Shown: in pieces, positions 1 to 64,000 of the stretch
How the letters are laid out: each line of letters opens with the position of its first letter
How positions within the stretch are numbered: the stretch's first letter is position 1
Assembly: GCF_018424605.1 (NCBI RefSeq)
Contig: NZ_QTKT01000003.1
Coordinates: 62,001-126,000 of the forward strand
Length of the DNA: 64,000 nt
DNA from: Marinobacter lipolyticus
GTDB taxonomy: Bacteria; Pseudomonadota; Gammaproteobacteria; Pseudomonadales; Oleiphilaceae
Direction: 5' to 3'
The notes under the pieces: model-generated
Told to the model about the DNA's origin: nothing
What the model saw: the letters and a program-made list of their open reading frames with translations, nothing else
The model's database searches: none
Program-made: the position numbers and the translations under genes

Positions 1-843
1 AGTCTGGTGCGGTTTCTGCGGGCGAAGGGCTTTGAGGTGTATCTGATCGACTGGGGCGTTCCCACTCGTCAGCACAGTCACTACAACCTGCACACCTACG
101 TGGCGGAGCTGTTGCCGGCCTACCTGAACCGGGTACGGGAACACAGTGGCGAGCGGGAGCTGTCGCTGCATGGCTGGAGCATGGGGGGTATGTTCACGCT
201 GTTCTATTCGGCGCTGAGCAAGGATCAGCACATCCGCAATGCGGTGGTGCTGGGGCTGCCCATCGACAGTCATGCTTCCGGGCTGATGGGGCTGATGTAT
301 CAGCGGGTGGCGGATGTGGCGGAGTTTGTGCGCAAACGCACGGGGTTTCGTCTGCATAACGTGAAGCCGCACTGGTTTCACACGCCGGGCTGGGCCAATA
401 CCATCGGTTTCAAGCTGACCAATCCGATCGGCAGTGTGATGGGCTACTGGGAGCTGGTGGTGCGTCTGGGCGACCGGGAGTTTGTCAGCAGTCACGCCAC
501 GACGTCGGCGTTTCTGGACCGGATGGTGGCGTATCCCGGGGGTATTATTCAGGACACGGTGGTGCGGATCTGGATCGATAATCAGTTGTCGAAGGGGGAG
601 ATCCAGATTGGCGAGGATGTCGCTCGCCTGGAAAATGTGAGTGCCAACTTACTCGCTATCGCCGGGCAGGAGGATACGCTGGCAACGCCCGGGGCGGCGA
701 AGCGGGTGATGGACCACGTCAGTTCTACCGATAAGACGTTCCGGGTGGTGCCCGGCGGACACATGGGGATTCTGGCGGGGAGCAAGGCGCCCGGGGAAAG
801 CTGGCTGGAATTAGCGGAATGGCTTGCCCAACGTTCTGATTAA
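1..843 (+). CDS. PHA synthase-like alpha/beta hydrolase, 5'-truncated by window edge
   Basis: The frame is open from base 1 (first residues SLVRFLRAKGFEVYLIDWG), so the true start lies upstream and about 280 C-terminal residues are visible. The YLIDWG strand and overall layout match the catalytic half of poly(3-hydroxyalkanoate) synthases (PhaC family). The nucleophile elbow reads GWSMGG with Ser at 178-180, whereas genuine PhaC enzymes carry Cys there. A likely acid Asp (GQED, 673-675) and catalytic His (GGHMG, 760-762) complete the triad. The Ser suggests a hydrolase or esterase paralogue rather than a polymerase, but a PhaC role cannot be excluded without the N-terminus. No terminator follows; a long inverted repeat lies 23 bp downstream. 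Confidence 0.85.
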   Translation, partial: SLVRFLRAKGFEVYLIDWGVPTRQHSHYNLHTYVAELLPAYLNRVREHSGERELSLHGWSMGGMFTLFYSALSKDQHIRNAVVLGLPIDSHASGLMGLMYQRVADVAEFVRKRTGFRLHNVKPHWFHTPGWANTIGFKLTNPIGSVMGYWELVVRLGDREFVSSHATTSAFLDRMVAYPGGIIQDTVVRIWIDNQLSKGEIQIGEDVARLENVSANLLAIAGQEDTLATPGAAKRVMDHVSSTDKTFRVVPGGHMGILAGSKAPGESWLELAEWLAQRSD

Positions 844-866
844 GTCGATGTTTCTGTGAGTGGGCC

Positions 867-978
867 GGCATGTGTGGGGGTGGGCTTGCCAAAACACGCT
901 CAAGCCCATCCATGGGGCGCTTGGGCTCCGCCATCCATGGCTCCGCACAGTTTTGGCAAGCCCACCCCCACACCTGCC
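867..978 (-). repeat. Long inverted repeat element, copy 1 (R orientation on minus strand)
   Basis: A perfect 24-bp stem pairs 872-895 with 950-973 and extends to 867/978 with one mismatch. The 54-nt core holds two mini-hairpins: 905-916 (CCCATCCATGGG) and 930-941 (GCCATCCATGGC). On the minus strand both show CATGGATG in the loop region, with the two GGA triplets 25 nt apart. The element sits between the convergent PHA-synthase-like and HAD genes, so in R orientation it would be in the 3' end of the HAD transcript. It could also act as a terminator, but no U-run follows. Confidence 0.93.
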
Positions 979-988
979 TCCGCAGGCT

Positions 989-1660
989 TCAGAGGTGTTT
1001 CAATGTTTCGGGAAGATCTGAAAGGCTTTTGATAACGGCTGAAGGCTCGATTCCCCAGTCTTCGAAGACTTTCTCCGAGTCACGCTGCACCCATACCGCT
1101 TTTAACCCTGCCGCACGAGCGCCAATCACGTCCCATGCATTACTCGACACCAGGCACAACGGCTCATCCCAGGCGCCCGTTGCCCGGCGGGCATAGGCGT
1201 ATACGGCCGGGTCGGGTTTGAAGCTTTTGATGTCGTCCACCGAAACCAGGCCTTCGAACTGGTCGAGCAGGTCGTTGTGGCCCAACACTTTCTCCAGCGC
1301 GGGGTAGCTGCCGTTGGAGAAGGCAAACAGCGGGTAGCTTCCGTTCAGGGCTTTCAGCGTCGGCAATGCATCGTCGAACGCGGGCAGGGAGAGGTAGGCG
1401 GTCATCAGTTCGTCTTCACGGTCGCCGGCCAGATCCAGTTTGTGGGTGGCCATGGCGTAGCGCAGGGCCTGGCGGGTGCACACACCAAAATCTTCGTAGG
1501 CGCGCATCAGGCCCTTGCGGAAGGAAAACTCAAGCTGCTTCTCTCGCCACAAGCTGCTGACGGCTTCGGCCTGATCGCCGGCATCCTGTTTCAACAGGTC
1601 GGCCATGCCCATGGGGTCGACCAGGGTGCCGTACACGTCGAATGCGAGCCTGAGTGCCAT
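989..1660 (-). CDS. Haloacid dehalogenase, type II (HAD superfamily)
   Basis: The 223-residue product carries HAD motif I near the N-terminus (FDVYGTLVD, nucleophile Asp8), motif II (FSNGS), a Lys motif (SFKPDP) and motif III with SSNAWDV, which is typical of (S)-2-haloacid dehalogenases. These enzymes hydrolyse 2-haloalkanoic acids to 2-hydroxy acids in the cytoplasm; a broader phosphatase role is possible. The start was placed at 1660 because GGAGG lies 8-13 bp upstream; an earlier in-frame ATG at 1708 lacks such a site. It is divergent from a LysR regulator 108 bp away, which may control it. Confidence 0.9.
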   Translation of the reverse strand: MALRLAFDVYGTLVDPMGMADLLKQDAGDQAEAVSSLWREKQLEFSFRKGLMRAYEDFGVCTRQALRYAMATHKLDLAGDREDELMTAYLSLPAFDDALPTLKALNGSYPLFAFSNGSYPALEKVLGHNDLLDQFEGLVSVDDIKSFKPDPAVYAYARRATGAWDEPLCLVSSNAWDVIGARAAGLKAVWVQRDSEKVFEDWGIEPSAVIKSLSDLPETLKHL

Positions 1661-1768
1661 AGATTTTCCTCCGTTACTGTCATTCTTGAGCGTTCGTTCA
1701 CTCCACACTAGTACATCCGCGATGCTTTGTGTAGGCGAGCGGGGTCCAGGTGGATTACACTGCGATCC

Positions 1769-2680
1769 ATGAACAGCATTGATACATTAAACCTCGACAC
1801 CCGCTCTCTGAGTACGTTTCTGACGGTACTTGATGAGGGCAGTGTGTCCCGCGCCGCGGTGCGGCTGGGGGTCAGTCAATCGGCGGTGAGCCATACCCTG
1901 GACCGGCTGCGACAGTCGTTGGGGGATCCCCTGTTCGTCAAGTCCGGCCGCGGCATCGCACCGACCCAATACGCACTGCGGGCGGGGCCCCATATCCGGC
2001 AGATTCTGGACGACCTGCAGGCCCTGTCCAGCGGCCCGCTGTTCACACCGGCCACCGCCGAGTTCACCTTTACCATTGCCGCCAACGATTACCAACGGGA
2101 TCTGCTGTTGCCCGGACTGCTCCGTACGCTCAGGCAGGAAGCACCGGGGATCCGGCTGCAGGTGATTCCCTCCGGTATTCCCTCTGCCGACATGCTGCGC
2201 AAGGAAGTCTGCGACCTGATTATCTCGCCCCACGCGCCGGAGGCCACGGACATCATGCAGCGGGGCCTGATGGCCGATCGCATGGTGGTGTACTACGATC
2301 CGGATCATCGCGAGCCGCCACAGGACATGGCGGAGTATATGAAAGCGGACCACGTGTCCCTGCTGTTTGCCACCGGGGAAAAGCCGGCGCTGGAAACGTC
2401 ACTGAACAGCCGCGGGCTGAGCCGGCGCAATGCAGTGACGGTATCCAACTTTTCCGGACTGCCGGAGTTCCTGCGTGGCACAGATATGCTGGCGACCGCG
2501 CCGGAGCGCATGAGTAACCACTTGCTCCGGGGGTTCGCCTGGGTGCCCCTGCCCTTCGATTTCAAACCGTTTACCTTGCTGATGCTCTGGCACCGGCGCA
2601 ACCAGAACGACCCCGCCCACCGCTGGCTTCGAAACCAGGTGAACGCCGTCGCCGCGACCATGAATGGCCTCAAGGATTAA
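1769..2680 (+). CDS. LysR-family transcriptional regulator
   Basis: The 303-residue product has an N-terminal winged helix-turn-helix (about residues 12-70, core VSRAAVRLGVSQSAVSHTLD) followed by a periplasmic-binding-like effector domain. The domain layout is that of the NodD/LinR/PcpR type, which often responds to aromatic or halogenated compounds. The ATG at 1769 was preferred over an upstream in-frame ATG at 1727 because LysR proteins start shortly before the recognition domain. It is divergently transcribed from the haloacid dehalogenase, a common arrangement for a LysR activator and its target. Confidence 0.92.
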   Translation: MNSIDTLNLDTRSLSTFLTVLDEGSVSRAAVRLGVSQSAVSHTLDRLRQSLGDPLFVKSGRGIAPTQYALRAGPHIRQILDDLQALSSGPLFTPATAEFTFTIAANDYQRDLLLPGLLRTLRQEAPGIRLQVIPSGIPSADMLRKEVCDLIISPHAPEATDIMQRGLMADRMVVYYDPDHREPPQDMAEYMKADHVSLLFATGEKPALETSLNSRGLSRRNAVTVSNFSGLPEFLRGTDMLATAPERMSNHLLRGFAWVPLPFDFKPFTLLMLWHRRNQNDPAHRWLRNQVNAVAATMNGLKD

Positions 2681-2772
2681 TCAATCGATATCGCTCATAT
2701 GTTGTATGAATCGTTGAGCCGTTATCCCTGCTACTCATAGGCGTAGACTTCTCGAACCTAGAGTAGGTCGCA

Positions 2773-2877
2773 GGTAGTGGGGTCGGGCTTTCCGAAACAC
2801 GCTGTGAATACATCCCTGTAAGCTCCGCTCCGCCATCCATGGCTCCGCAGGGTTTCGGAAAGCCCCACCCCACTACC
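2773..2877 (-). repeat. Long inverted repeat element, copy 2 (R orientation on minus strand)
   Basis: Arms 2774-2798 and 2852-2876 pair at 24 of 25 positions (one C/C mismatch at 2784/2866), with one more pair outside. The 53-nt core holds mini-hairpins at 2809-2820 (TACATCCCTGTA) and 2832-2843 (GCCATCCATGGC); on the minus strand these read CAGGGATG and CATGGATG. It lies between the LysR gene and the MFS gene, both on the plus strand, so its R orientation is antisense to both. Confidence 0.93.
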
Positions 2878-2912
2878 CGCTCGCTCACTTTCAGATTAGA
2901 CCGGGAAACTAC

Positions 2913-4133
2913 ATGCTTGCGCTGACCAGCGTTTGGACAACCATATTACTCGCCGCCGCTGTGGCTCTGGGGCCGTTGGCTACTGATATGTATTTGCCAG
3001 CGTTACCGCAGATTGGCGCCGATTTTGGCACCGGCACCGATCAGGTGCAGCTGACGCTGAGTCTGTACATGCTGGGCTTTGCCCTGGCGCAACTGGTTTG
3101 TGGGCCACTGGCCGACCGCTTTGGCCGCAAGCCGATCATGATTGGTGGATTCCTACTGTTTGCCGTCGCCAGCATCGGCTGCGCCTTTGCCACCAACATC
3201 GAAACCCTGATGCTGTGCCGCTTCCTGCAGGCGCTGGGGGGTTCCGCCGGTCCGGTTCTGGGGCGTGCGGCCATTCGTGATATCTACACACCACGGGAAG
3301 CGGCCCGGATCATGGCCATTCTGGCCAGCATCATGGCGCTGGCGCCTGCGGTGGCACCAACAATCGGTGGGTTCCTGGTGTCGGGTCTTGGCTGGGCATC
3401 CATCTTCCTGGTGCTGGCCGGCTATGCGCTGGTCATGGCCGGGGTAGTCGCCCTCGGCATCCCCGAGCCAATGCGCCCGGAACACCGCCAGCCTTTGCGG
3501 ATGTGCAGCCTGCTGCGGAACTATCGGGTGATTGCCACGGACATCAGCTTCCTCGGGTACACCCTGACCAATGCGCTGATTTTCTCCGGCCTGTTCGCCT
3601 TCCTGTCTGGCTCATCGTTCGTACTGATCGATTTTCTCGGCGTGAAACCCGAACATTTCGGACTCTACTTCGCCGGTATCGTGGTGGGGTACATCACCGG
3701 CAATCTGACCGCCGTTCGCCTCGGCAGCCGGCTGATACCGGACCAGATTCTGGTCAGGGGCCTGACCATCGCCGTGGCCGGGGGCGCCCTGATGGCCGGC
3801 CTGGCGCTGGCTGAGATCTACAGCGTCTGGGCCGTTATCCTGCCCCAGGCACTGTTCATGATCGGCGTCGGCATGGTGCTGCCCCAGACCATGGCCGGGG
3901 CCCTGGCGAATTTCCCCCACATGGCCGGCTCCGCCTCCGCCCTGTTCGGTTTCACCCAGATGGCCATCGCCGCGGTCGCCGGTGTTCTCGTTGGCCACCT
4001 GCACGACGGCACCTCACTCGTGATGGCAATGATCATTGCAGCCTGTGCGGCTGCAGCACTGACCAGTTATCTGATCCTGGTTCAGCGACACCCGGCAATA
4101 GGATTCGAGGCACAGGCAGCTTCTCCCCGTTAA
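2913..4133 (+). CDS. Bcr/CflA-type multidrug efflux MFS transporter
   Basis: This 406-residue inner-membrane protein has about 12 hydrophobic segments. It carries the N-terminal signature LATDMYLPALP (residues 22-32), typical of the Bcr/CflA drug:H+ antiporter family, and MFS motif A between helices 2 and 3 (GPLADRFGRKP, 64-74). A LGRAAIRD segment near residue 115 resembles motif B/C of 12-TM exporters. Family members export bicyclomycin, chloramphenicol, sulfonamides or cysteine. It appears monocistronic, preceded by a long inverted repeat and followed by a hairpin. The true substrate cannot be read from sequence. Confidence 0.92.
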   Translation: MLALTSVWTTILLAAAVALGPLATDMYLPALPQIGADFGTGTDQVQLTLSLYMLGFALAQLVCGPLADRFGRKPIMIGGFLLFAVASIGCAFATNIETLMLCRFLQALGGSAGPVLGRAAIRDIYTPREAARIMAILASIMALAPAVAPTIGGFLVSGLGWASIFLVLAGYALVMAGVVALGIPEPMRPEHRQPLRMCSLLRNYRVIATDISFLGYTLTNALIFSGLFAFLSGSSFVLIDFLGVKPEHFGLYFAGIVVGYITGNLTAVRLGSRLIPDQILVRGLTIAVAGGALMAGLALAEIYSVWAVILPQALFMIGVGMVLPQTMAGALANFPHMAGSASALFGFTQMAIAAVAGVLVGHLHDGTSLVMAMIIAACAAAALTSYLILVQRHPAIGFEAQAASPR

Positions 4134-4174
4134 TCACGGTAGAAAGTGGAATGGCCACTCCCAAGTCCGGGATT

Positions 4175-4199
4175 GGCCAGGGTGGCCCTGGCCGATTTA
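4175..4199 (+). terminator. Candidate hairpin terminator after the MFS gene
   Basis: GGCCAGGG (4175-4182) pairs with CCCTGGCC (4186-4193) across a TGG loop, followed by GATTTA. The stem is strong but the U-run is weak, so this is only a possible rho-independent terminator. Confidence 0.4.
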
Positions 4200-4283
4200 C
4201 CCAGAGGTTTGGGTGCAAAGTCATCCAATGTGAGCTAAACAGAGTAGGCTGTCCTAGTACAATCCAGACAACAGGAGCATCCC

Positions 4284-4781
4284 ATGAGTAACGTTACCCT
4301 TGATGGCAACCCCATTGAAGTCACCGGCAAATTCCCCCAGCCCGGAGACAACGCGGCCCCATTCACCCTGACCAGCAGCGGCCTGGAAGAAGTCAAACTT
4401 GACCAGTGGGCCGGCAAGCGCAAGATCCTCAACATCATCCCCAGCATCGACACCGGTGTCTGCGCCGCATCCACCCGAAAATTCAATGAAAAGGCAGGCG
4501 GCCTCGACAACACCGTGGTGCTGGTAATTTCAGCGGATCTGCCCTTTGCCGCCGGACGCTTTTGCGGCGCCGAAGGCCTGAAGGACGTGGAAACCCTCTC
4601 CACCTTCCGCAACTACAGTTTCCAGCAGGACTACGGCGTTGCCATCCAGAATGGCCCGCTGGCCGGCCTGTGTTCCCGTGCCGTGGTGGTGCTGGATGAA
4701 AGCAACAAGGTCCTGCACAGCGAACTGGTCAGTGAAATCAAGAACGAGCCGGATTACGAGGCGGCCCTGAAAGTACTCTGA
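4284..4781 (+). CDS. tpx: Thiol peroxidase
   Basis: The 165-residue product is an atypical 2-Cys peroxiredoxin of the Tpx family. The peroxidatic cysteine is Cys60 in [11 protein letters not shown] and the resolving cysteine is Cys94 in GRFCGAEG, matching the positions of E. coli Tpx (61 and 95). It reduces H2O2 and alkyl or lipid hydroperoxides using thioredoxin, which fits a genome rich in fatty-acid oxidation. The length is normal for the family. The ATG follows an ACAGGAG ribosome site. It stands alone between an MFS and a MATE exporter. Confidence 0.97.
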
Positions 4782-4784
4782 TCC

Positions 4785-4823
4785 TGTAGGATGTCGGGTT
4801 AGGCTGCGCTAACCCGACCTACA
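4785..4823. repeat. REP-like imperfect palindrome / possible bidirectional terminator
   Basis: GTCGGGTTAG (4793-4802) pairs with CTAACCCGAC (4809-4818) and TGTAG (4785-4789) with CTACA (4819-4823), leaving a 3-nt bulge (GAT). The GTCGGGTTAnnnTAACCCGAC style is common among repetitive extragenic palindromes of gammaproteobacteria. It starts 4 bp after the tpx stop codon and may terminate or stabilise that transcript. Confidence 0.65.
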
Positions 4824-4860
4824 GCGCTTTTAACGTTCTGACTCGAGCACCACACCACCT

Positions 4861-6198
4861 GTGAGCAAACCACCCCACACCGCATCACTGGCCCGCCACC
4901 TGTACTCGATGACGTGGCCCATGCTGTTCGGGGTGCTCTCGCTGATGACCTTCCAGCTGGCCGACAGTGCCTTCATTGGCCAACTCGGCCAGGCTCCCCT
5001 GGCCGCACTCGGTTTCACACTGCCCATGCAGCAACTCATCATCGGCCTGCAGGTGGGGCTGGGCATTGCCACCACCGCCATTATCTCCCGCACCCTGGGC
5101 CAGGGCGACGAACTCCGCGCGTTCCGGCTCGGTGGTCTGGTGATCACCGTCGGTGGCAGCCTGGTGTTTGTGCTGTGTGTTGGCCTGTGGCTGTTGCAGG
5201 AACGCATCATGTCCGCACTCGGGGCCGAGGACTCGCTGCTGCCCATGATCCGCAGTTACTGGCTGCCCTGGCTGATCGCGGCCTGGACCGGCGCCACCCT
5301 GTACTTCGGCTACAGCGTATGCCGCTCCCACGGTGACACCAAACTGCCGGGCTACATGATGGTCGCCACCAGCCTGCTCAACATTGCCCTGGACCCCTTG
5401 TACATCTTCGTCTTCGACTGGGGCTTGCCCGGCGCAGCCTGGGCGACGGTTACGTCCTTTACCCTGGGCTGCCTGGTGATCTACCCCAAGCTGCTGAAAC
5501 GTCACTGGGCCCGGTTCGACCTGCGCCAGCTTGCCCTCGGCCCTGCCTTGAAGCAGCTCAACGGCATCATGGCGCCGGCCATGGTCAGCCAGCTGATGCC
5601 GGCGGCCTCGGCCATGCTGGCCACCGCGTTGGTGGCCGGTTTCGGATCGGCGGCGGTGGCCGCCTGGGGGCTGGGGACGCGTCTGGAATTCTTCTCGATC
5701 GTGGTGGTGTTGGCGCTAACCATGTCGATGCCTCCGATGATCGGCCGCCTGCTCGGCGCCGGGGATATCGCGCAGATCCGCAAACTGGTGCGCCTCGCGG
5801 TCCGCTTCGTGGTCGGTTGGCAACTGGCCATCGGCCTGATCTGGCTGGCGGCCTCGGGGCTGGTGTCGGAACTGTTCACCAGCGATGCCGAAGTGCAGGA
5901 GATCCTGGCCGGTTACCTGCTGCGGGTGCCCCTCAGCTACAGCGGCCTGGGGGTCTGCATGCTGATGGTATCGGTGTGTAACGCCCTCGGTCTGGCCATG
6001 CGGGCATTGCTGGTGTCTACCCTGAGGCTGTTCCTCTGTTTTCTGCCGCTGCTCTGGCTCGGCAGTCAGCTCAATGGCATCTACGGCCTGATGAGTGGCG
6101 CGCTGGTCGGCAACCTGTTCGCCGGCGCCATGGCCTACAGCTTCTACCGCGCCGGCATGAACAAGCTGCGCGCCGCGCCGGTATCAGCCGAAGCGTGA
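4861..6198 (+). CDS. MATE-family efflux transporter
   Basis: The 445-residue polytopic protein has two homologous halves of about six helices each, the MATE (DinF/NorM) fold. The N-terminal half starts with PMLFGVLSLMTFQLADSAFI, typical of helix 1 in Na+- or H+-driven multidrug and toxin extruders. The assigned start is GTG at 4861; the region upstream (CACCACCT) has no good ribosome site, so the start is uncertain. The last 15 bp overlap the convergent thioesterase gene. Substrates are unknown; the family exports cationic drugs and dyes. Confidence 0.9.
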   Translation: MSKPPHTASLARHLYSMTWPMLFGVLSLMTFQLADSAFIGQLGQAPLAALGFTLPMQQLIIGLQVGLGIATTAIISRTLGQGDELRAFRLGGLVITVGGSLVFVLCVGLWLLQERIMSALGAEDSLLPMIRSYWLPWLIAAWTGATLYFGYSVCRSHGDTKLPGYMMVATSLLNIALDPLYIFVFDWGLPGAAWATVTSFTLGCLVIYPKLLKRHWARFDLRQLALGPALKQLNGIMAPAMVSQLMPAASAMLATALVAGFGSAAVAAWGLGTRLEFFSIVVVLALTMSMPPMIGRLLGAGDIAQIRKLVRLAVRFVVGWQLAIGLIWLAASGLVSELFTSDAEVQEILAGYLLRVPLSYSGLGVCMLMVSVCNALGLAMRALLVSTLRLFLCFLPLLWLGSQLNGIYGLMSGALVGNLFAGAMAYSFYRAGMNKLRAAPVSAEA

Positions 6199-6609
6199 GC
6201 GGAAGCTCTCCGGCATCGGGGTCACTTCCTTGCGCTGGTAATTGAAGAACACGAACCCGTACTTGGCCAGCGCCACCGGTTGGCCACTGTCGGCCTTGCT
6301 GACCCGGAACACGAAATCGCCGCCGTACTTGTTGAAATCCATCAACCCCACCTCGAACCGCAGCATCTCCGGGAAGAAGGATTCCGACTGGTACATGGTG
6401 GCCAGGTCGGTCACGATGATGCCCACGCCGTTCTGATCGGCTTCCTGAACACCGTAGGTCACCAGGAACTGGGCCCGCGCTTCGGAGAGCATGGAGATCA
6501 GCGCATCGTTTCCCAGGTGGTTGGCGCCATTGATGTCGGTGATGCGAACCGGCATTCGGGTTTCAAAACAAAAAACGTCATCCGGGAAGGAAAGCTTTAT
6601 ACGGGCCAA
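6184..6609 (-). CDS. Thioesterase-like (hot-dog fold, 4HBT type) protein
   Basis: The 141-residue product has hot-dog acyl-CoA thioesterase features: an early MPVRITDINGANHLGND segment corresponding to the catalytic-helix region and a terminal FFNYQRKE strand. Such enzymes hydrolyse acyl-CoA or 4-hydroxybenzoyl-CoA type thioesters. The start codon appears to be TTG at 6609, preceded at about 9 nt by AGGA; no in-frame ATG fits better. The 3' end overlaps the MATE gene by 15 bp in convergent orientation. The specific substrate is unknown. Confidence 0.82.
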   Translation of the reverse strand: MARIKLSFPDDVFCFETRMPVRITDINGANHLGNDALISMLSEARAQFLVTYGVQEADQNGVGIIVTDLATMYQSESFFPEMLRFEVGLMDFNKYGGDFVFRVSKADSGQPVALAKYGFVFFNYQRKEVTPMPESFRSRFG

Positions 6610-6742
6610 GGTCAGTATCCTGCTGGGAGAAAGTTTCAGAGAGGCGCCATGATACTCCCTTGCCGACTTGCCATCACCCCGAGACAGCGGGCGGAACTTT
6701 GGCTATCTTGAATTGCTATTGGCGGCCACCACGGTGCTGGAA

Positions 6743-6857
6743 GAAAGAGGTTGGAAGGCTGCTGTCAAAACTGTGCGGAGCCAGGGATGGCGGAGCCCAA
6801 GCGTCCCAGGGACGGGCCGAAGGAGCGTGTTTTGACAGCAGCCTTCCAACCTCTTTC
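6743..6857 (+). repeat. Long inverted repeat element, copy 3 (R orientation on plus strand)
   Basis: This is the longest perfect stem of the family: 29 bp, 6743-6771 with 6829-6857. The 57-nt core holds mini-hairpins GCCAGGGATGGC (6780-6791) and CCCAGGGACGGG (6805-6816), with GGA triplets 25 nt apart. The right arm ends 41 bp before the preferred start of the NUDIX-MBL gene, so the element probably lies in that gene's 5' leader. Confidence 0.95.
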
Positions 6858-6898
6858 CTGCACCCATGGCCCGACGTACTGAAAATAACGGAAAGTCT

Positions 6899-8536
6899 AT
6901 GGATATTCGCCCTGCTGCCACACTGGTTCTGACCCGCGATACCGACGAGGGTCTCGAGGTCTTGCTGTTGCAACGCACCTGGGACGCGGTGTTCTTACCC
7001 GGTTACTACGTGTTCCCTGGCGGTGCGGTGGATCAGCAGGAACCTCTGGCGCGGCAACATGCACTGGGGCCAGCGGACGCGCAGATCAGCCAGACCATGA
7101 GCCTGGACGAAGGCGGCGCGGATTATATGCTGGCGGCAGTCAGGGAGTGTTTTGAGGAAGCCGGGATCCTGATGGCGGTGGACGCTGACGGCGCCAGCCT
7201 GGGCGGCGACCACCCGGTGCACGCTGAACGGCAGGCGTTGTTTCAGGGCAAGCAATCGTTGGCGCAGTTGTGTGCACAGCACGGCTTGTCGATTCCACTG
7301 GATCGGCTGGCGTATCTGGGGCACTGGATCACTCCGCCGGGTCCGCCGCGGCGGTTCGATACCCGGTTCTTCGTGGCGGTGGCGCCGGAAGGCCAGGAGG
7401 CCAGCCACGACGGGGTAGAGACCATCGACCAGGTGTGGATCAGCCCTGCCGAGGCCTTGAGTGAACACCGCAGCGGTGAGCGTTTGCTGGGACTGCCGAC
7501 GATTCGCACGCTGCGGATCCTGAGCAGCTTTGACACCACCGACGAACTGATGCGCTATGCCCACGCCAATCCACCGGAACCTTATCCGGACCAGCCCTGG
7601 CCAGCTTTGAAGAAGGGCGAGCCGGTGCTGCTCGAACCCGGCTCCCCGGCCTACGATGAGGCGATGAAACTGGACCCGGAGGGCGAGGGCTCTACCCACG
7701 CGCAAATCCTACCAGGAGAGCCGGTCGAGGTGGCCGCCGGCGTCATCCGCCTGACTGCACCCAACCCCGGCATGATGACCGGGCCCGGCACCAATACCTA
7801 TCTGCTGGGCCACGAGCGGTTCACGGTGCTGGACCCGGGGCCTGAGAACGAGGCCCACATCGAACGGATTCTCGAACTGACCGGCGGGGTGATTGATCAG
7901 GTCGTGGTGACCCACACCCATCTTGACCATTCACCGGCAACGGCGGCGCTGAAGGCCAGAACCGGCTGCCGGGTGTTTGGCCTGCCGGCGCCGGCCGGGG
8001 CATCACAGGACCCGACGTTCGCGCCGGACGATGAACCGGAGCATGGCGACCTGATCGTCACCGAGGTCGGCGTGCTCAAGGTGATCCAAACCCCGGGGCA
8101 CGCCTCCAACCACATCTGCTATCTGCTGCTTGATCAGCAGCTGCTGTTCTCCGGCGACCACATCATGCAAGGCTCCACGGTGGTAATTAACCCGCCGGAC
8201 GGCGATATGAAGGCCTATCTGGAGGCGCTGTACGACCTGCTGGCCGAATCCATCCGCTACATTGCACCGGCCCATGGCTTTCTGATGGGCCATCCCGAAG
8301 CGGTGATCGATTTCCTGATTACCCATCGGCTGGCCCGGGAACACAAGGTGGCCAAGGCGCTGAAACACCTTGGCCCCGCCCCGCTGAAGGACCTGACGAC
8401 CCACGCCTACGACGACGTTCCGACCGCCATCCATGGTCTGGCGGCGCGCTCGGCCCTGGCGCATTTACTGAAACTGGAGATCGACGGCCGTGCCCGCCAG
8501 ACGGATGAGGTCTGGCACGCGACCCGCACCACCTAG
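6899..8536 (+). CDS. NUDIX hydrolase fused to metallo-beta-lactamase-fold hydrolase
   Basis: The 545-residue product joins two hydrolases. Residues 1-240 form a NUDIX domain with VFPGG and a degenerate NUDIX box whose core is REcfEEaGi (82-90), similar to NUDT19-type CoA diphosphatases. Residues 275-500 form an MBL domain with HTHLDH (339-344), TPGHASNH, SGDHIM and APAHGF, the zinc ligands of the LACTB2/glyoxalase II group. The C-terminus resembles the winged-helix tail of LACTB2. Both domains look catalytically intact. The start at 6899 is preferred because GGAAAG precedes it; ATG 6866 lies immediately after the repeat hairpin. The stop overlaps the convergent TetR gene by 4 bp. Confidence 0.88.
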   Translation: MDIRPAATLVLTRDTDEGLEVLLLQRTWDAVFLPGYYVFPGGAVDQQEPLARQHALGPADAQISQTMSLDEGGADYMLAAVRECFEEAGILMAVDADGASLGGDHPVHAERQALFQGKQSLAQLCAQHGLSIPLDRLAYLGHWITPPGPPRRFDTRFFVAVAPEGQEASHDGVETIDQVWISPAEALSEHRSGERLLGLPTIRTLRILSSFDTTDELMRYAHANPPEPYPDQPWPALKKGEPVLLEPGSPAYDEAMKLDPEGEGSTHAQILPGEPVEVAAGVIRLTAPNPGMMTGPGTNTYLLGHERFTVLDPGPENEAHIERILELTGGVIDQVVVTHTHLDHSPATAALKARTGCRVFGLPAPAGASQDPTFAPDDEPEHGDLIVTEVGVLKVIQTPGHASNHICYLLLDQQLLFSGDHIMQGSTVVINPPDGDMKAYLEALYDLLAESIRYIAPAHGFLMGHPEAVIDFLITHRLAREHKVAKALKHLGPAPLKDLTTHAYDDVPTAIHGLAARSALAHLLKLEIDGRARQTDEVWHATRTT

Positions 8537-9183
8537 GGCTTGCAGGTGGTGGCATCGGCCTGGCCAAAGCAGTGCTGCAGGCTGTAAAAATAGGTGTCGA
8601 TAGTGCGCGCTGCCTCGCGCTCGAACTCAAAGGTGTCGGGCAACAACAACCACAGGTAGATCAGCCCGGTGAGCTGGACGTGCAGCTGTACAATCGCCTG
8701 CTCGATGTTGATGTCCCGGGGTAACTGATCACGTTTCAAGGCGTTCTCCAGCGCCCGCCGCATCCGATCGGAGCCATCCAGAAACGCCTGGCGGTGTTTA
8801 CTGCCCAGGGGTTCGTTGGCATCCGTCAATTCGCATTTCAGGAAAACAATCTCATACACCCGCCGCCGGCGCGGATCGCGGGCAATCTGCTGGGTCAGGT
8901 AGATCAGCAGTTCCCGGAAACGCCCCAGCGGATCCGGTTCGTCGGGGTGTTCGATGGCGTCGTGCAACAGTTCCAGCGGTGTTTTCAGCCGCTCGATCAT
9001 CGCCTCGAAAACGTCGTGCTTGTTCTTGAAATGCCAGTAAATGGCCCCCCGCGTGACGCCGGCGGACTCCGCAATGTCACTCAGCGACGCCTTGGAAACG
9101 CCCTTGTCGTAAAAAACGTTCTCCGCCGCTTCGATCAGCAATTCCCGCGTCTTCTGGGCGTCTTCTTTCGTCCGCCTGGCCAT
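8533..9183 (-). CDS. TetR-family repressor, AcrR/TtgR-like, of the adjacent RND pump
   Basis: The 216-residue product begins MARRTKEDAQKTRELLIEAA and has the canonical TetR helix-turn-helix (about residues 30-52, with GVTRGAIYWHF), followed by a ligand-binding domain of AcrR/TtgR/MtrR style. It is divergent from a complete RND efflux operon, the standard context for local repressors of AcrAB/MexAB-type pumps. The start at 9183 is supported by AGGAG about 6 bp upstream; an in-frame ATG at 9231 would fall inside the operator. A palindrome at 9226-9251 is the likely binding site. Confidence 0.92.
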   Translation of the reverse strand: MARRTKEDAQKTRELLIEAAENVFYDKGVSKASLSDIAESAGVTRGAIYWHFKNKHDVFEAMIERLKTPLELLHDAIEHPDEPDPLGRFRELLIYLTQQIARDPRRRRVYEIVFLKCELTDANEPLGSKHRQAFLDGSDRMRRALENALKRDQLPRDINIEQAIVQLHVQLTGLIYLWLLLPDTFEFEREAARTIDTYFYSLQHCFGQADATTCKP

Positions 9184-9225
9184 GGCCACTCCTGTCAAAG
9201 GTATGCAAACACCGTATTTGCCACT

Positions 9226-9251
9226 ATACATACATTCGTGGATGTATGTAT
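9226..9251. promoter_or_regulatory. Palindromic operator between TetR repressor and RND pump
   Basis: A perfect inverted repeat pairs ATACATACAT (9226-9235) with ATGTATGTAT (9242-9251) across TCGTGG. It resembles in form the ATACAT-rich operators of AcrR/TtgR repressors and lies 43 bp upstream of the repressor start and 86 bp upstream of the pump operon, so it could regulate both directions. Confidence 0.8.
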
Positions 9252-9336
9252 GATGCTGTTTTCACCTACACCCGATTTCAGGCTTACAAGGGCACCATCC
9301 CTGCTGTAAACCGACACCGCTCATCTGAGGTCATTC

Positions 9337-10518
9337 ATGCGCCATTCTACGCAATCCGCCCTGCTGTTGCTGACCCTATCACTCCTGCTGTCTGCCTGTG
9401 GCCAGCAGCAAGGGACTGAAAAGGCCGCCAGCCCGGCTCCACCCAAGGCCGGTTATCTGGTGGTCCAGGAACAGCCGTTTACTCTGGTGAACGAATTACC
9501 GGGCCGCACCAGTGCCTACCAGGTGGCGGAAGTACGCCCGCAAATCAGCGGGCTCATCGAAGAGCGACTGTTCGAGGAAGGCCAGTCCGTCGAGGCCGGC
9601 CAGGCCCTGTACCGGATTGACGACAAACTCTACCGCGCTGCCGTGGCCAGCGCCGAGGCGGACCTGGCCGACGCCAGGGCCTCGCGGGAATCGGCCCGGC
9701 TGACGGCCAGGCGCTATGAAACACTCATTAAAACCGGTGCCGTCAGCCAGCAGGAGCTGGACGAGGCCCGCGCCACCCTGAACGCCACCAGCGCCCGGGT
9801 GGCTGCTGCCGAGGCGGCGCTGGATACGGCCCGTATCAACCTCGACTATACCCGGATCAAGGCGCCGATCAGTGGCCGGATTGGCCGGTCCACGGTCACC
9901 GCCGGGGCCCTGGTCACCGCCAACCAGGCAACGGCGCTGGTGACCATCCGCCAACTGGATCCGATCTTCGTGGACCTGACCCAGTCCTACGACGAACTGC
10001 AACGGCTGCGATCCGCGCTCGCCAAGGGGGAGCTGGCAACCGTGGGGGAAGATCAGGCCGCAGTGCAACTGACCCGAAACAATGACGCCGATTACCCGCA
10101 TCAGGGCACCCTGCAATTTTCCGAGTTCGCTGTCGACGAAGCCACCGGATCGGTGACGCTGCGGGCCCTCTTCCCAAATCCGGACCACTCGCTTCTGCCG
10201 GGCATGTTCGTGCGCGCCCGGTTGCCCCAGGCGCATCGCAACGACGCCATTCTGGTGCCCCAGAAAGCCATCAGCCGTGAACCCGACGGCCAGGCCGTGG
10301 CCATGGTCATTGGCGCGGACAACACCGTGGAAAAGCGCAAGGTGGAGGCGGAAAAGGCCATCGGTAACCAGTGGCTGATTGGCTCGGGGCTCGCCGCCGG
10401 AGACCGGCTGATTGTCGATGGTCTGCAGAAAATCCGCACCGGATCAGCCGTCACGCCGGTCGATGTGGCCGGCGAAACCGCGGCCACCCTTTCCACCACC
10501 GCTGACTCCCGGGGCTGA
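9337..10518 (+). CDS. RND efflux periplasmic adaptor (AcrA/MexA-like lipoprotein)
   Basis: The 393-residue membrane-fusion protein has a lipoprotein signal peptide with LSAC at the lipobox, lipidated Cys21. It then shows the split barrel-sandwich ([18 protein letters not shown] and the later [10 protein letters not shown]), a coiled-coil alpha-hairpin (about residues 110-170), a beta-barrel and a membrane-proximal domain. It bridges the inner-membrane pump and the outer-membrane channel. It is the first gene of a three-gene operon, 5 bp before the pump gene. Length and layout match AcrA/MexA. Confidence 0.95.
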
Positions 10519-10523
10519 TTGCC

Positions 10524-13500
10524 ATGGCACAGTATTTCATCGACCGACCGATTTTCGCGTGGGTCATCGCGATCATTCTGATGCTGGCGGGCAGCCTCGC
10601 GATCTACAACCTGCCCGTGGAGCAGTACCCGACCGTTGCGCCGCCGGAAGTGACCATTTCCGCCAACTACCCGGGCGCCTCCGCCGAAGCGGTTGAAAAC
10701 TCGGTCACCCAGGTCATCGAGCAGGAGATGAACGGCATCGACAACCTGCTGTACATGTCCTCCACCAGCGACTCCTCCGGCAACGCCCAGACCCGACTGA
10801 CCTTCGCCGCCGGCACGGATCCGGATATCGCCCAGGTGCAGGTACAGAACAAACTGCAACTGGCCACCCCGCGCCTGCCCCAGGTGGTGCAGCAGCAGGG
10901 CGTGCAGGTAAGCAAGTCTTCCGACACCTTCCTGATGGTGCTGGCGTTCACCTCCAGCGATGGCAGCATGAGCCGGGCGGACATTGCGGATTACGTGGGC
11001 GCCAACGTCGAGGATGTCATCGCCCGGGTTCAGGGCGTCGGCCAGACCCAATTGTTCGGCTCCCAGTACGCCATGCGGGTGTGGCTGGATCCCAACCGGC
11101 TCAATGAGTTCAACCTGACCCCCACCGACGTCACCAGCGCCATCCAGGTGCAGAACAACCAGGTGGCCGGCGGGCAGCTTGGCGGTACCCCCTCGGTGGA
11201 GGCGCAGCAGATGAACGCCTCGATCATCGTGCAGACCCTGCTGGAAACCCCAGAAGAGTTCGGCGAGATCCTGCTGAAGGTAACCCCCGAGGGTTCCGAA
11301 GTCCTGCTGCGGGACGTCGCCCGAATTGAACTGGGATCCGAGGGCTATGCCACCGAGGGTCGCTTCAATGGCAAGGCGGCCGCCGGCCTGGGCATCAACC
11401 TGGCCTCCGGCGCCAACGCCCTGGACACCGCGGAGCGCGTTCGCGCCCGGATCGACGAACTGCAGGCCTACTTCCCCGACAGCCTGGAGGTGGCGTTCCC
11501 CTACGACACCACGCCGTTTGTGGAAATCTCCATCATGGAGGTGGTCAAGACCCTGTTCGAGGGCATAGCGCTGGTCTTCCTGGTCATGTACCTGTTCCTG
11601 CAGAACTTCCGCGCCACGCTGATTCCCACCATCGCGGTGCCGGTGGTCTTGCTGGGCACGTTCGGCGTGATGTACGCGTTCGGCTTCTCGGTCAACACCC
11701 TGACCATGTTCGGCATGGTGCTCGCCATCGGGCTGCTGGTGGATGACGCCATCGTGGTGGTGGAGAACGTGGAGCGGGTCATGGCCCACGAAGGCCTGGG
11801 GCCTGTGGAGGCCACGCGCAAATCGATGGGGCAGATTACCGGCGCGCTGGTGGGTATTGCCCTGGTGCTGTCCGCGGTCTTTGTGCCCATGGCATTCTTC
11901 CCGGGCTCCACCGGCGCGATCTACCGCCAGTTCTCGATCACCATCGTCTCTGCCATGGCGCTGTCGGTGCTGGTGGCGCTGATTCTGACGCCCGCCCTGT
12001 GCGCCACCATGCTGCGGCCCCACAAGGGCGACCACCACAGCAAGGGCGGCTTTTTCGGCTGGTTCAACCGCAGCTTCGACAAGGCCACCGGGCGCTACAC
12101 CGGCCGTGTCGAGAAGATCATCGGCCGCTGGGGGCGTTACCTGCTGATTTACGTGGCCGTGGTCGGCGTGCTCGCGTTCACGTTCATGCGCCTGCCCTCG
12201 TCGTTCCTGCCGGACGAGGACCAGGGCATCCTGCTGGCCCAGGTTCAGCTGCCGGTCGGCTCCAGCCAGGCCCAGACCATTGATGTGCTTGAAAAGATGG
12301 AACATCACTTCCTGGTGAACGAGGCCGAGGCGGTGGAATCCATGTTCTCCGTGGCCGGCTTCAGCTTTTCCGGTCGGGGCCAGAATTCCGGCCTGGCCTT
12401 CGTGCGGCTCAAGGACTGGAGTGAGCGCGACCTTGAGCAGAATGGTGTCAACGCCATCATCGGCCGGGCCATGGCGGAGTTTTCCCAGGTCCGCGAGGCG
12501 GTGATCTTCGCCCTGAACCCGCCCTCCATTCCCGCCCTGGGCGTCGCCAGCGGGTTCAACTTTCAGCTACAGGATCGCGGCGGCCTGGGCCATGAAGCCA
12601 TGGTCGAGGCCCGCAACACGCTGTTGGCCCAGGCCAACCAGCATCCGGCCCTGAGCCAGGTTCGCTTCAGCGGCCTTCCCGACGCGCCCCAGTACCGGCT
12701 CGATGTGGACCGGCAGAGAGCGAAGGCGATGGGCGTCTCACTCACCGACGTCAACACCACCCTGTCTGTGGCCTGGGGCTCCAGCTACGTTAACGATTTC
12801 ACCGACCGGGGCCGGATCAAGCGGGTGTATGTCCAGGCGGACGCACCCTTCCGCATGCTGCCGGACGATATCAGCAACTGGTATGTCCGCAACGGGGCCG
12901 GCGAGATGGTGCCCTTTGCCAGTTTCGCCGAGGGCCAGTGGAGTTACGGGCCACAGCAATTGCAACGCTACAACGGGGTGTCGGCGATGAACATCCAGGG
13001 CAGCGCCGCTGCGGGTTACAGCACCGGCGATGCCATGGCCGCCATGGAACAGCTGGCCGGGGAACTGCCCGGCGGTTTCGGCTTCGAATGGACCGGCCTG
13101 TCCTATCAGGAAAAGCAGGCGGGCAGTCAGGCGCCGGTACTCTATGCCCTGTCGCTGGTAGTGGTCTTCCTGTGCCTGGCAGCCCTGTACGAGAGCTGGT
13201 CGATTCCGTTTTCGGTCATGCTGGTGGTGCCGCTGGGTATCATTGGTGCCGTACTGGCCGCCAGTTTCCGGGGCCTCGCCAACGATGTGTTCTTCCAGGT
13301 GGGGCTGCTCACCACCATAGGCCTGTCGGCCAAGAACGCCATCCTGATTGCCGAATTCGCTCTCGAGCTGGAGCAGAAGGGGCGCGGGCTGCTGCGAGCC
13401 ACCCTGGAGGCCACGCGGATGCGGCTGCGCCCGATCCTGATGACGTCTCTGGCCTTTGGCCTCGGGGTCACGCCGCTGATGCTCAGTAGCGGCGCCGGCT

Positions 13501-13682
13501 CCGGTGCCCGTAATGCCATTGGTACCGGCGTGTTCGGCGGCGTGGTAGCGGCCACGGTGCTGGCCATCTTCTTTATCCCGTTGTTCTACGTGCTGGTCCG
13601 TCGACTGGCCGGGGTTCCGCTGACCGGCGGCGCCGCCAGCAAATCCGGCACTGCACCTGCAACTCCGGAGGCAGCGTCATGA
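10524..13682 (+). CDS. RND multidrug efflux pump, AcrB/MexB-like (HAE1)
   Basis: The 1052-residue inner-membrane pump has the HAE1 start [16 protein letters not shown], two large periplasmic loops and 12 transmembrane helices. The proton relay is present: the Asp pair in [17 protein letters not shown] and the Lys in [15 protein letters not shown]. The HAE1 family uses proton flow to export drugs, detergents, bile salts and solvents through a rotating trimer. Length is close to E. coli AcrB (1049). Its stop codon overlaps the ATG of the outer-membrane gene (ATGA). Confidence 0.97.
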
Positions 13683-15079
13683 GAGCGACCCTCCCATTGG
13701 TTCTGGCCCTCCTGACGGTGACTGGCTGCTCCATGATCCCGGACTACGAGACGCCGGACCGCCCGGTGCCGGTGACCATTGGCCAGGACACCGACGATGC
13801 CGCGGACCCGATCCTGCCGGACTGGCAGCACCTGTTCCCCGACCCGCATCTGCGCGCCCTGGTCGAGAGCGCACTGACCAACAACCGGGATCTTGAACTG
13901 GCGCTGCTTGATGTCGCCGAAGCCCGGGCCCTGTATGGCATTGAGCGCTCGGCGCTGGCGCCGGAGTTCAACGTCAACGCCGACGGCACCCGGCAGCGTC
14001 TTCCTGCCGATCTCAGCGGCAACGGCAACAGCACAATCAGCAGCCAGTACAGCGTCGGCCTTGGCATGGCGGCCTACGAGCTGGACCTGTTTGGGCGGGT
14101 GCGCAGCCTGAGCGAATCCGCGCTGCAAACCTACCTCGGGACCGAAGAGGCCGCCCGCAGTGCACGGATTACCCTGATCTCCGAGGTCGCCAACGCCTAC
14201 CTCCTGTTGTTGGCCGATCAGCAGAAACTGGCGATCAGTGAGGAGACGCTGAAGGCGCAACAGGCGTCCGCCGAGCTTGTGCAGCGCCGGTATCGGGCCG
14301 GGCTCAGTTCCGAACTGGCGGTTCGCCAGGCGGAAATCGCGCTGGAAACCGCGCGTACCAACCGCGCCAGTTTCCGCCGCCAGGTCGCCCTGGATCGCAA
14401 CGCGCTGTCGGTGCTGATCGGTGGACCGGTACCGGAGATCCCGAAAACGAGGGTTATGGAACCGGCGGTGGCACTGCTGAGCGAGGTGCCGGAAAGCCTC
14501 AGCGCCTCGGTGCTGACCCGTCGGCCGGATATCCGCCGGGCCGAACATGCACTCAGGGCGGCCAACGCCAGCATCGGCGCGGCCAGGGCGGCGTTCTTTC
14601 CGGCCATTACGCTGACCGGCTCGGCCGGCACCGCCAGCGCCGACCTGTCGGGTTTGTTTGACGGCGGATCGGGTGCCTGGTCATTTTCGCCGGGGATCCG
14701 CGTGCCGATCTTCAACGCCGGACGCCTGGAAGCCAATCTGGATGTTGCCGAGATTCGCTCGGAAAAAGCCGTGATCGATTACGAGAAAGCCATCCAGACC
14801 GCCTTTCAGGAAGTCGCCGATGGCCTTGCAGCGCGGCGGTACCTGAGGCAGCAGGAACGGGCCCAGGCGGCACTGGTGCGGGCATCACAGCGCAGCCTGA
14901 ACCTCGCCGAGATCCGCTTCGACAGTGGTGCGGATGATTACCTGGCGGTGCTGGACGCCCGGCGGGAGCTGCTGAACGCCCGCCAGGCTCTGGTGGAAGT
15001 TAAACGGCAGAAGCTCACCAACCGCATTACCCTCTATCGGGCGCTGGGCGGCGGCGAGGGCGCGACGGCCGAGTCCTGA
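13679..15079 (+). CDS. RND outer-membrane efflux channel (OprM/TtgC-like lipoprotein)
   Basis: The 466-residue outer-membrane factor carries a lipoprotein signal with VTGC (lipidated Cys17). Two repeated outer-membrane efflux protein domains follow, with the typical [17 protein letters not shown] segment and a [18 protein letters not shown] helix near the C-terminus. It forms a trimeric tunnel that docks on the adaptor and pump. It starts within the stop codon of the pump gene, implying translational coupling and one transcript for all three genes under the upstream TetR operator. Confidence 0.95.
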
Positions 15080-15080
15080 C

Positions 15081-15106
15081 CCGCGCGACGGGAGACTGCC
15101 GCGCGG
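15081..15106. terminator. Candidate hairpin between convergent pump operon and Pmp3 gene
   Basis: CCGCGCG (15081-15087) pairs with CGCGCGG (15100-15106) directly after the outer-membrane gene. There is no U-run on the plus strand, so termination is only possible, not shown. Confidence 0.35.
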
Positions 15107-15112
15107 CCCCCG

Positions 15113-15271
15113 TCATTTCTTGGCGATGATGTAGACCGCATGCACGATGCCGGGAATGTAACCAAGGAGGGTCAGCAGGATATTGATCCAGAAGTGTTTT
15201 CCGATACCGACCTGTAAAAACACCCCCAACGGCGGTAACAAAATTGCAATCAAAATTCGCAAAAGGTCCAT
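15113..15271 (-). CDS. YqaE/Pmp3-family small membrane protein
   Basis: This 52-residue protein starts MDLLRILIAILLPPLGVFLQ and contains two hydrophobic segments with the family signature LPPLGVFLQ...LLTLLGYIPGIVHA. Pmp3/YqaE proteolipids are two-helix plasma-membrane proteins linked to salt, cold and membrane-potential stress in bacteria, yeast and plants. The ATG at 15271 is favoured because GGGGGGA lies about 9 bp upstream; an in-frame ATG at 15280 is too close to that site. It lies convergent to the RND operon. Confidence 0.92.
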   Translation of the reverse strand: MDLLRILIAILLPPLGVFLQVGIGKHFWINILLTLLGYIPGIVHAVYIIAKK

Positions 15272-15464
15272 ACAGTTCATTCCCCCCGGCACGTATAAAT
15301 GTCACAGGAACGTAAAATCGCACCTGTATCCCTATCTCTTAGGTCATTTTGCGGAAAAACACAAAGATTTCATGAAGGTGGCATTAAACCTTTGTCACAG
15401 CCGTATTCATGATGGCAGGGGGGCTTTATCCTAGCGCCTGTTCGCGCTTTCTTAAGCTCTCCAC

Positions 15465-16763
15465 ATGCGAGGATTCATGCTGTTGCAGACACACGGGCTA
15501 AGGTCTCTTTCGATTCTCGGACTGACAGTGTCGACGCTGGCCTTCGTGGCGGCACCGGTGACCGCTGAACAACAGAGCAGCAAGACCGGCGATGTTCTGG
15601 TGGCTGAACTGGCCGAAGACGAGAACGTCGAAGACATCGAACATTCCGAACCGCGACGCGCTCCGGAGGAGGTCAAGGCCCCCAAGAAGGTGGCGCCCGA
15701 CATTGATCTCAAGGAGATCGCTCCGGTGCCCCCACCCCCGACCACCGACGAGGCCATCGCCGCCGCGCAGGAAGACGCAACGGTGCCCGAGGAACCGGAA
15801 CCGGCCACCAGTTTCCAACTGCTGGGCACGGAAGTCCGGCCCGGCACCTCGACCCGCCTGTCGTGGTCGCCGAACATCCAGATTGCCGGCCTGTCCCAGC
15901 CCACCCCGGTGCTGGTAGTCAATGGCGTCAACCCGGGCCCCACGCTGTGCCTGACCGGCGCGGTGCACGGTGATGAACTCAACGGCATCGAGATCGTGCG
16001 CCGCACCGTCTACGATCTCAACCCGGAAAAGCTGTCCGGGCGTGTGGTCGGCATTCCCATCGTCAACCTGCCGGGTTTCCAGCAGGGTACCCGCTACCTG
16101 CCCGATCGCCGGGACCTTAACCGACACTTCCCCGGCAGTCCCAATGGCAGCCTGGCGGATCGCATTGCCTATTCGCTGTTCGAAAACGTCATTCGCCATT
16201 GCGACATGCTGGTGGACATTCACACCGGCTCCCAGAAGCGAACCAACCTGCCCCAGCTGCGGGCAGACATGAACAACCCCGACGTGGCGGCCTTTACCCG
16301 CGGCTTTGACCGGATGGCGGTGGTCCACAGCTCAGGCTCCTCCGGTATGCTGCGTACCGCCGCGGTGGAAGCCGGCATCCGCACCGTCACCATGGAGGCC
16401 GGGGAATCTCACCGCATCCAGGAACACCAGATCGACGCCGGCGTGAACAGCCTGACCAGCCTGCTGGACAAGGAAGGCATGATTTCCCGGATGTTCGTCT
16501 GGGGTGACCCCGAGCCGGTCTACTACGACTCCAACTGGGTCCGTGTGCCCAACGGCGGCATTCTGTTCAGCGAAGTGGATCTGGGGGCCCGAGTCACCGA
16601 GGGCGAAATCCTGGGCTATGTGGCTGATCCGATCACCAACGCACAGCACCCCATCCGGGCCATCAGTGATGGTCGCATTATTGGTATGGCGGTGGATCAG
16701 GTGGTGATGGCCGGGTTCGCGGCCTACCACGTTGGTACGGAGGCAGAAGTACCCGGCGAGTAG
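15465..16763 (+). CDS. Secreted succinylglutamate desuccinylase/aspartoacylase-family protein
   Basis: The 432-residue product has a signal peptide (about residues 1-34, ending PVTAEQ). An acidic, proline-rich, low-complexity linker follows (about 35-115), and then an M14-like zinc hydrolase domain. Zinc ligands His168 and Glu171 (HGDE) and His253 (DIHTGS) and the candidate catalytic Glu311 (TMEAGES) are all present, so the fold looks active. Cytosolic relatives cleave N-acyl amino acids; an exported version would act on an unknown periplasmic or extracellular amide. A downstream beta-barrel-like tail resembles AstE/ASPA. It is separated from the next gene by 48 bp and may be cotranscribed with it. 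Confidence 0.85.
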   Translation: MRGFMLLQTHGLRSLSILGLTVSTLAFVAAPVTAEQQSSKTGDVLVAELAEDENVEDIEHSEPRRAPEEVKAPKKVAPDIDLKEIAPVPPPPTTDEAIAAAQEDATVPEEPEPATSFQLLGTEVRPGTSTRLSWSPNIQIAGLSQPTPVLVVNGVNPGPTLCLTGAVHGDELNGIEIVRRTVYDLNPEKLSGRVVGIPIVNLPGFQQGTRYLPDRRDLNRHFPGSPNGSLADRIAYSLFENVIRHCDMLVDIHTGSQKRTNLPQLRADMNNPDVAAFTRGFDRMAVVHSSGSSGMLRTAAVEAGIRTVTMEAGESHRIQEHQIDAGVNSLTSLLDKEGMISRMFVWGDPEPVYYDSNWVRVPNGGILFSEVDLGARVTEGEILGYVADPITNAQHPIRAISDGRIIGMAVDQVVMAGFAAYHVGTEAEVPGE

Positions 16764-16771
16764 TATGCTAT

Positions 16772-16809
16772 CGGCTCCCATTGAATTCCCGGATGGATAA
16801 CAGGAGCCG
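16772..16809 (+). promoter_or_regulatory. Inverted repeat enclosing the ribosome site of the EamA gene
   Basis: CGGCTCC (16772-16778) is complementary to GGAGCCG (16803-16809), which contains the AGGAG ribosome site of the GTG-started gene at 16812. Folding would hide that site; read the other way it may just be a weak terminator of the upstream gene. Confidence 0.35.
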
Positions 16810-16811
16810 GT

Positions 16812-17744
16812 GTGGCGAACCCGTTTTCCCGATCGTTGTGGCCGGCCTACGCCGGTCTGGTGCTGACCCCGCTGTTCTGGGCGGGAAACGCGGTGGTGGC
16901 CAAGGGCACGGTGGAGAGCATTCCGCCGCTGTCGATGTCGTTCTGGCGCTGGGTGATCGCTCTGACGGTGCTGCTGCCCTTCGGGCTGCCCGGCATGGTG
17001 CGTCACCGCCGCGTCATCCGCCAATACCTCGGCTCCATGGTGGCGCTGGCAACCTTCAGCGTGGCGGCCTTCAATTCCCTGCTCTACTACGCGGCGGTCA
17101 CCACCAGCGCCACCAACATCGCGCTGATCAACGCCACCATTCCCATTTTCATTGCGCTACTGGCCTGGCTGTTGCTCGGCGACCGCACGCGGCCGCTTCA
17201 GGCAGTGGGCATCGCGCTGGCGGTACTGGGCATCCTGACGGTGGTGGCCCGCGGCAAACTCACGGTACTGCTGAACCTGGAGGCCCAGCCCGGTGACCTG
17301 ATCATGGTTGCGGCGGTGTTCAGCTGGGGCCTGTTTTCAGTGCTGCTGCGGCGACAGGCGGTGCCGTTGCCGGCTCTGACGTTCCTGACCACTCAGATTG
17401 CCCTGGGCACATTGATCATTCTGCCGTTCTATCTGGCGGAGTTGCTGTTGTTCAAGGGCGGCTTCGAGGTGCGCCAGTCCACCCTGATGCCGCTGCTGTA
17501 CTTTGCCTTCTTTCCCGGCATTCTGGCGTACGCCTTCTGGAACTACGGGGTGCACAGGATCGGCCCGGCACGGGCGGCCATGTTCATGTACCTGACGCCA
17601 GTGTTCGCATCGGTGCTGGCGGGGGTGTTCCTGGGCGAACGGCTGGGGCTGTTTCACGTTGTCGGCGGGCTGCTGATTCTGGCCGGTCTGTACCTGGCCA
17701 CCCGCGGTCGGAGAGATTCCGCGCCCGAGACAGGCGAACGCTGA
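16812..17744 (+). CDS. EamA/DMT-family inner-membrane transporter
   Basis: The 310-residue polytopic protein has about ten transmembrane helices arranged as two EamA repeats (about residues 13-145 and 160-295), the drug/metabolite transporter pattern, with FWAGNAVVAKG in helix 1 and FLGERLGLFHVVGGLLILAG at the end. Relatives export amino acids, nucleosides or other metabolites. Translation starts with GTG, preceded by AGGAG at 16802-16806. The terminator at 17767-17805 closes the gene. The substrate is unknown. Confidence 0.9.
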   Translation: MANPFSRSLWPAYAGLVLTPLFWAGNAVVAKGTVESIPPLSMSFWRWVIALTVLLPFGLPGMVRHRRVIRQYLGSMVALATFSVAAFNSLLYYAAVTTSATNIALINATIPIFIALLAWLLLGDRTRPLQAVGIALAVLGILTVVARGKLTVLLNLEAQPGDLIMVAAVFSWGLFSVLLRRQAVPLPALTFLTTQIALGTLIILPFYLAELLLFKGGFEVRQSTLMPLLYFAFFPGILAYAFWNYGVHRIGPARAAMFMYLTPVFASVLAGVFLGERLGLFHVVGGLLILAGLYLATRGRRDSAPETGER

Positions 17745-17766
17745 GCGACGGGAAAACCACGGGCGT

Positions 17767-17805
17767 AAACGACAAAACCCGGGCCATGCCCGGGTTTTGT
17801 CGTTT
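17767..17805. terminator. Bidirectional rho-independent terminator
   Basis: A perfect 18-bp stem pairs 17767-17784 with 17788-17805 around the loop CAT. The ends are A-rich on the left and T-rich on the right (TTTTGTCGTTT), so it serves both the EamA gene on the plus strand and the PEP-CTERM gene on the minus strand. Confidence 0.92.
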
Positions 17806-17817
17806 CGGAACCGGAGA

Positions 17818-18429
17818 TCAGGCAGCGCGGCGACGGGCGCGAACGCCCATACCGAGCAGGCCCAGTCCCAGCAGAGCCAGAGTGCCCGGCTCAGGCACTT
17901 CTGCTGCGTCGGCGATCAGCTCAATCTTGCCCTTGACCTTGGCGCCATGCTTCCAGCCATCGGCGGTTCCCCACAAATAGCCCTCATTGAACATCGCATC
18001 GTACAGAGTTATTCTCATCAGCCCTCCATCACCGAAGGCCAGATTCAGAGGATCTCCCCACGTGAGAATGCCGGCCTGGTAGCTACCCCAGAGTCCGCCT
18101 TTGAAGCCATCTGTTTCCCCGTAGACAGTACCTGCGAGTGGTTCCGGCGACGTAAACGCGAAATCAACAGAAATGTTCTTGGCTTCCCTGTCATCGCTGT
18201 TGATCGCCGACTCGTCGGTCCAGATCTTGAAGAGTGAAAAATGCTTACTCTCTCCGGCCGCCAGATCGAAGGTGAAGGGATTATCAGCGATATCCCTAGC
18301 ATCAACGACCAACCCCGGGTCGGAACTGTTGTGGTGTACCGTGTAGCTGGCAGAAATCAGCGCTGCACTTGCCAGCGTTGGGAGTGATAGAGCTACAGCC
18401 ACCAACGTGGCCAGTGTCAATTTTGGCAT
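17818..18429 (-). CDS. PEP-CTERM sorting-signal exported protein
   Basis: The 203-residue product has an N-terminal signal peptide (ending LASAA, about residue 23). A beta-rich central region without recognisable enzymatic motifs follows. At the C-terminus is a classic PEP-CTERM tail: VPEPGTLALLGLGLLGMG, then an Arg-rich end (RARRRAA). Such tails are recognised and cleaved by an exosortase (EpsH/XrtA), usually in strains with exopolysaccharide production. No exosortase is in the window, so the processing enzyme must be elsewhere. Three bases after the stop codon, the bidirectional terminator region begins. The function of the mature domain is unknown. Confidence 0.88.
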   Translation of the reverse strand: MPKLTLATLVAVALSLPTLASAALISASYTVHHNSSDPGLVVDARDIADNPFTFDLAAGESKHFSLFKIWTDESAINSDDREAKNISVDFAFTSPEPLAGTVYGETDGFKGGLWGSYQAGILTWGDPLNLAFGDGGLMRITLYDAMFNEGYLWGTADGWKHGAKVKGKIELIADAAEVPEPGTLALLGLGLLGMGVRARRRAA

Positions 18430-18602
18430 ACTTGCCTCCCTGGGTTTCCCCGTATTCCGTTAATGAGTACTGCCCCTGGACAAAAGCACGCTGCGTACCG
18501 CATTCGCCTTAGTGGTTCAAAAACAAGGATCTGCCAGGAGCAGTAAAGGCCTATGCAACACCAGCTGTAAAATTTACTGACAGCGGTGATAACCTGGCGA
18601 CA

Positions 18603-19784
18603 TCAACGGAACCGCTCGATCACTGCGGCCTCAAGGCGATCCAGCGCCTCTGCCAGCACGGCGTGCGGGCAGCCGATGTTCATACGCATGAAGCCGCTGC
18701 CGGCGGTTCCAAACGACACCCCGGGATTGAGCCCGAGGCCGGCCTGCTCGACAAAAAACCGCTTCAGCGCCGGGTCATCGAGAGCCAGGGCCCGACAATC
18801 CAGCCAGATCAGATAGGTGCCCTGCGGTGCGGTCGCGACGATTTCCGGCAGCCGACGGGCCAGGCGGTCGAGGACGAAATCCCGGTTGTCCTGCAGGTAG
18901 GGCAACAGTGCTCGCAGCCAATCCGCGCCGTGGCGGTAGCCCGCTTCGAAACCGGCGATGCTGAAGGGGTTGCACTGGGTCATGTGCATGGAGTCGAACA
19001 CCGCTTTCAACGCCTGCCGCCGTGCGGGGTCGGACACCACCAGGGCAGACAATCCCAGCCCCGGCATATTGAACGTCTTGCTGGGGGCAACAGCGGTGAC
19101 CAGGGCATCATCGGGTGTGGCGAGGCGAGCGAGGATCTGATGGGCGGGCGCGTCCGGATACACCAGATCGCAGTGGATCTCGTCGGAAAGCACCACCAGG
19201 CCGTGGCGGCGGGCAATGTCCAGGACCTGTTGCAGCTCGGTTTCGCGCCATACCCGCCCGACCGGATTGTGAGGCGAGCACAGCAGCAACACCCGGGCAT
19301 CCTCCCGGGCGGCGCAGGCCTCCAGGTGCTGCAAATCCATGTGATAGCAACCGTCGGTGACCACCAGCGGATTCTCGATCACGGTCCGCCCGGTCTGCCT
19401 GACCGCACTGAAAAAGGGCGGATACACCGGTGGCTGGATAATCACGCCGTCGCCGGCGCCGGCGAAGGCCAGACAGGCCGCGTGCAGGGACGGCACCACC
19501 CCAGGCGCCATCAGCACCCATTCCCGCTCGATCGGCCAGCCGTATTGACGGGCAAACCAGTCGCTCATCGCCTTATAGAGGCTGTCGGGAAACAGCGTGT
19601 AGCCGTAGATCGGATGGCGGGCCCGCTCTTCCAGCGCGCGGGTGACGGCCGCGGGGGCGGCGAAATCCATATCGGCCACCCACAGCGGCAGCACGTCCTC
19701 ACGCCCGAAGACGGCGTTGCGGGCATCGAGTTTCACGGAACAGGTGTGTTCACGGGGGATCGGGGTGTCGAAATCGAAGGCCAC
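18603..19784 (-). CDS. PatB/MalY-type cystathionine beta-lyase (PLP aminotransferase fold)
   Basis: The 393-residue class I/II aminotransferase-fold enzyme shows the MalY/PatB N-terminus (LPLWVADMDF, residues 32-41), SPHNPVGRVW and the PLP-binding Lys236 in APSKTFNMPG. MalY/PatB enzymes are C-S lyases that cleave cystathionine or cysteine conjugates to pyruvate, ammonia and a thiol. All cofactor contacts visible (DEIHCDL, MRMNIGCP near the C-terminus) are conserved. It is divergent from an AEC transporter 220 bp away. Length is normal for the family. Confidence 0.92.
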   Translation of the reverse strand: MAFDFDTPIPREHTCSVKLDARNAVFGREDVLPLWVADMDFAAPAAVTRALEERARHPIYGYTLFPDSLYKAMSDWFARQYGWPIEREWVLMAPGVVPSLHAACLAFAGAGDGVIIQPPVYPPFFSAVRQTGRTVIENPLVVTDGCYHMDLQHLEACAAREDARVLLLCSPHNPVGRVWRETELQQVLDIARRHGLVVLSDEIHCDLVYPDAPAHQILARLATPDDALVTAVAPSKTFNMPGLGLSALVVSDPARRQALKAVFDSMHMTQCNPFSIAGFEAGYRHGADWLRALLPYLQDNRDFVLDRLARRLPEIVATAPQGTYLIWLDCRALALDDPALKRFFVEQAGLGLNPGVSFGTAGSGFMRMNIGCPHAVLAEALDRLEAAVIERFR

Positions 19785-20004
19785 GGGTCACTCCGTCGGT
19801 TCTGGGTGATGCTCATTCTGTGGCAGGAGCCGACACCGCTGCAAGCGCCCGGCGGCGCCACCGGCCCTAGGGCTTTGGTCGAAGATCGCCAGGTTTCCCT
19901 TGCCCGGCGGCACCAATACTTGCGAACCTAACGGTTTGTGCCCATCCACTCTTGCCCGAATCCGTCGCCAAGAACCAGCGGAGTTTGCGAATGGAAGCCT
20001 GCGA

Positions 20005-20892
20005 ATGATTGGTCAGATCCTGTCCACGATGTTACCGGTGTTTCTGATTGCCGGTTGTGGCGCACTGTATGGCCGCTACCACACCCCGGATATCCAGGGC
20101 CTCAATAAACTGAACATGGACCTGTTCGTGCCACTGCTGGTGTTTGCCGTACTGGCCGACCAGCAGGCACCGCTGCAGGATTACGCCAGCCTGGCGCTGG
20201 CCGCCACGGTGGTGGTGCTGGGGTCCGGCCTGTTGCTGTACCCGGTGGCCCGTGCGCTGAAGCTGAACCTGAAAACCTTCCTGCCGCCGATGATGTTCAA
20301 CAACTCCGGCAACATGGGCATTCCGATTCTCGTGCTGGCGTTCGGGGAGGCGGCGCTGCCGGCGGCGATCGTGCTGTTCATCGTGGAAATGCTGCTGCAT
20401 TTCTCGGTGGGTCTGTACATGCTGGACCCCCACACCTCGATTATCCAGCGCCTGCGTCTGCCCATCGTGTTTGCCAGCCTGGCCGGCCTGACCGTGAACC
20501 TGGCCGGCATTCCGGTGCCCGGCTGGCTGCTGGAATCCATGGACATGCTTGGCGGGGTCTGCATTCCTCTGATGTTGTTTGCCCTTGGGGTGCGCATGCT
20601 GGATGTGGACTTCCGCGACTGGAAACTGGGCATGCTCGGCGCCATTGCCTGCCCGGCGTCCGGCCTGATTCTGGCATGGCCGATGATTGCGCTGCTGGAT
20701 CTGCCGGGGCTGCAGGTGGCCTCCCTGTGGGTGTTTGCCGCGCTGCCCCCGGCCGTGCTGAATTACATGGTGGCAGAACAGTACCAGCAGGAGCCGCACA
20801 AGGTGGCGTCGCTGGTGCTGATCAGCAACCTCGGCAGCCTGGTGGTGATGCCGGTGGTCCTCGGGCTGGTGTTCGGGGCCGGCTACCTCTGA
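20005..20892 (+). CDS. AEC-family (auxin efflux carrier) transporter
   Basis: The 295-residue membrane protein has about ten hydrophobic helices in two halves. The helix-4/5 region MFNNSGNMGIPI is the conserved Asn-Gly motif of bacterial AEC (PIN-like) permeases, and VAEQYQ near the C-terminus is also typical. Such proteins carry malate, malonate or other anionic metabolites. The ATG at 20005 is the family-typical start (MIGQILSTMLPVFLIAG); an in-frame ATG far upstream (19900) would add unstructured residues. No clear ribosome site is seen, so the start is moderately sure. Confidence 0.88.
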   Translation: MIGQILSTMLPVFLIAGCGALYGRYHTPDIQGLNKLNMDLFVPLLVFAVLADQQAPLQDYASLALAATVVVLGSGLLLYPVARALKLNLKTFLPPMMFNNSGNMGIPILVLAFGEAALPAAIVLFIVEMLLHFSVGLYMLDPHTSIIQRLRLPIVFASLAGLTVNLAGIPVPGWLLESMDMLGGVCIPLMLFALGVRMLDVDFRDWKLGMLGAIACPASGLILAWPMIALLDLPGLQVASLWVFAALPPAVLNYMVAEQYQQEPHKVASLVLISNLGSLVVMPVVLGLVFGAGYL

Positions 20893-20902
20893 GCTGCGGG
20901 GC

Positions 20903-22546
20903 TCAGTCCCTGAGCCGGAACACGCCAACCCGGGATCTGAGCTGGGTTGCCAGCACCGCCAGATCCCGGCTCGCCCCGGCGACCTGCTCGGAGCCTGCCG
21001 AGGTCTGCAACGTCGAGTCGTGAATCCGGCTGATGTTCTGGTTCACTTCCTCGGCCACCGCGGTCTGCTCTTCGGCAGCGCTGGCAATCTGCGCGTTCAT
21101 GTCATTGATCGCGCCCACTTCACTGCGAATGCGGGCCAGGGCCTGCTCCGCCTCTTCGGTCTGCGCGACCGTGGTGCGCGCCAGTTCACGACTGGTCTCC
21201 ATCACTTCCGCAGCTTTGCCCGCGCCGGTTTGCAACTGGCCAATCATGTCACGGATTTCCCGCGTCGAATCCTGGGTTCTTGAGGCCAGCGAACGCACCT
21301 CGTCAGCCACCACCGCGAATCCGCGCCCGTGGGTACCGGCCCGCGCCGCCTCAATTGCGGCGTTCAATGCCAGCAGATTGGTCTGCTCGGCGATGGCGTT
21401 GATCACCTCGATGATGGTTTCGATGTTGGCGCTGTCCGCCGATACCCGCTGCACGGTGTGGGAGGCCTCCTCCAGCGTCTGCGCCAACTCACCGATGGAC
21501 GAGGCGGTCTGCTTGACGGTGCGGTTGCCGCTTTCCACCTCGCTGTCCGCTTTCTGGGTTGCCGTGGCAGCACTGGACGCGTAGCCGGCCACTTCGTTCA
21601 CCGTGGCTGACATCTGGTTGATGGCCGTTGCCATCTGCTCCGCTTCGCTGGCCTGCAGGCGAATCTGGCGGCTGTTGTTTTCCGACGTCGACTCCAGCTC
21701 GGATGACGACGAGGAGAGCTCGTCTGCCGCCGCGCGCACTTCGCGGATAATGCCCGACAGCCGCTCGACCGTCTGTTGCAGCGCGCCCATGACGCTGTCC
21801 GGGTAGCGGGTCTGGATCGACTGATCCAGCTCACCGTCGGCGAGTTGGCGAATGGCCTCGGCGACGTCTTCCGGCTCGCCACCCAGCGTTGCCTTCATCC
21901 GGCGGATGATCAGGAAGGCCACCAGCACACTGAGCAGTACCGCCACCCCGGTGACCACAAAGATCAAGGTATTGAAGTTGCCAGCAGCCTCGCGCACCGC
22001 GTCCACGTCGGTGGCAATCAGCGCTTCCTGATGGTCGATGAAGGCATTCACCCTCGCCAGCCACTCACTGTAAGCCGCGGACACGTCACTGAGCAGGAAA
22101 TCCCGCGCGGCTTCAATGTCGCCGTCCTGGCGCATCGAAAGGAGGTCATCGGTCAACGCCAGGGTCCGCCTTTCGATGTCCTTGATCGCCGCCAGCAGCT
22201 GCTTCTCGCGCTCGGTGGCCCCCAGGTCGCGGAACAGGGCGTCCATGGGACCTGCGGATTCCCGGTAAAACGCCTTCAGGCGCTCGATGTCCTGCAGATG
22301 ACGCCGTAGGTCGGTGTCGTTCTCCACCAGCACGGCGTCGCGGATCGCGATGGCGCGGTCGTGCACGCTGCCGCGAAAGTTGATGGCATAACGCTGCTTG
22401 ACTGCAGCGCCGTCGCCCACCTCGGTCAGGGTACGGTCAATGAACCCGACACGATGGTTACCAATCAGGCTGACCAGGATCATCAGCGACAACAACAGGC
22501 CAAATCCCAGCGCCAGGCGCTTGGCAACGGTGAGCTTTGCAAACAT
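20903..22546 (-). CDS. Methyl-accepting chemotaxis protein with four-helix-bundle sensor
   Basis: The 547-residue chemoreceptor has TM1 (about residues 9-29), a 160-residue periplasmic all-helical region of the 4HB_MCP type (31-190), TM2 (192-214), a HAMP domain and a cytoplasmic signalling hairpin. The hairpin tip [19 protein letters not shown], where CheA and CheW dock, is intact. Ligand cannot be predicted from the variable sensor. The start at 22546 has GGAGAAG upstream. No CheR-binding pentapeptide is visible at the C-terminus (GVFRLRD). It is convergent with the AEC gene, 10 bp apart. Confidence 0.95.
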
Positions 22547-22772
22547 GGACTTCTCCGGAAACTTCTGGATTGATATGAACTATGTATTCTTGAAAGCCAA
22601 GAGATCAGATCAATGCTTTTGCAGGTTTCGCAGGGCGTTTAACAAACATTTGCATTCCTGCTATTCCTGGCATTGAGGATTGGTAAGCGGGGAACGCTTG
22701 CAACCGGTCAGGCTTTGACCGATGGTAAAGGTCGAATCTGATTGATTTCTCTCATGATACGGAGGTCTGCCC

Positions 22773-25280
22773 ATGAGCGTTCTGCTCCTTCTGATCAGTG
22801 CACTGGTATTGATTTATCTGGGAATTGGCGGGAAATCGGCGGCGGCGGTGATGATCATCGCCACCATTGCCGGCTTCTTTCAGGACGACTGGCATCTGCT
22901 CAGCCTGTTGTTTGGCGGCGGTCTGCTGGCGCTGGCGCTGATTCTGGTGTTCCCGGGCGATCTCCGCCTCGACAAACTCAGCCGCCCGCTGCTGGGCTGG
23001 GTTCGCAACCGCCTGCCGACACTGTCGGAGACCGAATCCGAAGCGCTCAAATCCGGCTCAGTGGACTGGGACGGCGAACTCTTCTCGGGCCAGCCGCAGT
23101 GGTCGAAACTGCTCGATGCCAAGCCTGCCCATCTGACCAGTGAAGAGCAGGCGTTTCTGGACGGCCCGGTGGAAAAGCTCTGCGGCATGCTGGACGACTG
23201 GAAAATCACCCACGAAGAATACGATCTGCCGGACAAGGTCTGGAAGTTCATCCGTGACAACGGCTTTTTCGGGCTGGTGATCCCCAAGGAGGACGGCGGC
23301 CTCGGCTTCTCCAACACCGCCCACTCCGAAATCGTGATGAAGATCTCCACCCGCAGCGTGTCCGCCGCGGTCACGGTGATGGTGCCCAACTCCCTTGGCC
23401 CCGGTGAGTTGCTGATGCATTACGGCACCGATCAGCAGAAACAGCATTACCTGCCGCGCCTCGCCGGCGGCGAGGAAATTCCCTGCTTTGCCCTGACCTC
23501 TCCGGTGGCCGGTTCCGATGCCGGCGCCATTCCCGACAAGGGCATCGTGTGCAAGGGGCAGTGGGACGGCGAAGAGGTTCTGGGGCTGAAGGTCACCTGG
23601 AACAAGCGTTACATCACCCTGGCGCCGGTCGCCACACTGATCGGCCTCGCCATCAAGGTCTACGATCCGGACAAACTGCTGGGCGAAAAGGACGAGATCG
23701 GCGTTACCTGTGTACTGGTGCCGCGGGAAACCGAGGGCGTGAACGCCGGCGCCCGCCACCTGCCGATGAACACCGTGTTCATGAACGGGCCTACCTGGGG
23801 CACCGAGGTGTTCATTCCCATGGAGCAGGTGATTGGCGGTCAGGACATGCTCGGCAAGGGCTGGACCATGCTGCTGGAATGCCTGTCGATCGGCCGCTCC
23901 ATCTCGCTGCCGGCCCTGGGCACCGGCGCCGGCAAGGTCGCCAGCCTGGCGACCGGCTCCTACGCGCTGGCGCGGGAACAGTTCGGCCGCTCCATCAGCC
24001 AGTTCGAAGGGGTGCAGGAGGCATTGGAGCCCATCGCCGGTTACACCTACATGATGGACGCGGCGCGACTGCTGACCTCCGGCATGCTGGATCGGGGCGT
24101 GCGGCCCTCGGTGCCCTCGGCGGTGCTGAAATACCGCAACACCGATCTGATGCGGGAGGTGATCAACCACGCCATGGATGTGGTGGCCGGTCGTGGCGTC
24201 ATCACCGGTCCGCGCAACTTCCTGGCCCGCGCCTATCAGGCGGTGCCCATCGGCATCACCGTGGAAGGGGCCAACATCCTGACCCGCAGCCTGATGATCT
24301 TTGGCCAGGGGGCGATTCGCTGCCATCCGTTCATTGTCGATGAAATCGACGCCGCCGGCATGGAAGATGAAGACAAAGCCGCGAAGAAATTCGATGGCAT
24401 CTTCTACCGCCACATCGCCCACACCACCCGCAATGCCCTGCGGGCCTTCGTGCTGGGGCTGACCCGCGGCCTTTTGGAGCCGGTACCCCGCCAGGGCGAC
24501 ATCAAACCCTGCTACCGTCAGCTGGCGCGTTTTTCCGCGGCGTTTGCGCTGATGACCGACGTCACCCTGCTGACCGTCGGCGGCGGGCTGAAAGCCCGTC
24601 AACGGTTGTCCGGTCGCATGGCGGATTGCCTGGTGCACCTGTATTACGCCACCGCGGTCATCAAACAATGGCACGAGGAAGGTTACCCGGACGACCAGCG
24701 GCCGCTGGTGGAGTGGAGCCTGAAAACCTGTCTGCGTGATCTGCAGGACGCCATGCGCGACGCCATCATCAACTTCCCGGTACCGGCGCTGCGCTGGCCA
24801 CTGCGTTTGCTGGTGTTTCCGCTGGGCGCCACCGGCCTCAACGGCCCGGACGACAAACTGGGCGCGCGGGTGGCAGACACCATCGTCAAAGACACCCCGG
24901 TACGTCAGCGGGTCAGCCGCGGCGCTTATATCAACACCGATCCGGAGGATGCGCTCGGTCGCGTGCTGAACGCCTATCGCCTGGCCAACGAAACCGTCGA
25001 GATGCGCAACCGGCTCCACGAAGCGGTTCGTAACCGTGACGAGGACGAACTGGACGGCATTGCATTGCTGATGGGCCATCAACGCAAGGAGTTGGTGGAC
25101 TGGGCCTGCGAACAGGGCGTCATCCAGGAAGACGAGTGCGACAAACTGCTGGAAGCGCTCGAAGCGCTGTACGACGTGATCCGCGTGGACGCCTTCGAGG
25201 GCGACGGCCTGAAAGCCCTGTCGCGCTGCGCCAAAGGCAAACGCAAAGTGGTGGAGCGCCCACCGCGGGACGAGAATTAA
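22773..25280 (+). CDS. fadE: Acyl-CoA dehydrogenase, FadE type (long form)
   Basis: The 835-residue product matches the long proteobacterial FadE: two N-terminal membrane segments (residues 1-60), the FAD acyl-CoA dehydrogenase core (about 120-520) with FALTSPVAGSDAG and ITVEGANILTRSLMIFGQGA, and the FadE-specific C-terminal domain (about 520-800). It carries out the first step of fatty-acid beta-oxidation, acyl-CoA to trans-2-enoyl-CoA, at the inner membrane. E. coli FadE is 814 residues, so length fits. A GGAGG site precedes the ATG. It is monocistronic. A TTTGACC...GGTCGAA imperfect repeat at 22714-22735 could be regulatory but matches no operator I can name. Confidence 0.95.
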   Translation: MSVLLLLISALVLIYLGIGGKSAAAVMIIATIAGFFQDDWHLLSLLFGGGLLALALILVFPGDLRLDKLSRPLLGWVRNRLPTLSETESEALKSGSVDWDGELFSGQPQWSKLLDAKPAHLTSEEQAFLDGPVEKLCGMLDDWKITHEEYDLPDKVWKFIRDNGFFGLVIPKEDGGLGFSNTAHSEIVMKISTRSVSAAVTVMVPNSLGPGELLMHYGTDQQKQHYLPRLAGGEEIPCFALTSPVAGSDAGAIPDKGIVCKGQWDGEEVLGLKVTWNKRYITLAPVATLIGLAIKVYDPDKLLGEKDEIGVTCVLVPRETEGVNAGARHLPMNTVFMNGPTWGTEVFIPMEQVIGGQDMLGKGWTMLLECLSIGRSISLPALGTGAGKVASLATGSYALAREQFGRSISQFEGVQEALEPIAGYTYMMDAARLLTSGMLDRGVRPSVPSAVLKYRNTDLMREVINHAMDVVAGRGVITGPRNFLARAYQAVPIGITVEGANILTRSLMIFGQGAIRCHPFIVDEIDAAGMEDEDKAAKKFDGIFYRHIAHTTRNALRAFVLGLTRGLLEPVPRQGDIKPCYRQLARFSAAFALMTDVTLLTVGGGLKARQRLSGRMADCLVHLYYATAVIKQWHEEGYPDDQRPLVEWSLKTCLRDLQDAMRDAIINFPVPALRWPLRLLVFPLGATGLNGPDDKLGARVADTIVKDTPVRQRVSRGAYINTDPEDALGRVLNAYRLANETVEMRNRLHEAVRNRDEDELDGIALLMGHQRKELVDWACEQGVIQEDECDKLLEALEALYDVIRVDAFEGDGLKALSRCAKGKRKVVERPPRDEN

Positions 25281-25372
25281 CGCCTCGCTTCCGCCACGCC
25301 GGGGAAACCTGAGGAATGCACTTTTCCGTATAGCCTATCGGTTATAAAATGGGACATTAATATTTCCATTTT

Positions 25373-25388
25373 GAATATATCGATATTC
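25373..25388. promoter_or_regulatory. Short palindrome upstream of the NitT/TauT ABC operon
   Basis: GAATAT (25373-25378) and ATATTC (25383-25388) flank ATCG, in an unusually A/T-rich stretch (25330-25390) that stands out from the GC-rich surroundings and ends 11 bp before the first ABC gene. It is a plausible promoter/operator; the regulator is unknown. Confidence 0.45.
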
Positions 25389-25399
25389 CGGCAGGCTAT

Positions 25400-26170
25400 A
25401 TGGAACTCCAGTTCAGCGAGGTCACCAAGTCGTTTGGCGACCTCAACGTCATCAAGCAGTTCGACAGCACCATCGGCACCGGTGAAATCGTTGCGCTGGT
25501 AGGGCCGTCCGGCTGTGGCAAATCAACGCTGCTGCATATGGTGGCTGGCCTGGAGCAGCCTTCTACCGGCAACCTCCGGGCTGACGGTCAGTCCGTCGCC
25601 AAACCCTCACCCAAACGCACGCTGGTGTTCCAGGAACATGCGCTGTATCCGTGGATGACACTGATCGACAACGTCGCGCTGGCGCTGGAGTTTCAGGACA
25701 CCCCCCGTAAAGCGGCGCTGCCGGAGGCCCGCAAATGGCTGGCACGGGTCAAACTGGACGGCTTCGAGGATTATTACCCCCATCAGGTGTCTGGCGGCAT
25801 GCGTCAGCGCTGCGCCCTGGCCCGGGCGTTCATTGCCCGTCCCCAGGTACTGCTGCTGGACGAACCCTTCGGTGCCCTCGACGCCCTGACCCGCATGACG
25901 CTGCAGAGCGTACTCAAGGATCTGATTGAGGAGGAACGCCCGACGGTGGTGCTGGTCACCCACGACGTCGATGAGGCCCTGTATCTGGCCGACCGCGTCC
26001 TTGTCTTCAGCAAACGACCGGCGGTGATTCTCAAGGAAATCACCCTGGGCCATATTCCCAAAACCCATGACCTGACAGCGTTTGCCGACATCCGTCGGGA
26101 CGTACTGAATCTGTTGGGTATCGACACCGACACAACACACGCCGTAGATGCGGAAGGAGAAATATCATGA
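25400..26170 (+). CDS. ABC importer ATPase, NitT/TauT family
   Basis: The 256-residue ATPase has Walker A GPSGCGKST (about residues 34-42), the Q-loop VFQEHALYPW, signature VSGGMRQR, Walker B VLLLDEPFGALD and the switch His in VTHDVDEAL. The FGALDALTR segment is typical of SsuB/TauB/NrtD ATPases for sulfonates, taurine, nitrate or pyrimidine precursors. It begins a three-gene operon with a solute-binding protein (4-bp ATGA overlap) and a permease. Its substrate is not evident because no catabolic gene is attached. Confidence 0.93.
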   Translation: MELQFSEVTKSFGDLNVIKQFDSTIGTGEIVALVGPSGCGKSTLLHMVAGLEQPSTGNLRADGQSVAKPSPKRTLVFQEHALYPWMTLIDNVALALEFQDTPRKAALPEARKWLARVKLDGFEDYYPHQVSGGMRQRCALARAFIARPQVLLLDEPFGALDALTRMTLQSVLKDLIEEERPTVVLVTHDVDEALYLADRVLVFSKRPAVILKEITLGHIPKTHDLTAFADIRRDVLNLLGIDTDTTHAVDAEGEIS

Positions 26171-27150
26171 TTCGCTGGATTCTAACCGCTGCCCTCGCAG
26201 TTGCGCTGGTCAGCCCCGCGCACGCCGCCGAAGAGTTCCGGGTTGGCTACGTGCGGGTGATGGACGACGCCCAGGCCATGCTGGCCTATGAAGCCGACCT
26301 GTACAAAAAGTACGGGCTGGACGCGGAGCTGATCGAATTCAGCTCCGGCACCGACCTGATCAAGGGCATCGTTGGCGGCCAGCTGGACATCGGCGTTCTG
26401 GGTTTCTCCAACGCCTTTACCTGGGCGTCCCGCGGGGCGGATCTGAAAATCGTGGGCGGCGCACAGCGCGGATACCACGCCATGCTGGTGCGGGATGACG
26501 CCGGCATCGCCGGTATCGAGGGCCTGAAAGGCAAGAACCTGGCCTCCCAGAAGCAGGGCAGCACCGCCGACATCGTACTCAAAGGCGTTACGCTCGCCGA
26601 AGCCGGTCTCAAGCCCAACGACCTGAACATCATGGGGGTCGCACCGTCGGTGGCGATCCAGTCGCTGGTGGGTGGTCGCGTTGAAGCCGCCTTCCTGTTC
26701 GAGCCCTACGCCAGCATCGCCAAGCTGGTGGCGCCGGTGGAGGAAATCTACGAGATCGGCGAGGTCTGGCCGTTCCCCTGCATGGTGGTCATCACCTCCG
26801 GCGAAACCCTGGAGAAGCGCAAAGACGTGCTCTGGGCCGCGCTGGACGCCCAGCGTGACGCCATCGACATGCTGGAGAATGACCCACAGCAGGCGGCACC
26901 CCTGATCACCGACTATTTCATCAAAGAGCCGGTGGTGAAGTCCCTGAAGCAGGGCGAAGTGTCCTCCGAGAAGGTCATCGCCGACGCCATCCGCACCAAC
27001 GACTTCAGCGCCAAGCTGACGGAAGACGACATCGCGCGCATGAAGGAACTGGCGGGCATCATGCAGGAACAGGGCATTCTGCCGGCGGGCGAAGACTTCG
27101 ATGTGGACGCGCTGCTTGATCTGTCCTGGCAAGAGGCCCGCGAGCTGTAA
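26167..27150 (+). CDS. ABC importer solute-binding protein, NitT/TauT (SsuA/THI5-like) family
   Basis: The 327-residue periplasmic protein has a signal peptide (cleavage near AHAAEE, residue 19-20) and a type II binding fold. GTDLIKGIVGGQLDIGVLGF and VEAAFLFEPYASIAKLV are conserved in the NMT1/THI5-like and SsuA group. It delivers substrate to the partner permease. The start lies within the stop region of the ATPase gene. Possible ligands in this family include alkanesulfonates, taurine, nitrate and aromatic compounds; none can be chosen here. Confidence 0.9.
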   Translation: MIRWILTAALAVALVSPAHAAEEFRVGYVRVMDDAQAMLAYEADLYKKYGLDAELIEFSSGTDLIKGIVGGQLDIGVLGFSNAFTWASRGADLKIVGGAQRGYHAMLVRDDAGIAGIEGLKGKNLASQKQGSTADIVLKGVTLAEAGLKPNDLNIMGVAPSVAIQSLVGGRVEAAFLFEPYASIAKLVAPVEEIYEIGEVWPFPCMVVITSGETLEKRKDVLWAALDAQRDAIDMLENDPQQAAPLITDYFIKEPVVKSLKQGEVSSEKVIADAIRTNDFSAKLTEDDIARMKELAGIMQEQGILPAGEDFDVDALLDLSWQEAREL

Positions 27151-27152
27151 GC

Positions 27153-27923
27153 ATGAGTAACGCCCAGAGTACCGGCGTTGCCAGCAAGCGCGCCTACGTC
27201 ATTGCCATCGCCGTTATCCTGTTCTTCTGGCAGGTGGCAGCCTGGTTCCTGCCGGACTTCCTGATGCCCGACGTGCATGTGGCCCTCCAACGCTTGTGGG
27301 AGGAGCTCAACAGTGCCGAGTTCTATGAAGGCCTCGGCAACAGCATGAGCCGGCTGGGCATTGGCTATGGCGCGGCCCTGTTCTTCGGCATCGTGCTCGG
27401 GCTGGTGGGCGGCACGCTGAACGCGGTGCGCAGCACCCTGAAGGCCGCCATCATCATCCTGCAGTCAATTCCCTCCATTGCCTGGGTGCCGCTGTTCCTG
27501 ATTCTGATGGGGTTCGGCAACCTGCCGATCATCGTGGTGGTGGCCATCGGCGCGTTTTTCCCCACCGCCCTGAGCGTGATGAACGCCACCGAGAGCGTGG
27601 AGAAGGTGCACATCTCCGCGGCGCGGGTGATGGGTGCGTCGAAACTGCAGATGCTCAAGCGGGTGTATTTCCCGGCGGTCACCCCGGAGCTGATCACCGG
27701 CGCGCAACTGGCGTTCGGTAACGCCTGGCGGGCACTGATCTCCGCCGAAATGATCGTGGGCTTCAGCGCCGGGCTCGGAAAATCCCTCGCCTATTCCGGC
27801 GAAATCGCCGACATGACCGGGGTGATGACCAACATTCTGGTGATAGCGGTTCTGGCGGCCGTGATCGATCAGGTGATCCTCGAACGCATCAAGCATCGGC
27901 TGCTTCGATACCAATATCTGTAA
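27153..27923 (+). CDS. ABC importer permease, NitT/TauT (SsuC/TauC-like)
   Basis: The 256-residue inner-membrane permease has about six helices and the BPD_transp_1 coupling loop (EMIVGFSAGLGKSLAYSGE, the equivalent of the EAA motif). It forms the channel for the preceding ATPase and binding protein; its start is 2 bp after the previous stop. A strong terminator at 27940 closes the operon. Confidence 0.93.
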   Translation: MSNAQSTGVASKRAYVIAIAVILFFWQVAAWFLPDFLMPDVHVALQRLWEELNSAEFYEGLGNSMSRLGIGYGAALFFGIVLGLVGGTLNAVRSTLKAAIIILQSIPSIAWVPLFLILMGFGNLPIIVVVAIGAFFPTALSVMNATESVEKVHISAARVMGASKLQMLKRVYFPAVTPELITGAQLAFGNAWRALISAEMIVGFSAGLGKSLAYSGEIADMTGVMTNILVIAVLAAVIDQVILERIKHRLLRYQYL

Positions 27924-27939
27924 TACCGCATTATCCTTG

Positions 27940-27965
27940 AGGAGGCCGCCTGGCCTCCTTTTCTT
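27940..27965 (+). terminator. Rho-independent terminator of the NitT/TauT operon
   Basis: AGGAGGCC (27940-27947) pairs with GGCCTCCT (27952-27959) over the loop GCCT, followed by TTTCTTT. A textbook terminator 16 bp after the permease gene. Confidence 0.9.
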
Positions 27966-28125
27966 TATCTGGCCCGCCTTGACAGATTCGCGATACCCCG
28001 ACTATTACTGAAGGTCGAGTTCATTCGGCAGTATCGGCGACCTTTCCCGAAAAAGCTGTAAATAACAACCAATAACAAACTGGCGATCGATGATGTTCGC
28101 CGGGCCATGAAAGGGGTGTCTTTCC

Positions 28126-28888
<763 letters not shown>

Positions 28889-28899
<11 letters not shown>

Positions 28900-29608
28900 C
28901 AACCGCCCGGAACTGCTGAAAATCGAAAACCTGCACGCCTGGTATGGCGAATCCCATATCCTGCACGGGCTGAACCTGAGCCTGCACGAGGGCGAGGTCA
29001 TCACCCTGCTCGGACGCAATGGCTCGGGCCGCACCACCACGCTCAAGGCCATTCTGGGCCTGGTCAGCAAACGCACCGGATCGATCAAGGTCCACGGCAC
29101 CGAGCTGATCAACATGCCCACCCACCGCATTGCCCACGTCGGCAAGCTCGGCTACTGCCCGGAAGAACGGGGCATCTACGCCTCTCTCAATGTGGATGAA
29201 AACCTCACCCTGCCGCCGGCGGTGGCTGATGGCGGCATGTCGGTGGAGGAGATCTACGAGATGTTCCCCAACCTGCGGGAGCGGCGGAAAAGCCAGGGCT
29301 CGAAATTGTCCGGCGGCGAGCAACAGATGCTCGCCATTGCCCGCATCCTGCGCACCGGCGCCAGCCTGCTGTTGCTGGACGAGATCACCGAGGGCCTGGC
29401 GCCGGTCATCCTGAAATCCCTGGACGGGGTCATCCGCAAGCTTCGCGAGCGGGGCTTCACCATCATTCTGGTGGAACAGAATTTCCGCTTCGCCGCCCCG
29501 CTGGCCGACCGACACTACGTGATTGAACACGGCAAGGTGGTGGAGCAGATTGACGCGGCCGATCTTGAGGCCAAAAAAGAGCAGTTGAACAGGCACCTGA
29601 GTGTCTGA
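28889..29608 (+). CDS. Branched-chain amino acid/urea-type ABC ATPase (LivF-like) with Arg in Walker A
   Basis: The 239-residue ATPase has signature LSGGEQQ and Walker B LLLLDEITEGLAP. Its Walker A reads GRNGSGRTT: the invariant Lys is replaced by Arg (codon CGC in AATGGCTCGGGCCGCACC). The same substitution is, to my knowledge, seen in some LivF-group ATPases, so it may be tolerated, but it is worth noting because Lys contacts the ATP phosphates. It partners the LivG-like ATPase, whose Walker A is normal. Translation is likely coupled by the 11-bp overlap. Confidence 0.93.
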
Positions 29609-29670
29609 CACCGGGCCCGTCCGGTTGACGACCGCGGACCCTGAACTCTAATAAGAAGAGGAATACCGCT

Positions 29671-30891
29671 ATGTTCAAGCACTTGACGAATGGCCTGGCC
29701 GGCGCTGTCGCCGCTGCCAGTCTCGCGATGCCGCTGGCCGCCAGCGCCAACCTGTCCGACGACATGGTCAAGATCGGGGTACTGAGTGACATGTCCGGGG
29801 TCTACAAGGCCCTGGAAGGGCCCGGTGCCGTGATTGCCGCCGAAATGGCGGTGGAGGATTTCGGCGGCGAGGTCCTTGGCAAACCCATCGAGATTGTCTC
29901 GGCCGATCACCAGAACAAGCCCGACATCGGCGCCAGCACGGCGCGGGAGTGGATTGACGCCGAGAACGTCGACATGATCACCGCGCTGGATAACTCCTCC
30001 GTGGCGCTGTCGGTGCAGGGCCTGGCCTCGGATCGCAAGGTCATCACCCTCAACACCGGCGCCGGCACCACCGCGCTGACCGAAGACCAGTGCACCCCCT
30101 ACGGCATCCACTACGTGTATGACACCCACGCGCTTCCGGTGGGTACCGCCACCGCCATGGTGAAGAACGGGGGCGAGAAATGGTTCTTCATTACCGCCGA
30201 CTACGCGTTCGGGCACTCACTGCGGGATAACACCTCGGCGGTGGTGGAAAGCCTCGGCGGCGAGGTGGTCGGTGATGTGGAAGCGCCGCTGTCCACCAAC
30301 GACTTTTCCTCCTACCTGATCCAGGCCCAGTCCTCCGGGGCAGACGTCATCGGCCTGGCCAACGCCGGTCAGGACACGGTGAACGCCATCAAACAGGCCA
30401 ATCAGTTCCGCATCGTGCAGGGTGGCCAGAAGCTGGCGGGCATGCTGGTGTTCATCTCCGACGTACACAGCATGGGCCAGGACATCGCCCAGGGCCTGCA
30501 GTTCACCACCGCGTTCGTGTGGAACCAGAACGATGAGGCCGAGGAGTGGTCGCGCCGTTTCTACGACCGTCACGGTGCGATGCCCACCATGGTGCACGCC
30601 GGTGTCTACTCGGCCGTCAGCAACTACCTGAAAGCCATCGACGAAACCGGAACCGACGACAGCGACGCCGTGCGCAAGGCGCTGGGCGAGATGACCCTGA
30701 ACGACGTGTTCGTGAAAGGCGGCAAGATTGCCCCCAATGGCTCCATGCTGCACGACATGTACCTGGTGGAAGTGAAAAAACCTGAAGAAGCCACCGAGGA
30801 ATGGGACCTGCTGAAAGTGGTATCCAAGATCCCGGCCGACCAGGCCTACATCTCGATGGAAGATACCACGTGCAAGCTGGTTAACAACTAA
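29671..30891 (+). CDS. ABC importer solute-binding protein, LivK/AmiC-like (type I)
   Basis: The 406-residue periplasmic binding protein has a signal peptide ending ASAN (about residue 26) and a Venus-flytrap fold with VKIGVLSDMSGVYKALEG and SADHQNKPDIGASTAREWID. The sequence style (KMPADQAYISMED-like tail) is that of LivK/UrtA/AmiC-type proteins for branched-chain amino acids, amides, urea or aromatic acids. It is encoded between the two ATPases and two permeases, 62 bp after the second ATPase, with an AGAGGAA ribosome site. Confidence 0.9.
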   Translation: MFKHLTNGLAGAVAAASLAMPLAASANLSDDMVKIGVLSDMSGVYKALEGPGAVIAAEMAVEDFGGEVLGKPIEIVSADHQNKPDIGASTAREWIDAENVDMITALDNSSVALSVQGLASDRKVITLNTGAGTTALTEDQCTPYGIHYVYDTHALPVGTATAMVKNGGEKWFFITADYAFGHSLRDNTSAVVESLGGEVVGDVEAPLSTNDFSSYLIQAQSSGADVIGLANAGQDTVNAIKQANQFRIVQGGQKLAGMLVFISDVHSMGQDIAQGLQFTTAFVWNQNDEAEEWSRRFYDRHGAMPTMVHAGVYSAVSNYLKAIDETGTDDSDAVRKALGEMTLNDVFVKGGKIAPNGSMLHDMYLVEVKKPEEATEEWDLLKVVSKIPADQAYISMEDTTCKLVNN

Positions 30892-30929
30892 GCAAACCGA
30901 ATTACCACTGCTTCAGGGGGATTGCCAAC

Positions 30930-31826
30930 GTGTCGATACAGGTCATTATGTCCCAGGCACTGCTTGGGCTTAATGTGGGCGTGTTTTACGCCATGTTGAG
31001 TCTCGGGCTTGCGGTGATATTCGGGTTGCTGAATATCATCAACTTTGCCCACGGTGCCATGTACATGCTGGGTGCCTTTATTGCACTGATCGGCTACTCC
31101 TTCCTGGAGCAGTGGTTCGGAATCAGCCTGCAGATCGGTTTCTGGGCGTCACTGATTGTGGCGCCGCTGCTGGTCGGGCTGCTGGGGGTGATCATCGAGC
31201 GCACCATGCTCAAGCGCCTCTACGATCTGGACCACATCTACGGCCTGCTGCTCACCTTCGGGATCACGCTGATCCTGCAGGGGCTGTTTGCCAACTACTT
31301 CAACGTCTCCGGCACCCCTTACCCGGGCCAGCCGGAAGTGCTCAGCGGGGTGGTGAACCTCGGGTTCATGTACTTCCCCACCTACCGCCTGTTTGCCATC
31401 GTGTTCTCGCTGGTGGTGTGCTTTGCCACCTGGTTCTTCATCGAGCACACCAAGCTCGGCTCCCGCCTGCGGGCCGGCGTGGAGAACCCGGACCTGACCC
31501 AGGCCTTCGGCCTCAACGTCCCGCTGATGGTCACCCTGACCTTCGCCTTCGGCGCGGGCCTCGCGGGCCTTGCCGGCGTGCTGGCAGCGCCGATCTACTC
31601 CGTCAGCCCGCTGATGGGTGCGGACCTGATCATTGTGGTGTTCGCCGTGGTGGTGATCGGCGGCATGGGCTCCATCATGGGCGCCATCCTGTCCGGCCTC
31701 GCCCTGGGCCTGGTGGAAGGCCTGACCAAGGTGTTCTATCCGCCCGCCGCCAACACCGTGATTTTCTTCCTGATGGTGCTGGTGTTGCTGTTCCGCCCCG
31801 CCGGCCTGTTCGGTAAGGAGAAGTGA
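30930..31826 (+). CDS. ABC importer permease LivH-like
   Basis: The 298-residue inner-membrane permease starts with GTG, about 10 bp after CAGGGGG. It has about eight helices and LivH landmarks: GLAVIFGLLNIINFAHGAMYMLG near the N-terminus and VVIGGMGSIMGAILSGL in the coupling region. It pairs with the LivM-like permease 7 bp downstream to form the channel. Confidence 0.93.
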   Translation: MSIQVIMSQALLGLNVGVFYAMLSLGLAVIFGLLNIINFAHGAMYMLGAFIALIGYSFLEQWFGISLQIGFWASLIVAPLLVGLLGVIIERTMLKRLYDLDHIYGLLLTFGITLILQGLFANYFNVSGTPYPGQPEVLSGVVNLGFMYFPTYRLFAIVFSLVVCFATWFFIEHTKLGSRLRAGVENPDLTQAFGLNVPLMVTLTFAFGAGLAGLAGVLAAPIYSVSPLMGADLIIVVFAVVVIGGMGSIMGAILSGLALGLVEGLTKVFYPPAANTVIFFLMVLVLLFRPAGLFGKEK

Positions 31827-31833
31827 GCCACCC

Positions 31834-32766
31834 ATGACCAACCGTATCCTGTTTATCGTGATGCTCGTGGCCGGCCTGACCGCCCCCTTCTTCGCTTACC
31901 CCGTGTTTGTGATGGACCTGCTGTGCTTTGCCCTGTTTGCCTGCGCCTTCAACCTGCTGCTGGGCTACGCCGGGCTGCTGAGTTTCGGCCACGCCGCGTT
32001 TTTCGGCGGCGCCGCGTACATTGCCGGCTACGTCACCAAGGAGTGGGGCTTTGGCCCACTGATCGGCATACTCACCGGCACCGGCTTCGCCCTGGTGCTG
32101 GGCACCCTGTTCGGCTACCTGGCCATCCGTCGCCAGGGCATCTATTTCGCCATGGTCACCCTGGCACTGGCGCAGATCATCTACTTCCTGGCGCTGCAGA
32201 TGCCCTTCACCGGCGGTGAGAACGGCCTCCAGCGCATTCCCCGCGGCGACCTGTTCGGGTTCATCGACCTCAACAACGACCTGGCCATGTACTACTTCGT
32301 GTTCGCCATCTTCCTGGTAGGCTTCGGCATCATCTACCGCACCATCCATTCGCCCTTCGGCGAGGTGCTGCAGGCCATTCGCGAGAACGAGTCCCGCGCG
32401 TTGTCGCTGGGTTACGACATCGACCACTTCAAGCTGATGGCGTTTGTGCTCTCCGCCACCCTGGCGGGCATGGCCGGCGCCGCCAAAGCCATCATCTTCC
32501 AGTTTGCCTCACTGACCAGTGCCCACTGGCAAACCTCCGGCGAAGTCATCCTGATGACCCTGGTGGGAGGGCTGGGCACCATCTTCGGACCGGTACTCGG
32601 GGCGATTACCGTGGGCGCTCTCAGCCACGAGCTGTCATCCTTCGGCTCTTGGGTGCAGGTCATCCTCGGCGTCATCTTCGTGGTGTGCGTAATGACCTTC
32701 CGTCGCGGCATCATCGGGGAATTCCAGCACCGGCTGGAACGCAGGAAAAATCAGCGGGAGACCTGA
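31834..32766 (+). CDS. ABC importer permease LivM-like
   Basis: The 310-residue permease has LivM landmarks: LLLGYAGLLSFGHAAFFG, IRRQGIYFAMVTLALAQI and the coupling segment TLVGGLGTIFGPVLGA. It is the last gene of the five-gene operon. Its 3' end overlaps the convergent LysR gene by 16 bp, so no terminator lies between them. Confidence 0.93.
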   Translation: MTNRILFIVMLVAGLTAPFFAYPVFVMDLLCFALFACAFNLLLGYAGLLSFGHAAFFGGAAYIAGYVTKEWGFGPLIGILTGTGFALVLGTLFGYLAIRRQGIYFAMVTLALAQIIYFLALQMPFTGGENGLQRIPRGDLFGFIDLNNDLAMYYFVFAIFLVGFGIIYRTIHSPFGEVLQAIRENESRALSLGYDIDHFKLMAFVLSATLAGMAGAAKAIIFQFASLTSAHWQTSGEVILMTLVGGLGTIFGPVLGAITVGALSHELSSFGSWVQVILGVIFVVCVMTFRRGIIGEFQHRLERRKNQRET

Positions 32767-33728
32767 GCCCTGTCACCTTCATCCTCACTTCGCAGGCCGC
32801 CTTCCACGGCCTGTGAAACCAGCCAGCGCCGGAGCAACTGAATCCCGCGCTCCCGGCGACGGCTGGTTTTCCAGGCAAAGTAAAACCTGTCCCCGGTCAC
32901 CACGAAGTGACAGGGCAGCTTCACGAAATCCTCGGAATCCTTGCGTGTGCTGAGCATGTAATCGTTGGTGAGAGCAATGCCCTGGTGAAACCGCGCCGCC
33001 TCCAGCGACAGCAGCATATGGCTGGAATGCAGCAGCCGGCACGAAGCGGGCATACCCAGCCCGGCTTCCTGAAACCACGCCTCCCAGTCACCGCCCTGCT
33101 TGTCGTAAATACTGTGGGTGGACAACAGCGGAAACTGCGCAACCTGTTCCGGCGTTAACGCCACCGACGCCGGATCTCCAGCGTCTTCATCCAGCATCAG
33201 CTCCCGACGAATGCGCTGCCAGAAATCCTGGCTGCACACCGGAAACAGCCGCTCCTTGTACAGCAGCTCATAACTGAACGCCGGCGAATCCGGCTTGATG
33301 GTAATAAAACAGTCCGCCACCCGGTCCGACAGCACCGGATTCTCACTGCTCATCTCCAGCGACAACTCCACCTGCGGATGGGTGCGCTGCAACTCCGGCA
33401 GTCGCGGCGCAAGCCAGCGCACCGCAAACGAACTGAACACCGACAGCCGTAACCGCGACTCTTCATGGCCCAGCAGCTGTTCAGTGGCCCGCTCGATCTG
33501 CAGCAGCGCGGAACTGACCGCCTCCAAGTACTGCCGACCCTCTTCGGTCATCGCCAGATAGCGCCCGGTGCGAATGAACAGGGTTTCCCCAAGATAGGTT
33601 TCCAGCTGTTTGATCTGATGACTGACGGCGCTCTGGCTGACCGCCAGTTCATCCGCCGCCAGCGAAAAGCTGTTCAGGCGGGCAACGGCTTCGAAAACCG
33701 GGAGAGCTTTGAGGGGTGGCAGCTTCAT
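32751..33728 (-). CDS. LysR-family regulator, GcvA-like
   Basis: The 325-residue product opens MKLPPLKALPVFEAVARLNS and has an N-terminal winged helix-turn-helix (ELAVSQSAVSHQIKQLE) typical of the GcvA/AmpR subgroup, followed by a substrate-binding effector domain. The convergent overlap with livM suggests, but does not prove, that it regulates the Liv-type importer; it is also divergent from the EamA gene at 34083 with 354 bp between them. C-terminal tail is long and charged. Confidence 0.9.
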   Translation of the reverse strand: MKLPPLKALPVFEAVARLNSFSLAADELAVSQSAVSHQIKQLETYLGETLFIRTGRYLAMTEEGRQYLEAVSSALLQIERATEQLLGHEESRLRLSVFSSFAVRWLAPRLPELQRTHPQVELSLEMSSENPVLSDRVADCFITIKPDSPAFSYELLYKERLFPVCSQDFWQRIRRELMLDEDAGDPASVALTPEQVAQFPLLSTHSIYDKQGGDWEAWFQEAGLGMPASCRLLHSSHMLLSLEAARFHQGIALTNDYMLSTRKDSEDFVKLPCHFVVTGDRFYFAWKTSRRRERGIQLLRRWLVSQAVEGGLRSEDEGDRAQVSR

Positions 33729-33814
33729 TATCTAATTTTCTAATTGATAGTGATTAAAGATCATTTTATCGGATATTAGCACAGCACTAAAATGCCTTCA
33801 CACAATCCGGGGAG

Positions 33815-33918
33815 CTCTGAGTACACGCCTTTTCGAAACTCTGCGGAGCCATGGATGGCGTAGCCGAAGCGCCACATGGATGTGCTTGAGCGTGTTTCGG
33901 AAAGGTGTGTACTCAGGG
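33815..33918 (+). repeat. Long inverted repeat element, copy 4 (R orientation on plus strand)
   Basis: Arms 33815-33839 and 33894-33918 pair at 22 of 25 positions by Watson-Crick rules. All three exceptions (33816, 33827, 33833) become G-U wobbles if the plus strand is RNA. The 54-nt core contains mini-hairpins GCCATGGATGGC (33848-33859) and CACATGGATGTG (33873-33884). Confidence 0.93.
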
Positions 33919-33953
33919 CGAATACTGAAAGTAAGAGAGCAGGTTGGGTAAAG

Positions 33954-34033
33954 CCCTTCCGAAAATGCTCGGAGCCAAGGATGGCGCAGAGCAAGCGTAC
34001 AGGGACGTATTCACAGCGGTTTTCGGATGGGGC
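33954..34033 (+). repeat. Long inverted repeat element, copy 5 (degenerate arms, R orientation on plus strand)
   Basis: Only the inner stem is kept: TCCGAAAA (33958-33965) with TTTTCGGA (34020-34027), then a mismatch and three further pairs. The 54-nt core is well conserved, with mini-hairpins GCCAAGGATGGC (33974-33985) and TACAGGGACGTA (33998-34009). The second reads GTACAGGGACGT with its flank, one base from the CsrA SELEX consensus RUACARGGAUGU. It ends about 50 bp before the EamA start. Confidence 0.88.
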
Positions 34034-34082
34034 GCTGCCGACCGGCCCATCCACCGAAGCAGAAAAGTTTGAGGTCAACCAA

Positions 34083-34985
34083 ATGTCAGGAAAAACCGTA
34101 AACAGCGCCATCCTTCTGCTGGTCATCGGCAACGCCATGGCACTGATTTCAGACGTCTTTATCAAGTTGCTGGAACCGGGCGCACCGATCTTCCAGTTTG
34201 CCTTCCTGCGCTGCGTGATCACCCTGGTGCTGTTGCTGCCGCTGGCCGGACAACTGAACCGCAAGGCCCTGTTCGCCGGCGCCAAAATCCACACCCTGCG
34301 CGCCCACATTCACCTGGCCGGCATCGTCTGCATGGTGGTGGCACTGGGCAATCTGCCCCTGGCCACCGCCAACGCCATCTTCTACGCCGCCCCGATCCTG
34401 GTGATGGTGCTGTCGGTGTTCATCTTCCGCGAAAAACTGACACCACTGAGCGTACTTGCCGTATTCAGCGGCTTCACCGGCATCGTGGTCATCCTGCGGC
34501 CGATGGAGTTCAACTGGGCCGCCGTTGCGGCACTGGCGTCCGCGTTCGCCCTGGCCGTCAACGCCGTGATGGTACGCCAACTGCCGAAAGAACAGTCCAC
34601 GGTTCACAAGCTGTTTCTGAACTACGTGCTGATTCTACCCGCCGCGGCCGCACTGGCCCTGTGGGAAGGCGCCAGCTGGGACAGCGCCATACTGGTCAGC
34701 GCGCTGGGATCTGCGCTGTTCATCCTGGGCTACAACATTACCGTGCTGCTGGCGTACCGGCAGGTGGATGCCAACCAGGTCACCAGCGCCGAATACACCG
34801 GCCTGATCTGGGCTGTGGGCATCGGCTGGATCTGGTTCGGCGAAGTCCCGGACCTGTGGTTCCTTGCCGGCAGCTCCATGATCGTCGTGCCACTGGTGCT
34901 GATCGGCCTGAAACACCGGCGCAAAGCGCCGGCCCGAGGGTTCAACCCGGTGCCTCAGCGGCGGGAAGCATCAATCAACACCTGA
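34083..34985 (+). CDS. EamA/DMT-family transporter
   Basis: The 300-residue membrane protein has about ten helices in two EamA repeats (about 5-135 and 150-285), with FAFLRCVITLVLLLPLAG and ILVMVLSVFIFREKLTPLSV, the pattern of RhaT/RarD-type drug/metabolite exporters. ATG 34083 is the natural start because the hydrophobic first helix follows at once; upstream in-frame sequence belongs to the repeats. Two R-orientation repeat elements occupy the likely 5' leader. Substrate unknown. Confidence 0.9.
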   Translation: MSGKTVNSAILLLVIGNAMALISDVFIKLLEPGAPIFQFAFLRCVITLVLLLPLAGQLNRKALFAGAKIHTLRAHIHLAGIVCMVVALGNLPLATANAIFYAAPILVMVLSVFIFREKLTPLSVLAVFSGFTGIVVILRPMEFNWAAVAALASAFALAVNAVMVRQLPKEQSTVHKLFLNYVLILPAAAALALWEGASWDSAILVSALGSALFILGYNITVLLAYRQVDANQVTSAEYTGLIWAVGIGWIWFGEVPDLWFLAGSSMIVVPLVLIGLKHRRKAPARGFNPVPQRREASINT

Positions 34986-34994
34986 GTATCGCGA

Positions 34995-35552
34995 TCAGCA
35001 GGGCAGCAGGCTTTCAATCATGAACACGTGGGGGTCGTCGTCGCCCAGGTGGCGCAGTGCCTCGGCGAGCTTGCGCAGGTATTCGTCGTTGCGACCGCTG
35101 GGGCCGGCCGCCGCGGCAATCTGTCGGGCAATGTCGGCTTCCGGGGCGTGGCCCATGAACGCCTCGTTGTCTTCGGTGGCAATGTAGACTAGACCCTGCT
35201 CCTGACGGCCGTCGTCGAACGTCAGCGTCGTGGTGAAGCGCAGGTAACCGTCCTTTTCACGATGATCCAGATGCTCGAACACCGTCGGCGATACCCGGAA
35301 CGCCATGCCTTTGCAGATCGAACCTGGCTGTTCGATCAGCGTAACCACCCGCCCGGGCGCCTCCGGCGTCCCGCGGTGATCGTGGGAGCCCTGCCAGAAG
35401 CGACGGGCCCAGCCTTCAATGCGGGCCGGCCGCTGCTCGAGAAACGGAAAATCCACCTTGTAGATGAGCGAACCATAGCCGAACAGCCAGATCGACTCGA
35501 TGCCGGCAAAATCCTGGCGACTGCGGTTCAGTTCGATGGTATTGGCAGCCAT
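34995..35552 (-). CDS. Gamma-glutamylcyclotransferase, ChaC-like
   Basis: The 185-residue product has the ChaC/GGCT fold: the glycine-rich substrate loop FGYGSLIY (residues 24-31), a GSHDHRGTPEAPGRVVTL segment diagnostic of ChaC and the catalytic Glu99 in HREKDGY. ChaC enzymes degrade glutathione to 5-oxoproline and Cys-Gly in the cytoplasm. A GAGGAGA ribosome site precedes the ATG. It is convergent with the EamA gene and followed in the same direction, upstream, by a MarC gene 38 bp away; the two may be cotranscribed. Confidence 0.93.
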   Translation of the reverse strand: MAANTIELNRSRQDFAGIESIWLFGYGSLIYKVDFPFLEQRPARIEGWARRFWQGSHDHRGTPEAPGRVVTLIEQPGSICKGMAFRVSPTVFEHLDHREKDGYLRFTTTLTFDDGRQEQGLVYIATEDNEAFMGHAPEADIARQIAAAAGPSGRNDEYLRKLAEALRHLGDDDPHVFMIESLLPC

Positions 35553-35590
35553 GGGGTCTCCTCAACGGCTCAGGGACATCGCCCATTACT

Positions 35591-36214
35591 CTAAGTGGAG
35601 GCAATGAACCCCGCAATACCGGTCAGCACAATCTCGGCCGCCATGGCCGACAGAATCAACCCACTGATCTTGGACAGAATGTTCAGCCCGGTCTTGCCGA
35701 GCACTTTTTCGAGATAGCCCGACAGCCGCAACAAAACGCCCAGAATCACCAGCCCGGACACCAGACCAAGCAGCCCGCCCGCCACGTCCGGTACGGTTTT
35801 CAGCTCTGCCCCGTAAACCAGAATGGCACCAATGGTGGCCGGGCCAATCATCACCGGAATCGCCAGGGGAACCACGGCAATGTCATCCCGGTCTTCTTCC
35901 GGCAGGCCGGTGGCGTGGTTACGGGTACCGCTGGTGACCAGGCTGATGGCGGTGAGGAACAGCAGGCTACCGGCGCCGATGCGGAAGGAATTCAGGGTGA
36001 TGCCGATGGCGCTGAACAACAGCGGGCCGGCAAAAAACAACACCAGCCCCAGCACAAACGCCGACACGCAGGCGCGGCGGATAATGGATGCCTTTTCCGC
36101 CGCCGGCAGGCCGCGGGTCAGCGCCAGAAACATGGTTACCACGAAGAAGGGAGCCAGCAGGAACAGAAAACGAATCGTACTGCTGAGGTAAGTGGCAAAA
36201 AAAGAGTCAAGCAT
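35591..36214 (-). CDS. MarC/NAAT-family integral membrane protein
   Basis: The 207-residue protein has six hydrophobic segments and the MarC-family motifs (FFVVTMFLALT near the N-terminus, PLAIPVMIGPATIGAILV in the middle). The family was once thought to give multiple antibiotic resistance; in several species it behaves as a small-amino-acid transporter or is of unknown role. The ribosome site is weak. It lies upstream of chaC on the minus strand and is divergent from the chemoreceptor gene at 36415. Confidence 0.9.
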   Translation of the reverse strand: MLDSFFATYLSSTIRFLFLLAPFFVVTMFLALTRGLPAAEKASIIRRACVSAFVLGLVLFFAGPLLFSAIGITLNSFRIGAGSLLFLTAISLVTSGTRNHATGLPEEDRDDIAVVPLAIPVMIGPATIGAILVYGAELKTVPDVAGGLLGLVSGLVILGVLLRLSGYLEKVLGKTGLNILSKISGLILSAMAAEIVLTGIAGFIAST

Positions 36215-36414
36215 TCAGAGCGTTCCGGCCAGTGTGAAGGCCCGTAAGCATAGCTTGTCAAAGGCTTTTTTTCCGTAAGGAAGTGGACGTATGCCGACCG
36301 ACGCCGCAGCCGGGCCGGACCGCCGGCCATCGGTTACAAATTTCAATCGTTTTACGGTTGTTATGAAGCTAATCTGTTTCGCAAAAATGAACCTAAATTT
36401 CGTGGAGTGAAACA

Positions 36415-38100
36415 ATGGGCGCGCTAAACAGGCTCAGAATACGAACCCGCCTGCTGATTGCGACGGTTCTGCCGGTGGTGGCCTCGGCCGCGGTTATCGC
36501 CTGGACGACCGCACACCTGATGCAAAGCAATGGTGACAAGGAAGTGGAACGCTTGCGCTCTAACCTGATCGAGTCCCACAAAGAAGGCCTGAAACACATT
36601 GTGCAGTCTGCTCGCACGGCCATTGATGAGGCATACTCCGATAACACGATACCCGAGGAGGAAGCCAAGCTGCGGGTACGGGATATCATTCGCTCCATGG
36701 GCTTTGGCAGCAACAACTACATTTTCGCCTACACCCACGATTCCTATAACCTGGCGTTCCGACCCAAGCCCTCTGCGGAAGGCTACGTCAAAAACAGTAC
36801 GCCACAGTCCAAGGCCTTGCTGCGCTCCCTGTTCGACGCCGGCCAGAATGGCGGCGGCTACCATGAATACACCTGGAAAAATCCCGCCACCGGTGAAGTG
36901 GAACCCAAGATTTCCTATTCCCTGGCCCTCACCAAGTGGAACTGGGTGATCGGCACCGGAGTGTATGTGACCAATGTAGAGCGTACGGTGGCCGCCGCGC
37001 GGGCTGAAATAGCCGCCAACATCACCGCCGCACTGACCTTCATATTTGCCATCGCTGCCGTGGTGGTGGCCGTCGCCATCGCCTTCGGCCTGTTTATTGG
37101 ACGCACGGTTACCCGTCCGTTGCGCCAAGTGACCGGAACGATGGCCGAAATCGCCAGTGGTGAAGGTGATCTGACCCAGAGATTGCCCGCTCACGGCACC
37201 GATGAGCTGGCGGAGCTGGGGCACCAGTTCAATAATTTTGTCTCCCGCATCCAGGGCACCATTCGCGACGTGGGCGACACCACCAACCAGGTGGCCTCCG
37301 CCGCCGAAGAGCTGAGCCAGATCGCTCAGGAAACCCGCAACGCGGTGCAGAGGCAAGGTTCAGAGACCGACCAGATCGCTTCGGCCATTACCGAAATGGC
37401 CGCCACCATCCAGCAAATATCCAAAAACGCCAACGAAGTGCAGTCTGCCGGCTCGGATGCCGACCGACTCGCCAAAGAAGGCGGTCAGACCATGAGCCTC
37501 TCCCAGCAGACCGTCGATGGCCTGTCGACTCACATTCAAGACAGCGCCACCGCGATCAACGCCCTGTCTGAACGCAGTAACGACATCCGCTCCGTACTGG
37601 ATGTGATTCACGAGGTGACCGATCAGACCAACCTGCTGGCGCTGAACGCTGCCATCGAGGCGGCGCGGGCCGGCGAACATGGCCGCGGCTTTGCGGTGGT
37701 TGCGGACGAAGTACGGCAGCTGGCCAAGCGCAGCAGCGAATCTGCCAACCAGATCCGCACCATGATTGACGGTTTCATTGAGGAGTCCGGCAACGCCGTT
37801 GAGCGCATGAACAAATCCCGCGACCTGACCGGCGAAACCGTCGAGCGGATTACCCACGCCTCCACTGCGTTGCAGACCATTGAACGGTCGGTGGAACACA
37901 TTCACGATCAGGTCACCCAGATCGCTACTGGGGCCGAACAGCAGAGTCAGGTAGCCGAGGAAATCAATGCCAACGTGGTACGTATCGTCGATGCCGCGCG
38001 GGACAGCAGCGCCGGTGTCGACCAGACCAACGACGCCAGTCAGGAGCTGGCGCGCCTGGGAGAGCATCTGCGGTTGCTGGTGGGTCAGTTCAGGGTGTGA
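36415..38100 (+). CDS. Methyl-accepting chemotaxis protein with single Cache (sCache_2) sensor
   Basis: The 561-residue chemoreceptor has TM1 (about 12-34), a periplasmic single Cache domain (about 40-190, with [16 protein letters not shown] and [11 protein letters not shown], the sCache_2 hallmarks), TM2 (about 200-225), HAMP and a signalling hairpin with the intact tip [19 protein letters not shown]. sCache_2 receptors commonly bind small carboxylates such as acetate, propionate or pyruvate. Its 3' end overlaps the convergent GlxA-type gene by 11 bp. Confidence 0.95.
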
Positions 38101-39127
38101 GCTCTAACACCGGAGTCACACTGCGACGTTCCACCGGCGACACATAGCTGAAACGTTTGCGGTACTGTTCCATGGTGCAGCCCACCGTGCGCTTGAACAG
38201 CCGCCGGAAGGAGCTGGCGTCCTCATAGCCCACGCTCCAGATTATCCGCGCAGTCTGTTCGCGACTGGATTCCAGCAAGTGTTTGGCCGCTTCGATCCTC
38301 AGGTGCTGCAGGTAACCCAGCGGAGTTTCCCCGGTCGCCTCCTTGAAGCGGCGCTTGAAGGTGCGGGGGCCCAGACCCACGGCGGCGGCCACGTCATCAA
38401 TGGCCAGCGCCTCAGCGTAATGCTGTTCAAGCCAGGCTTGCGCCTTGCGGATCGCCCCGTCCTGGTGGGCCTTGCGACTGTAGAACGCCATGTAGGGGGT
38501 CTGCTCCGCGCGGCGACCATCCAGCACCAGCAACTTGCTACACGCCAGGGCGACCGCCGGTGAGGCAAAACGCTCCACCAGATAGATGCACAGGTCCGTA
38601 AAAGCAGAGGCTCCGCCGGCGCAAATAATCTGGCCGTTATCCACCACTAACCGGTCTTCCTCAAGGCGCAGGTGCGGATAACGGCTGCGGAACAACGGCG
38701 CGGCGCGCCAGTGGGTGGTCGCTATCTGGTCATCCAGCAGCCCCGCCTCCGCCAGCACAAAGCTGCCGGTACAGACACTGGCAATCACCACCCCACGCTC
38801 TTGCGCCGCCCGCAGCCAGCCGTGAAGGGCTCTCGACGGCGCCAGCGTGCGCTCAAGACGTTCCGCACCAACGGCGGCTTCCACCGACGACCCGACCACC
38901 ACCAGATCCGCTTCAAATTCCCCGCGCTTGATGGTGGGCGTAACCAACGCGCCGCTGTATCCATGAACGGGCTGGTCGTCCACCGTGACCACCTGACAGT
39001 TGAACAGTGGTTCACTTTGACCTGCGGGACTGCGACCGCAGAAATTGGCCACCGTGAAAAAATCCATCACCCCGTGAACGCCCGAGGCATGGCAGTGGGG
39101 CAGAGCAACGATCGCAATATTGAACAT
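38090..39127 (-). CDS. GlxA-family AraC-type regulator with DJ-1/PfpI-like domain
   Basis: The 345-residue product starts [19 protein letters not shown]. Residues 1-190 form a DJ-1/PfpI-like amidotransferase domain with the conserved Cys in [16 protein letters not shown], usually a sensor rather than an enzyme in this family. Residues 230-335 form two AraC helix-turn-helix motifs ([14 protein letters not shown] and [19 protein letters not shown]). GlxA-type regulators control carnitine, arginine or betaine metabolism. ATG 39127 was chosen because it matches the family start; 39169 would add 14 residues. It is divergent from an alpha/beta hydrolase gene. Confidence 0.93.
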
Positions 39128-39154
39128 GGGGAATGTCCTGTTTCGCACTTTATA

Positions 39155-39168
39155 TGTCAAATATGACA
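39155..39168. promoter_or_regulatory. Candidate operator between GlxA-type regulator and hydrolase
   Basis: TGTCA (39155-39159) and TGACA (39164-39168) form an inverted repeat across AATA in the 111-bp divergent gap. It is a plausible regulator site, but short enough to arise by chance. Confidence 0.4.
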
Positions 39169-39238
39169 CTCCTGCTGGCGCCCCGCAAGTCCTAATCTGA
39201 ACCTGTCATCCACCAATGCAGGAAGAAGGACTTTCACC

Positions 39239-40141
39239 ATGACCTCACAACTGAACGCGCATTTCGAAAACTTTCCGCCCGCGCCCAGGACTGCCCGCAA
39301 CGCGGGCCTGGCCGCCACGCGCCTGGCGCTGCAGCTGTACGCCCGGGTGTCACCCGAGAAGGCCGGTCGGCTGGTGCATCACATGGCCCTCAAGCCGTCT
39401 CGTCTGCCGATGCCGTCCCGCTACGAGTACCTGCTGGACACCGCTGACAGTCACACCCAGCTTCATCACGGCAGCAATACCCTTCCGGTGTATTCGTGGG
39501 GCGAAGGCCCGGTGGTTCTTGGCGTACACGGCTGGGCCGGCGCCGGCATCCAGTACGGCGCCTGGGTAGAGCCGCTGGTGCAGGCCGGCTATCGCGTGGT
39601 GCTGTTCGACGCCCCCGCCCACGGGCGCGCACAGGGCGACAGTACCAACCTGTTTGAAATGGCCGAGGTGATTGCAAAAGTCGCCACCAGCGTCGGCCGG
39701 GTTCACGGCGTGCTCGCCCACTCCATGGGCTGCCTGGCCGTTGCCAGGGCCATCGCCGATGGCCTGCAGGTCAGCTATCTGGCCATGCTGGCGCCACCGG
39801 TCAGCCTTGCCGCAGTGATGGACAACCTGGGCCGGCAGCTGGGATTGACCCCGTCGGTTCTGGCCGTGCACCTGCAGTTGATGGAGGAACGCTTTGGCAA
39901 AACCCTGTGGGATCGGCTGGATCTGCAGACCCTGTCGCCGTCGCTGACCCATCGCGGGCTGATCGTGATTGATAACGACGACGGCTCGATCTCGCCGGAC
40001 GACAGCGAGCGGGTTGCCAACAGCTGGCAACAGGCCGCGGTATTGCGTACCCAGGGTCTGGGACACCACCGCCTGCTGTGGAGCCCGATGGTGATCGAGA
40101 CGGTGCTGAGGGATCTGGGCCGGCCGGTGCACACTGTCTGA
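39239..40141 (+). CDS. Alpha/beta hydrolase
   Basis: The 300-residue protein has the alpha/beta hydrolase core (about residues 85-295): oxyanion segment GVHGWAGAG, nucleophile Ser in AHSMGCLA and a catalytic His in GLGHHRLL; an Asp in the DNDDGSISPDDS stretch is the likely acid. The N-terminal 80 residues are helical and unusual for small esterases. No signal peptide, so it should be cytoplasmic. Its substrate is unknown. It is divergent from the GlxA-type regulator, which may control it, and convergent with a secreted unknown 5 bp away. Confidence 0.85.
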   Translation: MTSQLNAHFENFPPAPRTARNAGLAATRLALQLYARVSPEKAGRLVHHMALKPSRLPMPSRYEYLLDTADSHTQLHHGSNTLPVYSWGEGPVVLGVHGWAGAGIQYGAWVEPLVQAGYRVVLFDAPAHGRAQGDSTNLFEMAEVIAKVATSVGRVHGVLAHSMGCLAVARAIADGLQVSYLAMLAPPVSLAAVMDNLGRQLGLTPSVLAVHLQLMEERFGKTLWDRLDLQTLSPSLTHRGLIVIDNDDGSISPDDSERVANSWQQAAVLRTQGLGHHRLLWSPMVIETVLRDLGRPVHTV

Positions 40142-40146
40142 CCGTG

Positions 40147-40959
40147 CTAGCGGCCAGCCTGCACAAACACCCAGTTGGTGCCGACGTTATCGCACACGAT
40201 GACGTCGGCATTGATGACGGTACACAGCGACACATCCCGGGGCAGCTCATTGTGATAGCGCGCTTTGACCCCGAGGGTTTTCTTGTCCCGTTTCAGCAAC
40301 GCAAAGGTCTGTTCCATCCGCGCGGCGAAATCGACACCGCTGGCCTCCAGGGTGTGGAAGGCATTATGGAAGGCGGTAAAGCTCTTGGTGTTGGCGCCCA
40401 GACCGATATCCAGCATCTTGGGAATATAGCGGTCGTACGCGTCCGAGAGGTAGCGTCGGACCGCTTCCTCGTCGCTGCGGTCACCCTTGAACGGGGCCAG
40501 GCCCAGCCGATTGTCCGCAGCCAGCACGCCGTCTGCCAGCTGGCTGTTGGGCTGGTTGCTTGCCAGCTCATACTGTTGCTGGCCGCACACCAGGCGTTCG
40601 CCCGCCAGGCGGCAGTCCGCCAGCCGTCCATCGGTGGATGGCACCGCCTGCGCCGGCGCGGGGGGGACCCGTTCCGGGCGCGGGGGTGCCGGCGGCGTTT
40701 CCGCGCCAGCGTCGGGCACCTTCAACCCCAGACGTCCCGCCGGGCGGCGCAGCAACAGCCGCTGCACCTGGGGACCATTGCGGCGGAAATCCGTGGCCGA
40801 GGGCAGGCCCGCGCCCTGTCCTTCACGAACCACCTGACAGTAGAGTTTTTCGAGATCGGTTTTCGCGCCGTCCATGCAGCCGTCATTGGCGGCGTACGCA
40901 GCGCTGCCGCCCAAGGCCCAGGCCAGCAGTGCCATCATCGCCCACCACCGACTCGTCAT
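40147..40959 (-). CDS. Exported protein of unknown function
   Basis: The 270-residue product has a signal peptide (about residues 1-23, ending AAYAAND). A Cys-containing segment CMDGAKTDLEKLYCQVV follows, then a proline-rich linker (about 85-110, PPAPPRPERVPPAPAQ), and a C-terminal region with two Cys pairs (DCRLAGERLVC and CTVINADVIVC). The even number of cysteines suggests periplasmic disulfides. I recognise no family. Its start codon overlaps the stop of the upstream TetR gene by 4 bp, so the two form an operon and may be functionally linked. Confidence 0.8.
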   Translation of the reverse strand: MTSRWWAMMALLAWALGGSAAYAANDGCMDGAKTDLEKLYCQVVREGQGAGLPSATDFRRNGPQVQRLLLRRPAGRLGLKVPDAGAETPPAPPRPERVPPAPAQAVPSTDGRLADCRLAGERLVCGQQQYELASNQPNSQLADGVLAADNRLGLAPFKGDRSDEEAVRRYLSDAYDRYIPKMLDIGLGANTKSFTAFHNAFHTLEASGVDFAARMEQTFALLKRDKKTLGVKARYHNELPRDVSLCTVINADVIVCDNVGTNWVFVQAGR

Positions 40960-41585
40960 TCGGCCTGCTCTTCGTCCCGTTGCCCCAGCACTACCCGGGC
41001 CATCAGGTCTTCAATACGTCGAATGGTGGCTTCGTCGCCTTTCTTGCCGGTCAGCACCACCTGGGAGCCGATGGTCGCCACATACAGCAAAAGGGAGAGA
41101 TCTTTCACCCGCTGGGGGTCGCTGCTGAGCCGCTGGAACAGCGTGCAGTTCTGGTTGATGCGGGCACTGTCGACTTCGGTCACCAGATCCGCGGCGTAGT
41201 CGTGGCGGCGAGCGTAATCCCGCACCGCCAGCTCCACCTGCAGGCGGCGAATGTTGCGGGAGGCGTCGGTCAGCAGCAGTTCCAGGATCTGCCGCAATTC
41301 GGTTTCCACATCACCGCCCTGGGGCTTCCAGTACTGCAGTTCGTGCAGCCGCCGGTCGCGCCAGCGGTTGAGAAAGCTGACCACCAGATCTTCGTGGTCA
41401 CGGAAGTGCCAGTAGAAACTGCCGCGGGTCACGCCGAGTTTTTTCGACAGGGTCAGCACCCGCAACTGGCCGAAACCGCCGGCGGCCACTTCACCGGCGG
41501 CGGCGTCGAGCCAGTCGTCGCGGGTCAGTTGCGCTTTTTCCGGCGACTTGCGGCGGGGGCGGTGCGGCGGTTTGGCGTCCGTCAT
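40956..41585 (-). CDS. TetR-family regulator, divergent from the beta-oxidation island
   Basis: The 209-residue product has the TetR DNA-binding motif (about residues 20-66, with LTLSKKLGVTRGSFYWHFRDHEDLV) and a variable ligand domain. It is divergent from the FadB-like gene, and two matching palindromes in the gap (41676-41689 and 41699-41712) are probable operators. Acyl-CoA- or fatty-acid-responsive TetR repressors such as PsrA and FadR commonly control beta-oxidation genes, so this is the most likely local repressor. It is cotranscribed with an exported unknown protein. Confidence 0.9.
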   Translation of the reverse strand: MTDAKPPHRPRRKSPEKAQLTRDDWLDAAAGEVAAGGFGQLRVLTLSKKLGVTRGSFYWHFRDHEDLVVSFLNRWRDRRLHELQYWKPQGGDVETELRQILELLLTDASRNIRRLQVELAVRDYARRHDYAADLVTEVDSARINQNCTLFQRLSSDPQRVKDLSLLLYVATIGSQVVLTGKKGDEATIRRIEDLMARVVLGQRDEEQAE

Positions 41586-41674
41586 ATTGACTATAGGGTC
41601 CTGCTACTGGCGGTTTGTTCCGAATTCTACATCAACGGCGATCACAAGTTTGAAACCGTTGACCGTGACTTGAA

Positions 41675-41712
41675 CATACATTAGTGTATGGACAAACAAT
41701 ACACCAGTGTAT
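41675..41712. promoter_or_regulatory. Paired palindromic operators for the TetR / FadB-like promoter region
   Basis: Two near-identical 14-bp palindromes, ATACATTAGTGTAT (41676-41689) and ATACACCAGTGTAT (41699-41712), have centres 23 bp apart, about two helical turns. The second is a perfect 6-2-6 repeat and the first has one mismatch. TTGACC (41659-41664) with TAGTGT (41682-41687) 17 bp away is a possible promoter that the first operator would cover. Confidence 0.75.
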
Positions 41713-41778
41713 GGATATTGCAATGCAGGGTCCGTATACCCTCGATCTCAACCGATGCCAGTAACAGGGAGCTGCCAC

Positions 41779-43875
41779 ATGAGTACTGCCCATTACGACG
41801 TGAACGGCAATATTGCCGTCATCCGACTCGACAACCCGCCGGTCAATGGCCTTGGCCTGGCCCTGCGCCAGGGAATTGTGAATGGCATTCGCCAGGCGGA
41901 ATCCGATGACGCGGTGAAGGCCGTAGTACTGGTCGGCTCCGACCGCGCTTTCTCCGGCGGCGCCGACATCAGCGAGTTCGGCTCTCCCAAAGCGTTTGCC
42001 GAGCCCAACCTGAACACCGTGATCAACTTCGTGGAAAGCAGCCGCAAACCGGTCATCGCCGCCATCAGCGGTGCCTGCATGGGCGGTGGTCTGGAACTGG
42101 CGCTTGGCTGCCACTATCGCATCGCCAAGCCGGATGCCCAGATCGCCCTGCCGGAAGTCAAACTGGGCCTGCTGCCCGGTGCCGGCGGTACCCAGCGTTT
42201 GCCACGGGTAATCGGTGCCGAACACGCGGTGAACATGATCGTCTCCGGCAGCGTAGTCCCGGCCAAGCAGTTCAAGGGCAGCGCCCTGTTTGACGAGATC
42301 GTGGATGGCGAACTGCTGGACGCCGCCATTGCCTACGCCACCAAGGTGGTCAGCGAAAACCTGCCGCTGAAGAAAGTACGCGACCTGAAAGCAAAGCATC
42401 CAAATCCGGAAGGCTTCTTCATGTTCACCCGCAACACCGTGGGAGCCATGACCAAGAACTACCCGGCGCCGCTGAAATGCGTCGATGCCGTGCACGCGGC
42501 CGTGACCAAGCCCTTCGACAAGGGCATGGAAGTGGAGCGCGAGGCGTTCGTGACCCTGATGCAGACCCCGGAATCCCGCGCGCTGCGTCACGCGTTCTTT
42601 TCCGAGCGTCTGACCAGCAAGATTGCGGACGTGCCTTCTGACACCCCGGTCCGCGACATCCAGTCCGTGGGTGTGATCGGCGGTGGCACCATGGGCACCG
42701 GCATCAGCATCAACTTCCTCAACGCCGGTATCCCGGTCACCCTGGTGGAAATGAAGCAGGAAGGTCTGGACCGTGGCGTGGCAGCCATCCAGAAGGTCTA
42801 CGAAGGCCGCGTGAAAAAAGGCCGCATGAGCGAAGACGACGCCAAGGCCAAGATGGAACTGCTGACGCCGTCGCTCACCTACGACGACCTGAGCAACGTC
42901 GATCTGGTGATCGAAGCGGTGTTCGAGGAAATGGGCGTGAAGCAGTCCGTGTTCGAGAAGCTGGACGAGGTGTGCAAGCCCGGCGCGATTCTGGCCTCCA
43001 ACACGTCCACCCTGGATCTGAACAAGATCGCCAGCTTCACCAAACGCCCGGAAGACGTCATCGGCCTGCACTTCTTCAGCCCCGCCAACATCATGAAACT
43101 GCTGGAAGTGGTACGCGGTGACAAGACCGCCAAGGACGTACTGGCCACCGCCATGAAACTGGCCAAGGCGATCAAGAAGACCGCCGTGGTCTCCGGCGTC
43201 TGCGACGGCTTTATCGGCAACCGCATGATCAACCAGTACCAGCGCGAAGCCCTGCTGATGCTGGAAGAAGGCGCCAGCGTGCAGCAGATCGACAAGGCCA
43301 TCGAGAAGTTCGGCTTTGCCATGGGCCCGCTGCGCATGGCCGACCTGGCCGGCGGCGACATCGGCTGGGCCATCCGCAAGCGACAATACGAAGAAAACCC
43401 GGACATGGTGAAAATGGTTGTGGCCGATCGCCTGTGCGAAATGGGCCGCTACGGCCAGAAGACCGGCGCCGGGTTCTACCGCTACGAGCCGGGCAACCGC
43501 AACGCCCTGCACGATCCGGAAGTGGACAAGGTGGTGGACGAAGTCCGCGCCGAGCTGGGCATTACCCCGCGCAAGATCAGCAACCAGGAAATCGTCGAGC
43601 GCTGCGTCTATGCCCTGGTGAACGAAGGCGCCCAGATCCTGGACGAAGGCATCGCCCAGCGCGCCTCCGACATCGACATGGTCTACCTGACCGGTTACGG
43701 CTTCCCGGTATTCCGCGGCGGCCCCATGCATTACGCCGAGGAAGTGGGACTGCCGAACGTGGTTCGCGCCATGCAGGCCTTCACCGAAGACCGTCACACC
43801 CAGCCTGGTTTCTGGGAGCCGGCGGCCTTGCTGGCCAAGCGCGCCGAAGAAGGCAAGGGTTTTGACGCCAAGTAA
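41779..43875 (+). CDS. Bifunctional enoyl-CoA hydratase / 3-hydroxyacyl-CoA dehydrogenase (FadB/FadJ-like)
   Basis: The 698-residue product fuses an enoyl-CoA hydratase/isomerase domain (about 1-190, with acidic residues Glu106 in GGGLELALG and Glu126 in LPEVKLG) to an NAD-dependent 3-hydroxyacyl-CoA dehydrogenase (NAD motif [11 protein letters not shown] at about 298-308, then 3HCDH C-terminal repeats). It performs steps two and three of beta-oxidation. The domain order and length match the peroxisomal-type multifunctional enzymes rather than classic E. coli FadB. The start at 41779 follows AGGGA; an earlier in-frame ATG (41707) lies inside the second operator. It is followed 73 bp later by a thiolase. 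Confidence 0.93.
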
Positions 43876-43948
43876 CCGGTCCACGAATTGATCCGGGGCG
43901 GCGCATCCCTTATCGAAAGGCCGCCGCTCCGAACTGAGGAGAATTGTT

Positions 43949-45130
43949 ATGTCCAATGATGTTGTCATCGTATCCACCGCCCGTACGCCCCTGGCCAAAT
44001 CCTGGCGCGGCGGCCTGAACATGACCCACGGCGCCACCCTGGCCGGTCACGCCATCCAGCACGCGGTCGAGCGCTCCAAGGTCGACCCTAACGAAATCGA
44101 AGACGTGCTGATGGGCTGCGCCCTGCCGGAAGGCTCCACCGGCAACGACGTCGCGCGCATGGGCGCCATCCGCGCCGGCCTGCCAGTGACCGTTGGCGGT
44201 GCCACCATCAACCGCTTCTGCTCGTCCGGCCTGCAGGCCATCGCCATGGCAGCCCATCACATTGTCGTGGACCGGGTGCCGGTCATGGTTGCCGGCGGTG
44301 TTGAATCCATCTCCACGGTTCAGGCCAACGTGAACCAGAACTACTTCATGGAACCCTGGCTGGCGAAGAACAAGCCGGAACTCTACTGGTCCATGCTGGA
44401 CACCGCTGAGACAGTCGCCAAGCGCTACGGCATCAAGAAAGAAGACATGGACGAATACGGCGTTCGCAGCCAGAACCTGGCTGATCAGGCGCGTCAGGAC
44501 GGCAAGTTCGACGACGAGATCGTGCCCATCACCACCACCAGGGGCGTCGCCGACAAGGCCACCGGTCAGCTCAGCAGCCAGGAAGTGACCGTCAGCCAGG
44601 ACGAAGGCATCCGCCCGGGCACCAACCTGGAAGGCGTCAGCAAGATTCGCTCCGCGATGGAAGGCGGCGTGGTCACCGCCGGCAACGCCAGCCAGTTCTC
44701 CGACGGCGCCTCCGCCTGCGTACTGATGGACAGCAAAGTCGCCGAACAGCGTGGTGCCACGCCACTGGGCATCTTCCGTGGCTTTGCCGTCGCCGGTTGC
44801 GAGCCCGACGAAATGGGCATCGGCCCGGTATTCGCGGTTCCCAAACTGCTCAAGCGCGCCGGCCTGTCGGTCGACGACATCGGCCTGTGGGAACTCAACG
44901 AAGCCTTCGCCGTTCAGGTCCTCTACTGCCAGCGCAAACTGGGCATTCCGATGGACCGCCTGAACGTCAACGGCGGCGCCATCGCGGTCGGTCACCCCTA
45001 CGGCACCACCGGTTCCCGCCTGGTCGGCCACGCGCTGATCGAAGGCAAGCGCCGTGGCGTCAAATACGTCGTCGTTACCATGTGCGTTGGTACTGGTATG
45101 GGTGCCGCTGGCCTGTTTGAGGTTGCCTAA
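43949..45130 (+). CDS. Acetyl-CoA C-acyltransferase (3-ketoacyl-CoA thiolase)
   Basis: The 393-residue thiolase has the nucleophilic Cys91 ([16 protein letters not shown]), the histidine motif [14 protein letters not shown] and the C-terminal Cys in [10 protein letters not shown]. It cleaves 3-ketoacyl-CoA to acetyl-CoA and a shortened acyl-CoA, the last beta-oxidation step. It follows the FadB-like gene at 73 bp and probably belongs to the same transcript. It lacks any signal peptide and is cytoplasmic. Confidence 0.94.
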
Positions 45131-45160
45131 GACTCTGATTGCCTGAGGCTTTGGGGGGTA

Positions 45161-45270
45161 GCGCCTGTTGGGTGGGGTGTTCCGAAACACGCTGTAAACA
45201 CGTCCGTGTGCGCTTGGGCTCCGCCATCCCTGGCTCCGCACAGTTTCGGAACACCCCACCCAACAGGCGC
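45161..45270 (-). repeat. Long inverted repeat element, copy 6 (R orientation on minus strand)
   Basis: A perfect 28-bp stem pairs 45161-45188 with 45243-45270. The 54-nt core holds mini-hairpins at 45199-45210 (CACGTCCGTGTG) and 45223-45234 (GCCATCCCTGGC). On the minus strand these show CACGGACG and CAGGGATG. It is antisense in R orientation to the flanking plus-strand genes. Confidence 0.94.
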
Positions 45271-45370
45271 CCGTAGCTTCGTGCAATGGCCAACAGCTGC
45301 AGCGCTAGAACGGCTGGGCCGAGCCCAAAAAAACTCAACTTCCCAGAGCAGGCGCGCACAGGCTCGAAGC

Positions 45371-45479
45371 GCCGGGCGGGTAGCCCCTTTCAAAACTGTG
45401 CGGAGCCATGGATGGCGGAGCCCAAGCGCCCCAGGGATGGGCCGAAGGAGCGTGTTTTGAAAGGGGATGCCCGCCCGGT
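45371..45479 (+). repeat. Long inverted repeat element, copy 7 (R orientation on plus strand)
   Basis: Arms 45372-45396 and 45454-45478 pair except at 45381 (a G-U wobble in RNA) and 45383. The 57-nt core contains mini-hairpins GCCATGGATGGC (45405-45416) and CCCAGGGATGGG (45430-45441). It ends about 85 bp before the acyl-CoA dehydrogenase gene. Its core is complementary to that of copy 6, so the two could also pair with each other. Confidence 0.93.
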
Positions 45480-45564
45480 GCAACCACCCGAGCCAGAAGG
45501 CCCGGCACTACAAACTCGCAGGCTACTCACAAGTTAACCTCAGCCACCAGACAAGAGGTGCTCC

Positions 45565-46752
45565 ATGGACCTGAACTACACCCCCGAACAAGAGGCGTTC
45601 CGCGCTGAAGTTCGCCAGTTTCTTGAAGACAACCTGCCGGACGACATCCGCGAACGGGTGCAGAAACGCCTGCGCCCGGACAAGGCGATGACCGAACGCT
45701 GGCAGAAGATTCTGTTTGATCAGGGCTGGGGTGCTTCCACCTGGCCGGAAGAGTTTGGTGGGACCGGATGGGATCCGATTCAGCAGATTATCTTTGAGGA
45801 AGAGTGTGCCCTCGCCGGCGCGCCGCGCCAGCTCGACTTCGGGCTGCGCATGGTCGCACCGGTGATCATGACCTTTGGCAACGACGCTCAGAAACAGCGC
45901 TTCCTGCCGGGCATTCTCAGCGGTGAAGACTGGTGGTGCCAGGGCTATTCCGAGCCCGGCGCCGGGTCCGACCTGGCGTCGCTGCGCACCAGTGCCAAAC
46001 GCGAAGGTGACCATTACATCGTCAACGGCCAGAAAACCTGGACCACCCTGGGCCAGCATGCCGACTGGATTTTCTGTCTCGTGCGCACCAGCACCGAGGG
46101 CAAACCGCAGCAGGGCATTTCCTTCCTGCTGATCGACATGAACACCCCGGGCATCGAGGTTCGGCCCATCATCATGCTGGACGGTGAGCATGAGATTAAC
46201 GAGGTCTACTTCGATAACGTCAAAGTGCCTGCCGAGAACCTGATTGGTGAGGAAAACCAGGGCTGGACCTACGCCAAGTTCCTGCTGGGCCATGAGCGCA
46301 CCGGCCTGGCTAACGTGGGGCAGTGGAAGGCGTTGATGAAGCGGCTCAAGGCCGTGGCGCGGGAAGAGCAGGATGGTCAACGGCCGTTGATCGAGAATAC
46401 CCGCTTCCGCGACCGGCTGGCGCAGCTGGATATGGAACTGCGGGCGCTGGAGCTGACCGTGTTGCGGGTGCTGACCGACAAGCGTGGTCCCGGGCCGCAG
46501 GCGTCGATCCTGAAGATTCGCGGTACCGAGATCGGCCAGCAACTGTTCGAAATGCTGATGGAAGCCACCGGTCAGGATGCCATCGCCCATATTCCGGACG
46601 CACTGGAGCTGGACTACACCGGCCCGCGCCCCGGCTCGGTCGATGCCACACCCGCCGCCGGCGATTACTTCAACATGCGCAAGCTGTCGATCTTTGGCGG
46701 GTCCAACGAAATCCAGCGCAATATCATCGCGCAACTCGTGCTTGGTCTGTAA
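45565..46752 (+). CDS. Acyl-CoA dehydrogenase (first of a pair)
   Basis: The 395-residue flavoenzyme has the acyl-CoA dehydrogenase domains in order: N-terminal helical, beta middle (CQGYSEPGAGSDLASL) and C-terminal helical with FGGSNEIQRNIIAQLVLG. It oxidises an acyl-CoA with FAD and passes electrons to ETF. AGAGGTG lies before the ATG. It heads a second cluster with another acyl-CoA dehydrogenase 35 bp downstream and an SDR gene after that. Paired, unequal acyl-CoA dehydrogenases often act as an alpha/beta heteromer in steroid, terpene or aromatic acid side-chain degradation. Confidence 0.93.
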   Translation: MDLNYTPEQEAFRAEVRQFLEDNLPDDIRERVQKRLRPDKAMTERWQKILFDQGWGASTWPEEFGGTGWDPIQQIIFEEECALAGAPRQLDFGLRMVAPVIMTFGNDAQKQRFLPGILSGEDWWCQGYSEPGAGSDLASLRTSAKREGDHYIVNGQKTWTTLGQHADWIFCLVRTSTEGKPQQGISFLLIDMNTPGIEVRPIIMLDGEHEINEVYFDNVKVPAENLIGEENQGWTYAKFLLGHERTGLANVGQWKALMKRLKAVAREEQDGQRPLIENTRFRDRLAQLDMELRALELTVLRVLTDKRGPGPQASILKIRGTEIGQQLFEMLMEATGQDAIAHIPDALELDYTGPRPGSVDATPAAGDYFNMRKLSIFGGSNEIQRNIIAQLVLGL

Positions 46753-46787
46753 AGAGCCCTCAGCTTCCAAAGTTTGGAGAGACGTTT

Positions 46788-47936
46788 ATGAATTTTGATC
46801 TGACCGAAGAACAGCAAATGCTGAGCGATTCTCTGCGCCGCTTCGTGACCAACGAATACAGTTTTGAAAAGCGCGCAGACATCATCAAATCCGGACGCGG
46901 CACCGACAGCGCCACCTGGTCCGCGCTGGCGGGGATGGGCCTGCTCGGGTTCACCTTTCCGGAAGACTACGACGGGCTGGGCGGCAACGCCATCGACACC
47001 CTGGTGGTGATGGAAAACCTCGGCCGCGGCCTGGTGGTGGAGCCCTACCTGGCCACCGTGGTGCTGGCCGGTGGGCTGATCCGGGATGCCGGAAGCGAGG
47101 CCCAGAAAGCCGATATCCTGCCGGGCATCGCCAGCGGTGAACGGCTGCTGGCCCTGGCCCACAGTGAGCCTGGGGCACGCTACAACCTCAGCCATGTACA
47201 GACCACCGCCCGCAAGGACGGCGACCAGTTCCTGCTCAGCGGCCAGAAGACCGCCGTGCTCCATGGTGGGCAGGCGAACCAGTTGATCGTCTCCGCGCGC
47301 ACCAGTGGCGAGGTGAACGACGAATCCGGGCTGTCGCTGTTCCTGGTGGATCGCCATGCCCAAGGCGTCACCGTGGACGACTTCGCCACCCACGATGGCC
47401 ACCGCACCGCCGAGATCAGCTTCAGCAACGTGACGGTCAGCGCCGACAACCTGATCGGCACGGTGGATGAGGCCTTTCCGGTCATCGAGAAAGCGGTGGA
47501 TCTCGGTATTGCCGCACTGTGTGCCGAGGCGGTTGGCGCCATGGAAGCCATGAACGCCGCGACCCTGGAGTACATCAAGACCCGCAAGCAGTTCGGGATG
47601 CCCATCGGCAAGTTCCAGGCGCTGCAGCACCGCATGGCGGACATGTTCATCCACACCGAACAGGCCAAAACCATGGCCATTCTGGCCGCCAGCGAAGCGG
47701 ACTCCGATGACCGCGCCCGCCGCCGCGAAGCAATCTCCATGGCCAAGACCCTCGTCGGCCAGGCCGCAAGGTTTGTCGGGCAGGAAGGGGTACAATTGCA
47801 CGGTGGCATGGGCGTGACCGACGAGATGTTCGCCGCCCACCTGTTCAAGCGCCTGACCCTGATCAACCTGCTGTTCGGCGATGCCGATCATCACCTGGCC
47901 CAGGTCAGTGACGGCCTGCTGGCGAAGACCGCCTGA
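46788..47936 (+). CDS. Acyl-CoA dehydrogenase (second of a pair)
   Basis: The 382-residue acyl-CoA dehydrogenase-like protein starts MNFDLTEEQQMLSDSLRRFV, and the C-terminal domain contains GVQLHGGMGVTDEMFAAHLFKRL. The middle-domain motif is LAHSEPGARYNLSHV, in which the usual GSD is altered, suggesting a diverged partner rather than a standard enzyme. GGAGAG precedes the ATG at 46788. The gene immediately follows the first dehydrogenase, supporting a heteromeric complex. Substrate chain or side-group is unknown. Confidence 0.9.
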   Translation: MNFDLTEEQQMLSDSLRRFVTNEYSFEKRADIIKSGRGTDSATWSALAGMGLLGFTFPEDYDGLGGNAIDTLVVMENLGRGLVVEPYLATVVLAGGLIRDAGSEAQKADILPGIASGERLLALAHSEPGARYNLSHVQTTARKDGDQFLLSGQKTAVLHGGQANQLIVSARTSGEVNDESGLSLFLVDRHAQGVTVDDFATHDGHRTAEISFSNVTVSADNLIGTVDEAFPVIEKAVDLGIAALCAEAVGAMEAMNAATLEYIKTRKQFGMPIGKFQALQHRMADMFIHTEQAKTMAILAASEADSDDRARRREAISMAKTLVGQAARFVGQEGVQLHGGMGVTDEMFAAHLFKRLTLINLLFGDADHHLAQVSDGLLAKTA

Positions 47937-47951
47937 ACCCTCAAGGAGAGC

Positions 47952-48728
47952 ATGATGAGTGTAAAACAGTTACTGGACCTGACCGGCAAGGTCGCCTTCA
48001 TCACCGGCGGCTCCCGCGGCCTGGGCCTGCAGATGGCCGAAGCCCTGGGTGAACTGGGGGCAAAGATCGCCATCAGCGCCCGCAAGCAGCACGAGCTGGA
48101 CGAAGCCAAGGCGCACCTGGAAAGCCAAGGCGTGGAAGTGGTGACCATCGCCGCTGATCTGTCCGACCTGCAGGGCATCCCGGCGGTGGTGGATCAGGTG
48201 GTCAGCCAGCTCGGCGACATCGACATCCTCATCAACAACGCCGGCGCCACCTGGGGCGCGCCGGCCGAGGACTACCCGGCGGAAGGCTGGATGAAGGTGA
48301 TGAACCTGAACGTCAACGCCAGCTTCTTTCTCACCCAGACCGTGGGCAAGCGTTGCATGATCCCCCGCAACACCGGCAAGGTGATCAACATCGCCTCCAT
48401 CGCCGGCCTGTCCGGCAACCCGGAAGGTATGAAGACCATCGCCTACAACACCAGCAAGGGCGCCATGGTGAATTTCACCCGCGCGCTGGCGTCCGAGTGG
48501 GGGCATTACAACATCAACGTGAACGCCCTCTGCCCGGGCTTCTTCCCGTCGAAGATGTCCCAGGGCCTGCTGGATGCCCAGGGTGAGACCATGCTGGAGC
48601 GCATTCCGTTGAAGCGTTTCGGTGGCGAGGAAGACCTGAAAGGTGCGGCGGTGCTGCTGGCCTCCGAGGCCGGGCGGCATATCACCGGGCAGTGCCTGGC
48701 GGTGGATGGCGGTACGCTGGTCAGTTAA
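47952..48728 (+). CDS. SDR-family oxidoreductase
   Basis: The 258-residue classic short-chain dehydrogenase has the cofactor motif TGGSRGLG, the NNAGA motif and the catalytic Ser-Tyr-Lys triad (IASIAG and YNTSK). It probably reduces or oxidises a 3-oxo/3-hydroxyacyl-CoA or a related alcohol using NAD(P). The AAGGAGAG site and 15-bp gap place it in one transcript with the two acyl-CoA dehydrogenases. The LCPGFFPSKMSQG segment near residue 197 is typical of SDRs of the gluconate-dehydrogenase-like group. Confidence 0.93.
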   Translation: MMSVKQLLDLTGKVAFITGGSRGLGLQMAEALGELGAKIAISARKQHELDEAKAHLESQGVEVVTIAADLSDLQGIPAVVDQVVSQLGDIDILINNAGATWGAPAEDYPAEGWMKVMNLNVNASFFLTQTVGKRCMIPRNTGKVINIASIAGLSGNPEGMKTIAYNTSKGAMVNFTRALASEWGHYNINVNALCPGFFPSKMSQGLLDAQGETMLERIPLKRFGGEEDLKGAAVLLASEAGRHITGQCLAVDGGTLVS

Positions 48729-48746
48729 ACGGGCGCGGCCGGCCAG

Positions 48747-49712
48747 TTACAGGCAGTGACTGACCTGTTCCAGGTCCAGGTTGCCGCCGGTAATGATCAG
48801 AACCGTGTTTTTCTCTGGCTCAGGCGGAACCTGGTTTTCCAGTAACGCTGCCAGGCCAACGCTGGCGCCGGGTTCCACGTAGAGCCGGGCTTCGGTCAGC
48901 AGGCGCCGGGTCGCCTCCCGGATGCCTGCCTCGGTCACCGTCACAATACGGTCCACCACCTGGCGGGAGGCGGCGTAGGTACAGTCACCCACTACCGCCG
49001 GTGCCAGGCTGGCGGCCCAGGTATTCACCGAATCGAGGCTGGCACTGGCATCCTGCTTTTGCCAGGCATTGAACATGGTGGCCGCCCCTTCCGGCTCCAC
49101 GCCGATCAGCTCCACCTCCGGCCGCTGCGCCTTGATGGCCAGCCCCAGCCCGGAAATCAGCCCGCCGCCGCCAATGGGACACAACACCCAATCCACATCC
49201 GGTCTCTGGCGCAGCACTTCCAGACCAACGGTGCCCTGCCCGGCCATGATGCGGACATCGTTATAGGGATGGACCAGGGTCAACCCCTTCTGATCCCGCA
49301 GTTCGTGGCACTGGGCCACCGCCTGCTGAATAGTGCCCTGGACAATCACCTCGGCACCCAGCGCCCGGGTGCGACGAATCTTCAGCGGGCTGGAACCCTC
49401 CGGCATGACCACCGTGAGCGGCACGTCCTGCATGGCCGCCGCCCAGGCGAGGCCAACGGCGTGGTTGCCCGCAGAGACCGTCACCAGGCCAGCCTTGAGT
49501 TCGTCAGCACTGGCGGTCAGCAGCCAGTTCAGCGCACCGCGGACCTTGAAACTGCCGGTGCGCTGCAGGCTCTCGCATTTCAGCCAGAGCGGCTGGCCCA
49601 GGGCAGCGTTAAGATCCGGCACCTGCAACAGTGGCGTTTCACCCAGGTGGGGCCGAATGCGCTTTTCAGCGTCCCGGATATGAGCGAGGTCGGGCAGGTC
49701 TGGTCGGGTCAT
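48747..49712 (-). CDS. PLP-dependent threonine/serine dehydratase-like enzyme
   Basis: The 321-residue fold-type II PLP enzyme has the PLP Lys56 in SFKVRGA, the substrate loop VSAGNHAVGLAWAA, and the phosphate-binding glycine loop GGGGLISG. It resembles catabolic threonine/serine dehydratases and serine racemase, which convert threonine to 2-oxobutyrate or serine to pyruvate. The start at 49712 is favoured by GGAG about 10 bp upstream; an in-frame ATG at 49754 adds unlikely residues. It is convergent with the SDR gene and stands alone. Confidence 0.9.
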   Translation of the reverse strand: MTRPDLPDLAHIRDAEKRIRPHLGETPLLQVPDLNAALGQPLWLKCESLQRTGSFKVRGALNWLLTASADELKAGLVTVSAGNHAVGLAWAAAMQDVPLTVVMPEGSSPLKIRRTRALGAEVIVQGTIQQAVAQCHELRDQKGLTLVHPYNDVRIMAGQGTVGLEVLRQRPDVDWVLCPIGGGGLISGLGLAIKAQRPEVELIGVEPEGAATMFNAWQKQDASASLDSVNTWAASLAPAVVGDCTYAASRQVVDRIVTVTEAGIREATRRLLTEARLYVEPGASVGLAALLENQVPPEPEKNTVLIITGGNLDLEQVSHCL

Positions 49713-49766
49713 GGCGCAGTCTCCGGTTGCTCCATAACCCAACCATGGTCCCATCCGGCCTGAGGA

Positions 49767-51344
49767 TCAAGTCGCCGCCGCGGTCTCCCCCACATCAACC
49801 GCTTCCGGTTCACACACATACTGCGCCGCATCAAACCGCTTGGTCTGCTGGCGGAACTGCCAGGTGAAGCCCGGCCACAGGGTGGTGTTCTTGCCGTTCT
49901 CGTTCACATACCAGCTCTTGCACCCGGTCTGCCACACCGACTCGCCCAGCTTGGCGTGAATCGAGGCGTTGTACTGGCTGAGCGCGTCTTCCTTCACTTC
50001 CACGCTCTTCCAGCCGTGCTTGTCCATCTTCTTCAGGGCATCCAGCACGTACTGGATCTGGCTTTCGATCATGTACACCATGGAGCTGTGACCGAGGCCA
50101 GTGTTCGGGCCCATCAGCATGAAGAAGTTGGGGAAACCGGCAATGGCGCTGCCCTTGTAGGCCTCGGCGCCGTCTTTCCAGGCATCCAGCAGATCCTGAC
50201 CATTGCGACCGTAAACCATGCCGGCGGGAACCGGGTCCTGGGCCTTGAAGCCGGTGCCGTAGATGATGCAGTCCACTTCCCGCTCGTCGCCGTTGTTGTC
50301 GACAATCACGTTGCCGCGCACTTCGCGGATGCCGTCGGTAAGCACATCCACGTTGTCCTGAGCCAGCGCCGGGTAGTAGTTGTTGGAGATCAGCACCCGC
50401 TTGCAGCCGAAGTGGAAATCCGGGGTCACTTTCTTGCGCAGTTCCTTGTCCTTGATCTGGTTGCGGATGTGGCGACGGGCCTGCAACTCGCCGATCTTGA
50501 GGATGCGGGGGTTACCGACAAAACCCAGCACCCGCGCTTCCAGCATCCAGTAGATACTCTGGCGGAAGGCGTTGAGGGTCTGCGGGAACTTGCGGAACAT
50601 CAGCTTTTCCAGCGGACGGATCTCGCGGTCCGGCTTGGGCACAATCCACGGCGGCGTGCGCTGGTACAGATCCAGATGGCCAGCCTCTTTGGCCACTTCC
50701 GGCACGAACTGAATGGCCGAGGCGCCGGTGCCGATCACCGCCACCCGTTTGCCTTTGAAGTCGTAGCTGTGGTCCCAGTCCTGGGAGTGGAAACTGGTGC
50801 CGGTGAAGGTTTCGATGCCTTTGACGTTCGGGTACGCGGGGGTGCTGAGGCCACCCATGCCGGACACCACGATGTCAGCCTTGAACGAGCTGAATTTCGG
50901 CAGCTCCTTATCCTTGCGATCCAGCTTGTCGCCGGGGTTCAGGCCCTTGTTCTGCATGTAGGACCAGAGCTTCGGGCTGTCGCAGGTTTCCACCGTCCAG
51001 CTCTGGGTTTTCTCGTCAAAGCGGGCGCCGGCGACGTGGGTGTTCAGTTTGATGTGTTCAGTCAGCCCGTACTTTTCGGCACAGCGCTTGAGATAGGCTT
51101 TAATTTCTTTCTGCTGAGCGTACATGCGGCTCCAGTCTGGGTTCTGTTCGAAGGAGAAAGAGTACAGAGCGGATTGCACGTCACAGGCACAACCCGGGTA
51201 ATGATTTTCGTGCCAGGTACCGCCAATATCATCACTCTGCTCAAGAATAACAAAGTTGTCGTAGCCTGCTTCCTTCAACTTGATGCCCATCCCCAGCCCG
51301 GAAAAACCGGTACCAATAATGGCGATCTTTGCTGTTTGACCCAT
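49767..51344 (-). CDS. Flavin monooxygenase, Baeyer-Villiger type
   Basis: The 525-residue flavoprotein has an FAD Rossmann motif GTGFSG (11-16), the Baeyer-Villiger/FMO fingerprint FTGTSFHSQDW (180-190, matching FxGxxxHxxxW) and a second NADPH Rossmann GTGASAIQF. Such enzymes insert oxygen into ketones to make esters or lactones, or oxidise long-chain and cyclic substrates. ATG 51344 begins a family-typical MGQTAKIAIIG start; longer in-frame starts run into the repeat and the GTATAC-rich control region. It is divergent from a TetR gene that may regulate it. Confidence 0.93.
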   Translation of the reverse strand: MGQTAKIAIIGTGFSGLGMGIKLKEAGYDNFVILEQSDDIGGTWHENHYPGCACDVQSALYSFSFEQNPDWSRMYAQQKEIKAYLKRCAEKYGLTEHIKLNTHVAGARFDEKTQSWTVETCDSPKLWSYMQNKGLNPGDKLDRKDKELPKFSSFKADIVVSGMGGLSTPAYPNVKGIETFTGTSFHSQDWDHSYDFKGKRVAVIGTGASAIQFVPEVAKEAGHLDLYQRTPPWIVPKPDREIRPLEKLMFRKFPQTLNAFRQSIYWMLEARVLGFVGNPRILKIGELQARRHIRNQIKDKELRKKVTPDFHFGCKRVLISNNYYPALAQDNVDVLTDGIREVRGNVIVDNNGDEREVDCIIYGTGFKAQDPVPAGMVYGRNGQDLLDAWKDGAEAYKGSAIAGFPNFFMLMGPNTGLGHSSMVYMIESQIQYVLDALKKMDKHGWKSVEVKEDALSQYNASIHAKLGESVWQTGCKSWYVNENGKNTTLWPGFTWQFRQQTKRFDAAQYVCEPEAVDVGETAAAT

Positions 51345-51414
51345 CTTTCCACCTCGTTGTTCGACGGCCATTCGGCCTTGCCTGTTGTTGTCTGTTTCGC
51401 CATGATGCTTGACG

Positions 51415-51454
51415 GTATACACATGTATACACAACGAAGTAGACAGCTGTATAC
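51415..51454. promoter_or_regulatory. GTATAC-motif cluster, probable TetR operators
   Basis: GTATAC occurs at 51415-51420, 51425-51430 and 51449-51454. The first two form GTATAC-ACAT-GTATAC, a dyad typical of TetR sites, placed about 70 bp before the monooxygenase start. Matching half-sites elsewhere in the window were not found. Confidence 0.65.
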
Positions 51455-51528
51455 TTTTTGAATTCAGAAGAGCATCGTTTGGCCCAAGGAGACAACGGTT
51501 TGTCCTGACTCCCCGGACCAAGTTTGCA

Positions 51529-51638
51529 GGGCCTGGGTGGGCAGGGCTTCCGAAAATGCTTGGAGCCATGGATGGCGGAAAGCAAGCGTACATGGACGTA
51601 CTCGCAGCGGTTTTCGGAAGCCCTGCCCACCCAGGCCC
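51529..51638 (+). repeat. Long inverted repeat element, copy 8 (R orientation on plus strand)
   Basis: A perfect 28-bp stem pairs 51529-51556 with 51611-51638. The 54-nt core contains mini-hairpins GCCATGGATGGC (51565-51576) and TACATGGACGTA (51589-51600). It belongs to the core subtype also seen in copy 5. The right arm ends 20 bp before the TetR start codon and would be in that gene's leader if transcribed from the divergent promoter region. Confidence 0.95.
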
Positions 51639-51658
51639 ACCACCAAGAGTTGGATTTC

Positions 51659-52291
51659 ATGAATGTTTTAACCGGCGGAAAGCTGAAACTCGTGCAGGCG
51701 GCACTGCGACTGATAACAGAGAGTCGAAGTCTTACCTCTCTGGGACTTCGGGAGCTAGCCCGTGAAGCCGGGTTGAATCCGAATACCTTTTATCGCCATT
51801 TCAAGAATCTTGACGAGTTCGGGCTGCAGGTTCTGGGATACATCGCCGAGGACATGAAGTCCGGGGTGCGGGAATTACGCCGTATGGCGGAGAGTTCGGA
51901 GCAGGCCTCCCATGACACCGTGACCTTTGTGTACCACTATTTCCTGTCCAATCCGGCCGCCACCACCGTTGCCGTCCGGGAACTCCATGGCCCCTCACCG
52001 TTACTGCGTCGCGCACTGGAAACCCAGCTCAACGCCAGCGCCCGTGAAATGGCCGAAGACATCATCGACCGTCGGCTGGTCAGTGCCGTACCGCCGGAGA
52101 CCGTCCACGAAATTTCCGGCATGACCATCCGCTACATTCTGTTCCGCGCCATGGATTACATCGAGAAGCCGGAGCAGCGGGAGGCGATCCAGCGGGAAAC
52201 CGAGCGCTTCATCAATCGCCAGTTCCGCGGCGCCATGCTGGATCACCTGTCCCAGACCGAGGTGGAAACACTCACTTCAAGACTGGCCTGA
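51659..52291 (+). CDS. TetR-family regulator, FabR-like N-terminus
   Basis: The 210-residue product has a TetR helix-turn-helix (about residues 20-55, LTSLGLRELAREAGLNPNTFYRHFKNLDEFG), and this segment reads like FabR/DesT fatty-acid regulators. The ligand domain is weakly conserved, so the FabR label is not secure. ATG 51659 was chosen because upstream in-frame codons lie in the repeat arm. It is divergent from the Baeyer-Villiger monooxygenase and is the likely regulator of that gene and of itself. Confidence 0.88.
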   Translation: MNVLTGGKLKLVQAALRLITESRSLTSLGLRELAREAGLNPNTFYRHFKNLDEFGLQVLGYIAEDMKSGVRELRRMAESSEQASHDTVTFVYHYFLSNPAATTVAVRELHGPSPLLRRALETQLNASAREMAEDIIDRRLVSAVPPETVHEISGMTIRYILFRAMDYIEKPEQREAIQRETERFINRQFRGAMLDHLSQTEVETLTSRLA

Positions 52292-52404
52292 ACAGCGGTC
52301 CGTTTCTTCTTCGCGCCGACCCACCGGGCAGATTTTGCAGCTTGAACTAGTATTGGGGTATCTAACCATCTGGTTCATCGGGCAATCCGGAGGTCGCAGC
52401 CACC

Positions 52405-53982
52405 ATGATAATCGGTATCCCCAGGGAAATTTTCACGGATGAACGACGGGTCGCGGCCACGCCGCCGTCGGTTCACAAGCTGATTGGCCTTGGCTATCAG
52501 GTGGTCGTGGAAGCGGGCGCCGGCGAGGCGGCGCACTATTCCGACGAAGCCTACGAGAAAGTGGAGGCGGCAATTGCCACCGACACCGCCTCCCTGTGGC
52601 AGGAGGCGGACATCATCCTCAAGGTTCGCGCGCCCATGGAGAACCCGGCTCTGGGCAAGCACGAAGTGGATTTGATGAAGGAGGGCGCGTTCCTGGTCAG
52701 TTATCTCTGGCCGGCGCAGAATCCGGAGCTGCTGGAGAAACTGGCGGCCAGGAAGGTCACGTCCTTCGCCATCGACAGCCTGCCCCGCATCAGCCGCGCC
52801 CAGAAGATGGATGCCCTCAGCGCCATGGCCAACATTGCGGGCTACCGGGCGGTGATCGAGGCGGCCAATCATTTCGGCCGCTTCTTTACCGGACAGGTGA
52901 CCGCCGCGGGCAAGGTACCGCCCGCCAAGATCATGGTGATCGGCGCCGGGGTGGCGGGGCTTGCCGCCATTGGCGCGGCCAACAGCATGGGGGCCGTTGT
53001 GCGGGCCTTCGATACCCGGTTGGAGGTGAAGGAACAGGTCGAGAGCATGGGCGCCGAGTTTCTGGTGCTGGATTTCGACAGCGAAGACGGTAGCGGCTCC
53101 GGCGGCTACGCCAAGCAGATGAGCGACGAGTTCATCAAGGCGGAAATGGCGCTGTTCGCGGAACAGGCCAAGGAAGTGGATATCATCATCACCACCGCGC
53201 TGATTCCCGGCAAGCCGGCGCCCAAGCTGATCACCGCCGACATGGTGAAGTCCATGAAGCCGGGCAGCGTGATTGTCGATCTGGCCTCCGAGCGCGGCGG
53301 CAACTGCGAGCTGACCGAGCCCGGTAAGGTGGCTCACCATCACGAGGTCACGCTTATCGGCTACACCGATCTGCCCAGTCGCATGGCCAAGGTGGCCAGT
53401 GACCTGTACGCCACCAACCTGGTGCACCTGCTCACCGAACTGACGCCGGAAAAGGACGGCCAGCCTGTGGTCAACATGGACGACGATGTCATCCGTGGCC
53501 TGACGGTGGTCCGTGAGCACGACATTACCTGGCCACCACCTCAGCCGGAGGCGCCGGTCAGCCCGGCGCCGCCCCCCGGCACCGAGGAGCCGTCGGCCGC
53601 CGACAAGGCAGCGGCCAAGAAGGACGCCGACCGCCGCAGCCTGATTGGCAAAGGCGTTTTGCTGGTGGTGACGGCGCTGGCGCTCTACGGCGTCGGTGCC
53701 CACGCGCCGGAGAGTTTCCTGCAGCACTTTACCGTGTTCGTGCTGGCCTGTTTCATTGGCTGGCAGGTGATCTGGAATGTAACGCCGTCGCTGCATACCC
53801 CGCTGATGAGTGTCACCAACGCCATCAGCGGCATCATTGTGATCGGCGCCATCCTGCACCTGGCCCAGGCGGAAAACATCGCCGTGGGCATCATGGCCTT
53901 TGTCGCGGTGCTGATCGCCAGCATCAACGTGGGGGGAGGCTTCCGGGTCACCCATCGCATGCTTAAAATGTTCCGCAAGTAG
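52405..53982 (+). CDS. pntA: NAD(P) transhydrogenase subunit alpha
   Basis: The 525-residue product starts [18 protein letters not shown], the alanine-dehydrogenase-like NAD(H)-binding dI domain. The glycine motif [11 protein letters not shown] is about residues 173-183. A linker rich in Ala/Pro (about 380-410) leads to four C-terminal helices of the membrane dII domain. It corresponds to single-chain PntA of E. coli (about 510 residues). With PntB it uses the proton gradient to reduce NADP+ with NADH, supplying NADPH. GGAGG lies about 10 bp before the ATG; the gene is 12 bp from pntB. Confidence 0.96.
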
Positions 53983-53994
53983 GAGACGCCCGAG

Positions 53995-55386
53995 ATGAGT
54001 ACAGGACTGGTGAGCGTGGCCTACGTGGTCGCAAGTATCTGCTTCATTCTCAGCCTGGGCGGCCTCAGCCACCAGGAATCCGCGCGGCGGGGCAACCTGT
54101 ACGGCGTGGCCGGCATTATCATCGCGGTGGGGGCGACCCTCGCCAGCGTTGACGGGGGCGTGATTGCCATTGTGATCGCGGTGCTGCTGGGGGCCGGCAT
54201 CGGCATTCCCATCGCCAACAAGGTGGAAATGACCCAGATGCCGCAACTGGTCGCCCTGTTGCACAGTTTTGTGGGGCTGGCCGCGGTGCTGGTGGGTTTC
54301 TCCGGCTACATCGAACCGCTGATCGCCACTGCCGGGGCGGAACACACCATCAAGCTGGTGGAGGTGTTTGTCGGCATCTTTATCGGTGCGGTGACCTTCA
54401 CCGGGTCGCTGGTGGCCTGCGGCAAGCTGGATGGCCGCATCGACAGCAAGGCCCTGACCCTGCCCGGCCGCCACCTGATGAATCTGGTGGCGATCATCGT
54501 CTGCGTGTTGCTGGGCGCCTGGTTCCTGGCCACCGACAGCGTGGCGCTGGGCATCATCGCCCTGGTGCTGATGACCGTGATCGCCTCTGTGCTGGGTATC
54601 CACCTGATCATGGCCATCGGCGGCGCCGACATGCCGGTGGTGGTGTCCATGCTCAACAGCTATTCCGGATGGGCCGCGGCGTCCATCGGCTTCATGCTGG
54701 GCAACGACCTGCTGATCGTGGTGGGTGCCCTGGTCGGCAGCAGCGGTGCCATTCTCAGCTACATCATGTGCAAGGCGATGAACCGCTCATTCATCAGCGT
54801 GATTCTCGGCGGTTTCGGCCAGACTAGCAGCAGCTCGGCCGCCGCGGATTCCGACCAGACGGTTCACGAATCCAGTGTCGATGATGTCTGCGAGGAACTT
54901 CGCAATGCCGATTCGGTGATCATCGTGCCCGGCTACGGTATGGCCGTGGCCCAGGCCCAGAACGGGGTCAGCGATATGACCAAACTACTGCGGGAACGGG
55001 GTGTGACCGTGCGTTTCGGCATCCATCCGGTGGCCGGCCGGTTGCCGGGACACATGAACGTGTTACTGGCGGAAGCCCACGTGCCTTATGACATTGTGCT
55101 GGAAATGGACGAGATCAACGACGACTTTCCAAGCACCGACGTGGTACTGGTGATCGGTGCCAACGACACCGTGAACCCGGCCGCCGCGGAAGATCCCGGC
55201 AGCCCGATTGCAGGCATGCCGGTGCTGGAAGTATGGAAAGCCCGGCAGGTGGTTGTCCTCAAGCGGGGCATGGCCACCGGTTATTCCGGTGTCGAGAACC
55301 CGCTGTTCTTCAAGGACAACACCCGCATGCTGTTTGGCGATGCCAAGGACAGCATCGACAAACTGGTCAGTGGGCTGAGGGGCTGA
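53995..55386 (+). CDS. pntB: NAD(P) transhydrogenase subunit beta
   Basis: The 463-residue product has about nine membrane helices (residues 1-265) of the dII proton channel and a C-terminal NADP(H)-binding dIII domain (about 290-463) with [12 protein letters not shown] and [20 protein letters not shown], invariant in PntB. It completes the transhydrogenase with PntA in one operon. The NADPH produced could feed the monooxygenase and the redox enzymes nearby. The gene is convergent with a lipoprotein gene 5 bp away. Confidence 0.97.
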
Positions 55387-55391
55387 CGCCC

Positions 55392-55700
55392 TTACTCCGT
55401 TGAGTTGTAGTTATACGACTCAACGGTGCCATCGGCATTGAAGGTAATGATCAGGTCGGTGGTCTCGGCCTCATCGAAGGCGGACCAGCGGTATTTGCCA
55501 TAGGTCCAGGTGCGCTTGCCATCTTTCAGGCCGGTGCGCCAAGGCTCACCGAACATCTCCTGAACCTGGGAGCGCGTGGTCTCGCCCACTTCCAGCTGAT
55601 CCACGTTGTGGGTGGCGAAGTCCTGGCCTACCGTGGCACAACCAGCGAACACCAGGGTGGTGGCCAACGTACCGGCAACTGCAAGTTTCCGAAACAGCAT
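55392..55700 (-). CDS. Small lipoprotein, BamE/SmpA-OmlA-like
   Basis: The 102-residue product has a lipoprotein signal (LVFAGC, lipidated Cys21) and a SmpA/OmlA-like domain with VEVGETTRSQVQEMFGEP-like text (LEVGETTRSQVQEMFGEP) and a beta-strand rich C-terminus. BamE, an outer-membrane assembly subunit, has this fold, but genuine bamE is usually linked to fur or smpB; so this is a paralogue of unknown role. It faces pntB tail to tail and lies downstream, on the minus strand, of an OYE-family enzyme, separated by a terminator. Confidence 0.85.
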   Translation of the reverse strand: MLFRKLAVAGTLATTLVFAGCATVGQDFATHNVDQLEVGETTRSQVQEMFGEPWRTGLKDGKRTWTYGKYRWSAFDEAETTDLIITFNADGTVESYNYNSTE

Positions 55701-55727
55701 GTGCTTACCTCCTTGATTGCAAAACAG

Positions 55728-55756
55728 AAAGCCATCATACCCTGTACGATGGCTTT
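55728..55756 (-). terminator. Rho-independent terminator after the OYE gene
   Basis: On the minus strand AAAGCCATC (55756-55748) pairs with GATGGCTTT (55736-55728), followed by CTGTTTTGC. It separates the OYE gene from the downstream lipoprotein gene. Confidence 0.6.
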
Positions 55757-55790
55757 GTGTTGTTACGCGGCGGCAAGGTTCTGTCCAGAA

Positions 55791-56903
55791 TCAGTACAGT
55801 TTTGCCAGGGACTTCTTCGCGAAAGCTTCCACTTCGTCGAGCCGGCCTTCCTTCACTTTCACCAGCCATTCCGGGTCCTGCAGCAGGGCACGGCCGACGG
55901 CGATCAGCTCGAACTCATGGTTGTTCATGCGCTCGACCAGCTCATCAATGCCGGACTGCTCCACCGCTTCCTTCTTGCTGGCGAAGGTACCGCTGATGAA
56001 GTCCTCGGTCAGGCCCACGCTGCCCACCGACATGGTCGGCTTGCCGGTCAGCTTCTGGGTCCAGCCCGCCAGGTTGAGGTCGGAACCCTCGAATTCCGGT
56101 TCCCAGAATCGACGTGTGGAGGCGTGGAAGATGTCTACGCCGGCGTCCACCAGAGGCTTGAGGAACTGCTCCAGCTCTTCCGGGGAGTTAACCAGTTTCG
56201 CCTCGTAATCCTGCTGCTTCCACTGGGAGAAACGCAGCATAATCGGATAATCCGGGCCCACACGGTGGCGCACAGCCTCAACGATTTCCACAACGAAGCG
56301 CAGGCGATTTTCCAGGCTGCCGCCGTACTCGTCGTCACGCTGGTTGGTGCCTTCCCACAGGAACTGATCCAGCAGGTAGCCGTGGGCCCCGTGGATCTCG
56401 ACACCGTCAAAACCCAGCGCCTTGGCGTCCTGGGCGGCGTCGGCGAAGGCCTTGATCACGTCGTCAATGTCGCCCTTGCTCATGGCCTTGCCATTGGGCT
56501 TGTCCGGGGCGAACAACCCGGACGGGCTGTAACCGGGCACTGACGGATCCGGCTCGGTGCCTTCCTTACGCACGGCACCCACGTGCCAGAGCTGGGGGAA
56601 AATCGCCCCGCCGGCCTCGTGTACCGCATCCACCACGTCTTTCCAGCCGGCAAGGGCATCGACGCCGTGGAAGAACGGCACGTTGGGGTAACCGTTGGCG
56701 CCCGGATGGTTCACCGTGGTGCCTTCGGTGATCAGCAGGCCGACCCCGTTTTCGGCACGGCGACGATAATAGGCAACCACGTCTTCGCTGGGCACGTTGC
56801 CCGGGGAGAAGTTGCGGGTCATCGGGGCCATGGCGACGCGATTGCGCAGCTTCAGATTGTGAATTTCAAACGGCTCAAACATCGGACCAAGATTCATGCT
56901 CAT
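55791..56903 (-). CDS. NADH:flavin oxidoreductase, Old Yellow Enzyme family
   Basis: The 370-residue TIM-barrel flavoenzyme has LRNRVAMAPMTRNFS near the N-terminus, the substrate His motif in VEIHGAHGYLLDQFLW and RVG-type FMN contacts (FMN-binding SVGSVGLTEDFIS). OYEs reduce activated alkenes, nitro esters or xenobiotics with NAD(P)H. The ATG at 56903 was chosen over an upstream in-frame ATG at 56942 because it matches the family start. It is divergent from an HxlR regulator, 90 bp away, and ends at a terminator. Confidence 0.92.
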   Translation of the reverse strand: MSMNLGPMFEPFEIHNLKLRNRVAMAPMTRNFSPGNVPSEDVVAYYRRRAENGVGLLITEGTTVNHPGANGYPNVPFFHGVDALAGWKDVVDAVHEAGGAIFPQLWHVGAVRKEGTEPDPSVPGYSPSGLFAPDKPNGKAMSKGDIDDVIKAFADAAQDAKALGFDGVEIHGAHGYLLDQFLWEGTNQRDDEYGGSLENRLRFVVEIVEAVRHRVGPDYPIMLRFSQWKQQDYEAKLVNSPEELEQFLKPLVDAGVDIFHASTRRFWEPEFEGSDLNLAGWTQKLTGKPTMSVGSVGLTEDFISGTFASKKEAVEQSGIDELVERMNNHEFELIAVGRALLQDPEWLVKVKEGRLDEVEAFAKKSLAKLY

Positions 56904-56911
56904 GGTATTTC

Positions 56912-56972
56912 GCAACCTCACTAATTTGGTTTCGTTAAGCAACCCTATTAAATCTGGTTTTACAATGCAACC
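56912..56972. promoter_or_regulatory. Three direct GCAACC repeats between OYE and HxlR genes
   Basis: GCAACC occurs at 56912-56917, 56939-56944 and 56967-56972, evenly spaced by 27-28 bp, in the 90-bp divergent gap. Direct repeats at even spacing suggest a regulator site for the HxlR protein; the motif is not a recognised consensus. Confidence 0.5.
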
Positions 56973-56993
56973 CTTTTGGGTACACTCACGGAC

Positions 56994-57464
56994 ATGGCCA
57001 GAAAACGTTTTGATGACTCCAACTGCTCCGTCGCCCGCGCCCTGAATGAGGTCGGCGACTGGTGGTCACTGCTGATCGTGCTGCACGCCATGCACGGCAC
57101 CCGCCGGTTCGTGGACTTCCAGCAGGAGCTCGGCATTGCCCGCAATATCCTCTGTGACCGCCTGGCGCGGCTGGTGGATAACGAAGTGCTGAGGAAAGTC
57201 GACGTTGGCGAGCACGGCTCGCGCTTCGAATACCGCCTGACCGAAAAGGGCCGCGACCTGTTCCCCATCGTCATTGCCCTGCGCCAGTGGGGTGACAAAT
57301 GGAACCCGGCGCCGGACCAGACTCCCCTGGATCTGCGGGACCGGGAGACCGGACGTACCATTCTGCCGGTTGACGTGCGGGACGCGGATGGCAAACCACT
57401 GACGGTTCGCGATGTGTTCGTACCAGAGTCGGACGAGCCAGAGGGCAAAAAACGCACCGGCTGA
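56994..57464 (+). CDS. HxlR-family regulator
   Basis: The 156-residue product is a winged-helix HxlR/DUF24 protein: DSNCSVARALNEVGDWWSLLIVLHAMHGTRRF contains the hallmark Cys-Ser-Ile/Val start and Trp-rich helix, and the wing is QEGIARNILCDRL-like (GIARNILCDRLARL). A single N-terminal Cys (Cys10) in this family often senses quinones or oxidants. It is divergent from an OYE enzyme, the usual partner of HxlR regulators such as YodB/HypR. ATG 56994 is preferred over an alternative TTG at 56976. Confidence 0.92.
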   Translation: MARKRFDDSNCSVARALNEVGDWWSLLIVLHAMHGTRRFVDFQQELGIARNILCDRLARLVDNEVLRKVDVGEHGSRFEYRLTEKGRDLFPIVIALRQWGDKWNPAPDQTPLDLRDRETGRTILPVDVRDADGKPLTVRDVFVPESDEPEGKKRTG

Positions 57465-57554
57465 CAACCCGAAGATCTACCCACACCTTCGCTTTTCTTG
57501 AGTTAAATCAATCCCTCAGCGAACCTTGCACGGCGGGCCGATACGCTCTCCGGT

Positions 57555-57581
57555 GCGGGGCTTCTTCGGCCCCGCCGTTTT
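57555..57581 (+). terminator. Rho-independent terminator of the HxlR gene
   Basis: GCGGGGC (57555-57561) pairs with GCCCCGC (57569-57575) over TTCTTCG, followed by CGTTTTA. It lies between the convergent HxlR and RhlE genes and mainly serves the plus strand. Confidence 0.75.
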
Positions 57582-57604
57582 ATGGCAGCGAGGCCGGATG
57601 CGGG

Positions 57605-58927
57605 TTACGCGCTCTGGCGAGCCGGTGAACGGCGACCCTGGCCACCGCCGCCGTTCTGGCTGCGACCACCACTACGGCCACCGGGCTTGGGGCCAAAGCT
57701 GCGGCCATTGCCGCCGGGCTTGCCGTTTCCACCGTTACCGTTGCGATTGCGGGCACGGCTGGGGTCAGCCTTGGCCTTCGGCTTCAGAGGCAGGTTGTTG
57801 GTCGGCTCAAAGCCTTCCACGCTCTTGCGCGGCAACTGCTTCTTGATCAGGCGCTCGATACCCGCCAGCAATTTACCCTCATCGGCGCTGACCAGAGACA
57901 ACGCGTGGCCACTCTCACCGGCACGACCGGTACGACCGATGCGGTGCACGTAGTCTTCCGCCACGTTCGGCAGTTCAAAGTTCACCACCTGGGGCAGCTG
58001 CTTGATGTCCAGGCCACGGGCGGCAATGTCGGTCGCCACCAGCACACGCACTTCGCCGGCCTTGAAATCCGCCAGTGCGCGGGTACGGGCACCCTGGGAT
58101 TTGTTGCCGTGGATTGCGGCGGCGGTAATACCGTCTTTCTCCAGCTTCTGGGTCAGGCGGTTGGCACCGTGCTTGGTGCGGGTAAACACCAGCACCTGCT
58201 CCCAACTGTTGTCACGCACCAGCTTGCTCAGCAGTGCGGTCTTCTGGCTCTGATCCACCGGGTACACCGACTGCTTCACCTTCTCGGCGGTGGTGTTGCG
58301 GGTAGCCACTTCCACCTGCACCGGGTTGTCCAGCAGGCCTTCGGCCAGGGTGCGGATCTCGTTAGAGAAGGTGGCAGAGAACAGCAAGTTCTGGCGCTTG
58401 GCCGGCAGCAACGCAAGGATCTTGCGGATATCGCGGATAAAGCCCATGTCCAGCATGCGGTCGGCTTCGTCCAGTACCAGGATTTCCACTTCGTTGAAGC
58501 GCACAGCGTTCTGCTGATAGAGGTCCATCAGGCGACCCGGTGTTGCCACCAGCACGTCCAGACCCTTGCGCAACTTCATCATCTGCGGATTGATTTTCAC
58601 GCCACCGAAAACCACGGCGGCCTTGGTGGGAATGTATTTGCTGTACAGGTTCACACTGTCGTGAACCTGTGCGGCCAGCTCCCGGGTCGGCGTCAGAATC
58701 AGCGCGCGGGGGCCTTTGCCGGTGCGCGGGTTTTCACCCAGGCGCTGCAACAACGGCAGGGTAAATCCGGCGGTTTTGCCGGTGCCGGTCTGGGCGGCAG
58801 CCATCACATCCCGGCCGGACAACACCGCAGGAATGGCCTGGGCCTGAATGGGAGACGGGGTTTCATAACCCTGATCGGAAGTGGCACGGACCAGCTGCTC
58901 GGACAAACCGAGTGAAGAAAAACTCAT
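57605..58927 (-). CDS. rhlE: DEAD-box RNA helicase RhlE
   Basis: The 440-residue helicase has all motifs: Walker A-like AQTGTGKT (45-52), PTRELAAQ, the DEAD box ([10 protein letters not shown]), SAT, and the C-terminal RGLDI and [10 protein letters not shown]. The last 80 residues are a Gly/Asn/Arg-rich tail ([16 protein letters not shown] region), which binds RNA. RhlE acts in ribosome maturation and cold-linked RNA unwinding. The leader upstream (to 59150) is long, as in many cold-inducible DEAD-box genes, though no cold-box is proven. Tail length is within the range of the family. Confidence 0.95.
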
Positions 58928-59277
58928 ATAAGATCAACTCTTGATTGTTCTGCCTCCACGAACACCGTTCTCGGCGAATGCGGGCAGAAGCCATGAAAAT
59001 TCATGGAATAAAAGACGACTACGGTCACGCGCCGTTAACGGGGTGACGTCCTCTGACAGGTCGTATCGGATGGGTCGCAAAGCGGCACTTGGCCGGAAAC
59101 TGCGGAAATCCTTAGAGGCAGGATGCAGGCACGGTAACAGAGGGTCCGGGAAATAGCCATAGGGGCTTTTCAGTAGTCCGCTATTTATTTTTCGACCAAA
59201 AGATGGAACTCCCGTCCATCTCTTGGGTCACTAGCCGCCGTGCGGCAATGCAAAATCACCCGATGACCGGAGAAGTC
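58928..59277. other. 350-bp divergent gap between rhlE and the TlpA-like gene
   Basis: The gap holds a perfect palindrome CCATGAA-AA-TTCATGG (58991-59006) about 65 bp upstream of rhlE. A 12-bp hairpin with one mismatch (59196-59207 with 59215-59226) and a small hairpin GCCGC-CGT-GCGGC (59233-59245) lie before the TlpA-like start. No gene, RNA gene or recognised riboswitch was seen. Confidence 0.75.
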
Positions 59278-60123
59278 ATGATTAGTATAGGCGTTGGCCC
59301 CGTCAGCCTTTCCATGGGGCATCTGTTGCTGGTTCTGGCCTTCGTGGTGGCCCTGATCGTGGGCGCGCTGGCCGGCCGTAAGGAAAAGCTCCCCGTATCC
59401 GGCGCCCTGGCGGACATATTCCTCGCCGCCATGGTCGGCGCCCGGATCGGCTTCGTCATCCGCTACCATGAACATTATCAGGGCGACTGGCTGGGCATCA
59501 TCGATATTCGTGATGGCGGTTTCGACCTGGTATCGGGACTCGTGGTGGCGCTGTGTTTCGCGGGTTACCTGCTCTGGCGCCGCGCCAGCATCCGCCGGCC
59601 CCTGGGGTCTGCCGTGGCCGCGGGCCTGTTGACCTGGGGCTTCACCACCGGGGTGATCGCCTTGATTGATGACCAGACCAGCGGATTGCCCGAGGTCGCA
59701 CTCACCAACCTCAATGAGCAACCGGTCAGTCTGGACATCCTGCCCCAGGGGCAGCCCACGGTGATCAACCTCTGGGCGACCTGGTGCCCACCCTGCATCC
59801 GTGAGATGCCGGTGCTGGAGGAGGCCCAGAGCCGATATCCGGGCGTTAATTTCGTGTTTGCCAACCAGGGGGAGCACCCCGAGACCATCCGCCGTTTTCT
59901 CAGCGAGCAGAACCTGGAGCTGCAGCATGTACTCAGTGACCGCCAGGGCGGTTTCGGCCGTGCCACCGGCTCCCAGGGCCTGCCCACCACCCTGTTCTAC
60001 AACGCCGAAGGCAAGCTGGTGGACAGCCACATGGGCGAATTATCCAGCGCCAGCCTGGCCCGAGGCCTTGAGCGCTTTGCGCCGCGCCATCTCGAATCTT
60101 CACAGGAGGTAACAACCCGATGA
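59278..60123 (+). CDS. Membrane-anchored TlpA/DsbE-type thiol-disulfide reductase with Lgt-like transmembrane domain
   Basis: The 281-residue product joins a four-helix membrane part (about 8-130) that resembles prolipoprotein diacylglyceryl transferase (GARIGFVIRYHEHY, GGFDLVSGLVVAL) to a periplasmic thioredoxin domain (about 135-270). The active site is WATWCPPC with cysteines 170 and 173, typical of TlpA/DsbE reductants, and there is a cis-Pro in GLPTTLFY. The Lgt-like part lacks the known catalytic residues I can check, so it is probably a membrane anchor. GGAGAAG precedes the start at 59278. It is coupled to a dsbG gene by a 4-bp overlap. Confidence 0.85.
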   Translation: MISIGVGPVSLSMGHLLLVLAFVVALIVGALAGRKEKLPVSGALADIFLAAMVGARIGFVIRYHEHYQGDWLGIIDIRDGGFDLVSGLVVALCFAGYLLWRRASIRRPLGSAVAAGLLTWGFTTGVIALIDDQTSGLPEVALTNLNEQPVSLDILPQGQPTVINLWATWCPPCIREMPVLEEAQSRYPGVNFVFANQGEHPETIRRFLSEQNLELQHVLSDRQGGFGRATGSQGLPTTLFYNAEGKLVDSHMGELSSASLARGLERFAPRHLESSQEVTTR

Positions 60124-60884
60124 AACCGTTCCTACTGCGCCATGCGTTGTTCGCCACTGCGGTCTTCGCCGCGACTGTCCAGGCAGCTGAGTTTCCGCCG
60201 GCTGTTCAGACACTGGAACGGCAAGGTGTGAAGGTCATCGACAGTTTTGAGGCACCCGGCGGTATGACCGGTTATGTCGGCGAAATGAGGGGGCGCTCAC
60301 TGGCCTTCTACCTGACACCCGATGGGGATCACGTACTTGTAGGTACACTGCTGGATCAGCAGGGCAACAATCTGAGCGAAGCCAGCATCCAGGACCTCAT
60401 CTTAGGTCCGAAATTCGCCAATGCCTGGCCTGATCTTGAAGACAGCCACTGGGTCCGCGATGGTCACGAAGCCGCAGAAACCGTGATCTATACCTTTACC
60501 GATCCCAATTGTCCTTACTGCCATAGGTTTCGTGAGCAGGCCGAACCCTGGATCGCGGCGGGCAAAGTCCAGCTGCGTCACATCATGGTGGGCATTCTCG
60601 CAGAAGACAGCCTGACCAAAGCAGCCACCATCCTCGGCGCCGACACGCCCGAAGCAGCACTGCAAGAGCATCAGGCGTCCTTCAGCCAAGGCGGCATAGA
60701 GATTGACCGAAAACGGGTGAGCGCCGCACACCTGGACGTAAAGGCTAACAACCGGCTGATGCAGGCTCTGGGTTTGCAGGCTACGCCCAGCACGCTTTAC
60801 CGGGGCAACAACGGCAAAGTCACCATGGTGCAGGGCCTGCCCAATCCGCAGGCTCTGGAACGCATGATGGGCCCCCGCCCCTGA
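60120..60884 (+). CDS. dsbG: Thiol:disulfide interchange protein DsbG-like
   Basis: The 254-residue periplasmic protein has a signal peptide (cleavage near VQAAEF, residue 23), a dimerisation domain (about 24-90) and a thioredoxin-like domain with active site CPYC at 131-134 in TDPNCPYCHRF. The cis-Pro loop is QATPST. DsbG/DsbC proteins isomerise disulfides or reduce sulfenylated cysteines. With the preceding TlpA-like reductase it forms a periplasmic thiol redox pair in which the reductase could supply electrons. The start codon overlaps the previous stop (ATGA). Confidence 0.9.
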   Translation: MKPFLLRHALFATAVFAATVQAAEFPPAVQTLERQGVKVIDSFEAPGGMTGYVGEMRGRSLAFYLTPDGDHVLVGTLLDQQGNNLSEASIQDLILGPKFANAWPDLEDSHWVRDGHEAAETVIYTFTDPNCPYCHRFREQAEPWIAAGKVQLRHIMVGILAEDSLTKAATILGADTPEAALQEHQASFSQGGIEIDRKRVSAAHLDVKANNRLMQALGLQATPSTLYRGNNGKVTMVQGLPNPQALERMMGPRP

Positions 60885-60896
60885 CGGCGACCGGCT

Positions 60897-62207
60897 TCAG
60901 CCCAGCAAGAGCGTCAGGGAAGAGGCCATCAGACTCGCCAGGGTCAGCGCTGACAGGGAAAGCGCCAGGCTCCAGCGCAGGGACGCGTCACGGGCAGGAT
61001 AGCCAGTCAGCCGTTCCATGATCAGCGCGTTGGCGGCAAAGGGCGTCCCGAAGGCGGTTATCCCCCAGCCACTGACCATGGCACACCCCAGCCCCAGCAG
61101 GGCATCGGCGGGCCACACTGACCCCAGAATACCGCCAGCAAGTGTGCCGATCACGATCGGGTTCACCCCTGCTAGCCCGGCGAGATAAAAGGTCCAGGGC
61201 ACCAACGCGGCCAGCAGCGGCCAGGCCCAGCCGGGCAGGCTCACCGAACCACCCATTTGCCCCAGTACCACGGCACTGATGATGGAACCGATAAAGGCTG
61301 AACCACCCACAATGGCCAGCTCATTACTGACGTTGGCCATGTTGGGCAGCTTGGGGTTATTTCCATTAAACCAGGACAACAACCAGCCCCCGGCCACCGC
61401 CGACAGGCAGCTTAACGTGACCGAACGGGCGTAACTCAAGCCGTAAGTGTGGCTGAACAGGAACACCCCGACACAGATGGCGGCAATAATACCGCCGAAC
61501 CGCAACCAGCTCGCCCACCCGGCCCGATCCGTCGACGCAACCGGGGCAATCACGGCGGGCTCAGGCTCCCGCCAGAGAAAGCCCGCTAACAGCACCAGCA
61601 GCGCAAATGGCAGTGCTACCGAAAACAACTGCGCACTGCCCAGGCCCGGCAACAGCGTCAACGTGAGGGCAACCGAGATCGACAGGGGTGACCAGATCGG
61701 CGACACGCCGAAACCGCGGAGTACCGCACGGGTAGCGTTGCGAGTGGCACTGGAGTCCCCTTCGGTACGGATACGCTCCGCGATCAAGCTGCCCACCACA
61801 GCCACCGAGCCAAAATTCAACGGCACTGACACCAGGGCGGTACCAAAGGTGACACTGGCATAGCGGGCACGGGGATTGCCCGAGAACAGACTGGCGGAGA
61901 TTTTTTGCAGATCCCGGGATCTGGCCAGCACCGACGATAGCAGCAGCACCGCCAGAATCAGTCCGGCAAGGCTGGTCATATTGGTGGCGGCGCCGGCAAT
62001 AAGCGCCGGATCACGGCCCAGCGCAAACACCAGTGCCAGCCCCGCCACCACGAAGACACCACGGGGAACAACCCGCATACTGCGCCAGCCCAGCACCACC
62101 GCCAGGCTGACTGCCAGCGCCCCCAGTATTCCGGCACCGGGCAGGAACGCCAGCACACCAGCCAGCAACGCGCTGTAGGCCAGAAGGGAGCTGAAAAAAG
62201 CGTACAT
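60897..62207 (-). CDS. Polytopic membrane protein, ion-transporter (IT) superfamily-like
   Basis: The 436-residue protein has about 11-12 hydrophobic segments and a mid-protein pattern (PIWSPLSISVALTL) seen in anion or ion transporters such as the ArsB/CitT-like IT superfamily. Repeated elements (VPLNFGSVAVVGSL in the first half, GWGITAFGTPFAANALIM in the second) suggest internal two-fold symmetry. I cannot name a subfamily or substrate. The start codon at 62207 is an ATG with no strong ribosome site. It is convergent with the dsbG gene, 12 bp apart. Confidence 0.8.
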   Translation of the reverse strand: MYAFFSSLLAYSALLAGVLAFLPGAGILGALAVSLAVVLGWRSMRVVPRGVFVVAGLALVFALGRDPALIAGAATNMTSLAGLILAVLLLSSVLARSRDLQKISASLFSGNPRARYASVTFGTALVSVPLNFGSVAVVGSLIAERIRTEGDSSATRNATRAVLRGFGVSPIWSPLSISVALTLTLLPGLGSAQLFSVALPFALLVLLAGFLWREPEPAVIAPVASTDRAGWASWLRFGGIIAAICVGVFLFSHTYGLSYARSVTLSCLSAVAGGWLLSWFNGNNPKLPNMANVSNELAIVGGSAFIGSIISAVVLGQMGGSVSLPGWAWPLLAALVPWTFYLAGLAGVNPIVIGTLAGGILGSVWPADALLGLGCAMVSGWGITAFGTPFAANALIMERLTGYPARDASLRWSLALSLSALTLASLMASSLTLLLG

Positions 62208-62302
62208 AGGATAAGGGCCCGTGGAGGGAGAAGCCCCTATTGTAAGGAAGCTATATAAAACTGGCCATCATCCATTCATCCGGTTGGGGGAAGATCACTC
62301 AA

Positions 62303-62758
62303 TTACTCAGTGGCGGCCTTGGCGAGCCCTTCCAGTGCGACACTGATCTTCGACAATGCATCGTCACATCCCTCAATATCGTGGCGGGATTTCAAGTAAT
62401 CCGGATCGTTGTAACCCAGCCAGGTGTCACCGTTTTCATCTTCCCAGATCAGGGCTTTCTGGGGCAGATCGATGGCCACGCTCTGCGCACACTGCATCAG
62501 CGGGGTGCCTGCTTTCGGATTACCAAATATCAGCACTTCCGTCGGGCGCAGTTCCATCCCGGCTTTCTCGGCCCCTTGCTGATGGTTTACACGGGCCATA
62601 ACCGTCATGCCCTTTTCTTCCAGCACGGCTTCGAGCTTGTCGGCCGTGGCCTGCACATCATGACTGCTTTTGACAGAGACCAGCCCGTCGGCGCCTTGGC
62701 TGAGAGCGGCATACAACAAACAGGCTACCACCAGAAAGGATCGCAGAACGCAGCGCAT
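62303..62758 (-). CDS. DUF302-domain exported protein
   Basis: The 151-residue product begins MRCVLRSFLVVACLLYAALSQ, a signal peptide cleaved near residue 23. It then shows the DUF302 pattern: KSSHDVQATADKLEAVLEEKGM, RVNHQQGAEKAGMELRPTEVLIFGNPKAGTPLM and LIWEDENGDTWLGYNDPDYL. DUF302 proteins are small periplasmic or cytosolic proteins of unknown role, sometimes linked to metal or redox stress. The start at 62758 was chosen for its GGGGGTG site; the longer frame upstream belongs to other sequence. Confidence 0.85.
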   Translation of the reverse strand: MRCVLRSFLVVACLLYAALSQGADGLVSVKSSHDVQATADKLEAVLEEKGMTVMARVNHQQGAEKAGMELRPTEVLIFGNPKAGTPLMQCAQSVAIDLPQKALIWEDENGDTWLGYNDPDYLKSRHDIEGCDDALSKISVALEGLAKAATE

Positions 62759-62831
62759 AGACACCCCCATGGCTTTCATTGGCAAGTGGATTGAGCATAG
62801 AACATCCGCCAGCGATACGCCGGGAACACCC

Positions 62832-63752
62832 TTAATAGATTTTTTCAGCCCCCTCGGGCCGGCTCTTGAACCGCTTGTGCAACCACAGGTACTGATCCGG
62901 GAACTCGCGAATGGTGGATTCGATAAAGCCATTCCAGGTGGCGGCGTCGAGGTCTTTGTCTTCGCCGAAATCCTCCTGAATAGGTGAGAACTCCACACGA
63001 TAGCGGCCGTCGGGCAGGCGCAGGTGGCTGACGCACAGGACCGCCGCGCCGGATTCCCGGGCGATGTAACTGGGGGACGTAATACAGCCGGCCTCCACGC
63101 CGAAAAACGGCACAAAAAGCTCGGTTTTGCGACCGAAGTCCTGATCACAGGCGAACCACACCTGGCCGCCTTCCTTGAGGAATTTCATCATCCGCGGCAG
63201 GTTGCGCTTGGAAAACGGGCGGATATTGAAATGACGGCGCCGCCCCTTTTCGATCATACGATCGATCACCGGGTTGTCATTGGGGCGGTACATGTAGCCG
63301 GGCTTGTCCAGCTTGCAGGCAATCAGCGGCAGGGCAAAGTCGAAGATGCTGTAGTGGGCGCCGATCAGGAGCACACCCTGATTGCGGGCCTTGGCCTCTT
63401 CGAGATGTTCCAGGCCATGAATTTCCGTGCTCTCGCAGTACCCCGACATGTCCCGCCACCAGGCGTGGGTGCTTTCCAGAAAGCCACGGGTGCAGGCCAC
63501 GAAGTTGTCCTGCACCAGTTGCGCACGGGCGTCGTCACTCAGCTCTGGCAGACAGGCACTGAGGTTGGTGTGGGCAACCCGGGAGCGGGACTTCAACTTG
63601 CGCTCCAGGAAACGCCCGAGGCGATGGCCAAACCGTTGTTTGACCGACATCGGCAGCAGCGACAACAGGTACAGGGTGAAGACGATCAGCCACGAAGGCC
63701 AGTGGGTCGGGTACCATAACGGACTGCTTTGTTTTTTGGGGGTGCGCGACAT
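62832..63752 (-). CDS. Lipid A biosynthesis acyltransferase, LpxL/HtrB-like
   Basis: The 306-residue inner-membrane acyltransferase has an N-terminal membrane anchor (about 20-35) and the HxxxxD catalytic motif at His133 and Asp138 (GAHYSIFDFAL), followed by FPFFGVEAGCITSPSYIAR-like substrate contacts (VPFFGVEAG). LpxL and LpxM add secondary acyl chains to lipid A from acyl-ACP in outer-membrane biogenesis. Length is normal. The start at 63752 has a weak ribosome site; an in-frame ATG at 63797 would add 15 residues. Confidence 0.92.
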   Translation of the reverse strand: MSRTPKKQSSPLWYPTHWPSWLIVFTLYLLSLLPMSVKQRFGHRLGRFLERKLKSRSRVAHTNLSACLPELSDDARAQLVQDNFVACTRGFLESTHAWWRDMSGYCESTEIHGLEHLEEAKARNQGVLLIGAHYSIFDFALPLIACKLDKPGYMYRPNDNPVIDRMIEKGRRRHFNIRPFSKRNLPRMMKFLKEGGQVWFACDQDFGRKTELFVPFFGVEAGCITSPSYIARESGAAVLCVSHLRLPDGRYRVEFSPIQEDFGEDKDLDAATWNGFIESTIREFPDQYLWLHKRFKSRPEGAEKIY

Positions 63753-63853
63753 AACAACTTGCCTGTGCAGGGAATTCGAGGCCAGAGCCTGACACACTCC
63801 TGCACAGACTAACAGTTGCGAAAGGTAACCAGCCGCCGTCGGCGTGCGGTCGA

Positions 63854-64000
63854 TCAGGAGCCGAACAGCGCCGAACGCAGGGGTTTCAGGAAGCCATCGT
63901 TACCGCCCTGCAGCTGCTCGCGGGGGCGCACGCCGTCGAATTCCAGGTATCCGTCTTCAATCGGGTCGAAACGCAGGACCTTCACATCTTCCAGGTAATT
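63854..64000 (-). CDS. C-terminal fragment of an unidentified protein (cut by window edge)
   Basis: The last 48 residues of a protein enter from the right edge in frame, with stop codon TGA at 63856-63854 and no start inside the window. The visible tail, ending with NDGFLKPLRSALFGS, contains an acidic middle (FDPIEDGYLEFDGV) but no motif I can name. It lies 101 bp upstream of the LpxL-like gene on the same strand and may share its transcript. Function cannot be inferred from this fragment. Confidence 0.7.
   Translation of the reverse strand, partial: NYLEDVKVLRFDPIEDGYLEFDGVRPREQLQGGNDGFLKPLRSALFGS

Follow-up and report, generated by a model that had tools for sequence, protein, structure and literature searches.

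A divergent pair of dispersed TwoAYGGAY-like repeat elements with putative Csr/Rsm-type hairpins between thiolase and acyl-CoA dehydrogenase genes of Marinobacter

Between a thiolase gene (NF005494, above cut-off) and an acyl-CoA dehydrogenase gene (best model pimC_large, below cut-off) of Marinobacter lipolyticus lie two inverted copies of a repeat that we read, on balance and from sequence comparison, as a high-copy, dispersed, TwoAYGGAY-like RNA element with two Csr/Rsm-type hairpins, the two copies being divergent on their folded strands. This reading carries somewhat better than even confidence; the evidence does support a conserved structure in the nucleic acid, with stems that covary. 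The stretch of DNA analyzed, hereafter the window, is 64,000 nt long.

Copy 1 occupies positions 45161–45270 with its folded strand (the GGA strand) on the minus strand, and copy 2 occupies 45369–45481 with its GGA strand on the plus strand, leaving a spacer of 98 nt. The original prediction of two facing inverted copies between these genes was thus confirmed, as was the complementarity of their cores, which form a 61-nt inverted repeat at 82%. Each copy is 110–113 nt in size and consists of a core of 54 or 57 nt between inverted 28-nt arms. In copy 1 the outer stem is formed by a 5′ arm at 45243–45270 and a 3′ arm at 45161–45188 (both read on the minus strand; 28/28 complementary, 100%), and in copy 2 by a 5′ arm at 45369–45396 and a 3′ arm at 45454–45481 (plus strand; 25/28, 89%). 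Sequence and alignment place the hairpin 2 loop of copy 1, CAGGGATG, of the Csr/Rsm type CANGGAYG, at 45225–45232 (minus strand) and its hairpin 1 loop, CACGGACG, at 45201–45208 (minus strand); the corresponding loops of copy 2 are CATGGATG at 45407–45414 for hairpin 2 and CAGGGATG at 45432–45439 for hairpin 1 (both plus strand). Folds of each copy on either strand had z-scores of −5.7 to −9.9, with none of 200 shuffles as good in any of the four folds, and the 341-nt stretch holding both copies gave a z-score of −8.3 (0/100 shuffles as good).

The repeat is present in at least 50 copies with arms of at least 18 nt in this Marinobacter genome, as determined by BLAST and palindrome extension of the loci. 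Further copies in the window lie at 867–978 and 2770–2880 (GGA strand minus; the latter upstream of a Bcr/CflA-type efflux gene) and at 6743–6857, 33814–33919, and 51529–51638 (GGA strand plus). The core is common to all copies and the arms are unique to each. On the GGA strand the fold is Y-shaped, a long, copy-specific stem bearing two short hairpins, with an ANGGAY hexaloop on each short stem. An alignment of 40 copies on this strand had 99.2% of outer-stem cells paired, with both partners of 21 of 22 pairs altered in some copies and a covariation score reached by none of 500 shuffles. Hairpin 2 was paired as drawn in only 69.4%, because GGA faces GGA in the middle of this hairpin in most copies. 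In 48 of the 50 own copies the two loops conform to CANGGAYG, giving at least two ANGGAX hexaloops directly on a stem, and the N of the hairpin 1 loop is free (T in 21, G in 15, C in 9, and A in 3 of 48 own copies). Four or more GGA motifs occur in 44 of 50 cores, the extra ones sitting in an internal loop. Own copies came from BLAST searches, whereas copies at named loci came from matches to an exact hairpin 2 pattern, so that their hairpin 2 conservation is biased.

On the GGA strand the element is flanked by weakly conserved sequences, GGR immediately ahead of the 5′ arm and NNNCMCC directly behind the 3′ arm. Extension of the helix beyond the arms was rejected as the cause of this conservation (205 of 1000 permutations as low, 80 copies). 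No conserved promoter was found within 40 nt upstream of the copies. At some loci (L186, L218, L137, L067, L075, L133, L150, and L066) a multi-hairpin module of ∼90 nt takes the place of the hairpin 1 loop, always at the same site, and in L041 (2196–2399) and L095 (5423–5649) another module replaces the hairpin 2 loop. The latter comprises three hairpins on the GGA strand, one of which has a covarying stem capped by an ANGGAC hexaloop, and had no Rfam match at E ≤ 0.1.

Mismatches in the arms name the strand on which the structure is kept. When a transition hits an arm, the former Watson-Crick pair reads as G.U on one of the strands but as A.C on the opposite one, and the ratio of the two therefore identifies the strand whose fold is maintained. 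For these counts 300 sites were reduced to 267 unique ones, of which 228 had arms of at least 18 nt and 39 were left out. Read on the GGA strand, the 228 copies had 139 G.U against 13 A.C; as orthologous copies are not independent, counts are also given for the own genome (38 against 0 in 50 copies and 1420 arm pairs, with G.U in 26 copies; p = 7e-12) and for the 84 copies with non-redundant arms (57 against 3). In other genera of the order, where 22 of 24 matches to our own model (R1, below) were used and the two weakest left out, the counts were 17 and 0. G.G and G.A mismatches likewise outnumbered C.C and C.U by 62 to 8, and by 15 to 1 in other genera.

The gene context of 214 copies was assigned with a home-made codon-usage gene finder (14 of the 228, at locus edges, were left out). 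The GGA strand ran the same way as both neighboring genes in 70 cases and opposite to both in 69, with mixed arrangements in the others (same/opposite 52, opposite/same 23); where the two genes are co-directional, then, roughly half of the copies have their GGA strand antisense to both. The copies often lie 10–60 nt from a stop codon. The G.U to A.C asymmetry was 36 to 2 in the same/same class, 27 to 2 in the opposite/opposite class, and 28 to 3 and 9 to 0 in the mixed classes. These counts show that the strand with the CANGGAYG loops is the folded and maintained one, whichever way the neighboring genes run, and that the other strand is not maintained. Selection on the sense mRNA strand only was rejected, since copies whose GGA strand is antisense to both genes are as asymmetric as those in the same/same class, and sense mRNA alone therefore cannot be the carrier. 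The asymmetry cannot separate RNA from a single-stranded DNA hairpin, as both would give the same signal.

Could such asymmetry arise in palindromes that have no function? They would have to be kept complementary by replication template switching, with a mutational bias between the strands, C to T on the GGA strand, producing the excess of G.U. Symmetric insertions in both arms, seen in L187 within alignment A2 and between L222 and L225, suggest arm-to-arm copying and fit this account, but G.G and G.A mismatches, which are asymmetric as well, speak against it, as do the persistence of the asymmetry in all gene orientations, the lack of a tie between element orientation and replication, and the conservation of ANGGAY loops in which N varies. 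We consider an absence of function decidedly unlikely.

The closest described structure is TwoAYGGAY (RF01731). The window contained no Rfam match at the gathering threshold. At a permissive threshold, RF01731 aligned over its full length (model positions 1–168 of 168) to the minus strand at copy 1 and the plus strand at copy 2, that is, to the GGA strand of each, with scores of 26.4 and 24.8 bits against a gathering cut-off of 43 and E-values of 0.059 and 0.14 that are not significant on their own. Among the eight permissive Rfam matches listed, microRNA-precursor models outscored TwoAYGGAY on copy 1 (MIR8670 on both strands, 39.9 of 150 bits), and lysM-Actino had a lower E-value over a stretch spanning most of copy 2; we regard these as fortuitous hits on long, perfect hairpins. 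In the whole genome, where 150 of 190 candidates were scored, RF01731 had 32 matches at E ≤ 1, with copy 2 listed and copy 1 absent; the best reached 42.7 bits (E = 2e-5), and none exceeded the cut-off that formal membership requires. None of 14 control genomes had a match, and within the order 31 of 145 genomes had one at E ≤ 0.01 and 13 had one over the cut-off.

A model built from 40 own copies (R1), whose training set included both copies of the pair, scored 110.8 bits on the minus strand for copy 1 and 92.3 bits on the plus strand for copy 2. It matched 53 of the 145 order genomes and 39 of 91 genera, a patchy distribution, and six genomes of one genus together gave 377 matches at E ≤ 1e-6, with 11 to 106 per genome. 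The exact core pattern was found in at least 118 stretches of genome contigs, and 80 of the 80 matches listed by name were from Marinobacter. Of the 13 RF01731 loci over the cut-off that were retrieved, R1 matched eight at E ≤ 0.1 (L227–L231, L233, L234, and L238; L231 at 0.009, L233 only at 0.09) and missed five (L232, L235, L236, L237, and L241). At the second place of AYGGAY, a pyrimidine in the motif name, the N of our copies, 48 of 50 of which carry CANGGAYG twice, is often G and sometimes A. The element is TwoAYGGAY-like and continuous with part of that family, but we stop short of counting it among the formal members.

The present element and TwoAYGGAY (Weinberg et al., 2010, PMC2864571; PMC4333381) share an outer stem that is long and little conserved, two inner hairpins with GGA hexaloops, and a GGA/GGA internal loop resembling tandem GA, all on the same strand and along a full-length alignment. 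They differ in that all own matches fall below the gathering cut-off and in that the loops here are ANGGAY with any N. The high dispersed copy number, divergent pairs, and independence of orientation have no counterpart in the passages of PMC2864571 and PMC4333381 that describe TwoAYGGAY. The former judged TwoAYGGAY probably an RNA and probably not cis-regulatory, in its entry on the family; the latter, an RMfam analysis, proposed CsrA binding and noted the tandem GA where it treats the motif. Within the literature searched, as far as its relevant passages go, we found no tested function for TwoAYGGAY and nothing on the present repeat.

Neighboring copies follow a strong but not absolute rule of divergence on the GGA strand. 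Adjacent copies with good arms less than 400 nt apart were divergent in 39 of 39 cases (8 in the own genome, 17 orthologs of the locus, and 14 at other loci), and the spacer can be as short as 32 nt. Without the arm filter there were 43 divergent and 9 tandem neighbors, but eight of the latter were one element split by an insert. The exception lies in the window, where a decayed copy at 33943–34042 (plus strand, R1 68.4 bits) follows the copy at 33814–33919 in tandem at a distance of ∼23 nt; this is the sole true non-divergent case among the own-genome loci examined. Neighboring pairs were also divergent in 7 of 7 cases among 150 listed of the 377 R1 matches in the six genomes, and in 8 of 8 pairs less than 400 nt apart among 32 loci (23 from other genera and nine transposase loci). 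By eye, the RF01731 matches listed for the order included 15 pairs, 13 of them divergent, one convergent, and one tandem, with two pairs shared with the 32-locus set.

The history of the site was followed in the best 30 dehydrogenase matches among 100 genomes of the genus, one of which is the window itself. Among the 29 other thiolase-dehydrogenase gaps the pair was kept in 18 (both copies intact in 17, copy 1 interrupted by an insert in one), remnants were present in five, no element in five, and one gap ran into a contig end. Covariation is visible in situ: in copy 1, double changes affect 12 of 25 outer-stem pairs (15 of 18 copies used, 13 distinct), in copy 2, 11 of 24 (18 of 19 used), and the covariation scores of both copies were reached by none of 500 shuffles. 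Weaker measures were less clear-cut; for further pair types, 23 of 500 shuffles were as high in copy 1 and 128 of 500 in copy 2, and the number of pairs changed on both sides was as high in 3 of 500 for copy 2. In L176 and L175 the two copies of this gap have merged into a single palindrome, the outcome that a deletion between inverted copies would give.

The original prediction also proposed that the two copies, when part of the same transcript, could fold in alternative ways that govern termination, processing, or silencing between the thiolase and dehydrogenase genes. That both the two-hairpin fold and a long duplex can form is borne out, with a minimum free energy for 45161–45481 of −177.9 kcal/mol when folded jointly against −172.8 kcal/mol for the separate folds (−173.8 when pairing is limited to 130 nt), so that the inter-copy duplex adds ∼5 kcal/mol to the local hairpins. 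The 28-bp arms would be plausible RNase III substrates. The duplex is possible because any two inverted copies yield one, and a partner-specific duplex was rejected: over 22 pairs, true partners were not clearly stronger than mismatched copies (mean −138.1 against −131.6 kcal/mol, sd 25.2), with a mean partner rank of 0.40 where random is 0.5. Equivalent divergent pairs occur at unrelated loci (seven further places in the own genome, plus other loci and genera), and 10 of the 29 orthologous gaps hold remnants or nothing. The interval 44900–45750 contained no T-run terminator-like site, by which an intrinsic terminator was rejected, and no sigma-70-like promoter. The strand asymmetry contradicts selection on a single read-through transcript, because copy 1 would appear there on its non-maintained strand. 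A locus-specific switch in the beta-oxidation cluster is thus unsupported and in our estimate extremely improbable; a role specific to fatty-acid genes is not supported either, as nothing links the element's function to them.

A more serious competitor is that the repeat is a non-autonomous mobile DNA element of the REP/REPIN kind, whose GGA strand is recognized in trans as a single-stranded hairpin by a nuclease or transposase, in which case conservation of loops and stems would reflect mobility and not RNA. Its independence of gene orientation (single copies same/same 38, opposite/opposite 39, no bias) would be expected of such an element, and so would its independence of replication: a replication-strand orientation was rejected among 150 listed of the 377 matches (68 on the lagging template, 82 leading; p = 0.29, from dnaA and dif, with two genome lengths rounded). 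Patchy presence, the wide range of copies among the six genomes, and inverted pairs such as those reported for REPINs in the relevant part of PMC3116915 are also in keeping with mobility, as are two other gaps in 20 genomes where the element's orientation differs between species and half an arm sometimes remains. In the gap upstream of the Bcr/CflA-type gene, the palindromic arms of L208 and L209 enclose another core, a GGAAGCCACGGTTCC-type hairpin, and the orientation is reversed between the two species.

A mobilizing enzyme of the REP kind does not fit, however. R1 found nothing in any of nine Y1 transposase (PF01797) loci, each with ∼1.5 kb on either side, and PF01797 had no match in the own genome (G000, ∼50 copies), in G028 (∼46 copies), or in G011, although 7 of 10 genomes have one; mobilization by RAYT was rejected on these grounds. 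Two inspected Y1/RAYT-like loci of other Marinobacter genomes (L249 and L251) bear a different, REP-like repeat of their own, of the GGGGTCAGA type. Resemblance to REP and REPIN sequences extends to high-copy intergenic palindromes, inverted pairs, and compensatory stem changes (PMC3116915, in its account of these features); the present element is variable outside and conserved inside, the opposite of REPINs. Terminal inverted repeats common to the copies, as in MITEs, are missing, since the outer arms differ from copy to copy. Plasmid and phage carriage was rejected (no blastn match with copy 1 as query), as was carriage in viral contigs (no exact core match), and retention of the pair in 18 of 29 species with covariation in situ points to maintenance after insertion. 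Taken together we regard purely mobile DNA as a possible but doubtful explanation.

Our preferred reading of the element as RNA draws on its loops together with the strand asymmetry, the covariation in situ, and the relation to RF01731. A high-affinity Csr/Rsm site is described in PMC4005645 as an ANGGAX hexaloop directly on a stem, with N needed but its identity immaterial, and the CANGGAYG loops fit this description. A csrA gene was represented by one match in each of five genomes searched. Binding of the GGA-strand RNA by a Csr/Rsm protein is, judged from these motifs, an evenly balanced proposition. The GGA strand would be transcribed by sense read-through or by antisense transcription, yielding an RNA with two closely spaced putative sites that a single CsrA dimer could grip; each transcribed copy could then serve as a minor sink for CsrA/RsmA or tether CsrA locally, shielded by the long stem, and the copies would persist as repeats, with conversion or template switching homogenizing their cores and arms. 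Against an RNA/CsrA reading stand the equal asymmetry of copies antisense to both genes, the lack of a promoter within 40 nt, and RF01731 scores that all lie below the cut-off; the patchy R1 distribution looks like that of a mobile repeat and counts against it as well.

Csr/Rsm sponge sRNAs (CsrB/C, RsmX/Y/Z) are encoded by one or a few dedicated genes, unlike the present element with its many short dispersed copies and no conserved promoter within 40 nt, and they had no match in the window at the Rfam gathering level. They share with it ANGGA loops on stems, usually paired, as summarized in the pertinent part of PMC4333381. By extension, GGA-strand RNA pooled from tens to more than 100 putative double CsrA sites per genome might set the level of free CsrA, a distributed titration that we think unlikely. 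It would accommodate copies in both orientations and back-to-back pairs, with RNA supplied by sense and pervasive antisense transcription.

The comparison of G.U with A.C among arm mismatches offers a way to tell the constrained strand of a palindromic repeat. The family itself is a dense natural data set (377 matches across six genomes) in which the folded strand can be identified and divergent pairing recurs, and it makes the older proposal of CsrA binding directly testable. Were the titration reading true, a mobile-looking repeat would have been drawn into the global regulation of a large bacterial order.
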